Source: Candidatus Borkfalkia avistercoris (GTDB taxonomy: Bacteria > Bacillota > Clostridia > Christensenellales > Borkfalkiaceae). Taken from it: a DNA stretch of 64,000 bases. This document shows positions 1 through 64,000 of the stretch, piece after piece. A program made the position numbers and the translations under genes. Below the pieces are notes generated by a model. It saw nothing but the letters and a program-made list of their open reading frames with translations. It did no database searches and had not been told where the DNA came from. The stretch is from NCBI GenBank assembly GCA_019115995.1, contig DXCL01000046.1:1-64000 (forward strand), read 5' to 3'. Positions within the stretch are counted from its first letter, which is position 1. Each line of letters begins with the position of its first letter.

Positions 1-113
1 ATGTCGCCATATACAAAATCAGTATATGCAACAAGTGCAGCTACGCCCCACCAACAAGCATAAGTTATGACAAATGTAATAATAAGATATTTCACAACCG
101 CTTTTATCTTCAT
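1..113 (-). CDS. N-terminal fragment of a membrane protein, possibly CPBP-family (runs off the window)
   Basis: Minus-strand ATG at 113 translates to MKIKAVVKYLIITFVITYACWWGVAALVAYTDFVYGD, open to the window edge. Not in the ORF track because it is truncated. Confidence 0.5.
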   Translation of the reverse strand, partial: MKIKAVVKYLIITFVITYACWWGVAALVAYTDFVYGD

Positions 114-162
114 ATAGCTATTATAGCATAGCAATGGAACGAAGTCACCTGTATGGGGTTAT

Positions 163-220
163 AAAAAAAGAAATAATCCGAACGCTCCGCCGACTAAAAT
201 CGGTTTCAGGTTCGGATTAT
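163..220 (-). terminator. Likely original terminator of the tRNA-Ser gene, displaced by the element
   Basis: Inverted repeat ataatccgaa...ttcggattat, followed on the minus strand by a T-rich run (revcomp of aaaaaaagaaa). Confidence 0.6.
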
Positions 221-227
221 ACTCGTT

Positions 228-287
228 TGGCGCAGAGAAAGGGATTTGAACCCTTGGTGCTCTTATGGGAGCACACACGATTTCGAG
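228..287 (-). pseudogene. 3' remnant of tRNA-Ser (attachment-site half displaced by integration)
   Basis: Same layout as the 3' part of the intact tRNA-Ser at 3217-3308, with CCA and T-arm, but no 5' half. Confidence 0.85.
256..287. repeat. attL-like direct repeat, 32 bp
   Basis: Exact match to 3245-3276. Confidence 0.9.
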
Positions 288-350
288 ACAGCGCCCCATG
301 CGGTTTGAGCGTAGCGCCCCTTGTGGCAAACCGCCCCGAGGGGCGCTTTT

Positions 351-788
351 TTAATGCTTTCCTTGCGCTCTACGCTGTGCGCGGCTTTGTTTCTGTGCGT
401 TTTCAACCGCGGCACGGCAAGCTCTGTACCACGCCTCGATGTCTTGCCCCTGCATTTTTGCCACGCCTAAAAAGACAAACATTTCAAAAGGGATTTTGAA
501 GTGTGCAACAATTTTGACGATTTGCGGAATTGTCGGTGCGTTTATCCCGTTCTCATATCGGTTTATAGTCGGATTAGGAATGTCAATTTCCTTGCTCAAT
601 GTATTGAGTGATTCTTTTTCGATTTCACGCATTGCTTTCAGCGCGGCACCGAATGCTTTAATAACGTCCGTTTCGTCAAGCTCTGTGTTTAAGTAGTTTT
701 CAAGGTCGGTTTTCGATACGCCTAAATTTTGGGCATTCATCACGACAGCGGTATAAAAGCCCAATACTTCACTTACTTTTAACTTCAT
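351..788 (-). CDS. XRE-family HTH transcriptional regulator (probable element repressor)
   Basis: HTH segment LNTLSKEIDIPNPTINRYENGINAPTIPQIVKIVAHF; divergent from the element's other genes. Confidence 0.85.
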   Translation of the reverse strand: MKLKVSEVLGFYTAVVMNAQNLGVSKTDLENYLNTELDETDVIKAFGAALKAMREIEKESLNTLSKEIDIPNPTINRYENGINAPTIPQIVKIVAHFKIPFEMFVFLGVAKMQGQDIEAWYRACRAAVENAQKQSRAQRRAQGKH

Positions 789-819
789 AAAAACACCTCG
801 CTAAATCTTTCATAGAAAC

Positions 820-848
820 ATTATACAGGAAAGAGAAAAATTTTTCTA
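820..848 (-). promoter_or_regulatory. Promoter of the XRE gene
   Basis: Minus strand TAGAAA-17 nt-TATAAT. Confidence 0.5.
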
Positions 849-914
849 CTTTTTCGTAGCAATTCGCTTGACATTACGAATTCGTAGCGCTATACTAATA
901 TTACGAATCCGTAG
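846..914 (+). promoter_or_regulatory. Divergent promoter with three operator-like sites
   Basis: TTGACA (868-873)-17 nt-TATACT (891-896). Operator-like CTACTTTTTCGTAG (846-859), TTACGAATTCGTAG (874-887) and TTACGAATCCGTAG (901-914). Confidence 0.7.
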
Positions 915-1026
915 TGCAGGACAACACGGAAAGAATTAGCCAACTTAATAGGCATCGTGCCGTTAAAATCTGTTTAAGCTCCGTAGTCCTGTACGGGGCT
1001 TTTACTGTATTCAAGGAGAAAAGACA

Positions 1027-1386
1027 ATGTTTCAATTCGAAAATGCATGGTATCAAGAACTTTTAGAAAAGAGCAAGCGCGGTAGGTACGCAATACGGAA
1101 CAGAAAGGCACTCCAAGACTTCGCGGAAGTAGTGGAGAACTTAGAGCCGTTCGAAGTCGGCTTTATAAAAGCCCTGCGCGCCTGTGATTGGGGTTTCAAA
1201 GCGGAGATAAAGTCGGCGGTGCTTTCGTTTCATCAAACCCGATTTAAGTTTTACCGCCTGCTGTCTATCATGCTTACGGCAGAAAGTTGCATAAAAGGCA
1301 TTGCGGAACCCGCCCGGGGTTTCCCCCACGTAGCCGCCCCGGAAGGGGGCACGGGGGAAACCCCGCCAACGCAAAGCGAAACTTAA
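1027..1386 (+). CDS. Hypothetical protein of the element (119 aa)
   Basis: ORF preceded by aaggag; lies between the regulatory region and rep. Confidence 0.6.
   Translation: MFQFENAWYQELLEKSKRGRYAIRNRKALQDFAEVVENLEPFEVGFIKALRACDWGFKAEIKSAVLSFHQTRFKFYRLLSIMLTAESCIKGIAEPARGFPHVAAPEGGTGETPPTQSET
1316..1364. repeat. Inverted repeat upstream of rep; candidate replication origin
   Basis: ggggtttccccc (1316-1327) / gggggaaacccc (1353-1364), with an inner GC-rich stem gcccc-ggaa-ggggg in the loop. Confidence 0.5.
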
Positions 1387-1439
1387 CTTGATTAAAGGTA
1401 TTTTTGATTCCGCGAGGTGCTCTTTTGGGAGGTTCTTTT

Positions 1440-2300
1440 TTGAGACAGTCGCGCTTTTACGATAGAAAATTGATAGTCAGCGGCAACGTTGCGGAGCTCT
1501 ACGAGTACGAGTTACCCGTTAGCCGTTTCGCGCCGTCAAAGCCCGTCGGACGGGCTGGACAGACTGGCACGACAGAAGAGCAGAAACAAGAGAACAGACG
1601 GAAACGCGCTCAGCGAGCGCGGCAGAAAGTACGCCGCTATGCGAATGCAAATTTCTCCAACGATTCAAAGTTTCTAACGCTCACTTTCAAAGACAATATG
1701 ACGGACTTGAAAGCCGCAAACCGCGACTTCACAAACTTCATCAAGCGCTTTAATAGATACTCTGGGCGACGGCTTCAATACATCGCGGTTCCCGAATTTC
1801 AAGAGCGCGGCGCGGTTCATTATCACATGCTTTTGAATGCCCCCTATATCCCGCACGGGAAGCTTGCCGAACTTTGGGGGCATGGTTTTGTAAAGGTCAA
1901 TCGCATTGACAACGTTGACAATATCGGCGCGTATATTACAAAGTACATGACCAAAGACAGCTTAGACGAACGGCTTAACGGCGTAAAATGCTACTTCATG
2001 AGCTACAATTTGAAAAAGCCCGAACAGACCACAAACGAGGAGCTTATAGACGAAGTGCTTTCCGCCTGCACAGTCAAGCGCGTAGCCTGTTCAAGTAAAT
2101 TCGATACGGAATATTTCGGCGAGGTTCGTTATACGCAGCTCATCATGAAAGAACGGATTTCTCTTGCCGAACTCCGCAAGCAAATCCCCTTACAATCTAA
2201 TAGCCCAAGCGTTGCCCCTTTCGGCGTAAGCGGTTTAGCTCGCCCGTTGAAACAAACTTTATGTGCATTGCAACGCGCAACAAAGCCCTTCGGCGTTTGA
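1440..2300 (+). CDS. Rolling-circle replication initiator (HUH endonuclease, two-Tyr)
   Basis: FLTLTFKDN motif, HUH motif GAVHYHMLLNAP, Tyr motif AYITKYMTKD. TTG start at 1440 chosen because of GGGAGG at 1428-1433; the track start is 1404. Confidence 0.82.
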   Translation: MRQSRFYDRKLIVSGNVAELYEYELPVSRFAPSKPVGRAGQTGTTEEQKQENRRKRAQRARQKVRRYANANFSNDSKFLTLTFKDNMTDLKAANRDFTNFIKRFNRYSGRRLQYIAVPEFQERGAVHYHMLLNAPYIPHGKLAELWGHGFVKVNRIDNVDNIGAYITKYMTKDSLDERLNGVKCYFMSYNLKKPEQTTNEELIDEVLSACTVKRVACSSKFDTEYFGEVRYTQLIMKERISLAELRKQIPLQSNSPSVAPFGVSGLARPLKQTLCALQRATKPFGV

Positions 2301-2352
2301 GAATATCAGCGCGCCCCGCGCCCCCTCTCGCCTACTGTTTGCAGGAGACAAA

Positions 2353-3189
2353 ATGAAAAGAAAGTCTACCTCCCAGACCCTTGGCATTTGGCTTGCCGAG
2401 TGGTTCAGCGTTTACAAGCTCCCGACCGTTGCTAAAAGTACGGCGGAGAATATAGAGCGCGTTATTCGCTTACATATCCCGCAATGGCTCAAAGATTTGC
2501 GGCTTACCGATTTGCGCGCTTTCACGATAGATAAAGCGTTGTCGGGCATAAAATCTACCCGCATGCGGAAGTATGCCTTCCACGTGCTCAATAACAGCCT
2601 TAACAAGGCTTTTCGCCTTGACCTTATTGAATCGGATATTATGAAGAAAGCAGAGCCGATTAAACACCGCTCTAAGCGCGGAGAGGCTCTCACCGTTACC
2701 GAGCAACGCGAGTTTTTGCAAAAGGTAGGCAATCACTATATGCGCAATCTTTTCGAGTTCTACCTATATACGGGCGTAAGGCGTTGCGAGGCTCTTTCGC
2801 TCCGTTGGGCTGACATCGATTTCGAGAGCGATTCAATCCTTATCCGCGGCACAAAAACGCTTACCTCTTTCCGCCGTTTAGACATGCTTCCGCGCGTTCG
2901 TGAGATTCTCCTAAAACAGAAAGCGCAATGCCCCGATAGCCCGCTCGTGTTCCCCTATAAAAAGTTTTACGTTGACGAGGTTTTTAAAAAGTTCTGTCCG
3001 AATCACAAGCTCCATGATCTTCGGCATACTTTCGTTACAAGGTGCGCCGAATGTGGCATAAATGTAAATGTTTGTCAAAGCCTTGCAGGGCACAGTGATA
3101 TAAAAGTAACGCTTCAAACATATACCCATGCGACCGACTTTTTTCGAAAGTCTGAGTATATGAAATTCGATATAGAGCCGCCAAAATGA
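2353..3189 (+). CDS. Tyrosine recombinase / integrase
   Basis: Catalytic segments TGVRRCEALSLRW, HKLHDLRHTFVTR, LAGHSDIKVTLQTYTH; ATG at 2353 preceded by AGGAG. Confidence 0.93.
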   Translation: MKRKSTSQTLGIWLAEWFSVYKLPTVAKSTAENIERVIRLHIPQWLKDLRLTDLRAFTIDKALSGIKSTRMRKYAFHVLNNSLNKAFRLDLIESDIMKKAEPIKHRSKRGEALTVTEQREFLQKVGNHYMRNLFEFYLYTGVRRCEALSLRWADIDFESDSILIRGTKTLTSFRRLDMLPRVREILLKQKAQCPDSPLVFPYKKFYVDEVFKKFCPNHKLHDLRHTFVTRCAECGINVNVCQSLAGHSDIKVTLQTYTHATDFFRKSEYMKFDIEPPK

Positions 3190-3215
3190 CAAAAAGCACC
3201 CTCTTTCGGGTGCTC
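3190..3215 (-). terminator. Element-supplied terminator for the reconstituted tRNA-Ser
   Basis: Minus strand gagcaccc-gaaa-gagggtgc-ttttt. Confidence 0.75.
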
Positions 3216-3216
3216 T

Positions 3217-3308
3217 TGGCGCAGAGAGAGGGATTCGAACCCTCGGTGCTCTTATGGGAGCACACACGATTTCGAGTCGTGCGCGTTCGACCACTCCGCC
3301 ATCTCTGC
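3217..3308 (-). tRNA. tRNA-Ser (anticodon CGA)
   Basis: Acceptor gcagaga/tctctgc, anticodon stem-loop cacga-ctCGAaa-tcgtg, long variable arm, T-arm gaggg-ttcgaat-ccctc, encoded CCA. Confidence 0.93.
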
Positions 3309-3321
3309 GTTACATTTAGTT

Positions 3322-3350
3322 ATTTTACTATATTATTCAAATTTTGTCAA
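3322..3350 (-). promoter_or_regulatory. tRNA-Ser promoter
   Basis: Minus strand TTGACA-17 nt-TAAAAT. Confidence 0.7.
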
Positions 3351-3851
3351 TCTTTCAGGCAGATATTTTATCAATAAAGTAGACAAAACGCCGATCACGA
3401 TGCCCGCCAATACGCTGAACGCGCACACAAACGGAAGCTGGATATAGAGAGATTCCGCTTCCATGATGAGCACGGCAACGCTCGTGCGCGCAATATTGCT
3501 GAGCACCGCCCCCGCGATGCTCACGGAAACGAGGCTCACCCGCGGAAAGAGCATACCGTACATGCCCGCCATCGCGAGATAGGCGCACAGGCTCCCCGCC
3601 AGATTGAACGGCAGAACAAAGGGCGTAACAAAAAGCGCTGTGATCAGGTTTTTCAGCAGAATAAAAACAAAAGCATCTCCCGCGCCGAATACGATGATAA
3701 CGAACAAAACAACGCTGTTTGCAAGCCCTATTTTGACGTACGGCGCCATCGGAAGCAGCGGCGGAATGAGAGACTCGACGACAAAGAGCACGCTCGCCAT
3801 CGCGAGCAGCGCCCCGAGCGCGGCAATGCGGCGGGCAGACAGTTTTTTCAT
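3333..3851 (-). CDS. Gx transporter family / heptaprenyl diphosphate synthase component I-like membrane protein
   Basis: 172-aa polytopic protein, MKKLSARRIAALGALLAMASVLFVVESLIPPLLPMAPYVKIGLANSVVL; gene neighbourhood. Confidence 0.8.
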   Translation of the reverse strand: MKKLSARRIAALGALLAMASVLFVVESLIPPLLPMAPYVKIGLANSVVLFVIIVFGAGDAFVFILLKNLITALFVTPFVLPFNLAGSLCAYLAMAGMYGMLFPRVSLVSVSIAGAVLSNIARTSVAVLIMEAESLYIQLPFVCAFSVLAGIVIGVLSTLLIKYLPERLTKFE

Positions 3852-4291
3852 GCGTCGCCTCCCAACGCGCCCACGATCTTTAACGTGAGGCCGTGCGGCA
3901 TGCAGATGATCTCTCCGCTGTCCGCTTCCCCCATCAGCATGCAGGTATGGTCGGAACAGTCCGCTTTCTCCACGCGCACTTTGCCACCCTCAACGACGAT
4001 CAGATTGCCGTTTTCAAAGTTTTCATAATATTCGCCGATCATGACCCGAACGATGCTTCCGCCGCCCGAGCGCACGGTATAAAGATATTGCGCGTCTTCG
4101 TTGAGAGGGATCGTTGCGATCGTTTCGCCGAAAGATATTACTTCTACATAAACGCCCCTTTCGCGACGAAAGCCGAAAGAAAAAAAGGTAAAGAGCGCCA
4201 CAAGTAAGATGCAGACGACAAAAACAAGCACGTCGCCCTTGGCAAAATACTTTCCTTCCCTGATCTTTGCGATCTTCTCTTCCCTTTTCAT
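3848..4291 (-). CDS. NusG domain II-containing membrane protein
   Basis: One N-terminal TM segment; CSDHTCMLMGEADSGEIICMPHGLTLKIVG. Confidence 0.8.
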   Translation of the reverse strand: MKREEKIAKIREGKYFAKGDVLVFVVCILLVALFTFFSFGFRRERGVYVEVISFGETIATIPLNEDAQYLYTVRSGGGSIVRVMIGEYYENFENGNLIVVEGGKVRVEKADCSDHTCMLMGEADSGEIICMPHGLTLKIVGALGGDA

Positions 4292-4292
4292 G

Positions 4293-5543
4293 TCAGTTCA
4301 GAATGCTCTCCACCTTCGCGATATACTCCGTCTCCACCCGGCATGCCGCGATTTCGTCCGTTGCGGAATTTTTATTGCCCTCGGAAAAGACCTCCTCGAT
4401 ATTTTCGGAGCCGACGCCGATATATTCGGCATATTCCTTTCTGTTCATCACGGTAACGTCGCCCACTGCGTAATATTTGAAATCTCGCGTGATTATGACC
4501 GCACCGATACCGTATTTTTGCGAAAGCGTTTCAAAAAAACCGATCGCGTCAGTGAGAGGCATGCAGAAAGCCGCCGTCGAAAGCGCATCGGCAAACGCTC
4601 CCGCGTTTTTGTGCGCGGCGTTCGGCACGACGACGGTAACGCTTATGATGCCGCGATCCGCGGGCACACCCGTTTCGGGATCGATGATGTGCGGGTAGAT
4701 CTTCCCGTCGTAAACGTAAAAGCGATAATTGTCTGCGCTGGTCGTAACGGACGCGTCCGTTACTCCGACAAGGTACAGCCCCTCGGAAATGCCGGTCGTG
4801 AGCCTGCGCGGATTCTCTATACCAACATTGTAACCGCGCAGAGTCTGCCCGTCGCGCTTTCTTCCGAGATAAGCCGAATTCGAGGAGGAGACGTTCACGA
4901 TGCCGTCGATCCCCGAACCCTCGTATTTTTCGTAAATATAGGAAACGACCGCGTCGCACATATACCCTTTGGCAATACCGCCGAAATCGAGCTTTGCGCC
5001 GCTTGCGGATTTCACGACAGAGTTCCCCTCTTCCAACGAAAACAAAGACAGATCCGAAACCTCCCGCGCGCCTTGCTGCGATTCTTCCGAAGGAGACGGG
5101 CGCGGATCGGTATAATGCCCCGCGTTTGCGGGTGAAAAGCCCCACAATTCTGTAAGCGGATAGAGCGCGGGAGAGAACTTGCCGCCGCTCTCCTCGGCGA
5201 ATTCCCGCGACATTTGCATAAGAGCGGCCGTTTCTTCGCTGACGGAAACGGCTTGCCCCGCCTCCGCCCCGTTGACGCGGGAAAGATCGCTCTCCCCGAT
5301 CTCCACGCTGAATTTTTCTTCCAGCCCGTTCAGGAGCGTGCGGAGCTCGCCCATGAGCTGTTCGTAATCCCCGACGGAAAGATTTTCCCCGTCGATATAC
5401 AGATCCTCGCGCGCCAGGCCGAGCTGCACAAAATAAGACCCGTCGTTATCATCGGAATGCCCGCCGCCGGTCGCCGCGCAACCCGATAAAAACAGGGCGA
5501 ACGCAAGCGCAAACGCGGCTGCGGACGAAAAAATACCTTTCAA
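4293..5543 (-). CDS. apbE: FAD:protein FMN transferase, ApbE family lipoprotein
   Basis: Lipobox LSGC; GGIAKGYMCDAVV; HIIDPETGVPA. Confidence 0.92.
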   Translation of the reverse strand: MKGIFSSAAAFALAFALFLSGCAATGGGHSDDNDGSYFVQLGLAREDLYIDGENLSVGDYEQLMGELRTLLNGLEEKFSVEIGESDLSRVNGAEAGQAVSVSEETAALMQMSREFAEESGGKFSPALYPLTELWGFSPANAGHYTDPRPSPSEESQQGAREVSDLSLFSLEEGNSVVKSASGAKLDFGGIAKGYMCDAVVSYIYEKYEGSGIDGIVNVSSSNSAYLGRKRDGQTLRGYNVGIENPRRLTTGISEGLYLVGVTDASVTTSADNYRFYVYDGKIYPHIIDPETGVPADRGIISVTVVVPNAAHKNAGAFADALSTAAFCMPLTDAIGFFETLSQKYGIGAVIITRDFKYYAVGDVTVMNRKEYAEYIGVGSENIEEVFSEGNKNSATDEIAACRVETEYIAKVESILN

Positions 5544-5546
5544 ATT

Positions 5547-6425
5547 TTAACCGTTCCGTCTTTTATTTCCGTAGAAGATAAGACCCAGCGTTCCCGGCCC
5601 GCAGTGAGACGCGATGACCGGCCCGACGATCTGATAGTCTATCTTCAAATCGCCGAAGGTCTCGCGGAGCGCAGACACGAACGCTTCCCCCGTTTCGGGG
5701 CAGTCTGCCTGCAAGACCTCCACGCGTTTTTCTTTATCGAATTCCTTTTCGCACATCAGGCGGATAAACTCCGTAAAAACCTTTTTGGAGCCCTTGATCT
5801 TGCCGACGCTCTGCAAAGAGCCGTCCGGCATGACGGTGATGAGCGGTTTGATCCCCAAAAGCTTGCCGAACGCCGCCGTTACCGCAGAGATGCGCCCCCC
5901 TCTTTTGAGATAGATCAGATCGTCTACGATAAAGTAAACGTGCGTGTGCTCGCACACCTCGGAAAGATACTCTTCAAGCTCGTCCATCGAAGCGCCCTCG
6001 GCATATTTTTCCGCAGCCATGCGCACCTGAAAGCCGGCGCCGAGGCTGATGGAGCGCGTGTCGAAAGTCCTGATCTCCCTTTCGGGATACTTTTCTTTCA
6101 ACGCGGCGATCGCCTTATCCATGCTCTCGAAAGTCGCCGAAAGTTTATGCGAAAAAGTAACGTAAAAAATATCCTGCCCCTCTTTGAGCACGGGTTCGAA
6201 ATAATCGATATAATTCTGCTCGTTGATCGCAGACGTCGTAGGCACGGCGCCTTCGCGCATCCTCTGATAAAAGTGCGCGAAATCCGTCTCTTTGCCCAGG
6301 TCGTAATAATATTCCTTGCCGTCAAGAACGTACGGCATGCGTATCACGTGCAGCCCGAATTTTTCCGCTTCGGTATACCACAGCTCGCAGTTGGAATCGC
6401 AAAACAGCTGATACATATTCTTCAC
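5547..6425 (-). CDS. DegV family (fatty-acid-binding) protein
   Basis: TSAINEQNYIDYFEPVLKEG, FIVDDLIYLKRGGRISAVTAAFGKLLGIKPLI, HCGPGTLGLIFYG. Confidence 0.92.
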   Translation of the reverse strand: MKNMYQLFCDSNCELWYTEAEKFGLHVIRMPYVLDGKEYYYDLGKETDFAHFYQRMREGAVPTTSAINEQNYIDYFEPVLKEGQDIFYVTFSHKLSATFESMDKAIAALKEKYPEREIRTFDTRSISLGAGFQVRMAAEKYAEGASMDELEEYLSEVCEHTHVYFIVDDLIYLKRGGRISAVTAAFGKLLGIKPLITVMPDGSLQSVGKIKGSKKVFTEFIRLMCEKEFDKEKRVEVLQADCPETGEAFVSALRETFGDLKIDYQIVGPVIASHCGPGTLGLIFYGNKRRNG

Positions 6426-6492
6426 CCCATTCTTTGGTAATATTCATTATTATACATGAAACGCCCGCGCGTTGCAAATGTTTTTTTGACAT

Positions 6493-7329
6493 TCAGAATT
6501 TTTTGTGCCGTATTTTAAGCTTTTTGTCCTTTTCTATCAAATAACAGTTGAAAATGACGCCCGTTACAAAACAGATCATCAGAACGTACAGCCACAGCAA
6601 AAAAACGATGAACAGCGCCACGGCGCCGTACAGCCTCTGCACGCTGCCGAAGGTGAGATAGATGGTAAACCCGAAAGACGCGAGCCCTCCTATAAACAGG
6701 GTGATCAGGCTCCCCCAGACCACGTTGGAAAATTTTACGCGGTACGGGCAGACATAGAGATTGAGTATCACGATAAAAAAGAACGCCAACACCCCCAATA
6801 TGGCATAGACGCCGAGCTGTGCGAAAAACGACGGGAAAGCCCGCCGCAAAAGCGCGTTGCACAAAAGAAACAGGATCGCTTCCGCCAGCAGAAGGATCAT
6901 GACGATAAAGATGAGCACGAGCGCGGAAAATCGCAGAACGATGCCGCCCTTTTTGCGCTTATAGTCGTAGATGATCTCCCCGCTCCTGCGCATATGATAA
7001 AAAAGATTCGTCGAAGAATAGAGCGTGGTGGCGAGCAATATGACCGAAGCCCCTACGGTCGCGCTCTGCGCGGAATCTCTTAAATAAAACAGGAAATCGC
7101 GGATACCCGAAAAAATTTCGAGGTCGAAGATCTGCTCGTAGTCGATGTTCAGCCTGCCGAAGATCAGCGTGAGCCAAAACAAAAACGGCACGATGGAAAG
7201 CACGAGGAAGAAAGCCATCGTCCCCGCGAGCGTCGTATATTTTTTGGAGGCGAGATACCCGTACGCCGAGCGCACCTTATCCACCATATCCGTAAAATAG
7301 AGCATACATATATTGTATGCAATCGGCAC
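6493..7329 (-). CDS. YihY/virulence factor BrkB family membrane protein
   Basis: TLAGTMAFFLVLSIVPFLFWL plus six TM layout and SFGFTIYLTFGSVQRLYGAVALFIVFLLWLY. Confidence 0.9.
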   Translation of the reverse strand: MPIAYNICMLYFTDMVDKVRSAYGYLASKKYTTLAGTMAFFLVLSIVPFLFWLTLIFGRLNIDYEQIFDLEIFSGIRDFLFYLRDSAQSATVGASVILLATTLYSSTNLFYHMRRSGEIIYDYKRKKGGIVLRFSALVLIFIVMILLLAEAILFLLCNALLRRAFPSFFAQLGVYAILGVLAFFFIVILNLYVCPYRVKFSNVVWGSLITLFIGGLASFGFTIYLTFGSVQRLYGAVALFIVFLLWLYVLMICFVTGVIFNCYLIEKDKKLKIRHKKF

Positions 7330-7403
7330 AGATAAAATTTAAGCAATTTTACGCAACATTTTTCTCCGAACTGTCGATTATTACATGTATTTTTAATAAA
7401 GGT

Positions 7404-7432
7404 ATTGACAATTCGTATATCCTGTGTTACAC
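7404..7432 (+). promoter_or_regulatory. Sigma-A type promoter for the lipoprotein cluster (coordinates approximate by a few nt)
   Basis: ttgaca-attcgtatatcctgtgt (17 nt)-tacact. Confidence 0.7.
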
Positions 7433-7462
7433 TGAAACTGAGTTAAGGAGGAGGTGATTCCG

Positions 7463-7513
7463 ATGCAGTATGCGCGCAACGACCTTATTTTTCGCATCAC
7501 TTTGACGAAATAG
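7463..7513 (+). CDS. Possible 16-aa leader peptide MQYARNDLIFRITLTK
   Basis: Preceded by aaggaggaggtgat, which contains a long perfect match to the anti-SD complement; stop abuts the next ATG. Confidence 0.45.
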   Translation: MQYARNDLIFRITLTK

Positions 7514-7540
7514 ATGTGCCGGATGTGTCGGAGGAAGTTT

Positions 7541-8419
7541 ATGCCTAATTTGAAAAAATTTCTATCTTTCCTATTGTGTTTTTCCGCACTTTTTACTCTC
7601 TGCGCCTGCCAAAACAATGAAGAAAATACCGAACCGGAAAAAACACCTACGTTTTTTGAAGCGTACGACTCGAAGACATATCATTATAAAAAAGCGGACG
7701 AGTACCTGCGCGCAAACGGGTATCCGGAAAGTTTTATTGCCAATACGGGCTATCAGACAAAATGCGCATTGTCAAATGCCGCCGCCGTATTCGAAAATGA
7801 AACGAGCTATCCGACGAGCGCTTCGGAAATATCTGAAATTTGGAACGGTTTTTCATGCTCGCTTACCGTAAGCGACGTATCGGATAATGCGGAGTATCGT
7901 TCCAAAAAATATCTGACGTTCAACTGGGCATGGGAAGCCGATCGTAGCGCAAAAAACGATCTGATCACCCTATCGTTTCCAAGCTCTTATTCCCCTGCTT
8001 TTGTGGAAACCATATTTGAAATTTTTGGCACAGGCACTTTGGAAAAAACCTATATTCCGCCGGAATACGACATGACTATGCCGCAAACGGAAACGGGAAC
8101 CTTTATTTATTTGGCATACGGCGCTTCTCTTGTCGATATACAATTTACGGAAGGCAGCGTTGCTTTTCCCGCCTCGTTCAACGAGGGCGCCATGTTCAGA
8201 ATGTTATACCCGGATACGGTTTCTCCCGAAGGGACCGGCTCCTCAAAATACACGCCCTACGGCGAATATTCCATTGATCCGACGAACTATCACGGCTCTT
8301 TTACGGTAGCCATTGAATACAATACCGAAACAAATCAGAGCGTTACAGCGGGCGCCGTTTATTCCATTGCCGATAATAAAAGTGACAATTTGACGTGCCC
8401 GTTCAGCATCTTTACGTGA
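7541..8419 (+). CDS. Uncharacterised lipoprotein, paralogue 1
   Basis: Signal peptide and lipobox LFTLCAC; ADEYLRANGYPESFIANTGYQTK shared with the next two ORFs; ATG at 7541 preceded by ggagga. Confidence 0.8.
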   Translation: MPNLKKFLSFLLCFSALFTLCACQNNEENTEPEKTPTFFEAYDSKTYHYKKADEYLRANGYPESFIANTGYQTKCALSNAAAVFENETSYPTSASEISEIWNGFSCSLTVSDVSDNAEYRSKKYLTFNWAWEADRSAKNDLITLSFPSSYSPAFVETIFEIFGTGTLEKTYIPPEYDMTMPQTETGTFIYLAYGASLVDIQFTEGSVAFPASFNEGAMFRMLYPDTVSPEGTGSSKYTPYGEYSIDPTNYHGSFTVAIEYNTETNQSVTAGAVYSIADNKSDNLTCPFSIFT

Positions 8420-8445
8420 TCGCGCTTTGAATAAGGAGGAAAAGC

Positions 8446-9315
8446 ATGAAAAAGGCAACGCGCATTATAACGTTGGCAATGTCTTTCACCTTCCTTTCCG
8501 CCCTGTGCGCCTGCGGGCAATCGACGGAAACCGAAAACAAAGTAACTCACTCCGAATTTTATTACAGTGAAGCCGACTATTCCGCCGCAGACGAGTACCT
8601 GCGCGCAAACGGATATCCGGAAAGCTTTATTGCAAACACGGGCAATCAGACAAAAACAGCGCTGAAAACTGCGGGAGCGGTTTACAACGCGTCAGCCTCG
8701 CGCGAAGACGCCTATAACGAAAGCACTTACAGCGGCCGCTGGAACGGGTTTTCGTATTCCATCACGGTCAGCGACGCGTCTGACAAAGAGGACAATGTTT
8801 CTAAAAAATATCTTACGCTGAACTGGGCTTGGAACGCGGAAAGGAGTTCGCCGAACGATATTGCGATAATCGAGCACGACCCGCTGTTTGCGGTGTCTCT
8901 CAGCGAAATGATTTTGGAAATTTCGGGAACGGGACAGTTGCAGGAATCGGTCATTCCGCCCGATTCGCAAGCGGCTTCCCTGCCGGAAACGCAAACGGGA
9001 ACCTTTGTTTTGCTGCAAGGCGAAAATATTTCCGTAAGCACTGCTCCGGAAAGCGGCGTGGAAGTACAGATCCCGCAAGTCGGCGGCTGCATGCTCAATA
9101 AATATTTCGCGCCCTCCCCCGCAGATTCCTCCATGCCTTACGGAACGTATTTGCTGAACGAGGATCAATATCGCGGTTCGTTTACGATCGCCGTTACCTG
9201 TCATGACAAGAGCGGCGACCTCAGCGCCGCGGCCGCATGTTTCAAAATACCGTACGAACACGGTTTTTTGACCAGTAACGACATCTCTTGCAATTTCAAC
9301 TTATTTTTGAAGTAA
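8446..9315 (+). CDS. Uncharacterised lipoprotein, paralogue 2
   Basis: Lipobox LSALCACG; ADEYLRANGYPESFIANTGNQTK; aaggagg SD. Confidence 0.82.
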   Translation: MKKATRIITLAMSFTFLSALCACGQSTETENKVTHSEFYYSEADYSAADEYLRANGYPESFIANTGNQTKTALKTAGAVYNASASREDAYNESTYSGRWNGFSYSITVSDASDKEDNVSKKYLTLNWAWNAERSSPNDIAIIEHDPLFAVSLSEMILEISGTGQLQESVIPPDSQAASLPETQTGTFVLLQGENISVSTAPESGVEVQIPQVGGCMLNKYFAPSPADSSMPYGTYLLNEDQYRGSFTIAVTCHDKSGDLSAAAACFKIPYEHGFLTSNDISCNFNLFLK

Positions 9316-9382
9316 AAGCGGCAATTTTACGTGCCCGTTCGGCATCTTTACGCGATCGCGCTTTAAATTAAGGAGGAAAACC

Positions 9383-10273
9383 ATGAAAAAGGCAACGCGC
9401 ATTATAGCGTTGGCAATATCAATCACCTTCCTTTCAGCCCTGTGCGCCTGCGGGCAATCGACGGAAACAAAAACCGAAAACAGAGTAACTCGCTCCGAAT
9501 TTTATTACAGTGAAGCCGACTATTCCGCCGCGGACGAGTACCTGCGCGCAAACGGGTATCCGGAAAGCTTTATAGCAAACACGGGCAACCAGACAAAACA
9601 GGCGCTCTTTCAGGCAAAGGCAGTTTTCGATACGCAGAGCACGGGCATGCCTTCCGCGCCGAGCGAAGGCGCCGCAGAAGGCTGGGGCGGATTTTCGGGA
9701 GCAATTACCGTAAGCGACGCCTCCGTGAAAGGCGACAATCTGTCAAAAAAATTTGTTACGTTCAACTGGGCGTGGACTGCCGAAAGAGAGCCGAAAGACG
9801 ATTTTATCAGTCTCTCCTGGAATAAAGAGTATTCCCTTTCCACGGGAGATTCCATGTTCGAACTGCACGGCGAGGGCGGCCTGGAAAACTCCTTTATTCC
9901 GAGCGAAGCTTCCGTTTCAGAACTGCCGAAAACCGAAACGGGTTCCTTTCTCTTTCTGCAAGGGCATAAAGACAAGATACAGCAGACCGTTACGGGGTGC
10001 AGCATGGCCGTTCATCTGCCCGCCGCCGGCGGAAGCATGCTGAGAAAGTATTTTTCGTCTTCGCAGGAGAGCAGCTCCTCCATACCCTACGGCGACTATC
10101 TGATCGATACCGCCGATTACCGCGGCTCATTCACGATCGTACTGATCCGTCATGCCGCCGCCCCGGCGATCGGCTCGGCAACGGGAGGCTATTCGCAAAA
10201 TGTCGGCAGCGGTGCGGAAAACTATCTGTACAGCGGCGCCATAGGCGTTGCCTTTGAAGATTTCGTTTCGTAA
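9383..10273 (+). CDS. Uncharacterised lipoprotein, paralogue 3
   Basis: N-terminus nearly identical to paralogue 2; lipobox; aaggagg SD. Confidence 0.82.
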   Translation: MKKATRIIALAISITFLSALCACGQSTETKTENRVTRSEFYYSEADYSAADEYLRANGYPESFIANTGNQTKQALFQAKAVFDTQSTGMPSAPSEGAAEGWGGFSGAITVSDASVKGDNLSKKFVTFNWAWTAEREPKDDFISLSWNKEYSLSTGDSMFELHGEGGLENSFIPSEASVSELPKTETGSFLFLQGHKDKIQQTVTGCSMAVHLPAAGGSMLRKYFSSSQESSSSIPYGDYLIDTADYRGSFTIVLIRHAAAPAIGSATGGYSQNVGSGAENYLYSGAIGVAFEDFVS

Positions 10274-10285
10274 AGCCCTATCCAC

Positions 10286-10320
10286 AAAAACACCGCCCCG
10301 CGGAAATTCCGCGGGGCGGT
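10286..10320. terminator. Bidirectional terminator between convergent genes
   Basis: accgccccgcggaa-a-ttccgcggggcggt flanked by caaaaac. Confidence 0.7.
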
Positions 10321-10366
10321 TCATTGTGCCGCGAGCCATTGAACGGGCGCGGCGGCAATCGGAGCG

Positions 10367-10897
10367 TTATTTAGACTTTTCGGGAATGATGAGCCCTACG
10401 TCTCCGTTGGAGCGCAAATACACCACGCGCACCTCGTTGGTCTCGGCGTCCTGAAAGATATAAAAGCTGTGCCCCAAAAGGTCGAGCTGTTCCACCGCCT
10501 CCTCCGTCGTCATGGGCGTAAGCTTAAAGGTTTTTGTGCGGACAAGCTTGCCGACGGGTACGTCGGCTTCTTCCAAAAACAACCGCTTTTCAAAGAACGC
10601 GTCTTTTTTCAGCTTGCTTTCCAATTTGGTTTTGTGGCGGTAGATCTGGTTTTCGATCTTAGGCAGCACGTTGTCGATGCCGTCGTAAAAATTATCCCCC
10701 GAAACCTCGGCGCGGATCATATTGCCCTTGTAAAGAATGGTAACTTCTGTCTTCGCGAACTTGCCGTCCTGCTTCAAATACACGGTGCAGACGGAATCTT
10801 CGTCGAAGTATTTTTCAAGCCTGCCGATCTTCTTTTCGACGATACCGACCAATTTTTCGCTCGCCTTGCAATTCTTTTCGATGATCTCAATACGCAT
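10367..10897 (-). CDS. hpf: Ribosome hibernation-promoting factor, long form
   Basis: MRIEIIEKNCKASEKLVGIVEKKIGRLEKYF N-domain; C-terminal FKLTPMTTEEAVEQLDLLGHSFYIFQDAETNEVRVVYLRSNGDVGLIIP. Confidence 0.95.
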   Translation of the reverse strand: MRIEIIEKNCKASEKLVGIVEKKIGRLEKYFDEDSVCTVYLKQDGKFAKTEVTILYKGNMIRAEVSGDNFYDGIDNVLPKIENQIYRHKTKLESKLKKDAFFEKRLFLEEADVPVGKLVRTKTFKLTPMTTEEAVEQLDLLGHSFYIFQDAETNEVRVVYLRSNGDVGLIIPEKSK

Positions 10898-10915
10898 TAC
10901 CGTACCTCCGTTGAT

Positions 10916-13417
10916 TTATTTTGCGGGCGTAAAGGTGAAGGCGCCGTCTTTTACGTCGATATTCACCTTCTGCCCGGAAGAAACTCGATTCATCAATATT
11001 TCTTCGCTCAATGCGTCTTCTATGCGGCGCTGAATGACCCGTTTGAGCGGGCGCGCGCCGTATACTTCGTCGTAGCCCTCTTCCAGCAGTTTATCCTTTG
11101 CCGCGTTCGAAACGCTTACCTCCACCCCGCGCTTTTTCAGCCTGTCGGCCAGCGTGCCGAGGAACAGATCGCATATTTTCGACGCGTCTTCCTTGCTGAG
11201 CTTGTGGAAAATAATGATCTCGTCGATGCGGTTCAAAAATTCCGGTTTGAACTGCGCTTTGAGCTCCTCGGTGATGTCGTCTTTCATCTTTTCGTATTCG
11301 CCCGCGTTGTCTGCGGCGGCAAACCCGAGGCGCTGCATCTTGTTCACCTTGCTCGCGCCGACGTTGCTCGTCATAATAATGACGGTATTCTTAAAACTCA
11401 CCACTCTGCCCTTGCTGTCGGTAAGCCTGCCGTCGTCAAGGATCTGCAAAAGCACGTTAAAAACGTCGGGGTGCGCCTTTTCGATCTCGTCGAACAGTAC
11501 GACCGAATAGGGCTTTCTGCGTATCTTTTCGGTGAGTTGGCCGGCCGCGTCGTCAAACCCCACGTATCCGGGCGGCGCGCCGATGAGCTTGCTCACCGAA
11601 TGCTTTTCCATATATTCGCTCATATCCAGGCGGATCATCAGCCGTTCGTCTCCGAACATCGCCGCCGCCAGCGCTTTGGAAAGCTCCGTTTTGCCCACGC
11701 CCGTAGGCCCGACGAAAATAAAGGAGCCGATGGGCTTGTCGGGATCTTTGAGCCCTGCGCGGGCGCGGCGGATCGCCTTGGCAACGGCGCTGACCGCTTC
11801 CTCCTGCCCGATGACGCGCTTATGCAGCTCCTCTTCGAGGTGCATGAGCTTGTGGCTCTCCTCCTCGGTGAGCTTTACGACGGGCACGCCCGTCCAACTG
11901 CTCACGATCTTCGCCACGTCGTCTGAGCCGATGGTCGCGCGCGACTCGCCGCGGTTTTTCTCCCAGTCCGCCCTGATTTTTTCTATCTCGCTCTCCAATT
12001 TTTTGATCTGATTGTGCAGTTCCTGCGCGCGGGGATAATCGTCTCTGCGGACGGCTTTCGCCTTTTCCGCATTGAGCTTTTCTATCTCCGCTTCCTTTTC
12101 CTTTACGCCGGAAGGCCCGTTATAGCTGTCCAGCCGCGCGCGGCTCGCCGCCTCGTCGATGAGGTCGATCGCCTTATCGGGCAAAAACCTGTCTGTGATA
12201 TACCTGTCGGAAAGGCTCGCCGCCGCCACGATCGCGTCGTCGCTGATAGACACTTTATGATGCGCCTCGTACTTGTCGCGCAAGCCGCGCAGGATCTCTA
12301 TCGTCTCCGCAACGCTCGGCTGCTCCACGTTTACGGGCGTGAACCGTCTTTCCAGCGCGGGATCTTTTTCTATATATTTGCGGTATTCGTCTATGGTCGT
12401 CGCGCCGATGGTCTGCAATTCGCCGCGCGCGAGCATGGGCTTTAAAATGTTTGCGGCGTCCATCGAATTGTCCGCGCTCGCCCCCGCCCCGACGATGTTG
12501 TGTATCTCGTCTATAAACAAGATCACGTTGCCGCTCTTTTGTATCTGCTCTATCGTCTCTTTGAGCCTCTCTTCAAAGTCTCCGCGGTACTTCGCTCCCG
12601 CGAGCATTCCGGGCAGATCGAGCGCAAATACGGATTTGCCGAGCAGAAGATCGGGCACCTCCCCCTTTACGATCGCCTGCGCCAGCCCTTCCACGACCGC
12701 GCTTTTGCCGACGCCCGGCTCGCCGATGAGCACGGGATTGTTTTTCGTGCGGCGGGAAAGCACCTGAATGATCTTATCGATCTCCTTTTTTCTGCCGATC
12801 ACGGGATCGATCTTGCCCTCGCGCGCCTTTTGCGTGAGATCTACGCCGAAGCGGAAGTTCAGCCCCTCTTTGGATTTCGCTCCCTGCGCGGGCGCGCCCT
12901 GCCCCATCGCGTCATGCTGCATTTTCGCATACGACGCCGAACGGAATATAGACTCGCTGCCGTAGTCTTCCTCTTCCATCTCCTCGTCGCCGATCTCCTC
13001 CTCCAACGCGGCTTCGAGCGCGTCGATGTCCGCCCCGAGCGATTTCAGAAGGCGCACAGCTACGGAATCTTCGTCGGCTATGATCACGTACAGCATGTAT
13101 TCGGTGCCCACGCTCGCCCCCACGCCGTCGCGGTTGACGGCGAGCTCAGACGCCTTTTCGAACAAGTTTTTCGTGCGGGGCGTAAAGCCGCTGATCTTGC
13201 TGATCTTATCCAGCGTGCGCACGAACGCGCTGCGGTATTCGGGCTCCTTCACCCCTGCGGAGCGCAGTATTTTGCAGGCGCGGCACTCGGGCACGTTGAG
13301 TATGCCGAACAAAACGTGCTCGCTGCCCACATAGCTGCTGCCGTAGTATTTTGCCGCTTCTATGGAAAGTTTGAGCGCTTTTTGCAGGTTGATGGAAAAT
13401 CTGTCAAAGTAGTTCAT
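10916..13417 (-). CDS. clpC: ATP-dependent Clp protease ATP-binding subunit ClpC
   Basis: Two AAA+ modules ([29 protein letters not shown]), Clp_N repeats, UVR-like linker. Confidence 0.97.
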
Positions 13418-13433
13418 GTATGGCTCCGTAAAA

Positions 13434-14468
13434 TTATTTTGCGTTTTCTCCGAGTACGGCGCGGCACCGTTCCGCCCGCAGTATGTCCCGCTCGGCGGCG
13501 CTCGGTTCGCCGTCTCTCAAAAGAGAGATATTGGACGGGCGCAGCGCCTCGATCAGATCGTCTATCACCGACGCGTCGCTCACCTGCACGAACCCGAGCG
13601 CGGCGCCCAGCTTCACGTCGGATATGAGTTTGATAAATTCGCCGTACGAAATTTTTTCGCAGTTGGTGAGTATCCCGTAAGCGCGGCGGCAGCAGTCCTT
13701 TACGCCGACGTAATCTTCTTCCACGAGAGAGCGCCGCGCCTGCGCTTCCAGCCCGACGATCTCCAAAACCGCCTTCTGCACTTCGGACAGGATATAGTCT
13801 TCCGTAACGCCGAGGGTGACCTCGTTGCTGATCTGATACATGTATCCTTCCGCCGCGCTCCCCTCGCCGAACACGCCGCGCACGGTATGCCCGAGGCGGG
13901 AGATCTCGCGGATCAGCTTGCTCATTTTATTCATGCGGGTAAGCCCGGGCAGAAAGAGCATGACCGACGCCCGCAGCCCCGTGCCGAGGTTTGTGGGACA
14001 GGCGGTAAGATACCCGAGTTTCGCGTCATACGCGAAACGTATCGACTTGGAAAGCGAATCGTCTATTTCAGACAATTTGAGGTACGCCGTATTCAGCGTA
14101 AGCCCTCTCGCGATGTACTGCTCGCGCAGGTGGTCTTCCTCGTTGATCATGATCGAGATCTTATCCGCGCGGTCTTCGCCGATCTCCTCAAAGTCGCCTT
14201 CGTCTATCAGGGCGGCGCCGTACTTCTTGTTTGCCGCCAGCTCCGCGCTGATGAGGTGGTCGTCTTTTAACGACATCGCCACGCTCTCCGTGATCTCGTC
14301 CATATAATACAGCTTGAAGGCGCGCAGCCTGCTCGCGGCGCCCGCCACGATGCGGACGATCTCCTTTGCCTGCTTTACGCTTTGCAGCCTGTTCGGAAAG
14401 GGATAATCGGCGAGATTGCGCGCAAGGCGTATCCTCGTGGATACGACGGTGCTCTCGATATTATTCAT
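13434..14468 (-). CDS. mcsB: Protein arginine kinase McsB
   Basis: VVSTRIRLARNLADYPFP; LTACPTNLGTGLRASVMLFLPGL guanidino-kinase motifs. Confidence 0.95.
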   Translation of the reverse strand: MNNIESTVVSTRIRLARNLADYPFPNRLQSVKQAKEIVRIVAGAASRLRAFKLYYMDEITESVAMSLKDDHLISAELAANKKYGAALIDEGDFEEIGEDRADKISIMINEEDHLREQYIARGLTLNTAYLKLSEIDDSLSKSIRFAYDAKLGYLTACPTNLGTGLRASVMLFLPGLTRMNKMSKLIREISRLGHTVRGVFGEGSAAEGYMYQISNEVTLGVTEDYILSEVQKAVLEIVGLEAQARRSLVEEDYVGVKDCCRRAYGILTNCEKISYGEFIKLISDVKLGAALGFVQVSDASVIDDLIEALRPSNISLLRDGEPSAAERDILRAERCRAVLGENAK

Positions 14469-14952
14469 TCTCCTCCCCTCCGAAGTCGCCGCGGTACAGA
14501 ATGCGGCTGATCTCGCGGATATCCCGGTTGAGCCGTTCCGCGTCTTTCATTCTCTTTTCTTTGAGCGCGCGTTCGAGCTCTGCCCGAAGCCGCTTGCGCT
14601 CGTCGAGCAGCTCGAAGAGCTTTCCGTCGCCCAAAGGGTGCTTCCCGACGTGCGCCGTTTTTCCGTGAATGCGCCGGATAGAGGGCAAAAGCTCCCTGCC
14701 GAACGCCTCGTAACAGTGCGCGCACCCCACGAGCCCTGTGGCGGAATAATCGGAAAGGGTCGCCCCGCAAACGGGGCACTGCCGCTCCTTTGTATCGTCT
14801 ATACCGAGAAAGGAAACGAAAAAATCGGGCTCGGCGCCGTATTCCGCCGCCGCGCCGAGCCGTTCAAAACAGTCGTCGCACAAAAATATGTCGCCCGAAT
14901 CTCTCTCAATGCAGTGCGTCGCCATATTCTTTTTGCAGTTGGAACAGATCAT
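14461..14952 (-). CDS. mcsA: McsA, activator of McsB (zinc fingers plus UVR motif)
   Basis: Four CxxC motifs and a C-terminal UVR-type coiled coil; overlaps mcsB. Confidence 0.9.
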   Translation of the reverse strand: MICSNCKKNMATHCIERDSGDIFLCDDCFERLGAAAEYGAEPDFFVSFLGIDDTKERQCPVCGATLSDYSATGLVGCAHCYEAFGRELLPSIRRIHGKTAHVGKHPLGDGKLFELLDERKRLRAELERALKEKRMKDAERLNRDIREISRILYRGDFGGEENE

Positions 14953-15162
14953 GAATGCCTACGCCCCCGATGCCGCCGCCCGCGAAGTTCCCGCCCCGCG
15001 CGGCTTGTCCGATACCCGCCGCACGATGCGCGGCGCATAAATCTTTTTTTACATCTCTATTATACCACGAAAGGCGCGCCCTGTAAACAGTTTTTCCAAA
15101 ATTCTCCTTCGGCGCGCACGATCGCCATGCCGTTTTCCGATTTTTTGCGCAGAACGCGCCGA

Positions 15163-15870
15163 TCAGCCGAAAAATTCGCCCGCGCTGACGGCGGCGCGTA
15201 CCTTTTCGATCGCCCTCTTTTCTATGCGGGAGATATAGGAGCGCGAAATTTTCAAAAACGCCGCCACCTCCCGCTGCGGCATGGGCGCGCCGCCTTTCAG
15301 CCCGTAGCGCAGGCAGAGCACCGTAAACTCCCGCTCGGAGAGCGTTTCGGCAAGCACTTTCATGAACTTTTCCTTGACCAGTTCAGACTCCACTTTCTGA
15401 AAAACGCCGTCTTCCTTTTCAAACAAAAGATCCATGAGCGTGAGCTCGTTCCCTTCTTTATCCACCCCTACGGGATCGAACAGGTACACGTTGCCCTTGT
15501 GCTTTTTATTGCTGCGTATGAGCATGAGGATCTCGTTTTCGATACATCTTGCCGTGTACGTAGCCAGCTGCGTGCCACGCCCCGGGCGATAGGTATCGAT
15601 CGCCTTGATCAGCCCGATGCTGCCGACGGATATGAGGTCGTCCGTCTCCGCGGCGCCGTTGTACTTTTTTACGATATGCGCAACGAGGCGCATATTGTGC
15701 TTGACGAGCATATCCTTCGCCTCCTTATCCCCCTCGGCGGCGAGGCGCAGATATTTCGCCTCTTCCTCGGGCGGCAGCGGCTTGGGAAAGGATCCCTTTC
15801 CGCCGATCGCGGAGGTAAAAAACAGAAGTTTGCCGAATATCGTATGCAGAAATTCAAAAAACACAGACAA
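15163..15870 (-). CDS. sigK: Sporulation RNA polymerase sigma factor, SigK-like
   Basis: GKGSFPKPLPPEEEAKYLRLAAEGDKEAKDMLVKHNMRLVAHIVKKY; regions 2 and 4; no interrupting element. Confidence 0.88.
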   Translation of the reverse strand: MSVFFEFLHTIFGKLLFFTSAIGGKGSFPKPLPPEEEAKYLRLAAEGDKEAKDMLVKHNMRLVAHIVKKYNGAAETDDLISVGSIGLIKAIDTYRPGRGTQLATYTARCIENEILMLIRSNKKHKGNVYLFDPVGVDKEGNELTLMDLLFEKEDGVFQKVESELVKEKFMKVLAETLSEREFTVLCLRYGLKGGAPMPQREVAAFLKISRSYISRIEKRAIEKVRAAVSAGEFFG

Positions 15871-16007
15871 AAGCCCCCCTTATTCACTGCTTTTAGTCTA
15901 TGATTTTTTCGGCTTGTACCATGACAGAAAGAGCCGCAACGCCATAATATTTTATTTTTGCCGCCGCCCGCGGCACAACGCAAACGCCCGCTGCATGCCG
16001 AGCGATA

Positions 16008-16042
16008 AAAACGCCGCGCGGGAATTTTCCCGCGCGGCGTTT
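16008..16042. terminator. Bidirectional terminator
   Basis: aaaacgccgcgcgggaa-ttt-tcccgcgcggcgtttt. Confidence 0.75.
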
Positions 16043-16054
16043 TGCCGAAAACCG

Positions 16055-16432
16055 TTAATCTTCCTTTTTTTCGTTCGCATTCATAAAAGCGCGAATGCTT
16101 GCGCACGTCTCCTCGCTCAGCACGTGCTCCACGCGGCACGCGTCCGCTTCCGCGACCTTCGCGTCTACGCCGAGCAGCGTAAAAAACGCCGTAAACATTT
16201 TATGCTTTTCGTAAACCGCTTCGGCATACGCCCTGCCCGTCTCCGTAAGGTGGATATGGTTGTCTACGATGTTCACATACCCCTTCTGCGTGAGGATACG
16301 CATCGCCTTTGTTACGGCAGGCTTTGAAACACCCAACTCGCGCGCGACCTCCACGGAATGCACGTCGTCCTTGACGGCGGAAAGCCGCAGTATCGCCTCC
16401 AAATAATCTTCGCCAGATTCGTTATCGATCAT
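16055..16432 (-). CDS. DtxR/MntR-family metal-dependent transcriptional regulator
   Basis: SGEDYLEAILRLSAVKDDVHSVEVARELGVSKPAVTKAMRILTQKGYV...ADACRVEHVLSEE. Confidence 0.88.
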   Translation of the reverse strand: MIDNESGEDYLEAILRLSAVKDDVHSVEVARELGVSKPAVTKAMRILTQKGYVNIVDNHIHLTETGRAYAEAVYEKHKMFTAFFTLLGVDAKVAEADACRVEHVLSEETCASIRAFMNANEKKED

Positions 16433-16886
16433 CTTTTTCCTCCGGTAACATTTGTTTGCTGCAAAGGAGCTCTTCGCTATCCACCGTTTTTTTCAAAAGC
16501 CGGATAAGCTCCGTGATGTCCTGTTCTCCGATCGCGTCGATGTAAATATCGAAATAGTGCTGAATGAACGCAAATTTTTTGCTGAAATGCGCGCGACCCG
16601 CCCCGGTGAGTTCCACATACATTTTCCGACGGTCGTCGTCGGCGATCTCCATGCCGATCAGCCCTTTCTGCCTGAGCGAGCGGAGGATATTCGCTGTTCG
16701 TGCACGGCTGATATTGAGCTCTTCGCTGATCTGAGAGGGATTCACGCGCATGCCCTCGTGCCGCACGAGGTAGCCGAGCGCCGCCGTTTCCCCCTCGACG
16801 AACTCCATCAGATGCACGATGATATCCATTTTATACATGCGCCAAAGCTCGTTCATCAACGCGTTGCGCAATTCTTCTTTTTTCAT
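16422..16886 (-). CDS. MarR-family transcriptional regulator
   Basis: wHTH NPSQISEELNISRARTANILRSLRQKGLIGMEIADDDRRKMYVELT; MKKEEL start preferred over the track start 16913. Confidence 0.85.
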   Translation of the reverse strand: MKKEELRNALMNELWRMYKMDIIVHLMEFVEGETAALGYLVRHEGMRVNPSQISEELNISRARTANILRSLRQKGLIGMEIADDDRRKMYVELTGAGRAHFSKKFAFIQHYFDIYIDAIGEQDITELIRLLKKTVDSEELLCSKQMLPEEKDDR

Positions 16887-16909
16887 AATTCTTCCCTTTG
16901 CGGCCAACC

Positions 16910-19531
16910 TCATTCGTTCGATTTCAGCGAGTCCGCCATATTGATCTTATTGAGTTTGATGAGCATAAAGGCATACACGATCGCCGCAAACGCGATGGTA
17001 AGCAGGAACGCCCACAAATAGCTCAGCCCGCCGATCGTGCGGCCGAACATCATCATAACGCTGTCCACCCTGCCCACGATGAACATGTGCAGCAGGAAGC
17101 CGAGCAACAGTCCGAGCAGCGTTCCCGCGAGCGTCAGGATCGCGCTTTCGCGGTAGATATAACCTGCGACCTCATACTTTTTATAACCGAGCACGCGCAG
17201 CGTTGCGATCTCCTTTTTGCGCTCGTCGATATTGATATTCGTAAGATTGTACAGCACGATCGCCGCGAGCGCGCCCGCACTGATGACGAGTACCGCGATC
17301 ACCAGCCCCATGGTTGAGCTGAGCGCGCGGAAAGTATCCAGCGTGTCGTCCGTAAAGGTAACGGAGGTGACCCGCCCGTCCTGCAAAAGCCGCTCCGTAG
17401 CCGCGCCCGTATCGGTAACGCCCGACTTTACGAAATAAGTGTTTTCCGTGAGCTGCGCGTCCGGTTCGAGGGCGAGGAAAGCTTCTTTGCTCATGTACGC
17501 GACGGAGCCCGTATAGTATTCGCACACCGCCGTTACGCGCACCTCGTGCACCTCGCCCGCCGCGGAAACGTAAGTGATCAGATCGCCCGCCGAGATATCG
17601 TAGACGGTGGCTATGTTTTCCGGCAGGATCAGTCCGCTCTGTTCGTTCATATTTATTATAGCAGATTTTTTCCGGGTGCGCAACTCAACGAGCGAAGCAA
17701 ATTTTCCGTACGTTTCCGGATCGGCGGCGTCTACGACGAACATTTCTATGCTTTCCCGCGAATCACCCATGAGCAGCTGCCCGTTTTCGCTGTAAAGGGA
17801 AACGCTCTCCGTGCCCTCTCCGTTCAAAAACTCGTCAAGATAGGAATTTTCCCCCTCCTCCGCGGATGGATCGTATTCTACGATGGAATCGTATTTTATG
17901 ATCTCCTTATACTGTATATCCTGCACGGCGTCCACGGAATCGCTCAACCCGAAGCCCGTAAGGATAAGCGCAGTACATCCCATTACGGAAATAATGGTGA
18001 GCACCATGTTCTTTTTATAGCGGAAAATATTGCGGATCGTCGCCTTCCATTTGAATTTGAGCCTGTTCCAGAAAAAGCCTGCCCTTTCGAGCAATATGCG
18101 CTTGCCGGGCTTCGGAGCCTTGGGCTGCATGAGCGTTGCGGGTTTCTCTTTCAGAGACGCCCCGCAGGCAAATACGGTCACTGCCGCCGTTCCCGCCAGG
18201 GCGATCGCAAAAACGGCAAGGGCAAACCAAGGACTGAACAGCAGCGAGAGCGACGGCAGATAATACATCGTGGAATACGCCCGCCAGAATATGCTCGGCA
18301 ACAGGCTGAATCCGATCAGAATGCCCGCCACGCACCCGATAAAGCTCGCAAGACAGCAATACAGCAAGTACTTCGACACGATCTTTCCGTTACCGTAGCC
18401 CAGCGCCTTAAAGGTACCGATCTGCATGCGGTCTTCCTCCACCATGCGCGTCATGGAAGTGAGCGCGACGAGCGCCGCCACCACGATAAAGAAGATGGGA
18501 AAGATGCCCGCAATATCCTCAACCTTTTCAACGTTGAGATCGTAGCTGACGTAACTCACGTTCGAACTTGCGCGGTCGAGCACATACCATTGCGCGGAAG
18601 CGGGCACGGAAACAGAGAGGCCCATTCCCGCCAGCTGCTCGTTCAGGTCTTCTATCTTCTGATTCAGAGCCCCGCTCCGCTGCGTGCCCAAAGAAGAGAA
18701 CAGATCCGCTTTTTCCAAAGCGAAAGATTTATACTTTTCCGTAAACGCCTCATATTCGTCCGAACCGGAAAGAGCCACCCAGCAATCGGTATACGCAACG
18801 TCGGTACCCAAATAATTTTTGAGCAAACCGAAAAGCGTGCCTCCGGAAAGGTCGTAAATGCCGTCCCCCGCGCCGTCCGCGCTGTCGTATGCCTGCCCGT
18901 AGACGACCGTCCCCACGACGCCCGTGCCGATAGTCGTAACTTCGCGCCCGTCGCGGAAAAAATAATCGGGCGAAGCGACGATGCCTACCACGGTATATTC
19001 CTCTATGGCGTATACGTCGCCGTACTGCTGCTGACCTCCCGACACAACGGAGATCTTATCCCCCACGGAAACATCGAGAAAATAATTGTTCGCCCGCTCC
19101 ACGACGACTTCACCCGGGGCGTCCGGAAATTCGCCCTCCAAGAGCTCAAATTTATTCAGGTAATCTCCCGCGCGCACCTTTTCAAAATCCAGCCCCACGA
19201 CGCGCCCTACCGTCTCCGTGTTCCCGACGCGCACTATCGTATCCGTTGAAACGACGGGCATTACCTTTGCGGCGATCGTATTGCCTTCACTGTCGGTCAA
19301 CGATTCTATTGCGGAAACGTCTTCGGCGGTCAACCCATACGAACCCTTTATGTCTATATCGTAGATATCAGATTCGCGATAGTATCTGTCCATCGAGCGC
19401 TTCATGTCGGGCGTGGCCTGCATCACGCCGATCAGAAAGCCTACGCCGAGCGCTACGATCGCCATGATCGCGATGAATCGGCCGAAGCCGGTCTTAAATT
19501 CCTTGGCTATGTTTTTGCTAAACTTTTTCAT
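16910..19531 (-). CDS. ABC transporter permease, FtsX/MacB-like
   Basis: Two FtsX-type modules with large extracytoplasmic domains. Confidence 0.93.
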   Translation of the reverse strand: MKKFSKNIAKEFKTGFGRFIAIMAIVALGVGFLIGVMQATPDMKRSMDRYYRESDIYDIDIKGSYGLTAEDVSAIESLTDSEGNTIAAKVMPVVSTDTIVRVGNTETVGRVVGLDFEKVRAGDYLNKFELLEGEFPDAPGEVVVERANNYFLDVSVGDKISVVSGGQQQYGDVYAIEEYTVVGIVASPDYFFRDGREVTTIGTGVVGTVVYGQAYDSADGAGDGIYDLSGGTLFGLLKNYLGTDVAYTDCWVALSGSDEYEAFTEKYKSFALEKADLFSSLGTQRSGALNQKIEDLNEQLAGMGLSVSVPASAQWYVLDRASSNVSYVSYDLNVEKVEDIAGIFPIFFIVVAALVALTSMTRMVEEDRMQIGTFKALGYGNGKIVSKYLLYCCLASFIGCVAGILIGFSLLPSIFWRAYSTMYYLPSLSLLFSPWFALAVFAIALAGTAAVTVFACGASLKEKPATLMQPKAPKPGKRILLERAGFFWNRLKFKWKATIRNIFRYKKNMVLTIISVMGCTALILTGFGLSDSVDAVQDIQYKEIIKYDSIVEYDPSAEEGENSYLDEFLNGEGTESVSLYSENGQLLMGDSRESIEMFVVDAADPETYGKFASLVELRTRKKSAIINMNEQSGLILPENIATVYDISAGDLITYVSAAGEVHEVRVTAVCEYYTGSVAYMSKEAFLALEPDAQLTENTYFVKSGVTDTGAATERLLQDGRVTSVTFTDDTLDTFRALSSTMGLVIAVLVISAGALAAIVLYNLTNINIDERKKEIATLRVLGYKKYEVAGYIYRESAILTLAGTLLGLLLGFLLHMFIVGRVDSVMMMFGRTIGGLSYLWAFLLTIAFAAIVYAFMLIKLNKINMADSLKSNE

Positions 19532-19567
19532 GCCGCATCTCCTTTGCCAGAAAATATGCGCAGGCCG

Positions 19568-20269
19568 TTACCATTCGATCCTGGAAACGTCTTCGGGCGT
19601 CGCAACGGTCTCCTCCGAAGATACTTTTCCGTTTTTGATGTGTATGACCCTGTCTGCCATGCGCGTGATCGCCTGGTTATGCGTGATCACTATGACCGTT
19701 TTTTTGTTTTCCCTGCACACGTCGTGCAAAAGTTTCAAAATGTTTTTGCCCGTTTCGTAATCGAGCGCGCCCGTCGGCTCGTCGCAAAGCAACAGCTTGG
19801 GATTTTTCGCAATGGCGCGCGCTATGGAAACGCGCTGCTGCTCGCCGCCCGAAAGCTGCGCGGGAAAATTGTTCATTCTCTCGGCAAGCCCTACCTGTTC
19901 GAGCGTCTTTTTCGCATCGAGCGGATCTTTGCAGATCTCGGACGCGATCTCCACGTTTTCCAGGGCCGTAAGATTCTGGATCAGATTATAAAACTGAAAA
20001 ACAAAGCCTACGTCGTACCGCCTGTACAAAGTGAGCCGCTTTTCGTTGTAAGAGCTTATCTCGGTGCCGTCAACATAGATCTCCCCGCCCGTCACGCTGT
20101 CCATTCCGCCCAACATGTTCAGCACGGTCGTCTTGCCTGCGCCGCTCGGCCCCACGATCACGCAGAATTCTCCCTCCTCAATGGTAAAATCCACGCCGTC
20201 CGACGCCTTGATCACGTTGCTTCCCATTGTGAAAAATCTCGTCACATTTTTGAATTCTACAAAGCTCAT
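19568..20269 (-). CDS. ABC transporter ATP-binding protein
   Basis: Walker [10 protein letters not shown], signature [14 protein letters not shown], Walker [13 protein letters not shown]. Confidence 0.96.
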
Positions 20270-20373
20270 TTTTCTGCCTCCCGTCCTTTACGCCGCTCCG
20301 CATGCCGCCCGCCGTCATGTTTTGCGGGCAGATTTGTCATACCTTGTAACAGCCAATTATGACAATAGTGATA

Positions 20374-20394
20374 ATAGTTTTTACTAATAACTAT
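20374..20394. promoter_or_regulatory. Candidate operator upstream of the ABC/MarR operon
   Basis: ATAGTT-N9-AACTAT inverted repeat in the AT-rich promoter region. Confidence 0.35.
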
Positions 20395-20629
20395 CTTGTA
20401 CTTTTATTATATGCCATCAAACGAGATTTGTCAATATTACGGTGTAAAAACAGTGTAAAAATTTGGCGAAATGCGATTTCTTTCTCCGTTCACAAAACGG
20501 TGCGACTGCGCTTGTTTTTTACCGCGCCCCTCTTTTGACCTTGCCCGCTCCATCGTCGCATACTATAATATACTATAATTTAAAGTGGAAAAAGGAGCAG
20601 TAAAAACCGCTCCTTTTCCGTGCTTTGCT

Positions 20630-20863
20630 TTATACTCGCTCGTCGCGGTGATTCGTAAAACGCAGAATCCCGTTCGCAAACACGGTATAAACGATCAGCC
20701 AGATCGCTGCCGCCGCAATGACGCAGTACGTGATGATCGCCCCGACGCTCCTGTCGCCCATAAAAATGGCGGAAACGAGGTTAAAATTAAAAATCCCGTA
20801 CAGGCCCCAGTTGACCGCGCCAAGCAAAACAAGTATATAAGATACCAGATTCGCTATGATCAT
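20630..20863 (-). CDS. DUF378-like small membrane protein
   Basis: MIIANLVSYILVLLGAVNWGLYGIFNFNLVSAIFMGDRSVGAIITYCVIAAAAIW. Confidence 0.85.
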   Translation of the reverse strand: MIIANLVSYILVLLGAVNWGLYGIFNFNLVSAIFMGDRSVGAIITYCVIAAAAIWLIVYTVFANGILRFTNHRDERV

Positions 20864-20956
20864 GTGCGTTACCTCCTTCTCTTAGTCTGTGCCGGGAGCC
20901 TCGCTTTTATAATGGTGAATTTTGTCAGGCGTCAGGCGCAAAACCGCTTATTACTT

Positions 20957-21418
20957 TCACGTTCGCTTGATCCAGCTCGGCGAAGCGGGCGCTTCGCCCG
21001 TTTCGGGAGCGTTCAGCCACGCCTCGTACCATGCGGAGAGCTCCGCCCTCTGTTCTGCCGTCAGTTTATCGTACCAAAGCGTTCCGCGGTCGACAACGGA
21101 AAAACATTCCGCCGCGCGCCGGGCGCGCAGCGCGTCCGCCCGCCGCGATTCCAATTCGCTTTGCGTATACGGCACAAACACATAAATATCTTCATACTCG
21201 TTGTACGCCGCCCGCGCGGTCTGCGCGGGAACATCTACGATCCACTCCACGTCTTTCCCGCCGTTGGGATATTCCGCCTTGGTTTCCCAATGCCCGCGCT
21301 CCGCAACGGCCTCTATCGCGGCGTGGCGGGCGACCAGTAATTTATCCTCCCGCAAATAACCCAGCGAAAAATCGGGCGAAAAAATTTCCTGCTTCTTTTC
21401 CTCATCGAATATTCTCAT
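20957..21418 (-). CDS. Hypothetical protein paired with the tail-collar protein, possibly tail-fibre-assembly-like
   Basis: MRIFDEEKKQEIFSPDFSLGYLREDKLLV...; ATG at 21418 with ggaggt SD. Confidence 0.6.
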   Translation of the reverse strand: MRIFDEEKKQEIFSPDFSLGYLREDKLLVARHAAIEAVAERGHWETKAEYPNGGKDVEWIVDVPAQTARAAYNEYEDIYVFVPYTQSELESRRADALRARRAAECFSVVDRGTLWYDKLTAEQRAELSAWYEAWLNAPETGEAPASPSWIKRT

Positions 21419-21432
21419 ACTTGCACCTCCCT

Positions 21433-23418
21433 TTATGCAGTTCTGCGCCACATATATACCACATAATAAGGCGGCATATTGTTGTGCGCCGCTCCGCCGC
21501 CGGTATACTGCGTTGTCAGCGTATTCGCATTGTTCGTATACCAGCCGTCGTACTGGATATGATTATACCCTCCGCCCGCGTTGCCCGCTTCTATCACCGG
21601 CACGCCGTGATTGTGCGAAGGCATTTCGCTGATGCTCAGCACATGCGTTTCCTCTCCGCCCGTCGCGCCCGCGCCGTACGTTCCCTGCGCATACAAAAAC
21701 CTGTTCTGTATCTGCGTCCACGAGCCGCCGAACAGCGAAGCGGGAGAGGTGCCCTGCAAAGAAATGTAGACCGACCCGACGGGATACGTTTTATCGAGCA
21801 GTGCGGCGGCTTTTAAATAAACGGCGGCAATGTTGTCGCCGTTGCCGTCCTGCGCCGCCTTCACCGCGTTTTCGGCATTCGTCGCATTGCCCACCGACAT
21901 ACTGCCGTACGTGCCGTTTTGCCTGGCGTAGACGGAAGCGATGTTTTCCCCGTTTCCGTCCTGATCCGCCTTCGTCGCGCTGCCTACCGACAGACCGGGG
22001 TAGTTTCCCGAAACATTCGCCTTTTGACCGAGGGCCGCCTGCACCGCGGCGGATACGGGCTTGTCCGCGTCTGACGTGTTTTCCACATTGCCCAAGCCGA
22101 GGTCGGATTTTGTGACTGTCTGCGCCGAAGAACCGTTAAAGCTCTTTTCCCCGAACGTCAGCGCGTTTGCGAGTTTTTCCGCCGTACCCGCCGTCAATGC
22201 GTTTTGCGCGTTTTCGGCGTTCACGGCATTCTGCGCATTTACGGCAGTCTCTGCCCCGCCAACCGTCATATCAGGATAGCTTCCGCTTTTATGCGCGTAA
22301 TCGGAAAGATCTATGCGCGTAGACCCGATAAATTCATAAGCTGATTTCGACGGCACCCAGATATATTCGTTATACGAATCCTCCGCCGCGCCGCTCTGCG
22401 CGTTCGGGATCAGATAGAGAAACTTCGTGCTCCCGGGAACGGGAAGATCTTTCGCATCGGCATAATCGGTATTCGGCTGAATGCCGAGTTCCGCATACCG
22501 CTTTGCGAGCTGAACGCTCGCCTGCGCTTCGGCAGCGTACCCCTCTGCGGACGCCTCGGCGCTCACCGCCGCAAAACGGGCGGTCTCCGCGTCCTGCGCG
22601 GCGCATTGCGCCGACAGAGAAAAGCCCTGCGCTTCGTCTTTGAAAGCCTGCGCGGTGGCTTTATCCTCCTCTGCGGCAGAAGCAGCCGCCTGCGCCGCCG
22701 CTTCGCTTACCGAGGCCGCCTGCGCGCTCGCGCCCGCGTTTTCCGCGAAAGCCTGCGCCTGCTCGCTCGCACTGTGCGCCGCCTCGAAAGACAGCATTAC
22801 CTCCCAGTAGTCCGTCTGCAACGCCCCGTCTGCATACGGTGCGTGATCGTTGTCTGCGACCTTCGAACGCAAAAGAACGCCGTATCCTTCCCCGTCGGGC
22901 ACAAACGCGAGCTCATTCGCCCCGTATGTATAAGCGTCGCTCCACGCATAGAGCGCGCGCGACGGATAAAAGCCTCCCGCAACCTCGCCCGACAACGCGG
23001 CAATATTGGAAAGGATCTGCCCGTACACGTCTGCCGAGGGCGTTTCGGGCAACTGCGCACGCACCCCGCGCGACACGGCAAAGGTGGCTTCTCCCGAAGC
23101 GGTCACTTCTCCCTCGCTTTCCGTATAAAAGTAGAACTGCACCGCGACCGTTCCGTAACGCGCCGCGACTGCCGCAGGAACGGTATACGTCCACCCCGAC
23201 CAGACAGCGCCGCCCTCCTTCGTCGCCACCCTGCCCGCAGGTGCCATCGCCGACGGCGCCAGAGTGCTGCCGTCCGCCAGCCGAAACGCCGCCATGACCT
23301 GCGTATTGCAGGCAAAGGGCGCAAACAGCGCGATCTCGTCGGCATTGGCCGAACCTTGATGCACCGCCCCCGGCAGGCATTTTACGATCGTGCCGTCATG
23401 ATCTGCAAAAAATATCAA
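21433..23418 (-). CDS. Phage tail-fibre/collar-type protein (orphan)
   Basis: C-terminus YPVGSVYISLQGTSPASLFGGSW...MPSHNHG...MPPYYVVYMWRRTA; LGNVENTSDADKPVS tail-fibre repeats. TTG start at 23418 preceded by aaggagg. Confidence 0.85.
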   Translation of the reverse strand: MIFFADHDGTIVKCLPGAVHQGSANADEIALFAPFACNTQVMAAFRLADGSTLAPSAMAPAGRVATKEGGAVWSGWTYTVPAAVAARYGTVAVQFYFYTESEGEVTASGEATFAVSRGVRAQLPETPSADVYGQILSNIAALSGEVAGGFYPSRALYAWSDAYTYGANELAFVPDGEGYGVLLRSKVADNDHAPYADGALQTDYWEVMLSFEAAHSASEQAQAFAENAGASAQAASVSEAAAQAAASAAEEDKATAQAFKDEAQGFSLSAQCAAQDAETARFAAVSAEASAEGYAAEAQASVQLAKRYAELGIQPNTDYADAKDLPVPGSTKFLYLIPNAQSGAAEDSYNEYIWVPSKSAYEFIGSTRIDLSDYAHKSGSYPDMTVGGAETAVNAQNAVNAENAQNALTAGTAEKLANALTFGEKSFNGSSAQTVTKSDLGLGNVENTSDADKPVSAAVQAALGQKANVSGNYPGLSVGSATKADQDGNGENIASVYARQNGTYGSMSVGNATNAENAVKAAQDGNGDNIAAVYLKAAALLDKTYPVGSVYISLQGTSPASLFGGSWTQIQNRFLYAQGTYGAGATGGEETHVLSISEMPSHNHGVPVIEAGNAGGGYNHIQYDGWYTNNANTLTTQYTGGGAAHNNMPPYYVVYMWRRTA

Positions 23419-23597
23419 TTCGATTTTCCTCCTTCTGGCGGCAAACGCCGCAAGTTCGGGGCGCGGCAAGCGCCCCGCTTTCGATTCCATTATATATCAT
23501 GCGGAGGACAAAATAAAGAATACCTGCCACAAAGACGCAGGTATTCTCAAAAAATTGAATTTATAACGATTTATGCGTGACATAGTACAGCGCAAAT

Positions 23598-24476
23598 TCA
23601 TTGTTTATACATCTTTTTGTTCAGATACAGCGATAAATTTTCAGGAAGGATCCTGCCCGCAAAAGCATAGAATTTATTTTTTTTGCCGCATTGAATTTCG
23701 CAGGGAGGCTTTTTCATCGCGATCACGTCCGCCACGAGCTTCGCCACTCCCCCCGCGTTCAGCCCGCCCTGTTCCATATTCGCGAGCGCGGCGGTCGCCT
23801 TATTTACGCGGGAGGAATAATCTTTATTGTCTTCCTCCGAATAAATTTTACGCTTGAAGGTAAAACTCGTGGAAGTTCCGCCCGGCTGTACGCTGGTAAC
23901 GCGGATATTGAAAGGCGAAAGCTCTATATCCGCGCTCTTGGCAAGCATATCGAGCGCCGCCTTCGAACTCGAATAAAATCCGTCAAAGGCGACGGGAAAG
24001 AGCCCCGCCATCGAGCTGATGAGCACGATCTTGCCGCCCCTCTTTTTCATATACGGCACAACGGCCTGCATCGCGCGGAGCGCGCCGAAATAATTTACTT
24101 CAAAAAGGTAGCGATAATCCTTCGGGTCGGCGTATTCGAGCGGAGCCGCCATGGAAAAGCCTGCGCAGTATACGAGCGCGCACAGCCTGTCCGTCTTTTC
24201 CGCGACTGACTTGATCGCCTTTTCGAGCGTCGTTCCCACAGTAACGTCCGCCGCGTAATTTTTGACCCTCTCCAACGGGCACGGCGTACGCGAAATATTC
24301 ACGACGTTATAATTGCGGCCGATCAGTTTGAGCGCCGTTTCGTAGCCGATGCCCGACGACGCCCCTATAATGAGTACCGTTTTTTTGACTTTTTCGGCGC
24401 GCACCGTCTGCTGCGCCTGCGGCGCGGCCGCCGCTTCTTGCTTTTCTTCGTTTACTTTCGGTGTTTCCATACGCAT
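23598..24476 (-). CDS. SDR-family oxidoreductase
   Basis: IIGASSGIGYE, VYCAGFS, SSMAG...YSSSKAALD. Start revised to 24476 (or 24470); the upstream part of the track ORF is antisense to the ZIP gene. Confidence 0.93.
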   Translation of the reverse strand: MRMETPKVNEEKQEAAAAPQAQQTVRAEKVKKTVLIIGASSGIGYETALKLIGRNYNVVNISRTPCPLERVKNYAADVTVGTTLEKAIKSVAEKTDRLCALVYCAGFSMAAPLEYADPKDYRYLFEVNYFGALRAMQAVVPYMKKRGGKIVLISSMAGLFPVAFDGFYSSSKAALDMLAKSADIELSPFNIRVTSVQPGGTSTSFTFKRKIYSEEDNKDYSSRVNKATAALANMEQGGLNAGGVAKLVADVIAMKKPPCEIQCGKKNKFYAFAGRILPENLSLYLNKKMYKQ

Positions 24477-24508
24477 TGAGTTTTGCCCAAGCTCGCAAAA
24501 AATATACG

Positions 24509-25384
24509 TCACCCCAGAAAAATATCCAAAAACATCATCAGGGAAAAACCGAGCGCCGTACCGATGCTCGCCGCAAATTTGTTTTCGGAAAAACCAGACG
24601 GTATAAGCTCCGCACACACCGCGGCGATCATTGCCCCGGCCGAAAACGCGAGCGCCCACGGAAGCACGGAGGAAATGGCGGAGACCGCCAGCGCCCCGAG
24701 AACGCCCGCAGGCACCTCTGCAAACCCGGATGCCTGACCGATAAAGAACGCGCGAGGCGCCCGCATACCGTCCTTTCTGAGCGGCAAGGCAACGCACAGC
24801 CCTTCGGGAAAATTCTGTATCCCTATGCCGACCGCAAGCATGACCGCAGCCGCCAGCGCACCCGGCTCTCCCGCCGCCGAACCGAACGCGACCCCGACCG
24901 CAAACCCCTCCGGCACGTTATGCAGCGTCATCGCGGCGCACATCAGCGCACTGCCCCGTTTACCCTCTCCGCTGAACTTTTCCGTTCCGGAAAGGAAGAG
25001 ATCCGCAAGCATCACAAAGGCGCACCCCGCCAAAAAACCGACCGTAAGGACGAGCGCGGCATTTACCTTTCCTCCCTCCGCAGCGCCCTCCATTGCGGGG
25101 AGCAGGAGCGAAAAAAAGCTCGCCGCGATCATGATCCCCGCGGCAAACCCCATCGCCGCCGTCAAAAATTTTCCGCCCGATCTTCCCGAAAAAAATACAA
25201 GCGCCGCACCCGCAGCCGTCATGCCATAGGTAAACAAAGTCGCGCACAGCGCCTGCACCCAAACGGGCAGCCCCACCAAAAAATCCAAAGCCCTTATCCT
25301 CCGTAAGATCCTCCTTACATCTATATTCATCGGCGGCGTGAAATGTACGCCCTTTTTCGGAAAATTTTGCAAACTATGCCGCAC
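24509..25384 (-). CDS. ZIP-family metal transporter
   Basis: TLHNVPEGFAVGVAFG and GIGIQNFPEGLCVALPL metal-binding TM motifs. Confidence 0.93.
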   Translation of the reverse strand: MRHSLQNFPKKGVHFTPPMNIDVRRILRRIRALDFLVGLPVWVQALCATLFTYGMTAAGAALVFFSGRSGGKFLTAAMGFAAGIMIAASFFSLLLPAMEGAAEGGKVNAALVLTVGFLAGCAFVMLADLFLSGTEKFSGEGKRGSALMCAAMTLHNVPEGFAVGVAFGSAAGEPGALAAAVMLAVGIGIQNFPEGLCVALPLRKDGMRAPRAFFIGQASGFAEVPAGVLGALAVSAISSVLPWALAFSAGAMIAAVCAELIPSGFSENKFAASIGTALGFSLMMFLDIFLG

Positions 25385-25459
25385 AGAGTACTCGGCAAAT
25401 CGGCGGTTTAACGATAAAAAGCGGGAAGGCTTGCCCCTTCCCGCAGAGATCCTTTTTAT

Positions 25460-26377
25460 TCAGTTCAAAAAACCCTTGATCACGGCGTCTTCGGCTTCCT
25501 GTTCCGTAAGGCCTAAACTCATCAGCTTCATGAGCTGTTCCCCCGCGATCTTCCCGACGGCCGCTTCGTGCACGAGGCTCGCCTCGGGGGATACGGCGTC
25601 GATCTTGGGCGTGGATACGATGCGCGCTTTGCCGAGCAAAATGCCGTCGCACTCCACGTGCCCGAAGCATTCGTTTTTGCCCACGAGATCCGAGCCGAAT
25701 TTCTGTACGGAACTGCCCTTTGCCACGCTGCGGCTCACGATGTCCGCGCGGCTGTTCTCGCCGTTGAGATACACCTTGAAGTCGGTCACGGCGCTCTCGT
25801 CGTTATCCGTCAAGATCTTTTCCTTTACGATGAGCTGCGCGTTTTTGCCGAGCGTCGCATACGTCTTGCGCACCGTGCTCGTAACGCCGCCCAACTGGGT
25901 AGATTCCATCACAAAACAGGAATTTTCCTTGCAGTAGATCTTGGTAACGGGGTCAAAAGACTTTTTGCCAGTACCGTCGCCGGAGGCGTAATGCCTCTCG
26001 ATATATTTGACCTTTGCGCCCTTTTCCAGATGAAAGGTGTGTACGCCGTCGTGTTCGGCGTCGCCGCAGGCGTCGTTGTGTATCCCGCAGCCCGCGATAA
26101 TGGTCACGTCTGCCCCCTTGCCGATAAAAAAGTCGTTGTACACCGTCTCTTTAAAATCGCCCACGGTGAGCAATACGGGGATATGCACCGATTTATTGAC
26201 CACGCCCGCCTTTACGATGATGTCTATGCCGTCTTTATCTTTTTTGGGAACGATCTCTATATCGGAAGTCGAATTTCTCGCCATCAGCTTTCCGTTTTTG
26301 CGGATATTGAAGCTGCCTTCGGGTATATCGTGCAAACCCGCGATCGTCTCTAAAAGCTCCGAATCTGTCCTGTCCAT
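25460..26377 (-). CDS. SufB/SufD-family Fe-S assembly scaffold, short form
   Basis: 305 aa, SufBD-like core with C-terminal ATIGKIAGEQLMKLMSLGLTEQEAEDAVIKGFL-type ending. Confidence 0.88.
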   Translation of the reverse strand: MDRTDSELLETIAGLHDIPEGSFNIRKNGKLMARNSTSDIEIVPKKDKDGIDIIVKAGVVNKSVHIPVLLTVGDFKETVYNDFFIGKGADVTIIAGCGIHNDACGDAEHDGVHTFHLEKGAKVKYIERHYASGDGTGKKSFDPVTKIYCKENSCFVMESTQLGGVTSTVRKTYATLGKNAQLIVKEKILTDNDESAVTDFKVYLNGENSRADIVSRSVAKGSSVQKFGSDLVGKNECFGHVECDGILLGKARIVSTPKIDAVSPEASLVHEAAVGKIAGEQLMKLMSLGLTEQEAEDAVIKGFLN

Positions 26378-26379
26378 TT

Positions 26380-27129
26380 TCAGTTCTCCTTCAAGTTGCG
26401 CCAGCAGAGCGCGGGCCTGCGGGTCAGAAGCGCAAACAGATCGTCTCCCCTGCCCGCCGAAGTGATCTTGTCTTGATCGAACAAAAAGATCTTGTCCGCC
26501 GTCTCCAATATCCTCTGCTGGTGGCTGACTATGATCACCGTTTTGTCGCGCAGGCGGTCGAATATCTTTACCAGATCTTCAAAGCTCCAAAGGTCAATGC
26601 CTGCTTCCGGCTCGTCCAAAAGAAAGACCTCTCCGCCCTTCGCCACGGCCATGGCAAGCTCTATGCGTTTGAGCTCTCCGCCCGAGAGCGTGCCGTCCAC
26701 CGCGCGGTCGATGTAGTTGCGCGCGCACAACCCCACGGAAGAAAGGCAGTCGCACATATCCTCCGTGTTCATTTTGCGCCCGCTCGCAAGCTCCAAAAGC
26801 TTTTTTACCGTGATCCCTTTAAAGCGCACGGGCTGCTGAAACGCGATGGTAAAGCCTCTTTTCGCGCGCTCCGTAACGCCGAGGCCGGTGATGTCTTCCC
26901 CGTTGAAGAGCACCTTGCCCGCCGTAGGCTTCTCAAAGCCCATCACGAGCTTGATCAGCGTGGATTTTCCGCTTCCGTTCGGCCCCGTGATGACGTTGAT
27001 GCCCTTTTCCTCAAAGGTAAGGTCTACGTCTTTGAGAATGTCCTGCATTCTGCCCGTATTTTCGTCCTTCACGGAATATGAAATGTTTTTCAGTTCCAGC
27101 ATATCCGTTTTTCTCCTGCCCCGCCGCAC
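26380..27129 (-). CDS. SufC-like ATPase
   Basis: GPNGSGKST, LSGGELKRIELAMA, VFLLDEPEAGIDLWSFEDL. Confidence 0.9.
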   Translation of the reverse strand: MRRGRRKTDMLELKNISYSVKDENTGRMQDILKDVDLTFEEKGINVITGPNGSGKSTLIKLVMGFEKPTAGKVLFNGEDITGLGVTERAKRGFTIAFQQPVRFKGITVKKLLELASGRKMNTEDMCDCLSSVGLCARNYIDRAVDGTLSGGELKRIELAMAVAKGGEVFLLDEPEAGIDLWSFEDLVKIFDRLRDKTVIIVSHQQRILETADKIFLFDQDKITSAGRGDDLFALLTRRPALCWRNLKEN

Positions 27130-27252
27130 CGCGGCGGAGTCTTAATCAGTATTTCTCTTTGTCACGCAAATTATAGATAGAAAAGCCGCCCGTGTCAACA
27201 AAAATCGGGCGGCCGTTTCCTATAAAACCCCCTACGTTTTTGTTTCCGCGGC

Positions 27253-28689
27253 TTATACGCGCACTTCTCCGCTTTCTCCGAGCAAATCTTTGTGCTTTTC
27301 GAGGATCGGATCGATCTCGGCAGACAAAAACTCTTCTACCTGTTCGGGGCTCCTGCCGATAAAATTTTTCGCGTCAAGGATCCCGTCCAGCCTGTCTTTG
27401 ACAGCCGCAAACATGTCGTCCGCTTTAATGAGTTCGATCAGATTGTTTTCCTTTCCTTCCGCCTTGACGTTTTTGGAAGCCTCCATGGAATGCACGCGGA
27501 TACGCTCGTGCAGTTCCTGACGGTTGCCTCCAGCCTTTACGCATTCCATCATGATATTCTCCGTCGCCATGAACGGCAGTTCCGCCGCGATATGTTTGGC
27601 GATCACCTTCTCGTACACGACAAGATTTTCGGAAATATTCAGATACAAATTGAGGATCGCGTCTACGGACAGGAACGCCTGCGCAATGACGATGCGTTTG
27701 TTTGCGCTGTCGTCGAGCGTGCGCTCGAACCACTGCGTGGAGGCGGTTACCGCCGCGTTTACGGGAAGGCTGAGCACATAGCGCGCGAGCGAGCCCATAC
27801 GTTCGCTGCGCATCGGGTTGCGCTTGTACGCCATCGCGGAAGAACCGATCTGATGCTTTTCAAAGGGCTCCTCGACCTCTTTCATGTGCTGCAAAAGGCG
27901 AATGTCGTTGGAAAAGCGGTAGGCGCTCTGCGCGATCTGAGAAAGCACGCACAGCACGTTGTAATCGAATTTTCTCGGGTAGGTCTGCCCCGTCACGCCG
28001 TACACCTTATCATAGCCCAGCTTTGCAACGACACGCTTTTCGAGCTCGCGCACCTTCGCGCCGTCGCCCTCGAAAAGATCCAAAAAGCTCGCCTGCGTGC
28101 CCGTGGTGCCCTTGACCCCGCGAAGCTTTACCGTCTCTTTCAGGTGCATGAGCGAAATGTAGTCCATTTCCAGATCGGAAAGCCACAGCGTGGCGCGCTT
28201 GCCCACCGTGGTCAGCTGCGCGGGCTGCAAATGCGTAAAGCCGAGCGTAGGCAACGCTTTATATCTGCGCGCAAATACACGGAGCTTATCCATCACGTTC
28301 ACAAGTTTTTTGAGCACCATGCCGAGCGCGTCGTCGATGATGATGACCTCCGCATTGTCCGTCACATAGCAGGAAGTCGCGCCGAGATGGATAATACCCG
28401 CGGCCTTTTTCGCCTGCTTGCCGAAAGCCTTTACGTGCGCCATCACGTCGTGCCTTACTTCGCTTTCGAATTTGCGCGCGTCGTCGTAATTGATGTCGTC
28501 AGCATACTTTTTCATTTCGGCGATCTGCTCGTCGGTGATGTTGAGCCCCAGCTCTTTTTCCGCCTCCGCAAGAGCGATCCACAGTTTTCTCCAAAGGCGG
28601 AATTTTTTATCGTCGGAAAAACTTTCCGCCATCTCCCTGCTCGCGTAGCGGCTCAGCAAAGGATTTTCGTAAACGGACGTATCTGCCAT
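27253..28689 (-). CDS. purB: Adenylosuccinate lyase
   Basis: IGSSAMAYKRNPMRSERM signature. Confidence 0.96.
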   Translation of the reverse strand: MADTSVYENPLLSRYASREMAESFSDDKKFRLWRKLWIALAEAEKELGLNITDEQIAEMKKYADDINYDDARKFESEVRHDVMAHVKAFGKQAKKAAGIIHLGATSCYVTDNAEVIIIDDALGMVLKKLVNVMDKLRVFARRYKALPTLGFTHLQPAQLTTVGKRATLWLSDLEMDYISLMHLKETVKLRGVKGTTGTQASFLDLFEGDGAKVRELEKRVVAKLGYDKVYGVTGQTYPRKFDYNVLCVLSQIAQSAYRFSNDIRLLQHMKEVEEPFEKHQIGSSAMAYKRNPMRSERMGSLARYVLSLPVNAAVTASTQWFERTLDDSANKRIVIAQAFLSVDAILNLYLNISENLVVYEKVIAKHIAAELPFMATENIMMECVKAGGNRQELHERIRVHSMEASKNVKAEGKENNLIELIKADDMFAAVKDRLDGILDAKNFIGRSPEQVEEFLSAEIDPILEKHKDLLGESGEVRV

Positions 28690-28844
28690 AATATTTCTCC
28701 CGTAATAATGTTGTCAGATGTATTATACAATAAAAAACAAAAATTTTCCACCGAATCACGCGTACCCGCGCGACAAATTTGCCCGAAAACATCTGTTTTC
28801 GGGCAAAAATCGGGAGACGCACCGCACGGCCGTCTCCCGATCCG

Positions 28845-29066
28845 TTAAATATCCGTCTTGTCGAGAAGCTCTTTGAGCGTCTTTACCTCGTCGGGCGCCA
28901 ACGTTACCCCTTTGCCCATTCTCTCATGATCGGGGCTCCACGTACGAATATCGTACACCGGCTCGCGATCGTTCCAGCTCACGAGGTTGAGCTCCTTTGT
29001 CCAGCCGTTTGCCGATTCGCTGAGAACGCCCAGCTTTTCGGTGATCTCGTATTTCAGTTCTGCCAT
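28845..29066 (-). CDS. YdbC/PC4-like small protein
   Basis: MAELKYEITEKLGVLSESANGWTKELNLVSWNDREPVYDIRTWSPDHERMGKGVTL; start revised to 29066. Confidence 0.85.
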   Translation of the reverse strand: MAELKYEITEKLGVLSESANGWTKELNLVSWNDREPVYDIRTWSPDHERMGKGVTLAPDEVKTLKELLDKTDI

Positions 29067-29230
29067 GATATACCTCCTGTTTTCACCCTTTCGGATCGGC
29101 AATATTATAACATATATCCCTTATATTGTAAAGACTTTTTCCGAAAGGATAAAAAATAGCCCGTTTACAGGCGGTAAACGTAAAAATTTCTTAGCGACGG
29201 CAAATTTTGATGAAAACCGCCGATAAACGA

Positions 29231-29259
29231 TTGACAATTTTTTCCCTATCCTATATAAT
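29231..29259 (+). promoter_or_regulatory. Consensus promoter for tRNA-Thr
   Basis: TTGACA-17 nt-TATAAT. Confidence 0.88.
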
Positions 29260-29283
29260 AAATAAGCTTGTTTATATAAATTC

Positions 29284-29359
29284 GCTGATATGGCTCAGTA
29301 GGTAGAGCACGTCCTTGGTAAGGACGAGGTCGCGGGTTCAAATCCCGCTATCAGCTCCA
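29284..29359 (+). tRNA. tRNA-Thr (anticodon GGT)
   Basis: gctgata...cgtcc-ttGGTaa-ggacg...gcggg-ttcaaat-cccgc-tatcagc-t-cca. Confidence 0.95.
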
Positions 29360-29364
29360 TTTAC

Positions 29365-29479
29365 GGAACACCGAAAGAATTTCGGTGTTCCTTTTTTGTA
29401 TGGTAAAAACCCGCGGACTATCCGCGGGTTTTTACCATACAAAAAGCGGGCCCGCCGTACCCCGGCGGATCCGCTTTTT
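29365..29479. terminator. Three contiguous hairpins, including a perfect 25-bp inverted repeat
   Basis: 29365-29391 hairpin plus T6; 29393-29417/29421-29445 perfect 25-bp arms with 3-nt loop; 29441-29457/29463-29479 17-bp arms with 2 mismatches. Confidence 0.8.
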
Positions 29480-29619
29480 CACAAAATGCATGTCCGTAGC
29501 CGTATCCCGCGCGCGGCAGTCCTCCGGTATCGACTTTTCGCGCGCAGCCACCGATCGCAACGAATATTCATGATAAAAATTCAGCCCGTAAAACACAAAA
29601 GTCCGCGCCCGCGATACAC

Positions 29620-30052
29620 TTATAATATGACCATAACGACGGCGACCGATACGGCGACGGATACGATCAACCCAACCGCGCTGACGGCAACGGCGGCCCT
29701 ACCCACGCCCCTGTCGTTGAGCCTGCGCTGATAAATCCCGTAAAAAAGGCAAGTAAAAACGAGCCCGAAATAGAAAAACACCGCACCCGCAAAAAAAACG
29801 ATCGCCCCCCGCCAGAGAAAGAAACGGAAAACTCACGTCTCCGTCTCCGAGACGGGCGCTGAGCATATTTTCCGCACAAAGAGAACCTAAAACCGCAAGC
29901 AGAATCGTAAAGAGCGTACCGATACAAGCCAATACGATCCCCTTAACGCCAAGGCGAACAAGCTGTGGCCTGTCCTCCCTTTCACTCAATCTCCGAAACT
30001 GCGCACCCGGTCCGAAGAGCCGCATAAAAACAGATCTTTTTACAGCAGACAT
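29620..30052 (-). pseudogene. DUF4190-like small membrane protein with an apparent frameshift
   Basis: N-terminal frame LGVKGIVLACIGTLFTILLAVLGSLCAEN breaks; a second frame continues GAIVFFAGAVFFYFGLVFTCLFYGIYQRRLNDRGVGRAAVAVSAVGLIVSVAVSVAVVMVIL* near a C6 run (29805-29810) and an A8 run. Confidence 0.55.
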
Positions 30053-30124
30053 ATCCCCCCTCCTTATATTTTGATGCGTTTAGTTTATCATAAAAAGGGG
30101 CGGCGAGTCAACCGTTATGTGTTT

Positions 30125-30397
30125 TTATGCAATTTTTTCCTTTTCGAATACGGAAAGCACATATTCGGCGATCTCGCAGTCCTGCTCCTCCGTTCCGCCG
30201 CCGACGCCTATGCCGCCCGCGATCTTCCCGCCAACAAACAGCGGATAGCCGCCCGCCACGAGAGTGATCCTGCGATCGTTCGATTGTATCGCCATCAAAG
30301 AGCCGCCCTCCGCCGCGCACAGCGCGCGCAGGCGCCCCGCCAATTTATGTACGCTGCGGCAACCCGCCATAGCAAATCCCTCCTTTTCGGATATCAC
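30125..30397 (-). CDS. GlcG/HbpS-family heme-binding-like protein, short
   Basis: GGYPLFVGGKIAGGIGVGGGTEEQDCEIAEYVL. Confidence 0.75.
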   Translation of the reverse strand: MISEKEGFAMAGCRSVHKLAGRLRALCAAEGGSLMAIQSNDRRITLVAGGYPLFVGGKIAGGIGVGGGTEEQDCEIAEYVLSVFEKEKIA

Positions 30398-30536
30398 CTG
30401 CCTTTCCGCGTTTTCGCACCGCGCTCAGGCAAGTCCGTTTTATTTTTACCCTGCTATCTTTCTTTTTGCGCGCACCCTCTTGCACGCCGCGCGCTTTTTT
30501 GCTATAATAGAATAAAAAAGCGCGAAACAAGGCGAT

Positions 30537-31412
30537 ATGGATACAAACAATTTTATGCAGGAATATTTCAGAATGGGCGAACGCTCCAAGGAAGAGCTCA
30601 TCTATGTATTCAACAAGTCCGACGCGCTCCCGCTCAACATCGACTGCGCCGGCATCACCGATCCCATGCCGGGGTATTTCATCGAGCGCGGCGGCGCGCG
30701 CTTCTTCGTATTCGAGCAGGTACTCGAAGGCAAGGGTACCCTGATCTATAACGGCGTAAAACACGAACTTTCGGCAGGCGATTTTTACTGCCTCGAACCG
30801 AACACCCGCCAGCATTATTACTCCGACGCGAAAGATCCCATGAAAAAAATATGGATCAACTTTTATTGCGATTTTTTCTCTGCGGCGTTCGAGGCGATGC
30901 ATATTGCGGGCACGGGAGTCTTTCACGGCTTTAACGCCGCCGACAAAATGACGCAGATCTATTCCCTCGTAAAGCGCTCGCCCGACAACGAAGCGATCGC
31001 TTATCCCGTCATGAATATCCTCTTTTCCATACTCTCCGACCTCGGCCGCTTCGCAGGACGGGAACGGGAAACCGTAAAGATCTCCGAAACGGCGAAGCAG
31101 ACGAAATTCCTGCTCAACGAATCCCTCACCAAAAAGATCTCCGTCGAGGATATTTCCGCCAAACTGTATAAATCGAAGTCGCAGATCAACCGAGATTTTG
31201 TAAAATATTACGGCACTACGCCCTATAAATACCTGCTCGACAGGCGCATTGAGCTTGCAAAATTCATGCTCGTGAACACAAATATGCCCGTCATGGAGAT
31301 CTCGGACGCGCTCGTTTTTGCAGACGAACACTATTTTTGCACGATTTTTAAGGAAAAATGCGGCATGACGCCGGGGCAATTCCGCCAAAGCCGCAGCGAA
31401 GCGCCGCTGTAA
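30537..31412 (+). CDS. AraC-family transcriptional regulator
   Basis: Cupin-like N-terminus; AraC HTH ISVEDISAKLYKSKSQINRDFVKYYGTTPYKYLLDRRIELAKFML. Confidence 0.92.
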   Translation: MDTNNFMQEYFRMGERSKEELIYVFNKSDALPLNIDCAGITDPMPGYFIERGGARFFVFEQVLEGKGTLIYNGVKHELSAGDFYCLEPNTRQHYYSDAKDPMKKIWINFYCDFFSAAFEAMHIAGTGVFHGFNAADKMTQIYSLVKRSPDNEAIAYPVMNILFSILSDLGRFAGRERETVKISETAKQTKFLLNESLTKKISVEDISAKLYKSKSQINRDFVKYYGTTPYKYLLDRRIELAKFMLVNTNMPVMEISDALVFADEHYFCTIFKEKCGMTPGQFRQSRSEAPL

Positions 31413-31552
31413 CACAACTATCCGTATATACCATGTCCGCCGCGCGGCAACGCGCGGCGGCATTTTTTATTCAGATTCCGAAAGCGCTTTCCGCGCGCGT
31501 CTTTCGGTCGTCGAATGCACAGCGGCCCGCGCTTATCCCCGTGCCCGCGTTC

Positions 31553-32575
31553 TCACATATTCTCGCGGAGGAACCCCGCGATGCGCCGCATCACGGCGTC
31601 GTCCTCCTGCGTGACGGCGGCATAATCCACTTCTTTATACATGCGCGCGGCCTGCACCTTATCCTTTTTGGCGATCTTTGCAATGGAACCGAACGTTTCG
31701 TGCAGCGCCCGCTCCGCCTCGTTCGTCAGATATACGTTGTGCCCTTTATCGGGAAAGGTCTCACCTTTTACAAAAGGATTTTCCTTCAATGCGCGCAGGA
31801 TCTTTTTACCGTTCCAGCGGTAACGCACCGTCGCGTCCTTCTCTCCGTATAAAAGATAGATCGGCTTTTTAATGTTTCTGAGTGAAACGCTCGAACGTCT
31901 GCCCCGCTTCATGCCCGACCGCGCAAGGCTGCGGCGGGCGATCGCCGCAGCCGCAACCGCACGAAGGGGCGCGCACGCGCCGAAAATATTTTGCGCGAGC
32001 ACCTGCGAACCGCTTTCAAAGCCGCACATCGCCACGGCACAGCAAACGCCGTCCGCAAGCGGAAAAGCGTTCATCACGGAAAAACCGCCCCACGAATGCC
32101 CCACAAACGCCTTTTTCAAGTACTTGAGCCGCTCGTCGCGGGAGGCAAACTCCGCCGCGGCAACAAGATCGCATACGCCGCGGTCAAAGCAGCCCAGCCG
32201 ATCCCCATCGCTGCTCATGCACCCCGCATTGTCGAAGGCGAGCACTTTAAATCCTTCCTTCGTCAGCCGGTCTATCTCCGTCGTATACGAGGTATGCCCC
32301 GCCCCGAAGCCGTGCGAAAAGATCACCGCGCCCGCGCAGGAAAGCTCCCGCGAGTAAATGAATCCACGCAAGGTCTCTTTTCCGGAAAGGAATGACACGG
32401 GCTCCGCACGCAGCCCGTCAAAATCCTCTGCCGTAAAATACTTTACGTTCGGATTGCCGTCGTATCTGCGGCCGTAAATTTTATGTACTGCATACAGCCC
32501 CGCCGCGGCAGCCGCCGCAACCGCAAGAATGGCGGCTGCCACAACCGCCACAATCAACCAACACCACCAAAACAT
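31553..32575 (-). CDS. Alpha/beta hydrolase with N-terminal TM segment
   Basis: SHGFGAGHTSY, GHSWGGFS, DKGHNVYLT. Confidence 0.88.
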   Translation of the reverse strand: MFWWCWLIVAVVAAAILAVAAAAAAGLYAVHKIYGRRYDGNPNVKYFTAEDFDGLRAEPVSFLSGKETLRGFIYSRELSCAGAVIFSHGFGAGHTSYTTEIDRLTKEGFKVLAFDNAGCMSSDGDRLGCFDRGVCDLVAAAEFASRDERLKYLKKAFVGHSWGGFSVMNAFPLADGVCCAVAMCGFESGSQVLAQNIFGACAPLRAVAAAAIARRSLARSGMKRGRRSSVSLRNIKKPIYLLYGEKDATVRYRWNGKKILRALKENPFVKGETFPDKGHNVYLTNEAERALHETFGSIAKIAKKDKVQAARMYKEVDYAAVTQEDDAVMRRIAGFLRENM

Positions 32576-32792
32576 TTGTCCGTCTCCCGTTGTTTGCTTT
32601 CCCGTTCATTATAAAACGAAACGCGGCAAAAGTCAAATCAGCCAAATCTCTCCAAAGCGCGCAAACACAGGAAAAATAGCTGTTTATGTCACGCATAGTA
32701 CACGATAAATGGCGATTTTTGCCGATTTTAGTAAAATTTTTGCATTGATTTTTTCACATATTTCCTGTATTATATACGCCGGAGGTAGAGAT

Positions 32793-33734
32793 ATGAAAAA
32801 ATCAATTTTAAGAGCGGCGTCACTGTTTCTTTCGATCGCTCTGACGGCAACGTTCGGCTTTTTGACCTATTTTATCATCGCAAGTTCACTCGAAAAGGGA
32901 AATTCGATCGAATCCCCCCTTCCCGAGGAAGACAACATTCACGATAACGGCGGCGTTTCGGAAGATTTGCCCGAAGCGCCCGAAACGGGCGGAAACGGCG
33001 GCGGGTCAACCCCGCCCGAAGCTCTGCCGCCCGAAGAGAACGGAGAGGGTATCGAAGAAGATGCACCGGCAGACGAAGACGAAGAAAAAAAGCACGGCAG
33101 CCAATACATCCGAGCAAAAACGAGCGGGCTGAACGTGCGCAGCGGCCCCGGAACGAATTATACGTCCCTCGGGTCTCTGGACAAAAACGACATGCTCATT
33201 TACAAGGGTAAAACAGGCAGCTGGTACATCACGGAATTCCGCAGCAAAACCGCCTATGTAAGCGCCGGCAACGCGTATACCGAGCTCTATGAAATGGAGC
33301 ACGAGATCGACGAGAAGATCGAAAGAGTCATCGAAGAAGGATATAAACTTCTCGGGCACCCCTACGTTTACGGCGCGGTGCGACTGCACGACGGCAAAGG
33401 CAATTTCCTTAAAAATTTCGACGCCGCCAAATACGATTGCTCTTCCCTGATGCAGTACATCTACTATTACGGCGCTGACGTCATTTTAGACGTTACCACC
33501 CGCACGCAGGTCGTACAGGGCAAACACGTTGCCAGGAGCGATTTAAAGCGCGGAGATCTCATGTTCTTCACGAATTCTTCCCGATACAATAAGACGGGCG
33601 TGGAGCGCATCGGGCACGTGGCGCTGTATCTCGGCGACAATTATATCCTGCACACCGCGACCGACCACGCCGTGATAGAACCCATCTCAACGCAGCGCTG
33701 GAACTATTACATCGAATCCCGCAGGGTCGCCTGA
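32793..33734 (+). CDS. C40-family peptidase (SH3b + NlpC/P60), cell-wall hydrolase
   Basis: SH3b SGLNVRSGPGTNYTSLG; NlpC/P60 YDCSSLMQYIYYYG...GDLMFF...IGHVALYLG. Confidence 0.92.
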   Translation: MKKSILRAASLFLSIALTATFGFLTYFIIASSLEKGNSIESPLPEEDNIHDNGGVSEDLPEAPETGGNGGGSTPPEALPPEENGEGIEEDAPADEDEEKKHGSQYIRAKTSGLNVRSGPGTNYTSLGSLDKNDMLIYKGKTGSWYITEFRSKTAYVSAGNAYTELYEMEHEIDEKIERVIEEGYKLLGHPYVYGAVRLHDGKGNFLKNFDAAKYDCSSLMQYIYYYGADVILDVTTRTQVVQGKHVARSDLKRGDLMFFTNSSRYNKTGVERIGHVALYLGDNYILHTATDHAVIEPISTQRWNYYIESRRVA

Positions 33735-33884
33735 CCGTTTGGCGGCATTCCGCATAAGGCGGCACCATGCCTGCAAAGCGGGCGATACGCAGCGCATGCG
33801 AAATAGAGCCTGCAAAAAGTTTTGCCCGTAAAAACGCGCCCGTGCCGATAAATCGGCACGGGCGCGTAAGCTTTACCCAATCGA

Positions 33885-34556
33885 TCACAGCAGGCGCACG
33901 TCGTTGATGATGAGCACAAATTTTCTCCCCAAAAAATCCGCCGCGCGGCGGCACAGCTGCATTCTTCCGAAGTAGATCTCGAAATAATCCATAACGGGGC
34001 ACTTATCCGTATCAATAACGATATTCAGAATGATCTCCCCCGTTTGCTGATCGACATATACGGCGGATTTTTCCGCTGCGAGATTCACGCGGTCGTGTAT
34101 ATTCAGGCTTTCCGTATTCATACGGGTGGTATTGGCTCGAACGCGGCTCTTATGCACGTCCGCCTTGTCTGCCAAGATCAGAGCGGAGGTTATGTCGCTC
34201 ACGGGAAGCCCCTCGTGCTCGTCGTGATTGCCGATCGCCATCATCACGTCGGCGGCGTCCATATAAGACATCCCCATGCGCGTCAGTATCTTATATGCGA
34301 GGATCGCGCCGCTCTGCGCGTGATTGTCTCTGTTGATGCTGTTGCCGATGTCGTGAAGGTATCCTGCGATCTTTGCGAGTTCCACCCTGTGCTCGTCCGC
34401 TCCGATGCCCCGCAATATCTCGCCCGCCCAGTTGCTCACGATGCTCGAATGGCGCACCGAGTGCTCGGTAAAACCGAGCGCCTCGATCTGATTTTCCGCC
34501 ATATACATGATCGCCTTTACTTCTTCGTCTTTTTTGACATCTGCTACCGTAATCAA
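33885..34556 (-). CDS. HD-domain phosphohydrolase
   Basis: VRHSSIVSNWAG...GYLHDIGNSINRDNHAQ...NHDEHEG. Confidence 0.88.
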   Translation of the reverse strand: MITVADVKKDEEVKAIMYMAENQIEALGFTEHSVRHSSIVSNWAGEILRGIGADEHRVELAKIAGYLHDIGNSINRDNHAQSGAILAYKILTRMGMSYMDAADVMMAIGNHDEHEGLPVSDITSALILADKADVHKSRVRANTTRMNTESLNIHDRVNLAAEKSAVYVDQQTGEIILNIVIDTDKCPVMDYFEIYFGRMQLCRRAADFLGRKFVLIINDVRLL

Positions 34557-34559
34557 AAT

Positions 34560-35486
34560 TTATTTAAACTCCTCTACCGTAAGGTTTGCGTAGATCTCGT
34601 CGTATTTCTCCTTCGTAAAGGATATCTGCCCGAAGGTCGTTACCGTCGCCGTGCCAGCCGCAACGCCCGCGCGGAGAATGTCAGGCAGATCAGCCCCCTG
34701 TTCGAGCAACATGCTCGCGGCCGCGAGCATGCCGTCTCCCGCGCCGACCGTAGAATTGACCGCCACGTTGATGCTGCGGCAGTAATAATTTTTCGAACCG
34801 TCCGTAATGATCGCGCCGCGCTTGCCGAGCGACAAAAGCACCCGTTTCGCGCCCTTATCGATCAGCGTCCTGCATCCCTTCAAAAGGTCTTCTCTGGAAC
34901 GGAATTCCTGTCCCAGCGTGTTCTGCAACTCATCTTTGTTCGGCTTGACGAGATCCATTCCCGCCTGCAACGCCGCCAGAAGTCTCGGGCCGTCGCAATC
35001 GGCGACCTTCAATTTTCCGTCCGGCACCGCATTGAACAGGCGGATATAATAATCGCTTTCGATGCCGCGGGGAAGGCTTCCGGAAATCACGACCACGTCG
35101 CTCCTCTTGCTGAGGTTGGCAACGAGGTCTACAAGCTCCGCCTGCTTGTTCTCCGCAATCGGCTCGCCCACGTCGTTGACTTCCGTGAGCATAGACTTGT
35201 TGTCGATAAATTTATAATTTTCTCTGACCCGCCCGCGATTCCAGATAAATACGCTGGACACCCCTTCCCGGTCGAGCGCCTGTTCGAAGAGCGATCCGTT
35301 TTCGTTGTACATGAATCCCGTTGCGTGGCTCTGCCCGCGCAGCCGCGCCACCCCTATGGCAACGTTCAGCGCCTTACCCGTAAAACTGAGCGTCTTGTTT
35401 TTAACGTGGTTGAGCTTTCCGACATTCAACGCATCGACCTCAATGGTGACGTCTGTGCAGGGATTGAGACATACTGTAAGGATCAT
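34560..35486 (-). CDS. 1-phosphofructokinase / PfkB-family sugar kinase
   Basis: TVCLNPCTDVTIEV; C-terminal NSTVGAGDGMLAA. Confidence 0.92.
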   Translation of the reverse strand: MILTVCLNPCTDVTIEVDALNVGKLNHVKNKTLSFTGKALNVAIGVARLRGQSHATGFMYNENGSLFEQALDREGVSSVFIWNRGRVRENYKFIDNKSMLTEVNDVGEPIAENKQAELVDLVANLSKRSDVVVISGSLPRGIESDYYIRLFNAVPDGKLKVADCDGPRLLAALQAGMDLVKPNKDELQNTLGQEFRSREDLLKGCRTLIDKGAKRVLLSLGKRGAIITDGSKNYYCRSINVAVNSTVGAGDGMLAAASMLLEQGADLPDILRAGVAAGTATVTTFGQISFTKEKYDEIYANLTVEEFK

Positions 35487-35710
35487 TTTCGTATCACTCC
35501 GTTTTAGTATAGACTAAAAAGTTTTTTTCATACCGCGCGCCGCACGCGATCGCGGCGGGCGCTTCGCTTTCTCTATTTATTATATTACACATTTCGGATT
35601 ATTTCAAGACTAATTTGGAAATTTTTTCACATTTTTTTTGGAAATTTTGCAAAAAAGAGTCCAAAAAAGGGAGCCGATCCGAAATCAGCTCCCCCAATCA
35701 TTCAAAACCG

Positions 35711-36673
35711 TTACATGGAAATCATTTGCAGCGTTTCATAAAGCTCGTAATTGAACTTCTTTTTCATGCTGACCGCCTCGATGATGTCGAGGTCGATGAT
35801 CTCGTTTTTGTGAATGCCGACGACGCGGTTGCCGATGCCGTCTTTGAGCAGGCGCACCGCCTTGTTGCCGAACTGTGCCGCGAGCATTCTGTCTGCCATC
35901 GACGGCGAGCCGCCGCGCTGCACGTGGCCGATCGTGGTACCGCGCACCGAATAAGTCGTCATAGACTGCAATTTTTTGGAAAACTCTTCGCTCGTGGAAA
36001 CGCCTTCCGCCAAAATAATGATGTTGGAATGCTTCCCGTTCGCGCGGCTGCGGTTGATGCGCAGAACGATGTCTTCCATATCGTAAGAGATCTCCGGAAC
36101 GACGATGATCTCCGCGCCGCTGGCGATGCCGGAATAGAGCGCGATATCTCCGCAGCGCCTGCCCATGACCTCCACCACACTGATGCGCTCGTGCGAAGTC
36201 ATTGTGTCGCGAAGCTTATTGATGATGTCGAGACAGGTGTTTACCGCCGTGTCGAACCCGAGCGTATAATCGGTATATTCGAGGTCGTTGTCGATGGTGC
36301 CGGGGATCCCGATGGTCGGAATGCCGTAATCCTCGCTGAGGCACTTCGCCCCCTTGAACGAACCGTCGCCGCCGATGACGACAAGCCCCTCTATGCCGCG
36401 GGCATTCAGCGTTTTGACCGCCTGCTTCTGCCCCTCCACCGTATACATTTCCACGCACCTCGCCGTCCTGAGCATGGTGCCGCCGCGCTGCACGATGTCG
36501 GAAACGCTGCGCATGCCCATCTCGACCATATCGTCATTGATGAGTCCGGCATATCCCTGATGGATCCCGAACACCTCCATGCCGAAATATTTAGCCGTCC
36601 TGACGACCGCCCTGATGCAGGCATTCATTCCGGGCGCGTCTCCGCCGCTCGTCAAAACACCGATTCTCTTCAT
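35711..36673 (-). CDS. pfkA: ATP-dependent 6-phosphofructokinase
   Basis: MKRIGVLTSGGDAPGMNACIRAVVR; VIGGDGSFKGA; GTIDNDL. Confidence 0.97.
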   Translation of the reverse strand: MKRIGVLTSGGDAPGMNACIRAVVRTAKYFGMEVFGIHQGYAGLINDDMVEMGMRSVSDIVQRGGTMLRTARCVEMYTVEGQKQAVKTLNARGIEGLVVIGGDGSFKGAKCLSEDYGIPTIGIPGTIDNDLEYTDYTLGFDTAVNTCLDIINKLRDTMTSHERISVVEVMGRRCGDIALYSGIASGAEIIVVPEISYDMEDIVLRINRSRANGKHSNIIILAEGVSTSEEFSKKLQSMTTYSVRGTTIGHVQRGGSPSMADRMLAAQFGNKAVRLLKDGIGNRVVGIHKNEIIDLDIIEAVSMKKKFNYELYETLQMISM

Positions 36674-36827
36674 AACTATCTCCTCCAAACGGAGCGAAAA
36701 ACCGCCCCGGTAAAAATTTGACCGACTGCTCCCTTATTATACCAAATCCGCCTTAAAAACAAAAGTATTTTCATATAGTCGGGGAAATTTTTAGCGAAAC
36801 GTTCATTTTTTGCAAAAAACCGCGATT

Positions 36828-39800
36828 TTATACCATTACGATGTCCTTTTCGTCGAGGTACAGGAACAATTCCTCGCGCAGGCCGCGGCAGTCGTTCACA
36901 CCCGTCATCTTATAGCGCTCCGCACCCCGCTTGATCTTGACCGTCGTATGCCCTTCCGCGTAATGGGAAAAGAGCGCGATAAGATCTTCGAACTCCTCGT
37001 CGGAAAGCGCCGTCGCGTTCAGCCACAGCGCATGTTCCGCGGCCCTCGCGGGCTTTGCCGCCGGCGCCGCGGCAGCCGGCGCGGAAGATTCTGCGCTCCC
37101 GTCGTATTCCTTCATCGTATCGAGAATGATGACGGGCGCCTTTTCGCTGTCGAGCTGCATCTTTCCGGTAAGGTACACGATCTTGTCCGCCGCAACGACG
37201 TGTTTGATACGCTCGTATACCGACGGAAAAGCGACGCATTCAATGCTCCCGTACAGATCTTCCACCGAGATGAACGCCATGGGCGAGCCGGAGCGGGTCA
37301 TGATCTTTTTGAAGGTGCCGATAATGCCGCCCATCGTAACAGGCGCGCCGTCGGTGAGCTCGGGGTATGCCCTGTGCCCCTCCTCGTCCTCCTCAAAGTT
37401 CTGCATTTTCATGCAGGAAAAGGAGCAGTCTTTGAATGCGTGCATATACCCTTCGAACGGGTGTCCGCTGACGTATACGCCCAGCACCGCCTTTTCGCGG
37501 GCGAGCTTGTCGTTGTTTTCGAGCTCGGGGATGTTGGGATAGGAGATGTCCGTCACGTCCTCCTCGATGATGTCGCCGAACAGGCTCATCTGCATGCTCG
37601 ATTTTTGTTTGTTGATCTTATTCGCCCTGTCGAGCACGCTCTCGTAGACGGCGAGAAGCTGCGAACGGCGCACGCCGAAGCAGTCGAAGGCGCCCGCAGA
37701 GATAAGCCCTTCCAACATGCGCTTGTTCAGAAGCGGCGCACAGCGGAAAACGAAGTCCGGAAAGTTCTTGAACTCCCCGTGCTCGTTGCGCTCCTCGATG
37801 ATCTTCTCCGTCGCGCCCACTCCCACGCCCTTCAAAGCGCTCAGCCCGAAGCGCACCGCGTCTCCCTGCACGGAAAAGTAAGGCTTGCTTTTATTCACGT
37901 CCGGCTGCAAAACGGGAATATTTTTTTCTTTCAGATAAACGGTATATTTTGTGATCTCCTCAATTTTTTCGATGCGGTTATTGAGGATCGCCGCCATAAA
38001 TTCCTTCGGATAAAAGCGCTTCAAATACGCCGTGCGGTACGCGAGCACCGCGTAGCAGGTGGCGTGCGCCTTATTGAAGGCGTAGCTCGCAAAGCTCTCC
38101 ATATCGCCGAACACCTTTTCGGCGACCTCTTTGGGCACGCCGCGGCTCACGGCGCCCTCTATGTTGCCGCCCTGGTCGATGTTTCCGGAAATAAATTTTT
38201 CCTTTTGCGCCATCAGCTCGGCCTTGTTCTTTTTACCCATCGCGCGGCGCACGAGGTCGGCCTGCCCGAGCGAAAATCCCGCAAGATCCTGGAAGATCTG
38301 CATGACCTGCTCCTGATAAATGATAACGCCGTACGTAACCTTTAAGATATGTTCGAGAAGCGGCGTATCGTACTTTACCTTGGAGGGATTCAGCTTGTTC
38401 TCGATATAGGTAGGGATATACGCCATCGGCCCCGGGCGGTAGAGCGCGACGCCCGCGATGATGTCTTCCAGACAGTCGGGTTTGAGGTCTTTCATAAAGC
38501 GCTTCATGCCGCCCTGTTCGAGCTGGAACACGGCGTCGGTATCTCCTTCGGAGATGAGCGCGTATGCCTCGGGGTTGTTATAGCCGAGCGCGTTGAAATC
38601 TATCTCCACGCCCGTATCTTCGAGGATATAATCGCAAGCCTTTTTGATATCCGTAAGGGTCGTAAGCGCGAGGAAGTCCATTTTCAGCATGCCGATGGAC
38701 TCCACTTCTTTCATGTCGAACTGGGTGGTGATGTCTTCGCCGTTGCGCGAGAGCGGCACCGCCTCGGCGATGGGCTTGCGGCATATGACCACGCCCGCCG
38801 CGTGCATGGAGGTATTGCGCGGCATGCCTTCCAGCCTGAGAGACATGTCTATGACGCGCCGCAGCGTTTCGTCCGTTTCATAGAGCTCTATAAACTCGTT
38901 GTTGCGCTTTTTCTCCTGCTCTTCGAGCGTCTTGCGTATGTCGTCTTTTTTCTCCTCGGGAACAGACGGGTCTTCCAGCTTTTGCCGAAGCCCGGGGATC
39001 TTGCGCCCCAAAAGCTCGGATATGGTAGACTTTCCGTCCATGATCTTCGTAACGCGATCTGTTTCGGAATATGGCACGCGCAGTACTCTGCCAACGTCCT
39101 TTATCGCCGCTTTCGAAGCCAAAGTACCGAACGTTACGATCTGCGCCACGTTTTCGGGATGATATTTGTTGCGTACGTATTCGATGACCTCCGGGCGGCG
39201 CTCGTTACAAAAGTCAACGTCGAAGTCGGGCATGGTAACGCGGTCGGGGTTGAGAAAACGCTCGAAGAACAGGTCGTATTTGAGCGGGTCGATGTCCGTG
39301 ATCCCGACGGCGTAGGCGACGATGCTCGCCGCGCCGCTTCCCCTCCCAGGCCCCACGGGAATGCCGTGCGCCTTCGACCACTGGATAAAGTCCATGACGA
39401 TGAGGTAATATTCCGCAAAGCCCATGCCGAGGATGATGCCCAGCTCGTAGTCCGCCCTCTTTTTCACGGCCTCCGTGATCTCGCCGTACCTCTTTTTGAG
39501 TCCCTCCCAGGTAAGCTTCGTGAGGTAGTCTTTGGGGTCGGAGCCGTCTTCGGGCGTATACCCGGGGATCAGCGACTTATCCTTGATCGGGTCGCCGTTG
39601 TCTTTCAGGTCAAAGCAGGGCTCCTCCGCGCACTTGTTCGCGATCACCACGGTGTTGGAGATCGCCTCGGGCACATAGGAAAAGAGCGCCTCCATTTCTT
39701 CGGGCGTCTTGAAGTAAAACTCCTGCGAGCCGAATTTCATGCGCTTCGGATCGTCTATCGTGCGCTTCATCTGAATGCACATCAGCACGTCCTGCATTTC

Positions 39801-40433
39801 CCAGTCTTCCTTGCGGATATAGTGCACGTCGTTGGTGGCAACGGGCTGAATATCCAGCTCTTTCGCGAGTTGCAGCAAGAGGGGCAGAACGCGGCGCTGC
39901 TCTTCCAGACCGTGATCCTGTATCTCGATATAAAAATCGTCTCCGAATATCTCTTTCAGTTCGAGCGCCGTCTTTTTCGCGCCCTCGTAATCCCCTTTCA
40001 GAAGCAGCTTCGGAATGCGCCCCGCAAGGCAGGCGGAAAGGCAAACAAGCCCCTCGCTGTGCTCTCTGAGCGTCTTGTAATCTATCCTCGGCTTATAATA
40101 AAATCCATCCACATAGGCGATGGAATCGAGTTTTACGAGGTTTTTATATCCATTTTTGTTCTTTGCGAGCAGGATCAGATGCTCGAAGTCGCCCGAACTG
40201 TCTTTCACGGTAAGATCCTGCGTCATATACATTTCGCAGCCGATGATCGCCTGAATGTTGTTCTTTTTGCACAGCTCGGCAAAATAGAGCGTCGCATACA
40301 TGTTGCCGTGATCGGTGATCGCGAGCGCCTTCACGTTGTTTTTGACGCAGTGCTCCACAAGGTCGTCAACCTTGCACGCGCCGTCGAGCAAGCTGTATTC
40401 GGTATGAAGATGTAAATGTACGAATTCCGCCAT
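36828..40433 (-). CDS. dnaE: DNA polymerase III subunit alpha
   Basis: PHP domain FVHLHLHTEYSLLDGA; PDFDVDFCNERRPEVIEYV; 1201 aa. Confidence 0.98.
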   Translation of the reverse strand: MAEFVHLHLHTEYSLLDGACKVDDLVEHCVKNNVKALAITDHGNMYATLYFAELCKKNNIQAIIGCEMYMTQDLTVKDSSGDFEHLILLAKNKNGYKNLVKLDSIAYVDGFYYKPRIDYKTLREHSEGLVCLSACLAGRIPKLLLKGDYEGAKKTALELKEIFGDDFYIEIQDHGLEEQRRVLPLLLQLAKELDIQPVATNDVHYIRKEDWEMQDVLMCIQMKRTIDDPKRMKFGSQEFYFKTPEEMEALFSYVPEAISNTVVIANKCAEEPCFDLKDNGDPIKDKSLIPGYTPEDGSDPKDYLTKLTWEGLKKRYGEITEAVKKRADYELGIILGMGFAEYYLIVMDFIQWSKAHGIPVGPGRGSGAASIVAYAVGITDIDPLKYDLFFERFLNPDRVTMPDFDVDFCNERRPEVIEYVRNKYHPENVAQIVTFGTLASKAAIKDVGRVLRVPYSETDRVTKIMDGKSTISELLGRKIPGLRQKLEDPSVPEEKKDDIRKTLEEQEKKRNNEFIELYETDETLRRVIDMSLRLEGMPRNTSMHAAGVVICRKPIAEAVPLSRNGEDITTQFDMKEVESIGMLKMDFLALTTLTDIKKACDYILEDTGVEIDFNALGYNNPEAYALISEGDTDAVFQLEQGGMKRFMKDLKPDCLEDIIAGVALYRPGPMAYIPTYIENKLNPSKVKYDTPLLEHILKVTYGVIIYQEQVMQIFQDLAGFSLGQADLVRRAMGKKNKAELMAQKEKFISGNIDQGGNIEGAVSRGVPKEVAEKVFGDMESFASYAFNKAHATCYAVLAYRTAYLKRFYPKEFMAAILNNRIEKIEEITKYTVYLKEKNIPVLQPDVNKSKPYFSVQGDAVRFGLSALKGVGVGATEKIIEERNEHGEFKNFPDFVFRCAPLLNKRMLEGLISAGAFDCFGVRRSQLLAVYESVLDRANKINKQKSSMQMSLFGDIIEEDVTDISYPNIPELENNDKLAREKAVLGVYVSGHPFEGYMHAFKDCSFSCMKMQNFEEDEEGHRAYPELTDGAPVTMGGIIGTFKKIMTRSGSPMAFISVEDLYGSIECVAFPSVYERIKHVVAADKIVYLTGKMQLDSEKAPVIILDTMKEYDGSAESSAPAAAAPAAKPARAAEHALWLNATALSDEEFEDLIALFSHYAEGHTTVKIKRGAERYKMTGVNDCRGLREELFLYLDEKDIVMV

Positions 40434-40542
40434 GTTTATCCCTTTCTTTTTTCATAAAGGCGCGCCCGTCGGCGCGCCAAGCGTAAATAACGATCTCGAT
40501 CGCCCCCAAAAAGAGGGGCGCCCTTTGTGCGTTATACCGCGG

Positions 40543-40797
40543 TCAGCTCAGCTCCGAGATGAATTTCGCCACGCCCGACGCCGCGGCGCGGCTGTCCGCG
40601 CCCTCCGCCATGACCGTGTATTCGTCGCCCGCCACGAACTTCATGGAAACGAGCCCGATGATGCTCTTTGCGTTGGCGCGCTTGTCGCCGTTTTCGATGG
40701 TAACTTCGCTCTTGAATTTGCACGCCTCGAACACGATCCTCTGCGCGTCGTACGCGTTGTAAGAATCCTTCTTGTACACAAATTTAGCCCTGTTCAT
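40543..40797 (-). CDS. HPr-family protein, Crh-like (no phospho-His)
   Basis: NAKSIIGLVSMKF keeps the Ser46 region; the HARPA position reads NAYDA. Confidence 0.85.
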   Translation of the reverse strand: MNRAKFVYKKDSYNAYDAQRIVFEACKFKSEVTIENGDKRANAKSIIGLVSMKFVAGDEYTVMAEGADSRAAASGVAKFISELS

Positions 40798-40802
40798 TTT
40801 TT

Positions 40803-41759
40803 CTATTCCTCCCCGTCTAATTCTTCTGCAAGTTTAACAAGTTTCCTCAGCCTGTGATTCAGGCAGCTTTTGGATACGTTCAGCCTCTCCGCAAGTTCTT
40901 TCAGCGACGCCTCTTTATCCGCCAGCCGCGCGGCCGCCGTCTCGCGGAGCGAATCGTCGAGCTCGGAAAGCCCTACGAGCGCGTCGATGCGTTCGATCGC
41001 CCTTATCTGCCTGACGGAGGCGACCACGCTTTTGTCGTAGTTCTTTTGCAAACAGTTCGCCACGCGGTTGATGCGGTTTTTTTCGTCCTTTTTATCCGCG
41101 AGGCGGTTGAGCTTCTGCAAAGCCCCTTCCGCGCCCGCGAGATACAAAAAGTCGGAAATACTCTCCCTGCTTTTGAGGTAAACGACAAAGGAGCCCTTCC
41201 TCTCCACGCACCGCGCCAGGATCTCGTGCAGCGCCAGCAGGCGGCAGCAGTCGTCCGCCAGAAATTTATTGGAAAACACGATCTCCCAGTGATACCCCGA
41301 ACGGGTGTCTTCCAGTTTCGGAAGGGTGCAGCTGCCGCTCCCCAAAAACGCGCCCTTGATCCATGCGACCTCGCAGCAGGCGTTTTCCACCACATACTTG
41401 TCCATGTCGAGGCGGAATTCGAGGCTGTCTTCCCCCCGTTCGACGATGCCGAGCTGACCGAGGATATAGAGCGATTTATCGGAAAGACAGGAAAACACCA
41501 GCCTGTCGCGCCCGTTGCGCGCGTCCGTGGTCGCCTGTTCCACTTTGAGCTCCGCCCCGTACAGCTCCTCCAATATCCCGATAAAAAACGCCGCGACGTC
41601 TTCGCTCTCGGTCACAAATTCAAAGCCGTAATTTTCTCCCGAGCGGATCACGCTTCCCGTCGTGCGCAAAAAGGCGGAGAGCGCCGCCGTCTTGCAGCAT
41701 GCGTTTTCCAGTCCGTTTTTCATGATCTCGCGTTTGATCTCGCCCGTAAAATTATTCAT
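40803..41759 (-). CDS. whiA: DNA-binding protein WhiA
   Basis: Two-domain LAGLIDADG-like N-terminus; GSGSCTLPKLEDTRSGYHWEIVF; C-terminal HTH SLKELAERLNVSKSCLNHRLRKL. Confidence 0.95.
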   Translation of the reverse strand: MNNFTGEIKREIMKNGLENACCKTAALSAFLRTTGSVIRSGENYGFEFVTESEDVAAFFIGILEELYGAELKVEQATTDARNGRDRLVFSCLSDKSLYILGQLGIVERGEDSLEFRLDMDKYVVENACCEVAWIKGAFLGSGSCTLPKLEDTRSGYHWEIVFSNKFLADDCCRLLALHEILARCVERKGSFVVYLKSRESISDFLYLAGAEGALQKLNRLADKKDEKNRINRVANCLQKNYDKSVVASVRQIRAIERIDALVGLSELDDSLRETAAARLADKEASLKELAERLNVSKSCLNHRLRKLVKLAEELDGEE

Positions 41760-41761
41760 GG

Positions 41762-42538
41762 CTATAAACTCTTTTCCTTAAATTGCCTGAAACGGAAAGC
41801 AGGAGTCCTTCCGTCTATATTGTCTATCCTGTCGCGCGGCACCTCCACGCGGGAGAGCATGTCGTCCACGAGCTTCGTGTCGCCCACCCGGTCGGGCGAG
41901 TGCGCGTCGGAATCGATGATGAACCGGACGCCCGTCGAAACGACCTTTTCCAGCTGCTCGTCGGAAAGATGCACCTTTTTGGCGTTGAGCTCGATATACG
42001 TCCCGTTGTCCCGCGCCGCCTTCGCCACCTCCGCAACGTCACAAAAGCACAGAAAATTGAGGTGCGTTACCGCGTCGATCGGATATTTTTCGATGCTGTT
42101 GATATAGGCGCGCGTATTGTAGCGTATCAGGCTTTTGCTCCCTTCCTTTTTGATGAGCGTATAAAAGAAGTTCACGAAAAGCATGTTCCAGAAATCCTTG
42201 AACCGCGTGAACTTCACAAAGCGGTGTATGCCCATCAGAAAAACGTCGAAGTCCTTATAATCGTTGACGGTCATATCCGTCCGCCCGTTCTCGTCGCACA
42301 GATTCGCCTCCATGCCCACATATACCTTTACGCCCGTCTTTTCGGTAGCCTCGCGGCAGTCCTTGATGAGCTGCGGGACTTTTTTCCGCTTGATGCCGAA
42401 CGCCATCTGCTCGAATCCGTGATCGGTGATCGCGATCTCTTTCAGCCCCTTTTCCTTTGCGGAGAGCGCGTTGTCAAGCACCGTGCCCGATCCGTGGCTG
42501 TATATCGTATGCGTATGATAATCGCCCGTTAGCAACAT
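41762..42538 (-). CDS. PHP-domain phosphoesterase
   Basis: GDYHTHTIYSHGSGTVLDNALSAKEKGLKEIAITDHG. Confidence 0.9.
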   Translation of the reverse strand: MLLTGDYHTHTIYSHGSGTVLDNALSAKEKGLKEIAITDHGFEQMAFGIKRKKVPQLIKDCREATEKTGVKVYVGMEANLCDENGRTDMTVNDYKDFDVFLMGIHRFVKFTRFKDFWNMLFVNFFYTLIKKEGSKSLIRYNTRAYINSIEKYPIDAVTHLNFLCFCDVAEVAKAARDNGTYIELNAKKVHLSDEQLEKVVSTGVRFIIDSDAHSPDRVGDTKLVDDMLSRVEVPRDRIDNIDGRTPAFRFRQFKEKSL

Positions 42539-43438
42539 TCAATCATCTCCTATGTACACTATCTCTTCCGTCAGGCGCACGCCCGTTTCCCGAAGCACGG
42601 CGCCGCGCACCCGTTCTATGAGCGCACGCACTTCCCTTGCGGTGGCACTTCCTCCGTTTATGATAAAATTCGCGTGCTCGCAGGAGACGAACGCCCCGCC
42701 CTCCCGCGCGCCTTTCATGCCCGCGCGCTCGATGAGCGCGCCCGCAGAAAAGCCTTCGGGATTTTTGAACACGCACCCCATGCTCCTGCCGCGCGGCAGA
42801 CGCGCGCGTTCCGCAAGCACCTCTTGCATGTCCGCGAGCGCGCGCTCGCGGCAGCAATACCGCGCCCTCAGTTTTACCGTCAAAAGCAAAAGCCCCGCGT
42901 CCGTAAACGCCGTATGCTTATATCCGAACGCGCAGTCGCGCGCAGAAAATTCCAGCAGCCTTCCGTCGGCAGAGAACGCGCGCACCGCCAGCACCCGATC
43001 GCCGATATGCCCGCGCGCGGTGCCCGCGTTCATATACACGGCGCCGCCGACGCTCGCGGGAATGCCCGCCATAAACGAGAGCCCGCCGAGCCCTTCCTCC
43101 GCCAGCCGCCGCAGGAGCCGCGCCATATTCGCGCCGCTCTCGGCAAAGACCGTTTCGCCGTCCGTCCGCACGGAACGCATCTTTTCCGTCGAGATCACGA
43201 CCCCGTCGAAGCCCGCGTCTGCGGCGAGCACGTTCGCGCCCGCGCCGAGCACGACGTACGGCACGCCCGCGCGCGCAACGGCGCGCATCGCGTTTTCCGC
43301 CGCGGCAAGACCTGCGGGATACAGGCACAGCCGGGCGCTCCCGCCGATGCCGACCGTCGTATGCCCGGCAAAGCTGAAATCCCTCTCGGCGGTACAGCCG
43401 CGCGCACACTCGGCAACGCGGTCAAAAATATCTCCCAT
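42539..43438 (-). CDS. murB: UDP-N-acetylmuramate dehydrogenase
   Basis: HTTVGIGGSA, GAGANVL, GIPASVGGAVYMNAG, GCVFKNPEGFSAGALIERAGMKG. Confidence 0.96.
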   Translation of the reverse strand: MGDIFDRVAECARGCTAERDFSFAGHTTVGIGGSARLCLYPAGLAAAENAMRAVARAGVPYVVLGAGANVLAADAGFDGVVISTEKMRSVRTDGETVFAESGANMARLLRRLAEEGLGGLSFMAGIPASVGGAVYMNAGTARGHIGDRVLAVRAFSADGRLLEFSARDCAFGYKHTAFTDAGLLLLTVKLRARYCCRERALADMQEVLAERARLPRGRSMGCVFKNPEGFSAGALIERAGMKGAREGGAFVSCEHANFIINGGSATAREVRALIERVRGAVLRETGVRLTEEIVYIGDD

Positions 43439-43482
43439 TTTTCTCTCCTATATTTTACTACAAACGCCCGATTTTTACAAAT

Positions 43483-44478
43483 CTATACGAGATAGTTTTC
43501 CAATTTTTTTGCGCCGTTTTCGTCGCCCTTTAAAACGCCTTCCGCAAGCGCCGCAAAAGCCTCGCGCGCGCCCGCGTCCGCAAAGGCGAACAATGTTTTC
43601 GCAGGCGAAATGGATTCCAACGCGCGCATCGCCGCGTTTTCTTCCCCGTAAACGGAGCAATACGGGCTGAGCATGCCCACGGAAGAGAGCGATTTTTGCA
43701 CCGTTTCGGAAAGCAGGCTCTCCATAAAGCGCAGGCACGCCTCGTATTTTTGCGCCTCGCCCGCGCAAACGCAGATATACTGCCACAGGTCGCAATAGCT
43801 TTCCACAGGCTTTACGGAAACGGAAAACCCGCGCGTGATGAAGCGGTATACGTCGCGCTGGGTGCCGAGCATATATTTATATTTCCCTCCGATCAGCGCC
43901 GTGTACGCCTGCACGGAAGGCAGCAGCGCAAAATCGCCGCGCATTCCTTCCAGCGCGACGGCGGCGTACGGCACGCTTCCGCGCCCCTGCGAGATCACCG
44001 TGTTCTCCGCAGAAATATCGGAAAAATCCCCCTCCGCGGAAAATAACAGATATCCGCCCCTGCACCACGGCACGGCATACGTCGCCCCACCTGCGGAAGC
44101 GGCAGCGCAGGTATATCCTTCGAGCGGCAGCGCGGCTTCTAAAACAAAAGAGCAATCGCCGCCGAAAGAGATCATGTCCGGCAGTTTTCCTTCGTTGATC
44201 GCCTGCCGCGCGCTTTCGGGCGTGTGCGAAACGACCATCACGAGCGTTCCCTCGTTCCGCTTTTCGAAACCCCCCGCAACGCGCGCAAGGAAAGAGGCGC
44301 GCGAACCCGTGCCCCCTTCGAACCCGTCTATATGCCAAAGCCGCAGTATCCCCGTATAGCCGAGCGGCTCGGCCGTATGCGCGTCTGACAGCGCGGGATA
44401 CGCAAAGATGAAGCAAAAAGCCGCAAGCGCCGCCAGCGCCAGTGAAAGAACGGCGGTCGAGATCCTTCTTCTCTTCAT
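43483..44478 (-). CDS. Extracellular solute-binding-like protein (orphan)
   Basis: N-terminal TM/signal; LRLWHIDGFEGGTGSRASFLARVAGGFEKRNEGTLVMV resembles ABC sugar SBPs. Confidence 0.65.
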   Translation of the reverse strand: MKRRRISTAVLSLALAALAAFCFIFAYPALSDAHTAEPLGYTGILRLWHIDGFEGGTGSRASFLARVAGGFEKRNEGTLVMVVSHTPESARQAINEGKLPDMISFGGDCSFVLEAALPLEGYTCAAASAGGATYAVPWCRGGYLLFSAEGDFSDISAENTVISQGRGSVPYAAVALEGMRGDFALLPSVQAYTALIGGKYKYMLGTQRDVYRFITRGFSVSVKPVESYCDLWQYICVCAGEAQKYEACLRFMESLLSETVQKSLSSVGMLSPYCSVYGEENAAMRALESISPAKTLFAFADAGAREAFAALAEGVLKGDENGAKKLENYLV

Positions 44479-44565
44479 GCGACTATTATATTAAAACGCG
44501 TACGCTCTTATGCCCGAAGCACATTTTCGCGCCGTATATGTCTCGCATAGTACTTAAAATATGCA

Positions 44566-44591
44566 AAAAGAGGCGCCTATGCGCCTCTTTT
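44566..44591 (-). terminator. Terminator downstream of hprK
   Basis: aaaagaggcgc-ctat-gcgcctctttt. Confidence 0.85.
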
Positions 44592-44603
44592 CAATGCATT
44601 TTA

Positions 44604-45518
44604 TCATCTTCCTATCGTTCTGCTGATGAGCTCCTGCGCTGCGTCGTATCCCATGCTTTTCAGCCTGAAATTACGCGCCGCGACCTCGATGATAATGGAA
44701 AGATTCCTGCCGGGCTTTACCGGAATGATATGTTTGAGAACTTTAACGCCCAAGATCGTTTCGTACTGCGCCCCCTCCCCGAGGCGGTCATACACCTTGC
44801 CCTCATCCCAGTTTTCCAGCTCCATAACGAGCTCTATTTCCTTGCGGTCGAGCACGGAACCGGAGCCGTACATGTTCTTGATATTGATGATGCCGATGCC
44901 CCGAAGCTCCATAAAATACCGTATCATCTCGGGCGCGGAACCGATGAGATCTCCCGCCACCCGCTTGACGATCACGCTGTCGTCCGCAACGAGCCTGTGC
45001 CCGCGCTTGATCAGCTCCATGGCCGTTTCGCTCTTTCCTATGCCGCTGTGCCCCGTGAGCAGAATGCCGACGCCCGAAACGTCCATCAGAACGCCGTGCA
45101 TGCTCGTCTGCGGCGCGAGTTTTTCGTTCAGATAGAAAAACAGGTCGTTCATGAGCGCCGTCGTCATCTTATCCGAGCGAAGGATCGGGCAGCCCGTCTT
45201 TCTCGCTTCCTCGATGAGCTCATGCAGCACGGGCAGATCGCGCGAAAGTATGATGCAGGGAACATCGTGATACGAAAGCAGCGTTTCCACTCTCTGCTGG
45301 CGTATATCTGCGGGCAGCGACCGCATAAATTCGTATTCCGAGTTTCCGAACACGAGAATGCGCGTGGAATCAAAATACTTGAAAAACCCCGCGAGCTGCA
45401 AGCCGGGCCGCGTGACGCTGTACGAGGAAAGCGTTACCCTTCCCCTTCCCGCAAACACGATCTCTAATCCGAGATCTTTGCAAAAACTCTCCAACAAGAT
45501 CACTTCCTGATCGCTCAT
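44604..45518 (-). CDS. hprK: HPr kinase/phosphorylase
   Basis: P-loop GHSGIGKSETAMELIKRGHRLVADD; GIGIINIKNMYG. Confidence 0.97.
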   Translation of the reverse strand: MSDQEVILLESFCKDLGLEIVFAGRGRVTLSSYSVTRPGLQLAGFFKYFDSTRILVFGNSEYEFMRSLPADIRQQRVETLLSYHDVPCIILSRDLPVLHELIEEARKTGCPILRSDKMTTALMNDLFFYLNEKLAPQTSMHGVLMDVSGVGILLTGHSGIGKSETAMELIKRGHRLVADDSVIVKRVAGDLIGSAPEMIRYFMELRGIGIINIKNMYGSGSVLDRKEIELVMELENWDEGKVYDRLGEGAQYETILGVKVLKHIIPVKPGRNLSIIIEVAARNFRLKSMGYDAAQELISRTIGR

Positions 45519-46342
45519 ATATTCTCCCCCAAACCGAATTTTCTGATAACGTAACCCACGCCGTCTTCATCGCAGGTCTTTGTGATAAAATCTGCCTCTT
45601 TTTTGATCTCCGCAACGCCGTTCTGCACGGCAACGCCCAACCCCGCCTTTTCTATCATGGGGATATCGTTATAATTGTCGCCGACGGCGATCGTCTTTTC
45701 CATCGGTATCCCGTAATAGCCGGCGAGAAATTCGAGCGCGCCCCCTTTGTTGCAGCCGAAAGAGGTGACCTCCACCAAAAAATCCGAACTCGACGTTACC
45801 TCGTATCTGTCTTTGAACCGCCCGTTCACGAGCGCAAAAATCTCCGCGTTTTCCTCCGCCGCGTTCATGCTGAGCACCTTTTGCGGGCGTATCCCTTTCT
45901 CCCGCACGACGGACGCAACGTCTTCTCCCGTGAGAATGCCAGAAACGCCGCAAACTTTTTCGTAATATCTCTTATATTCGTCGTCGCGGTTCATATAAAC
46001 GTCTTTGCCGTCGTATACGTGGATATGCCTTCCCAGCTCCTGCAAATAGTCGCAGACCTCGGCCGCGCCTTCCGTGTCCATTCGCACGTCGCGAAGGAGC
46101 TTTCCGCTCTCTATGTCCGCGATGACCGCACCCTGGTACGCGACGACGAGCCCTTTCAGCCCCAGCTGCTTCGCATACGGCATGATGGAGGTGAGCATGC
46201 GCCCCGTGCAGAAGGCGAATACGCCGCCCGCGGCGATATAGTCCTCGATCGCCCCGATATTTCCGTCCGAAATGCCGCCCTCCGTCTTTCTGAGCGTACC
46301 GTCAAAGTCGGAAACGATCAAACGATAATTCATTTCTGCCAT
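45515..46342 (-). CDS. Cof-type HAD-IIB hydrolase
   Basis: VSDFDGTLRKTEGGIS; AVGDNYNDIPMIEKAGLGVAVQN. Confidence 0.94.
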   Translation of the reverse strand: MAEMNYRLIVSDFDGTLRKTEGGISDGNIGAIEDYIAAGGVFAFCTGRMLTSIMPYAKQLGLKGLVVAYQGAVIADIESGKLLRDVRMDTEGAAEVCDYLQELGRHIHVYDGKDVYMNRDDEYKRYYEKVCGVSGILTGEDVASVVREKGIRPQKVLSMNAAEENAEIFALVNGRFKDRYEVTSSSDFLVEVTSFGCNKGGALEFLAGYYGIPMEKTIAVGDNYNDIPMIEKAGLGVAVQNGVAEIKKEADFITKTCDEDGVGYVIRKFGLGENI

Positions 46343-48147
46343 TATAATTTTTCCTCGAAGTATTCCTTGATCTGTTTTGCCGTGTTCCAGCTGATCCCCT
46401 CGACGGACGCGAGCTCGTCTACGCTCGCGCGCATGATGCGATCCAGCGTGCCGAAACGGTCCATCAAAGCCCGTCGCCGCGCCTTGCCCACGCCGTCTAT
46501 CTCCGTCAGCACGGAAGACAGCGCGTTTTTGCTGTGAATGTTGCGGAAGTAGGTGATGGCAAACCGGTGCGCCTCGTCGCGTATCCGCTGCAACATCTGC
46601 AAGCAGTAATCCCTTTTGCCGAGAAGAACGCTCTCCTTCGACGAAAGCGTGAATATCTCTTCCTCGCGCTTGGCAAGAGAGATCAGGTCTATATCCGTTA
46701 CGCCAAGCCTGTCAAAAATCTCTTTGACAGCCGAAAGCTGCCCCTTGCCGCCGTCGATGATGATAAGATCCGGCTTCTCGAACCGTTCCTCCTCGTCGGT
46801 GCCGAGCTTGGCGAGCCGCCTCGTAAGGACCTCCTGCAAGCTCGCAAAGTCGTTCGCGCCCTCCACCGTTTTTATGCGGAAGCGGCGGTAGCTCTGTCTG
46901 TCAGGTTCGCCGTCCAAAAACACGACCATCGAACCGACCTTATCCACGCCGCTGATGTTGGAAATATCGTAACATTCCATTCTGCGCGGATAGCGGGAAA
47001 GCCCCAGTATCTCCTGCAAGCGCTTGCAGGCGTTGATCGTCATATCTTCCTTATGGCGTATTTTATCCAGCGCCTTTTCGAGGTATTCGCGCGCATTGCT
47101 CTCCGCCATATCCACGAGCTGGCGGCGGATCCCCTGCTTTGGCAGGGTAACCAGAACGCTCTTCGAATATTTCCCGCGGAAATAATCTTCGAGCAGTTTA
47201 TCCTCCACAAAATCCTGCGCGATGATCTCGTCCGGGATCTGATGATTCGCATAATACTGCGTGAGAAAGGTGGAAACCGCTTCCCCGTCGGTAGAAGCGT
47301 TCTCCGCGGGAAAGGTGCTCGCCCCCTGCATGATGCCGCGGCGGATTATGAGTATATTGATCGCCGCATACATGTTGTTCGAGATATAGGCAACGACGTC
47401 CGCATTCATATCCCTGTTGAGAGAGGTGATCCGTTTGAGTTTGATCTTGTCGAGCATGTCGAGCTTATTTTTGCAGTCGAGCGCGAGCTCGAACTCCTCC
47501 GCCTCCGCAAAAGCCGACATCTTTTCTTTGAGCAGCCTCTCCACTTCGCCCTCGTCGCCGTCCAGAAAGCGCATCGCCCTTTTTACCCGCTCGCCGTACT
47601 CCTCCTCGGTGCACATATGCGCACAGGGCGCGGGGCATCTGCCGATATGATAATTGAGGCATGGCTTTTTCGGCTTTTCCGTGACCGCAACGGCGCAGGT
47701 ACGCACGCCGAAGGCGATGTTTACGATCTCCAAAACGTCTTTCACGCGCACGCCGCCCATGTACGGGCCGAAATATTTGCTCCCCTTTTTCAGCTTGCGG
47801 GAAACGGAAAAGGCGGGATATTTTTCCGAAATATTCACGCGTATATAAGGATACGTCTTGTCGTCCTTCAAAAGGATATTATATTTCGGCTTATATTTTT
47901 TTATGAGATTGTTTTCCAGCGCGAGCGCGTCTATTTCCGACTTCGTGATGATATAGTAAAAGTCGGCGATGTTCGCCACCATCGCCATGACTTTTTCCGT
48001 TTTGACGGACGCGTGAAAATACTGGCGCACGCGGTTTTTCAGATTGCGCGCTTTGCCTACGTAGATCACGTTTTTATCCGCGTCGAGCATGATATATACG
48101 CCCGGATCGTCGGGCAGCAGTTTTAACTTTTCCTGTATTTCGTTCAT
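46342..48147 (-). CDS. uvrC: Excinuclease ABC subunit C
   Basis: GIY-YIG N-terminus PDDPGVYIMLDADKNVIYVGKARNLKNRVRQYF; ECYDISNISG; DGGKGQL. Confidence 0.98.
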   Translation of the reverse strand: MNEIQEKLKLLPDDPGVYIMLDADKNVIYVGKARNLKNRVRQYFHASVKTEKVMAMVANIADFYYIITKSEIDALALENNLIKKYKPKYNILLKDDKTYPYIRVNISEKYPAFSVSRKLKKGSKYFGPYMGGVRVKDVLEIVNIAFGVRTCAVAVTEKPKKPCLNYHIGRCPAPCAHMCTEEEYGERVKRAMRFLDGDEGEVERLLKEKMSAFAEAEEFELALDCKNKLDMLDKIKLKRITSLNRDMNADVVAYISNNMYAAINILIIRRGIMQGASTFPAENASTDGEAVSTFLTQYYANHQIPDEIIAQDFVEDKLLEDYFRGKYSKSVLVTLPKQGIRRQLVDMAESNAREYLEKALDKIRHKEDMTINACKRLQEILGLSRYPRRMECYDISNISGVDKVGSMVVFLDGEPDRQSYRRFRIKTVEGANDFASLQEVLTRRLAKLGTDEEERFEKPDLIIIDGGKGQLSAVKEIFDRLGVTDIDLISLAKREEEIFTLSSKESVLLGKRDYCLQMLQRIRDEAHRFAITYFRNIHSKNALSSVLTEIDGVGKARRRALMDRFGTLDRIMRASVDELASVEGISWNTAKQIKEYFEEKL

Positions 48148-48247
48148 ATGATGATAGAGACGGGAATCTCCGCCCTTTTATATTATACAACACAAGCGAA
48201 AAATTTGCAATAAAAAAGAGCGACGAACACGCCGCCCTTTTCACCGT

Positions 48248-48586
48248 TCAGTATCCGAGAAATTCGACGCCTTTGAGGAGCACGTCGTTCACGGTATCGT
48301 TTTTCAGGCTGTAAAAGATCACCTTGCCGAAGCGCGAGGCCTTTACGATCCCCACGTTTTTCAGGTACCGCAGCTGATGCGAGACCGTCGTCTGATTGAT
48401 GCCGAGCACGCGGGATATATCGGTCACGCACATCTCCGTGATCGCCAATGCAGACAATATCCGCAGCCGCGTTCCGTCCGCAAAAATGGAAAAAAAACCG
48501 ACCAGCCCTTCGAGCATCTCCCCTTCGGGCACGTAATCCTCCACGAGCGCCTGCGTACGCCCGTCCAAAAGCAGCGTTCCTTCCAT
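48248..48586 (-). CDS. ArsR/SmtB-family transcriptional regulator
   Basis: FADGTRLRILSALAITEMCVTDISRVLGINQTTVSHQLRYLKNVGIV. Confidence 0.92.
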   Translation of the reverse strand: MEGTLLLDGRTQALVEDYVPEGEMLEGLVGFFSIFADGTRLRILSALAITEMCVTDISRVLGINQTTVSHQLRYLKNVGIVKASRFGKVIFYSLKNDTVNDVLLKGVEFLGY

Positions 48587-48718
48587 AACACCCTCCCCGC
48601 CCCGCGGCGTTTATACTATCATTTTATAGCACGCATGCCGATATGTCAATATCCGCAAGCGACGGCTTTTGCCGTCTTGCGGCAAATATCGTCGAAATTC
48701 GTAAAAAAGGAGGTCTGT

Positions 48719-48904
48719 ATGAACCAAACGATATTTTTACTTATTCTCTTATACCTTGCCAAAAAGGGCGGCTGCATCGACGGCGCGCAGTTCTGCTGCC
48801 TCGCCGCGCTCCTCGCGCTGGAAAGCGGGTGCCTGAACAATCTGCTTTCCGCCGCGTCAGGAAACGGCTGCTCCTGCAACTCGTGCAATTCGTGCTGTAA
48901 CTGA
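48719..48904 (+). CDS. Small Cys-rich protein (61 aa)
   Basis: MNQTIFLLILLYLAKKGGCIDGAQFCCLAALLALESGCLNNLLSAASGNGCSCNSCNSCCN; AAAAGGAGG SD; 9 Cys. Confidence 0.7.
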   Translation: MNQTIFLLILLYLAKKGGCIDGAQFCCLAALLALESGCLNNLLSAASGNGCSCNSCNSCCN

Positions 48905-48908
48905 ACAA

Positions 48909-48942
48909 GAAGATCGCCCCGCTTTTTGCGGGGCGATCTTCT
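48909..48942. terminator. Bidirectional terminator
   Basis: agaagatcgccccgc-tttt-gcggggcgatcttct. Confidence 0.85.
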
Positions 48943-48944
48943 CG

Positions 48945-51467
48945 TCATTTGATCTTTTTCACCTTGTAGCCCGCTTCCTCGACCGCCTTTACGAGCACAT
49001 CGTCGGCGACCTCCGTCTGCACGGTCGCCCTCTTCTTTTTGAGGTCGACGTTCGCCTGCACGCCGTCTATCGCGTTGAGCGCGCTCTCCACGCGCGCACT
49101 GCAATGCGAACAGCTCATACCTTCGATAAACAAGATCTTTTCCATTTTATCTTCTCCTTTGCCTTTTGAGGCTTTTTTCGCTTTATGACCGGGTTTGAAG
49201 CGCATCAGCCGCAGCGCGTTCGTAACCACGAACACCGAACTTATGCTCATGGCGAGCGCCCCGAACATGGGGCTGAGCACCACGCCGACCGCATACAGCG
49301 CGCCCGCCGCAACGGGAATGCACAGCAGATTATATATAAACGCCCAAAACAGATTTTCCTTGATGTTGCGCACGGTCGCCTTGCTCAGATCGATCGCGGC
49401 GTTCACCGCGCGCAGGTCTCCGCCCACCAAAACGACGTCTGCGGAGTCGATGGCAACGTCCGTGCCGCTGCCCATGGCGATGCCCACGTCTGCCTCTTTG
49501 AGCGCGGGGGAATCGTTTATGCCGTCGCCCACCATCGCGGTAACGGCATTCTTTTTGCTCTCGATAACGGCGCGCAGCTTATCCTCGGGCAAAACCTCGG
49601 CGATCACCTTTTCTATCCCCGCCTGCCGCGCGATCGCGCGGGCGGCTCCCTCCGCGTCGCCCGTCAGCATAACGGGCGCGACGCCGCGTTCTTTCAGCCC
49701 CGCGACCGCTTCCGCGCTCCCCTCCTTGATGGTATCGGCAACGGCAAACAGCGCGGCCATTTTTCCGCCTCGCGCAAAATACAGCGCCGTTTTTCCCTCG
49801 CCGGCAAAGCGCGCCGCGTCCTCTTCCGCCTCCGCAACGCCTACGCCCTTCTCCTCCATGAGCCTGCGGTTTCCGATCAGGTACGCTTCCCCGCCCGCAG
49901 ACGCGAGCGCGCCCTTCCCGGGAAGGTAGGAAAAGCCGGCAACTTCCGCAAACGAAGCGCTCTCCTCCTTCGCCTTCTCCACGAGGCATGCCGCCAGCGG
50001 GTGATTGGAATTCTGCTCCACCGCCCCCGCCGCCGCGAGCACGCCCGCCCGCGTGTTGCCGTTGTACAGCGCAATATCCGTCACGCGCGGCTTGCCCTCG
50101 GTGACGGTCGCCGTCTTATCGAGGAGCACAACGCCTATGTTTTTCGCCTTTTGCAGCGCCTCCGCGTCTTTATACAGTATGCCCATCGCTGCGCCCCTGC
50201 CCGTTGCCGCCATGACCGCGACGGGCGTCGCCAGCCCCAGCGCGCAGGGGCAGGATATAACGAGCACGCTGATCGACATGCTCAGGATCTCGGGAACGGT
50301 AACGCCGACCGCGCCCGTCGCCCAAAGAATGATCCACACCGCAAAGGTGAGCGCCGCGATGCCGAGCACCACGGGCACGAATATGCCCGCGATCTTATCC
50401 ACGATCTTTTCGATGGGCGCCTTCGAAGCGCCCGCCTCCCGCACCATCTTTACGATTTTGGAAAGCACGGTATCTTCCCCGACCTTTTCGGCGCGGATCC
50501 TGAGCACATTGCCTTTGTTGACGGAGGCGCTCGTTACAAAATCTCCCGCACCCACCTCCACTGGCAGGCTCTCGCCCGTGATCGCAGATTTGTCTATAAA
50601 GGAATCGCCGGACAGAACGACCCCGTCTACGGGAATGCTGTCTCCCTGCCTTACGACGACCACATCTCCCTTGACGACCTCCGAAAGGCGCACCGACTTC
50701 TGCGCGCCTTCCCGCTCCACGACGACCGAATCGGGCGCGAGCTTTAACAGCTTTTCCACCTCCTCGCCCGTCTTGCTCTTGGAGCGCGCTTCCAGCCATT
50801 TGCCGAGAGTAACGAGGGTCAAAACCATCGCCGCGCTCTCAAAAAACAAATCGTTCATCGCCAACTCGTGCGCGTCGGCAAAGGGCATGACGAACATCAC
50901 GACCACGCTGTACAGGTAAGAGACGGCAGAGCCGAGGCTCACCAGCGTATCCATGTTGGGTACCCGCTTGAAAAGCGCCCGCACGCCGCTCTTGAAGAAC
51001 GCAAAATTGATAAACAGGATCGGCGTGGTCAGCAAAAGCTGCAAGAGCGCAAAGTTTTCGGGGCTCTCGTGCATATCCCAAAAAAACGGGAGGGGCGCGC
51101 CCGCCATATGATGCAGCATCGTAAGGTACATGAGCGGCACCAGAAAGCCGAGCGAAACAAAAAAGCGCAGTTTCAGCTTTTTTGCTTCCTCCCCGAAGGA
51201 ATTTGCCTTTTTCTCACGGGCGGGGGCATTCCCGCCGGGAACGGACGTTTCCGCGCCGCCTGCAACGCTCGCGCCGTAACCCAGCTTTACCACCGCCTCC
51301 GCGATCTGGTCGGCAGAAACGGTATTTTCGTCGAAATCGACGGTCATGCATTCCCCCATCAGGCTCACGTCCGCATGCGTTACGCCGTCCAGCTTGTTCA
51401 CCGTCTTCTGAATGCCTGCCGAGCATGCCGCGCACGTCATGCCCGTGATCTTGAATTTCTGTTCCAT
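48945..51467 (-). CDS. copA: Cu+-type P1B ATPase with N- and C-terminal HMA domains
   Basis: N-term GMTCAACS, SCPCALGLATP, DKTATVTEG, MVGDGINDSPAL, C-term GMSCSHCS. Confidence 0.95.
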   Translation of the reverse strand: MEQKFKITGMTCAACSAGIQKTVNKLDGVTHADVSLMGECMTVDFDENTVSADQIAEAVVKLGYGASVAGGAETSVPGGNAPAREKKANSFGEEAKKLKLRFFVSLGFLVPLMYLTMLHHMAGAPLPFFWDMHESPENFALLQLLLTTPILFINFAFFKSGVRALFKRVPNMDTLVSLGSAVSYLYSVVVMFVMPFADAHELAMNDLFFESAAMVLTLVTLGKWLEARSKSKTGEEVEKLLKLAPDSVVVEREGAQKSVRLSEVVKGDVVVVRQGDSIPVDGVVLSGDSFIDKSAITGESLPVEVGAGDFVTSASVNKGNVLRIRAEKVGEDTVLSKIVKMVREAGASKAPIEKIVDKIAGIFVPVVLGIAALTFAVWIILWATGAVGVTVPEILSMSISVLVISCPCALGLATPVAVMAATGRGAAMGILYKDAEALQKAKNIGVVLLDKTATVTEGKPRVTDIALYNGNTRAGVLAAAGAVEQNSNHPLAACLVEKAKEESASFAEVAGFSYLPGKGALASAGGEAYLIGNRRLMEEKGVGVAEAEEDAARFAGEGKTALYFARGGKMAALFAVADTIKEGSAEAVAGLKERGVAPVMLTGDAEGAARAIARQAGIEKVIAEVLPEDKLRAVIESKKNAVTAMVGDGINDSPALKEADVGIAMGSGTDVAIDSADVVLVGGDLRAVNAAIDLSKATVRNIKENLFWAFIYNLLCIPVAAGALYAVGVVLSPMFGALAMSISSVFVVTNALRLMRFKPGHKAKKASKGKGEDKMEKILFIEGMSCSHCSARVESALNAIDGVQANVDLKKKRATVQTEVADDVLVKAVEEAGYKVKKIK

Positions 51468-51661
51468 ATCCTACCTGATAATCACTACTTATACGGTTGC
51501 AATTATTATAATATAGTCATGCGCAGCATGTCAACGGATATTCCGATAAAAACAGAACGGTTTTTGTATCGGTTTTCAAAGGGCGGCGGCATTTTCCGCA
51601 AAACGCTTGCCTTCCCGCCCGGCAAAAGGTATAATGGAAAGAAAAAAGCGAGAAAAAATTT

Positions 51662-52456
51662 ATGTACCGGCACCACATCGATTCGATCGAAAAACTCAAA
51701 GAATACTTCATGCCGATGGAGGGCATGATCGCCATCGTTTTAGACGGCTCCATCGTCAAGGGCAACGAGCGCCCCGATTCGGATATAGACGCCCTCATCG
51801 TCGTAACGGAGGAAAAGTATAAAGAGCTCGCCGCGCAGAACAGGCTCGCGGAAGTCATCGCGGGTCGCTGCACCTATGAAGGAGGATATTTCGACGTAAA
51901 ATATAAGACCAAAGCGATCTTACAGGCCTCTGCCCTGCACGCGAGCGAACCCACGCGCAACGCCTACGTAAAGGCGCGCGTGCTCTATTCCTCCGACGAT
52001 GAGATCGCGCCCCTTGTCGAAAAGATCGCCGCTTATCCCGAGCACGAGCGGGAAGCGAAGCTGAAATGCTTTAACGCGAACCTGCAACTCAACCGCGGAT
52101 ATTTCCTGCACTGCGTGCCCGAAAGCAACGCCTACATGCGCGCGCATCTGGCACAGGAGATCGTATACAGCGTTTACAGGCTGATCCTCCTCGAAAACAG
52201 GGAACTTTTCCCCTGCAACAGACGACTGGAAGAGACCGTTCTAAAATGCAGAAAGCGCCCCGAAACCATACTCTCCCTCGGCGCGACGTTTTTAAAGGAG
52301 ATCACCCCCGAAAACTGCGAAAAATTCGTAAAAGCCTTTTGGGAGCAGAGCGAACTGCCCCTGACCGACGACGTGAGCGAGAACTGCTCGCAATACGTCA
52401 AATTTTACGAGGATTGGTGGAACGAGGAGCGCCCGCCCTTCCCCAACGAATGGTAA
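51662..52456 (+). CDS. Nucleotidyltransferase-domain protein
   Basis: LDGSIVKGNERPDSDIDALIVVTEE (Gx...DxD motif). Confidence 0.85.
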   Translation: MYRHHIDSIEKLKEYFMPMEGMIAIVLDGSIVKGNERPDSDIDALIVVTEEKYKELAAQNRLAEVIAGRCTYEGGYFDVKYKTKAILQASALHASEPTRNAYVKARVLYSSDDEIAPLVEKIAAYPEHEREAKLKCFNANLQLNRGYFLHCVPESNAYMRAHLAQEIVYSVYRLILLENRELFPCNRRLEETVLKCRKRPETILSLGATFLKEITPENCEKFVKAFWEQSELPLTDDVSENCSQYVKFYEDWWNEERPPFPNEW

Positions 52457-52462
52457 ACGGAT

Positions 52463-53224
52463 ATGGACGATTTGCCCCTCTACCTCAAAGGGATAAAGCT
52501 CAAAGGCAGTATCCCCGACGAAAATTACGTCGGGCACCTTTCCGTCGTCGAAAATCTTGCAAAAATGCAGGAATTGCCCTTCCGCAAAAGCGTAACTTTT
52601 TTTGTCGGCGAAAACGGCATCGGCAAGTCCACCCTGATCGAGGCGATCGCCGTGGCGTTCGGCTTTAACGCCGAGGGCGGCACGCGCAACTTCAACTTTC
52701 AGACCCGCAGCACCCACGCAGACCTTTGGCAATATCTTACGCTCGTAAAGGGCTACCGCCGCCCGAAAGACGGCTTTTTCCTGCGCGCGGAAAGTTTTTA
52801 TAACGTGAGCACCAACATCGACGAGATGGACGAAGAATTCTCTTTCGGCGCGCCCGTCATCTCGGGGTTCGGCGGCACCTCCCTGCACAGCCTGTCGCAC
52901 GGCGAAAGTTTCCTCGCGACGGTAGAAAACCGCTTCGGCGACCAGGGGCTGTATATCCTCGACGAGCCCGAGGCGGCGCTCTCGCCCAACGGCGTCATGC
53001 GCCTGATCGTCTCTATGCACCGCCTTGTAAAAAGCGGCTCGCAGTTTATTATTTCCACCCATTCGCCCATGCTGATCGCCTTCCCCGATTCCGAAGTATA
53101 TGAGATCACGAAAGAGCGCATCTCCTCCGTTCCCTATGAGCAAACGCAGCATTATACGACGACCCGCCGCTTCCTCGAAAACCCGAAAAAGATGCTCGGC
53201 TATCTTTTAGACGACGATACCTGA
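52463..53224 (+). CDS. AAA-family (ABC-like) ATPase
   Basis: GENGIGKSTLIEAIA; LSHGESFLATVENRF; YILDEPEAALSP; ISTHSPML. Confidence 0.9.
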   Translation: MDDLPLYLKGIKLKGSIPDENYVGHLSVVENLAKMQELPFRKSVTFFVGENGIGKSTLIEAIAVAFGFNAEGGTRNFNFQTRSTHADLWQYLTLVKGYRRPKDGFFLRAESFYNVSTNIDEMDEEFSFGAPVISGFGGTSLHSLSHGESFLATVENRFGDQGLYILDEPEAALSPNGVMRLIVSMHRLVKSGSQFIISTHSPMLIAFPDSEVYEITKERISSVPYEQTQHYTTTRRFLENPKKMLGYLLDDDT

Positions 53225-53296
53225 AAAAAGCCGCCTGTAAAACCGACGCCCGCCGAAAGAATCGGCGGGCGATAAAAATCTGATCTTTCGTTCGAT

Positions 53297-53329
53297 AAAA
53301 AAAGCGTTCCGAAAAGAACGCTTTTTTTT
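53297..53329. terminator. Bidirectional terminator
   Basis: aaaaaaagcgttc-cgaaaa-gaacgctttttttt. Confidence 0.85.
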
Positions 53330-53376
53330 CGCGGGCAAAACATATTTGCCCGTATGCCGCCGTATACGCTGGCCAT

Positions 53377-54045
53377 TTAACCGCGGATGCTCTTTTCCAC
53401 CTGTCCCTTAAACAATTTGAGCCATTCCTCCGCGATCAGCCGCGCGCCCGCCACCATGGGGTGCACGCCGTCGTACAGGTAAGCCTCGCTGCCGAATTGA
53501 TCCGCCGCTTCGTCAAATTGTTTCTGCAAAGGCAGAAAATAAGCGCCGTATTCGTCTGCCAGCTCTTTTATCGCTCCCGCATAGGCATAAACCGCTTCAA
53601 AACTTTTGAAACGCTCGCTGCCCCTTTCGCCCGTAACGGTGCCGGGAAGAACAAACGGCTCGCAAAGGATCAGCTTCGCGTTCGGCAACACTCTGGCAGT
53701 ATCTTCGAGCAGCATGCCGTACACCTTTTTGAAACGTGCAAGCTCCGCCTCCGTGCCCAGCTTCTTTTCATTCTGAATATCGACCTCCTGCCATACGTCG
53801 TTGATGCCGATCAATATGCTCACAACGTCCGGCTGTTCGTACCATACGTCCGTTTTTACCCTCGAATACAGATCCGCGACGCGGTTCCCGCCGATCCCTT
53901 TGTTGATAACGCGATACTTTTTCGGATCTTCCCGATACAGTTCCCCCGCTACGTACATCAAAAATCCGCTGCCGTAGCTGAATATCTCCTGGTCGTTGTG
54001 ATGCGACATATCCGTGATGCTGTCGCCGAAAAATACGATCTTCAT
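53377..54045 (-). CDS. SGNH/GDSL hydrolase
   Basis: FFGDSITD, NKGIGGNRVADL, IGINDVW, YDGVHPM. Confidence 0.94.
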   Translation of the reverse strand: MKIVFFGDSITDMSHHNDQEIFSYGSGFLMYVAGELYREDPKKYRVINKGIGGNRVADLYSRVKTDVWYEQPDVVSILIGINDVWQEVDIQNEKKLGTEAELARFKKVYGMLLEDTARVLPNAKLILCEPFVLPGTVTGERGSERFKSFEAVYAYAGAIKELADEYGAYFLPLQKQFDEAADQFGSEAYLYDGVHPMVAGARLIAEEWLKLFKGQVEKSIRG

Positions 54046-54161
54046 AAAAACTTTCCTTCCTCTTCCCGATAAGGGTGCTTTATTTTTGATATGAAAAAAG
54101 CCGCGGCTTTTTTACGACAAAAAGCCCGCGATGACCGCGGGCCTTCATATACTGGATGCAA

Positions 54162-54347
54162 TTACTTCTGCTCTTCGGTATTCACGACTTCTCTGCCGTC
54201 GTAATAACCGCACTTCTTGCAGACCTTATGAGACTCTTTGAGCTCATGGCAATGCGGGCATTCAACCAGATTGGGAGCCGAAGCCTTGAAATTCGCATAC
54301 CTCGTATTCGTTCTCTGTTTAGACTGTTTAGACTTAGGTACCGCCAT
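54162..54347 (-). CDS. rpmF: 50S ribosomal protein L32
   Basis: MAVPKSKQSKQRTNTR; CPHCHELKESHKVCKKCGYYDG. Confidence 0.98.
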   Translation of the reverse strand: MAVPKSKQSKQRTNTRYANFKASAPNLVECPHCHELKESHKVCKKCGYYDGREVVNTEEQK

Positions 54348-54394
54348 TTTATATACACCTCTCTTCCGAAATTTACAATTATACTTAAATCGAC

Positions 54395-55807
54395 CTATAA
54401 AGTATATAATATTTCATTATCTTTGTCAACTTTTTTTTCGAGCTTTTCCGTCAATTCAGAAAAATCGGCGTCGTTCATATACCCGACGGAGAAAACTCTC
54501 GAAAACTGCCCCACCGTAATATCGGCGTCGCAAATACCGTTCCTTGCGGCGCTCAGATTTTTCGCCGCGGTAACGCTGCGCATATCCGCATAGCGCACAA
54601 ACACGATATTTTCCGCCGTCACGCCGTAACGGAACGCGGCAACGTTCTCCCCGAACACATAACCGCGGTTTTTATAGGATATCATCACGAAAAGCACGGG
54701 CAAAAGAAGGAGAAGCAACATCAGCGGCGTCAAAAAAATACCGAGAATGATCGCGATGACCGCAAACCATGCCGACTGCTCCGCATAGGCGAGCAGGGCG
54801 CTCCTGCCCGTTTTTTTATAGGCAAGCGGAGGTCTTTCCGGCATAACTGCAAAAACGAGCGTCTCCGCGTCCTCTTTTTTCATCAAAAAGGGAAAATAAT
54901 TGTTGTCTGAGATCCCCTTTGCCTTCTGCGCGCTCTCCACAGATACGCGGCACAGCCCCAAAAGACGGTCGATAAACGTCTGCCTCAGCCGGAAAGCGCG
55001 AATGCTGTCAAAGAATAAATTGTGCTCCGTTTTCGCGACCTTCCCGTAGGAGATCGAAAACCTGTCCGCCTCGATCCGCACGACATATCCCGTAAAACGG
55101 GCGACAATATATATGAGGCGTGCCCAAAAGCCCAGCAACAGCACCGCATAGATCGCCAAAAGGCCCAAAAGGTACATACAGGCGTCGGAAAGGTCTTTCA
55201 GCAACACCGCCACGGAAGGAAAATTTACCGCCGCGACCAAAACGAGCAAAAACGTGAGCTGCACAAAAACGGACAAAAAGCCCGCATATTTTTCCCTCCC
55301 CGATACGATGCGGCCCTTCGGTTCAAACTTTTTCGGCTCCCTCGACGCGGGGATAAGCCCGAAAAACTCCTGCACCTCGTCTGCGGAAAGATAGATTGGA
55401 AAGGCGCCCAGATGCGTTTCGATTTCCACCTTACACGTTTTCGTCAGCCTGCCGAGCAGCCCTTCGTTTTCGCGCACGCTCGTAATGTCGGCATAGCGCA
55501 CAAAACCGATCTTTTTCCCTTTTTTAAAGGTAAGACCGCTTTCCGTGACGGAAACCAACGGCTGCGCCGCGAACAATTTGAAAAAGATAAAAAACAGAAC
55601 CGCCGCGCCGACGGCGATGCAAAGGACGGCGAGAAGCTCTGTCCACGAGATCTCCCACAGCCGCCCGACCAAAAGGTTGAGCGCCCAGAACGCGACAAAG
55701 GCGGACAGCAAAAAAACGCCGATCGTGTAAAAGACTACCCGATGACGGCTCAGATAAAAGATCCTATTCCCCTCTTGCGAAGATCCGTTCGTCATTCTCG
55801 TCCTCAA
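54395..55807 (-). CDS. PH-domain membrane protein (YdbT-like)
   Basis: Repeated TM-TM-PH modules; overlaps the next PH gene. Confidence 0.8.
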   Translation of the reverse strand: MRTRMTNGSSQEGNRIFYLSRHRVVFYTIGVFLLSAFVAFWALNLLVGRLWEISWTELLAVLCIAVGAAVLFFIFFKLFAAQPLVSVTESGLTFKKGKKIGFVRYADITSVRENEGLLGRLTKTCKVEIETHLGAFPIYLSADEVQEFFGLIPASREPKKFEPKGRIVSGREKYAGFLSVFVQLTFLLVLVAAVNFPSVAVLLKDLSDACMYLLGLLAIYAVLLLGFWARLIYIVARFTGYVVRIEADRFSISYGKVAKTEHNLFFDSIRAFRLRQTFIDRLLGLCRVSVESAQKAKGISDNNYFPFLMKKEDAETLVFAVMPERPPLAYKKTGRSALLAYAEQSAWFAVIAIILGIFLTPLMLLLLLLPVLFVMISYKNRGYVFGENVAAFRYGVTAENIVFVRYADMRSVTAAKNLSAARNGICDADITVGQFSRVFSVGYMNDADFSELTEKLEKKVDKDNEILYTL

Positions 55808-56318
55808 AATAGGAAAGCACCGCGGCGGCGCTCGCCTGCGAAAGATATTTCAGATCGTATTTTCCCGAGCCGCAGTACAGGCGCACGTCGTAGACCGCCT
55901 CCGTTTCGGAAAGAAAGCGGAGCGCCGATTTTCCCGCGCCTTTATATTCCTGCACGCCGGTGCCGACTTTCTTTTTGCGGAAATAGCGCTTCACCCGTAC
56001 GCGAAGCACGTCGCAAAAGCGCAGAACCGTCAGTTTCCTGCAACAGAGCCCCCTGCGTATCCTTATGGTCGAATCCGTTACCGTAAAACAAAAGCGAGAG
56101 GCATAGCACAGCCCGTTCGCCAGCACGAACAGCGCGTCGCACGCCAGCGCAATGAGCGCCACGATCAGAAACACGTCCCAAAACCCCGTGGCGACGAACA
56201 TGAGCGCAACGAGCGCCGCCGGGATCAGCAAAAAGCAGGAAAACAGCACGGCCGCGCGCTTACGCACGCGGCGCGCAAATTCTCCGCTGAGATATACGTA
56301 GCCCTCTTCCCTTTTCAT
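55764..56318 (-). CDS. PH-domain membrane protein (YdbS-like)
   Basis: MKREEGYVYLSGEFARRVRKRAAVLF...; start revised to 56318 because the upstream part of the track ORF is a shadow of ackA. Confidence 0.8.
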   Translation of the reverse strand: MKREEGYVYLSGEFARRVRKRAAVLFSCFLLIPAALVALMFVATGFWDVFLIVALIALACDALFVLANGLCYASRFCFTVTDSTIRIRRGLCCRKLTVLRFCDVLRVRVKRYFRKKKVGTGVQEYKGAGKSALRFLSETEAVYDVRLYCGSGKYDLKYLSQASAAAVLSYFEDENDERIFARGE

Positions 56319-57514
56319 TAAAGCAAAAGTTCCTTCGTCTCCCGCGCGATCACGAGTTCCTCGTTTGTCGGTATGATGAGCACGCGCACCTTTGCGCCCT
56401 TCGCCGTGATCTCGCGGATCGTTCCGTCGTTCGGCATTTCGTTCAGCCTGTCGTCGATCTTGATGCCGAAAACGTCCATGTTCTCGCAGACGGCCTTCCT
56501 CACCTGCCAGGTGTTTTCCCCGATGCCCGCGGTAAACACGAGGCAGTCGAGCCCGTTCATCGCCGCCACGTACGAACCGATGTATTTCTTTACGCCGTAA
56601 GCGAACAGATCGAGCGCGAGCCGCGCGCGTTCGTTCCCCTCCGAAGCCGCCTTCGTAAGATCGCGGAAATCGCTGGAAACGCCGGAAATGCCCGCCACGC
56701 CGCATTTTTTATTCAGATAATTGATGCAGTCGAGAATGGAATAATTCTTTTTCGCCGCTAAAAATTCGAGCACGGCGGGATCGATGTCGCCCGAGCGCGT
56801 TCCCATGGGCACGCCCGCCAAAGGCGTAAAGCCCATGCTGGTATCCACGCACTTGCCGCCGAGCACGGCGCTGACGGAAGAACCTCCGCCCAGGTGGCAG
56901 GTTATGATCTTCGTTTCGTTCGCGGGTTTGCCGAGGTATTTGATCGCCTCCTGCGAAACATATTTGTGGCTCGTTCCGTGGAAGCCGTATTTTCTGATTT
57001 TATGATTTTTATAGTCGTCGTAGTCGATGGCATACATGTACGCGTGCGGCGGCATGGTCGCATGGAAAGCGGTATCGAACACGAGAGCCATCGGCGTATC
57101 CGGCATCACTTCCTTGCACGCCTCGATGCCGAGAATGTTCGCGGGCATATGCAGAGGGCCGAGCTCCGCATTCTTTTTGCAGATCGCGAGCACCTCGTCC
57201 GTCAAGAGCACGGAGCGGTCGAAGTCTCCGCCGCTGTGGAGCACCCTGTGCCCGACCGCGTCGATCTCCGACATAGACTTGATCACGCCGTATTCGGGGT
57301 GAACGAGCGCCTGCAACACGAGCTGCATGGCTACCTTGTGGTTGGGCATATCCTGTTCGATATCCGTTTCGCCCTTCGCCGTTTTATGCGTGAGCTTGGA
57401 GCCGCGAATGCCGATGCGCTCGCACCCGCCCTTTACGATGACCTGCTCCGTATCCATATCGAACAGCTGATATTTGAGGGAAGAGCTCCCTGCGTTTACG
57501 ACCAAAATTTTCAT
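56318..57514 (-). CDS. ackA: Acetate kinase
   Basis: MKILVVNAGSSSLKYQLFDM; VFDTAFHATMPPHAY; HLGGGSSVSAV. Confidence 0.98.
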   Translation of the reverse strand: MKILVVNAGSSSLKYQLFDMDTEQVIVKGGCERIGIRGSKLTHKTAKGETDIEQDMPNHKVAMQLVLQALVHPEYGVIKSMSEIDAVGHRVLHSGGDFDRSVLLTDEVLAICKKNAELGPLHMPANILGIEACKEVMPDTPMALVFDTAFHATMPPHAYMYAIDYDDYKNHKIRKYGFHGTSHKYVSQEAIKYLGKPANETKIITCHLGGGSSVSAVLGGKCVDTSMGFTPLAGVPMGTRSGDIDPAVLEFLAAKKNYSILDCINYLNKKCGVAGISGVSSDFRDLTKAASEGNERARLALDLFAYGVKKYIGSYVAAMNGLDCLVFTAGIGENTWQVRKAVCENMDVFGIKIDDRLNEMPNDGTIREITAKGAKVRVLIIPTNEELVIARETKELLL

Positions 57515-57556
57515 ATTGCCAATGACCCCTTTAATTTTTATCCGTTTTTATTTGTT

Positions 57557-58615
57557 TTACATCTGCGTCTGCAACGCCGTGATCGCGACTGTCGCAACGA
57601 TGTCTTCCCACTTGCACCCGCGGGAAAGGTCGTTGATCGGCTTTGCAAACCCTTGGCACACCGGGCCGATCGCCTGGAACCCGCCGAGGCGCTCCGTGAG
57701 TTTATAGCCGATGTTGCCCGCGTCGAGATCGGGGAAGATGAGCACGTTCGCATGCCCCGCCACCTTGGAACCGGGAGCCTTCGACTTTGCGACAGAAGGA
57801 ACGATCGCCGCGTCAAGCTGCAATTCGCCGTCTATGTTCAGGTCGGGCGCCTTTTCTTTGGCGAGCGCGAGCGCCGCCGTCACTTTGTCTATATCCGCGT
57901 GTTTCGCGCTGCCCTTCGTGGAGAAGGAGAGCATCGCCACGCGCGGCTGGATCCCCGCGATCTTTTCCGCCGTTTTTGCGGAGATGATCGCGATGTCGGA
58001 GAGCTGCTCGCTCGTCGGGTTCTCGTTCAGCCCGCAGTCGGAATAAACGAAAACGCCGTCCTCGCAATATTTGTTGCCTTCCTCGGGAGCCACCATAAGG
58101 AAGCAGCTGGAAACGAGGGGCACGCCGGGCGCGGCCTTTACGATCTGCAACCCGGGGCGCAGCGTGTTCGCCGTGGAATGGCACGCGCCGGATACCAGCC
58201 CGTCCGCGTCGCCCGCCTTCACCATCAGCACGCCGAAATAAGTGTTGTCGTAAGAGAGCTTGTCCGCCTCTTCCTCCGTCATGCCCTTTGCCTTGCGCAA
58301 AGCGTACAGGAGCGCGGCGTACTCCGCCCTCTTTTCGCTCGTTGCGGGGTCGACTACGTCCACCCCCGTAAGATCCACGTCGGGATTTGCCTTTTCTATC
58401 TCCGCCTTATTGCCGAGCAGCGTTACTTTCGCGATCTTCTGCTTCACGACCTCGGCGGCGGCGCGCACCGCGCGCGCGTCCTCGCCCTCGGGCAAAACGA
58501 TGCGCTTGTTCAGCGCGGCGGCCCTCTTCTTTATGTCGGCAATGAAAGCGCTGTCTTCCCCTTCCTCTATCAACGAAGAAATCTTTTCTTTTACCTTGTC
58601 GAAAAACCCTGCCAT
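57557..58615 (-). CDS. pta: Phosphate acetyltransferase
   Basis: RIVLPEGEDARAVRAAAEVV...MVKAGDADGLVSGACHSTANTLRP...GHANVLIFPDLDAGNIGYKL; start revised to 58615. Confidence 0.97.
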   Translation of the reverse strand: MAGFFDKVKEKISSLIEEGEDSAFIADIKKRAAALNKRIVLPEGEDARAVRAAAEVVKQKIAKVTLLGNKAEIEKANPDVDLTGVDVVDPATSEKRAEYAALLYALRKAKGMTEEEADKLSYDNTYFGVLMVKAGDADGLVSGACHSTANTLRPGLQIVKAAPGVPLVSSCFLMVAPEEGNKYCEDGVFVYSDCGLNENPTSEQLSDIAIISAKTAEKIAGIQPRVAMLSFSTKGSAKHADIDKVTAALALAKEKAPDLNIDGELQLDAAIVPSVAKSKAPGSKVAGHANVLIFPDLDAGNIGYKLTERLGGFQAIGPVCQGFAKPINDLSRGCKWEDIVATVAITALQTQM

Positions 58616-58781
58616 AAAAAACCAACCTCGTATCGCTTTATTTTTTGCCGCTTTTGGTGTATAATCGTAGCGGAAGACGTGCGTTTGAAAGCGTACGCCG
58701 CCCGCGCGCATGCCACACGCGGCACTTCCACTTATCATTATATAATATTTCCTCGGAAATGTAAAGGTTTTGATCGAAAAA

Positions 58782-59957
58782 ATGAAAATTTGCGGCATCA
58801 TCTGCGAATATAATCCCTTCCACAACGGGCACGCCTATCTCATCGAACAGGCAAAGCGAAAAAGCGGTTGCGAAGCGCTCGTATGCGTCATGAGCGGCTG
58901 TTTCACCCAGCGCGGCGAACCCGCTTTCCTGGATAAATACACCCGCGCGCGGCACGCCGTGCTCGCCGGCGCAGACGCCGTCATCGAGCTGCCCGCCGTG
59001 TTTGCCTGCGCCCCCGCGGAGATATTCGCAAAGGGCGCCGTAAAGATCCTCTCCTCGATCCCCGCCTTTTCCTGCCTCGCTTTCGGCTGCGAGAGCGGAG
59101 ACGCGGAGGCATTCCGCACCGCCGCGGGGCAGCTCGCAAACGAGAGCAAAGACATGCGCGCCTCCATTCGGGAAAAGCTGAAAAAAGGCGTCAGCCTCAT
59201 CAGGGCGCGCAGCGAAGCGGCGGCGGAAACGGGCGCAGAGCTGATCCCCCTGCTCTCCTCTCCCAACAATATTTTGGGCGTGGAATATCAGAAGGCGCTT
59301 TTGTTTTTCGGGAGCGGCGCGCAGGTCTTGCCCGTACTGCGCACGGGCGGCGGGCATGCAGACGCCGAGCTTGCAAAAAACTACTCTTCCGCCACGGCGA
59401 TACGCGAGGGCGTGCGGCAGGGAAAACTGCGCGCCGTAAAGAAAAACGTCCCCGAATTTGTTTTCGAAGATCTGAAAACCGCGCCCGACACGAGCGCTTA
59501 CGGCACCCTTGCCGTATACGCCGCGCTCACCCGCCCCGCGGAGGAACTCAAAGGGATCCTCGACTGCACGGAAGGCCTGGAAAACCGCATCAAGGCGCTC
59601 GCAAAGGGAAACCCCGATTACGACGGGCTCGTCGCCAAGATCACCACAAAGCGGTACATCTCTTCCCGTATCCGCAGGATACTTGCGTCGGCGGTGCTGG
59701 GCATAGACGAGGCGCTCGTGAGAAGGAGCCTGAAAAACAAGCTGTACTGCAACGTGCTCGCGGTAAAAAAGGAGAGCGCGGAAGCGCTTTTGCCCGAGCT
59801 TGCCCGATCGGATTTCCCCGTGCTCCTGCGCAGGAGCGACGAAAGGAACATCTCCGCCCGCGCGCTCGCCTGTTATGAAAAGGATCTTCTTGCGGAAGAC
59901 GTTTATTCCTTCATCACCCGCACCCCCGCCCGCGGCGGCAGGACTGTGTTTGTATAA
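58782..59957 (+). CDS. tRNA(Met) cytidine acetate ligase (TmcAL) family
   Basis: MKICGIICEYNPFHNGHAYLIEQAK...MSGCFTQRGEPAFLDKYTRA. Confidence 0.92.
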   Translation: MKICGIICEYNPFHNGHAYLIEQAKRKSGCEALVCVMSGCFTQRGEPAFLDKYTRARHAVLAGADAVIELPAVFACAPAEIFAKGAVKILSSIPAFSCLAFGCESGDAEAFRTAAGQLANESKDMRASIREKLKKGVSLIRARSEAAAETGAELIPLLSSPNNILGVEYQKALLFFGSGAQVLPVLRTGGGHADAELAKNYSSATAIREGVRQGKLRAVKKNVPEFVFEDLKTAPDTSAYGTLAVYAALTRPAEELKGILDCTEGLENRIKALAKGNPDYDGLVAKITTKRYISSRIRRILASAVLGIDEALVRRSLKNKLYCNVLAVKKESAEALLPELARSDFPVLLRRSDERNISARALACYEKDLLAEDVYSFITRTPARGGRTVFV

Positions 59958-60038
59958 TAACAGGCACCGTCACTGCTCAGCAAAAAAAGTCAAGACTTTT
60001 TCCTCTTTATCGTCTATAATATCAATCGGGAAGAACAG

Positions 60039-60953
60039 ATGGACTGGATTTCAGGAATACAACGCGCCATAGATTACATCGAAGAACACCTCACAGAGGA
60101 AATCGACCTTGCTGAAGCGGCGGAATGCGCCTGTTCGTCGGCTTTTCATTTCCTGCGCATCTTCGGGATCGTATGCGGCTATACGCCGGGAGAATATGTG
60201 CGCATGCGGAGGCTGTCGTTGGCGGGGGCAGATATTTTGGAAAAGCGCTGCAACGTTACTGAGGCTGCCCTGCACTACGGATACGAGACGCCCGAAAGTT
60301 TCTCGCGCGCTTTCCGTAATTTTCACGGCATTCTGCCGTCCCAGGTCAAGCAGGGCTGTTCTCTAAAGGCTTTCTCCCCCATTAGCGTAAAATTAGACAA
60401 GCAAGGAGGAAATACGATGAATTACAAAATCGAAAAGCGGCCCGCAGGTCTTTTGGTCGGATACAAAAAAAGATTTCGCGGCGTTCCCTATGGCGCAGAG
60501 CGGGAAAAGCAGGAAGATCGGTTCTTCCGCACAACGCGCGCAAAACAGCGGCTTTTGCGCGGCGCATCGGATACGCCCGAAATAGATTACTGCGTCATCA
60601 AAAACATCGATGAAGAGGGATACGATTTTTACATCGCCTATAATTTGGATGAATGGTCCAGAACGGAAATGTTCAATCCCGCCGTTACGGGCGTCGATTT
60701 TATGGATAAACTGGGTTTTGAACAGATAGAAATCCCGCCTCAGACGTACGCCGTCTTTGAAACGCCGAAGATGCGGCGTCCGATCATGGACTACATCGCG
60801 CTCAGGCAGCAAATCGTGACAGAATGGCTGCCCTCTACCGATTATGTGTTTGCCGATGCGCCCGAAATCGTTGCCATGCACTGGCCCGTAAACGGAAAAG
60901 AGGCAAAACAGCGGTATATAGAGATTTGCCTGCCCGTGGAAAACAAATTTTAA
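60039..60953 (+). CDS. AraC-family regulator with C-terminal GyrI-like effector domain
   Basis: AraC HTH VTEAALHYGYETPESFSRAFRNFHGILPSQ; GyrI-like domain from MNYKIEKRPAGLLVG. Confidence 0.92.
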   Translation: MDWISGIQRAIDYIEEHLTEEIDLAEAAECACSSAFHFLRIFGIVCGYTPGEYVRMRRLSLAGADILEKRCNVTEAALHYGYETPESFSRAFRNFHGILPSQVKQGCSLKAFSPISVKLDKQGGNTMNYKIEKRPAGLLVGYKKRFRGVPYGAEREKQEDRFFRTTRAKQRLLRGASDTPEIDYCVIKNIDEEGYDFYIAYNLDEWSRTEMFNPAVTGVDFMDKLGFEQIEIPPQTYAVFETPKMRRPIMDYIALRQQIVTEWLPSTDYVFADAPEIVAMHWPVNGKEAKQRYIEICLPVENKF

Positions 60954-61120
60954 AAAATAAATACCCATCGTCTTTTCCGGTGGATATTTGTTTTTTCTGG
61001 CAGTTAGCCTTAACACCGCCGGCGGCGCGCAAATCGTACGCATGACGATTCGATGTCCTGCGATTATTCCTTTATCTGAAAACGATCTCGACCCCCTCGG
61101 GAGAGCCCTTAATAATCAGC

Positions 61121-61158
61121 AAACCTCCCGCCGCGGAATAATCCGCGGCGGGAGGTTT
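61121..61158. terminator. Perfect 17-bp inverted repeat, terminator of the RNase P RNA
   Basis: aaacctcccgccgcgga-ataa-tccgcggcgggaggttt. Confidence 0.85.
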
Positions 61159-61169
61159 CTTTTAAAATT

Positions 61170-61508
61170 CCGAGTTTGATCTGTAAGCCGGGTTCTGTCG
61201 TGTACGGCCATCTATCTCGGCGCATCGTCGCCGATGCGCTCCAGCGATATTCACGGCATACATCGGGCGGGCAGCCCATGCGATATATGCCCAATCTTGC
61301 ACCGGACGGGGTTTGCACGGCACGCTCCGTTGCCGAAGCGTCGGTGAGCTCTTACCTCCCCTTTCCATCCTTACAGGAAAAATCCTGCGGTCTGTTTCTG
61401 TTGCACTTTCCTTGAAGTCGCCTCCACCGGACGTTATCCGGCGTCCTGCCCTACGGTGCCCGGACTTTCCTCACGGCGAAAAGCCGCGCGGCCGTATGAT
61501 CAACTCGG
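61170..61508 (-). ncRNA. rnpB: RNase P RNA
   Basis: Minus strand ccgagttgatc...GAGGAAAGTCCGGGC...ACAGAACCCGGCTTACAGATCAAACTCGG; closing P1 stem ccgagttgatc/gatcaaactcgg. Confidence 0.96.
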
Positions 61509-61656
61509 ACTATTATTATACCCGAAAATACGCCGTAAAGTCAACCCTTTCGGGGCGGCGGCAACAAACTATTTTTTTCTTCAAACGCTTGTCATTTGCA
61601 CAAAAATACTATAAAATATATTTGAGAAAAATTTTAGAAAACGGAGCTGATCTATT

Positions 61657-63063
61657 ATGAAAAAGACGAAAATCGTATGTACTCTCGGCCCCGCCTGCCG
61701 CGACGAGGAAATTTTGACAAAAATGGCCCTCGCCGGCATGAACGTGGCGCGGCTCAACTTTTCTCACGGCGACTATGCCGAACACGCAAAGAACATCGAG
61801 CTCATCAAAAAAGTTCGCGAAAAGCTGAACATTCCCCTTCCCATCATGCTGGACACAAAGGGGCCCGAACTTCGCATCAAAACGTTCAAAAACAAAAAGA
61901 TCTCTCTGAAAGAGGGAGACGAGTTCACCTTCACCACGGAGGATATTCAGGGAGATCAGAGCCGCGTTTCCGTCTCTTATAAAGGCATCGTAGACGATCT
62001 GGAACCCGGCGACACGATCTTGCTCAACAACGGGCTGCTCATCTTCCGCGTGACGGAAGTCGGCAAAACGGAGGTGAAAACGCGCGTGGAAGTCGGGGGC
62101 GACCTCTCCGACAAAAAGAGCATGTTCTTCCCCGGCAAAACGCTCAGTCTCAAATACCTCAGCGAGCAAGACAAGAACGACATTTTGTTCGGCATCGAAC
62201 AGGGCATCGACTTCATCGCCTGCTCCTTCACCTCCAAAGCGCAGGACATCAAAGACATCAGAAAGCTTTTGGAAGAGAACGGCAATCCCGACATCGACCT
62301 CATCGCAAAGATCGAAAGCCAGAGCGGCGTGAACAACATAGACGAAATTCTGGAAGTCGCAAACGGCATCATGGTGGCGCGCGGCGATCTCGGCGTGGAA
62401 GTCCCCTACGAGGAACTGCCGCAGATACAGAAAATGCTTATCAACAAGTGCCGCCTCGCGAGCAAACGCTGCATCACCGCGACGGAAATGCTCGAATCGA
62501 TGATCAATCAGCCCCGCCCCACCCGTGCGGAAATTTCCGACGTCGCGAACGCGGTATACGACGGCACGAGCGCCGTCATGCTTTCGGGCGAAACGGCGGG
62601 CGGCAAATTCCCCGTTCAGGCGGTCGAAGCGATGGCAAAGATCTGCATGGAAACGGAAAAGCACCTCGAAACGAAGTATAACGAAAAGCGGCCGAACATC
62701 ACTAGCCCCGCAGACGCCCTTTCGCATTCCGCATGCGTGCTCGCAGAAGATATCGGCGCAAAGGCGATCGTCGTGTGCTCCCGCTCGGGCGGCACGGCAA
62801 GGCTCGTTTCAAGGTTCCGCCCCAACATCGACATCATCGGCATGACGATCGAGCCGATGTCGTACAGAAAGCTTGCCCTCTCCTGGGGCGTGATCCCCGT
62901 CCTGTCGGAAGAATTCACCTCGATGGACGTCCTGTTCTACCACGCGAAGCGCGCGGCGATCGAATCGGGACTCGTCAAAAAAGGCGACCGCATCGTCATC
63001 ACGGGCGGCAACCCGAACGGAAAATCGGGCAACTCCAACGTCATCAACATCGAACAAATTTAG
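61657..63063 (+). CDS. pyk: Pyruvate kinase
   Basis: KTKIVCTLGPACRDEEIL; DTKGPELRI; MVARGDLGVEVPYEELP; TATEMLESMI. Confidence 0.98.
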   Translation: MKKTKIVCTLGPACRDEEILTKMALAGMNVARLNFSHGDYAEHAKNIELIKKVREKLNIPLPIMLDTKGPELRIKTFKNKKISLKEGDEFTFTTEDIQGDQSRVSVSYKGIVDDLEPGDTILLNNGLLIFRVTEVGKTEVKTRVEVGGDLSDKKSMFFPGKTLSLKYLSEQDKNDILFGIEQGIDFIACSFTSKAQDIKDIRKLLEENGNPDIDLIAKIESQSGVNNIDEILEVANGIMVARGDLGVEVPYEELPQIQKMLINKCRLASKRCITATEMLESMINQPRPTRAEISDVANAVYDGTSAVMLSGETAGGKFPVQAVEAMAKICMETEKHLETKYNEKRPNITSPADALSHSACVLAEDIGAKAIVVCSRSGGTARLVSRFRPNIDIIGMTIEPMSYRKLALSWGVIPVLSEEFTSMDVLFYHAKRAAIESGLVKKGDRIVITGGNPNGKSGNSNVINIEQI

Positions 63064-63272
63064 AAAACATTTGGAAGCGGCTCGACCCGAAAGGATCGCG
63101 CCGCTTTTATTTTTTAATACTTTATATTGCATTTATGAATCTTAAAAATCGTCATAAAAACCCCTTGATTTTGTTTAAATGATATGATAAAATTTTGTTC
63201 AGGCGGTTTTTCGCTTACAGGAACGCGTTTCCGTATAAAATTTTACGAAGAAACCGCCGAGGGAGAGATCAA

Positions 63273-64000
63273 ATGAGAAAACTGAAACGCAAACATCTCG
63301 TTCTTTTTCTGCTTGTCGTCACCGCGATCGCATGCGCGGGCATACTTGCGGCATGCCAAAAAAAGCACGTGCATTCCTTATCGCCGACCGCGGCGGTAGA
63401 GGCGACCTGCACGAAAGACGGCAACTCCGCATTCTGGCACTGTGCGGAATGCGATAAATATTTTTCCGATGAGGCGGGCAAAAACGAGATCACCCTTGAA
63501 AGCACCCGGCTCCCCGCGTTGGGTCACGCCTACGGCGAACCCGAATGGACTTGGAACGAAACTTCCTCCGCGCAAGCCGTTTTCTCCTGCACGCGCAGCG
63601 GCTGCGAACATCGGCGAACCGAAACGGACGAAGCTCCCGCAAGCAAAGAAATTTCCCCTGCCGGCTGCGAGGAAGAGGGCGCCATGCTTTATACGGCGAC
63701 CGTGACCTTCAACGGCAAACAATACACCTCCGAAAAGGAAGCGGCGATCCCTGCGGCTCATGATTGGAGCGAGACCCCCGAATGGAAATGGACGTGGTTC
63801 GGCACGGCTACCGTCCGCGCTACTTTCACTTGTTCCGTATGCCAAAAAACGGAGACCCTGACCACAAAAGAATATACGACCGAGGTGGTCGGAGAACTCT
63901 CGTGCACGGAAGACGGGCAACAAAAGCACACCGCAGAGATCTCCTTCAACGGCAAGACCTATCAAAATTCTTACATCACTTACTTTGAAGCCCGCCCTCA
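63273..64000 (+). CDS. Large lipoprotein with repeated Cys-pair modules (truncated by window end)
   Basis: MRKLKRKHLVLFLLVVTAIACAGILAACQKK lipobox; frame open to 64000; repeated W-x-W...A-x-FTC-xx-C units. Missing from the track because it has no stop in the window. Confidence 0.85.
   Translation, partial: MRKLKRKHLVLFLLVVTAIACAGILAACQKKHVHSLSPTAAVEATCTKDGNSAFWHCAECDKYFSDEAGKNEITLESTRLPALGHAYGEPEWTWNETSSAQAVFSCTRSGCEHRRTETDEAPASKEISPAGCEEEGAMLYTATVTFNGKQYTSEKEAAIPAAHDWSETPEWKWTWFGTATVRATFTCSVCQKTETLTTKEYTTEVVGELSCTEDGQQKHTAEISFNGKTYQNSYITYFEARP

Follow-up and report, generated by a model that had tools for sequence, protein, structure and literature searches.

A 2,989-bp element in a tRNA-Ser gene of a gut Clostridia bacterium is very probably a minimal integrative rolling-circle replicon

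Introduction

What kind of mobile element, if any, is a segment of less than 3 kb that sits between two copies of a tRNA end and encodes little beyond a repressor, a replication protein and an integrase? We addressed this question for a 2,989-bp element that occupies a tRNA-Ser(CGA) gene at positions 228-3276 of a 64-kb window, the whole stretch of DNA analysed, from a gut Clostridia bacterium. The initial annotation had proposed a minimal unit that integrates and replicates, a reading supported by empty sites, a family-wide origin motif, transfer between species and further elements in tRNA-Ser and tRNA-Glu genes. Our analysis suggests that the locus is very probably a minimal integrative rolling-circle element, switched by its own repressor and moved by a helper. 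The element is a member of a family of very small elements that had not been listed before; in the open-access literature that we searched, repressor-Rep-integrase elements of 2.6-3.1 kb are not described as a family.

Insertion into a tRNA-Ser gene

A repeat search of the window recovered an exact 32-bp direct repeat, its copies spaced 2,989 bp apart and nested in a 61-bp repeat of 95% identity (227-287 and 3216-3276). ARAGORN recognises an intact tRNA-Ser(CGA) that abuts the integrase end of the element, so that both repeat copies are tRNA 3' ends:

228-287, minus strand: attL, the 3' end that the tRNA-Ser(CGA) gene had before the insertion displaced it (repeat and congener comparison)
256-287, minus strand: exact 32-bp att core of attL (repeat search)
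3217-3308, minus strand: tRNA-Ser(CGA), whose 3' part (3217-3276) is attR, supplied by the element (ARAGORN, repeat and congener comparison)
3245-3276, minus strand: exact att core of attR (repeat search)

The repeat, four genes and intact tRNA-Ser recorded in the initial annotation are all present, and the displaced tRNA end moves the left boundary to 228. The empty tRNA-Ser site that it had called for was also found, in four congeners (G412, G434, G423 and G296; all genomes compared are MAGs), where an uninterrupted tRNA-Ser(CGA) lies behind the same upstream region. The last 28 nt of the tRNA in these congeners, AAGGGTTCAAATCCCTTTCTCTGCGCCA, match the displaced tail of the window without a difference, so the repeat is not a matter of chance. 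Because the displaced tail matches the congeners and the one that the window's tRNA carries today differs from theirs at three positions, this comparison of sequences shows that the element brought the replacement tail with it. Supplying such a tail is standard for tyrosine integrases that target tRNA genes. When the outer flanks were joined in silico, ARAGORN recognised a tRNA-Ser with two mismatches to those of G423 and G296. With att repeats in a tRNA gene and empty sites in relatives, the locus has the features of an integrative element of the tyrosine-integrase type. The attP junction of an excised circle is predicted to join the 3' side of int, TTGGCGCAGAGAGAGGGATTCGAACCC...TTTCGAG, to ACAGCGCCCCATGCGG; a single search, covering viral contigs, returned no match to it.

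Terminator-like hairpins accompany both ends:

147-199, minus strand: stem AATCCGAAC/GTTCGGATT followed by a T run, beyond attL (read from the sequence); presumably the host's former tRNA terminator, now stranded
332-350, plus strand: rightward hairpin a short way in from the left end (pattern match, no more frequent than in shuffled sequence); once the element is circular, transcription of rep and int would stop here, past attP
3192-3217, minus strand: hairpin supplied by the element, directly 3' of the repaired tRNA (pattern match); a candidate terminator for the repaired tRNA gene

Genes and control regions

The element contains four ORFs, together with a promoter and a predicted origin:

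351-788, minus strand: XRE/HTH_3 repressor, 145 aa (HTH_3 domain match)
868-917, plus strand: operon promoter TTGACA-17-TATACT with putative operator palindromes (pattern scan and comparison with the related element L111)
875-886, plus strand: putative operator palindrome TACGAATTCGTA, filling most of the promoter spacer
902-913, plus strand: putative operator palindrome TACGAATCCGTA, after the promoter
1027-1386, plus strand: ORF119, accessory, 119 aa (ORF list; family-less)
1385-1405, plus strand: predicted double-strand origin and Rep nick site, AACTTG^ATTAAAGGTATTTTT (motif conservation; nick by analogy with phiX174)
1404-2300, plus strand: Rep, HUH rolling-circle replication initiator (PF23343, PHROG 3419)
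2353-3189, plus strand: tyrosine integrase, 278 aa (PF00589 match)

The two-tyrosine HUH Rep of the initial annotation (HYHM; YITKYMTK) was confirmed by an HMM match to PF23343 (REP_ORF2-G2P) at 3.3e-25, over the curated cut-off; the HYHM motif and the pair Y177/Y181 are invariant across seven aligned sequences. HUH motif, tyrosine pair and family match together identify an HUH rolling-circle replicon of the PF23343 type. HUH Rep domains rank among the best structural matches of an AlphaFold model (pLDDT 77), with modest to low significance. Translation likely starts at the TTG at 1440, behind GGGAGG; a 16-bp match resembling the att core (1416-1431) overlaps this ribosome-binding region. The integrase matches PF00589 at 2.9e-19 and its residues R143/K168/H221/R224/H247/Y257, which we take from family knowledge to be catalytic, are conserved in five aligned members. 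The repressor is 95% identical at the amino acid level in L001, an element of a sister species, and 40% identical in L111; its best NCBIfam match is RstR, of the CTXphi repressor family, far below cut-off. ORF119 matched no family in family and homology searches; its presence in related elements is sporadic: the L001 copy is 92% identical and that of L111 about 40%, while L002, L003 and L110 lack a recognisable copy. No excisionase is recognisable in the element. As the initial annotation had noted, capsid, relaxase and conjugation genes are absent: the ORF list and family searches show no transfer, relaxase, coupling-protein or structural gene.

The promoter at 868-896 scores 11/12, in scans whose promoter and terminator matches are by themselves not above chance. 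In L111, the corresponding position of the promoter is taken by TGCGAATTCGCA, and a further palindrome follows after 25 bp; both half-sites have changed together relative to the window, as compensatory changes would. Because the half-sites covary, there is good evidence, drawn from sequence comparison, that the palindromes serve as operators of the element's own XRE repressor.

Directly 5' of rep lies the fixed motif ACTTGATTA, which occurs once in the 64-kb window against zero occurrences expected by chance. All close relatives with readable sequence have AACTTGATTAWAGGTATT in this position; the set comprises the window element, L001, L002 (GACTTGATTAAAGGTATT), L003, L110, L111, L113 and, as an ATT variant, L004 (ACTTGATTATTGGTATT). 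In several members, the window element among them, the motif comes after a GC-rich stem-loop. Motifs with the same start occupy the same place before the related Reps of plasmids pGTG5 (TTTACTTGATTATAG) and pHT926 (AACTTGATTATAG), and related Reps are likewise preceded by TTAACTTGATTATAG in a filamentous-phage (inovirus) contig (L082), GGACTTGATTAC in a CPR locus (L005) and TTAACTTGATTTATAG in Enterococcus elements. The motif resembles the phiX174 nick site, CAACTTG^ATATT. By this analogy, Rep likely cleaves AACTTGATTAAAGG between G and A (ACTTG^ATT), and the conserved motif is the candidate cis-acting nick site and origin. In viral contigs the exact motif occurred five times, in no case close to a Rep or integrase of related type.

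These features suggest the following cycle. In the integrated state, XRE bound to palindromes within and just past a single promoter would silence the orf119-rep-int operon. On loss of repression, the integrase would recombine the two tRNA-Ser repeats, freeing a 2,989-bp circle and leaving the tRNA gene whole, and Rep would nick just 5' of its own gene to begin rolling-circle replication. A helper, either conjugative or filamentous-phage machinery, would then pass the single strand or the circle to another cell, where the integrase would insert it into tRNA-Ser, the gene being repaired by the element's tRNA 3' end and terminator.

A family of small elements

Related genomes carry the same block of integrase, rep and XRE at further tRNA genes, as the initial annotation had proposed to look for. 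Eight complete elements of 2,594-3,133 bp were found, seven in tRNA-Ser and one in tRNA-Glu, with att repeats of 58-61 bp (24 bp for the tRNA-Glu element):

Window element: 2,989 bp, tRNA-Ser CGA
L001: 2,992 bp, tRNA-Ser CGA
L002: 2,594 bp, tRNA-Ser GGA, 59-bp exact repeat
L003 (Candidatus Borkfalkia faecavium): 2,764 bp, tRNA-Ser GGA, 59-bp exact repeat
L110: 3,133 bp, tRNA-Ser GGA, 59-bp exact repeat
L111: 2,889 bp, tRNA-Ser GGA, 59-bp exact repeat
L117: 2,872 bp, tRNA-Ser CGA, 58-bp repeat, Rep highly divergent
L004: 2,702 bp, tRNA-Glu, 24-bp repeat, repressor between rep and int

Repressor, HUH Rep and tyrosine integrase are common to all eight, and none has a recognisable cargo, relaxase, coupling-protein or capsid gene. 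Three other members are cut by contig ends (L112, L113, L174), one is an integrase-only remnant (L172), and a complete element is present in 6 of the 40 genomes of the genus. More distant Reps from the same bacterial family (L055, L114, L115, L116, L118) lie in larger phage-like regions and are not mini-elements; an integrase search of viral contigs returned distant integrases only. In the Rep tree the Reps of the tRNA-Ser elements form one clade (99/99), joined to plasmid and inovirus Reps by deep branches that lack resolution. Both tiny plasmids and inoviruses have Reps of this family, and the direction, plasmid versus phage, is not settled by the tree, so the derivation from an ssDNA phage offered in the initial annotation may or may not apply.

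Relation to known systems and candidate helpers

The element is close to two kinds of known system, Gram-positive IMEs with relaxases of the RCR type and integrated plasmids, and is smaller than either. Tiny rolling-circle plasmids such as pGTG5 (1,540 bp) and pHT926 (1,786 bp) have a Rep 40-41% identical and ACTTGATTATAG before rep; they differ in being autonomous, with neither integrase nor repressor. A plasmid-borne XRE-orf-Rep-DUF3173-Int block of Enterococcus faecium (L181, L182) shares the gene order, CTTAACTTGATT before rep and a Rep of 41% identity, and differs in its size of about 4 kb, its other integrase family member and its DUF3173 protein; att repeats were not identified for this block. 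Plasmids with HUH Reps (pCRESS groups) are already known to integrate site-specifically into bacterial chromosomes with no viral structural genes, like the present element (PMC6668415). Their Reps fall in a different HUH supercluster and mostly include a helicase domain; by contrast, the element's Rep is nuclease-only and of PF23343 type. The comparison with mini-AICEs made in the initial annotation is not supported: there is no FtsK/TraB translocase, and the RepSA match scores 25.7 against a cut-off of 34 bits. Nor is the locus an inovirus prophage, since Zot/pI and coat genes are absent from its four ORFs.

That the element needs a helper, as first proposed, is a reasonable inference, given that it has no transfer or structural gene, and it probably uses the machinery of another element to leave the cell; no helper was identified. 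The window's own host MAG (89% complete) contains neither a VirD4-type coupling protein nor a filamentous-phage helper, and its one Zot match (G000:C38) is an AAA-type ATPase among host genes, not phage.

The helper may be a conjugative element whose coupling protein and channel transfer the strand, the element being a very small IME in which Rep doubles as relaxase; we regard this as a serious possibility, though at somewhat less than even odds. A precedent is found in streptococci, whose IMEs include some with RCR-initiator-like relaxases (Rel_PHA00330, Rel_PF01719; PMC5357655, PMC5704250): 118 of 144 IMEs have relaxases related to RCR initiators, 35 of these 118 have no coupling protein, and ICEBs1 can mobilise RCR-initiator plasmids (PMC5704250). 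The element resembles these IMEs, a minority of which likewise have no coupling protein, in pairing a site-specific integrase with an RCR-initiator-type protein, and its gene order recurs in Enterococcus plasmids, many of them conjugative. Unlike the element, with its 3 kb and nothing else, streptococcal IMEs measure 5-18 kb (PMC5357655) and usually carry TcpA, whereas no member of the family has a coupling-protein or mobilisation gene and the element lacks a canonical relaxase. Coupling proteins of the VirD4 type occur in 6 of the 40 genomes of the genus, including the carriers G504 and G947, but carriers are not enriched for them (2/8 versus 4/32), and TcpC is found in none of the 40.

It is less likely, though still conceivable, that the element lives as a filamentous-phage satellite, its Rep-made single strands being extruded in the coat of a helper inovirus and integrated by its own integrase, not XerCD. 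The model for such a life is RS1, of about 2.7 kb, which combines an RstR-like repressor logic with a replication protein, has no coat genes, depends on host XerCD at dif and has a Rep near-identical to its helper's. Size and logic match, and the best NCBIfam hit of the XRE repressor, below cut-off, is RstR; unlike RS1, the element has its own integrase and targets a tRNA gene. RS1 is known as a satellite of CTXphi (PMC11389934). Rep family and nick motif are also common to inoviruses (L082; bajarodino virus 41, 44%; L006; L011), but both occur in non-viral plasmids too, the tree does not join the element's Reps with inovirus Reps, and neither a coat module nor a packaging signal was identified. 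Of the 40 congeners, three have Zot-like genes, among them the sister species that shares this element; carriers are not enriched for them (1/8), and the contigs concerned (L069, L150, L151) could not be established as inoviruses: the ATPase is real and the neighbours match no known family. That the whole 2.6-3.1 kb XRE-Rep-Int family consists of integrase-bearing ssDNA satellites of Clostridia, for which filamentous phages of the same hosts provide coat and export in the manner of RS1, is rather improbable on this evidence.

Movement between species

Sequence comparison also shows that the element moved recently. L001 comes from a different, sister species, the dataset holding one genome per species, and is 97% identical to the window element, with 1,196 bp (1150-2345) at 100%. 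Because dS is 0 for rep against 1.23 for the adjacent host gene, and the DNA outside the left end has no relation to that of the window, the sequences indicate a move between species after the species split. Intermediate values for int (0.07) and xre (0.34) were obtained, and the left third of the element, where xre lies, looks recombined. An assembly or binning artefact could produce an abrupt block of identity, and all carriers are MAGs; this is most unlikely, as both contigs run into different host sequence on either side and differences of 1-18% per 100 bp, not to be expected from a copied contig, are spread over the remainder of the element. No more credible is a dead prophage or ICE whose rep/int end was left by chance: an integrase-only locus (L172) and a truncated-looking one (L112) exist, but this reading is refuted by the independent recurrence, across species, of complete elements of about this size, eight in all, whose att sites, catalytic residues, origin and promoter are intact and of which one moved recently, and no larger homologous element with these ends was seen.

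Significance

Made up of a single repressor, Rep and integrase together with an origin and an att site, the element would be an unusually small autonomous integrating replicon, smaller than most prophages and IMEs described so far. Since the Enterococcus plasmid block has the same gene order and origin motif, our data suggest that the XRE-Rep-Int layout is widespread in Bacillota. The family thus raises the question of whether an HUH replication protein and an integrase are enough for hitchhiking, and on which helper.

Exchange of rep and integrase modules

Two loci pair an integrase with a strongly diverged PF23343 (REP_ORF2-G2P) Rep:

L117:5345-6364, integrase of a complete related element in tRNA-Ser
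L173:8-880, integrase of a second locus

Both integrases share 41-44% identity with that of the window, and their position beside strongly diverged Reps indicates that rep and int modules are exchanged. Comparable blocks, comprising HTH, orf, Rep, DUF3173 and integrase, are found on Enterococcus faecium plasmids:

L181:4138-8028, block on one plasmid
L182:4129-8252, block on another

In both, CTTAACTTGATT precedes rep, and the plasmid surroundings differ from each other. Used as a query, the Enterococcus block found matches in 50 plasmid records; most of these cover its left half as far as rep, which suggests that modules are exchanged here as well.

A Candidatus Magasanikbacteria (CPR) genome carries an element of similar type with a different integrase class:

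L005:4559-6954, Rep and serine recombinase

It encodes a related Rep (39%), the nick-like motif GGACTTGATTAC lies upstream of it, and a tRNA-Asn adjoins the end of the recombinase gene. More distant PF23343-like Reps (L055, L114, L115, L116 and L118), from the same bacterial family as the window, are located within larger phage-like regions, surrounded by their genes (HNH, terminase-like).

Additional att-like sequences

About 200 bp outside the complete related element L003, the tRNA-Ser 3' end occurs a third time, as a 23-bp copy (L003:4910-4932) that is possibly a scar of earlier insertion at the same site. The att core GGTGCTCTTATGGGAG also has a 15/16 match at window 1416-1431, at the start of rep, which may be a coincidence with the ribosome-binding region.

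Zot-like genes and possible packaging

Three congeners, one of them the sister species bearing the same element, have Zot-like ATPase genes:

L069:1132-1953
L150:1056-1973
L151, about 6168-6350, with large secreted-looking proteins nearby

A similar gene of no known family follows the ATPase in two of these loci. The Zot-like loci could represent an unrecognized inovirus-like element.

The XRE-orf-Rep-integrase layout, lacking coat genes, recurs in human-faecal contigs of 4-4.6 kb labeled 'bacteriophage':

L076 (MT839696.1)
L183 (MT839987.1)

If these contigs derive from particle fractions, they would hint at packaging.
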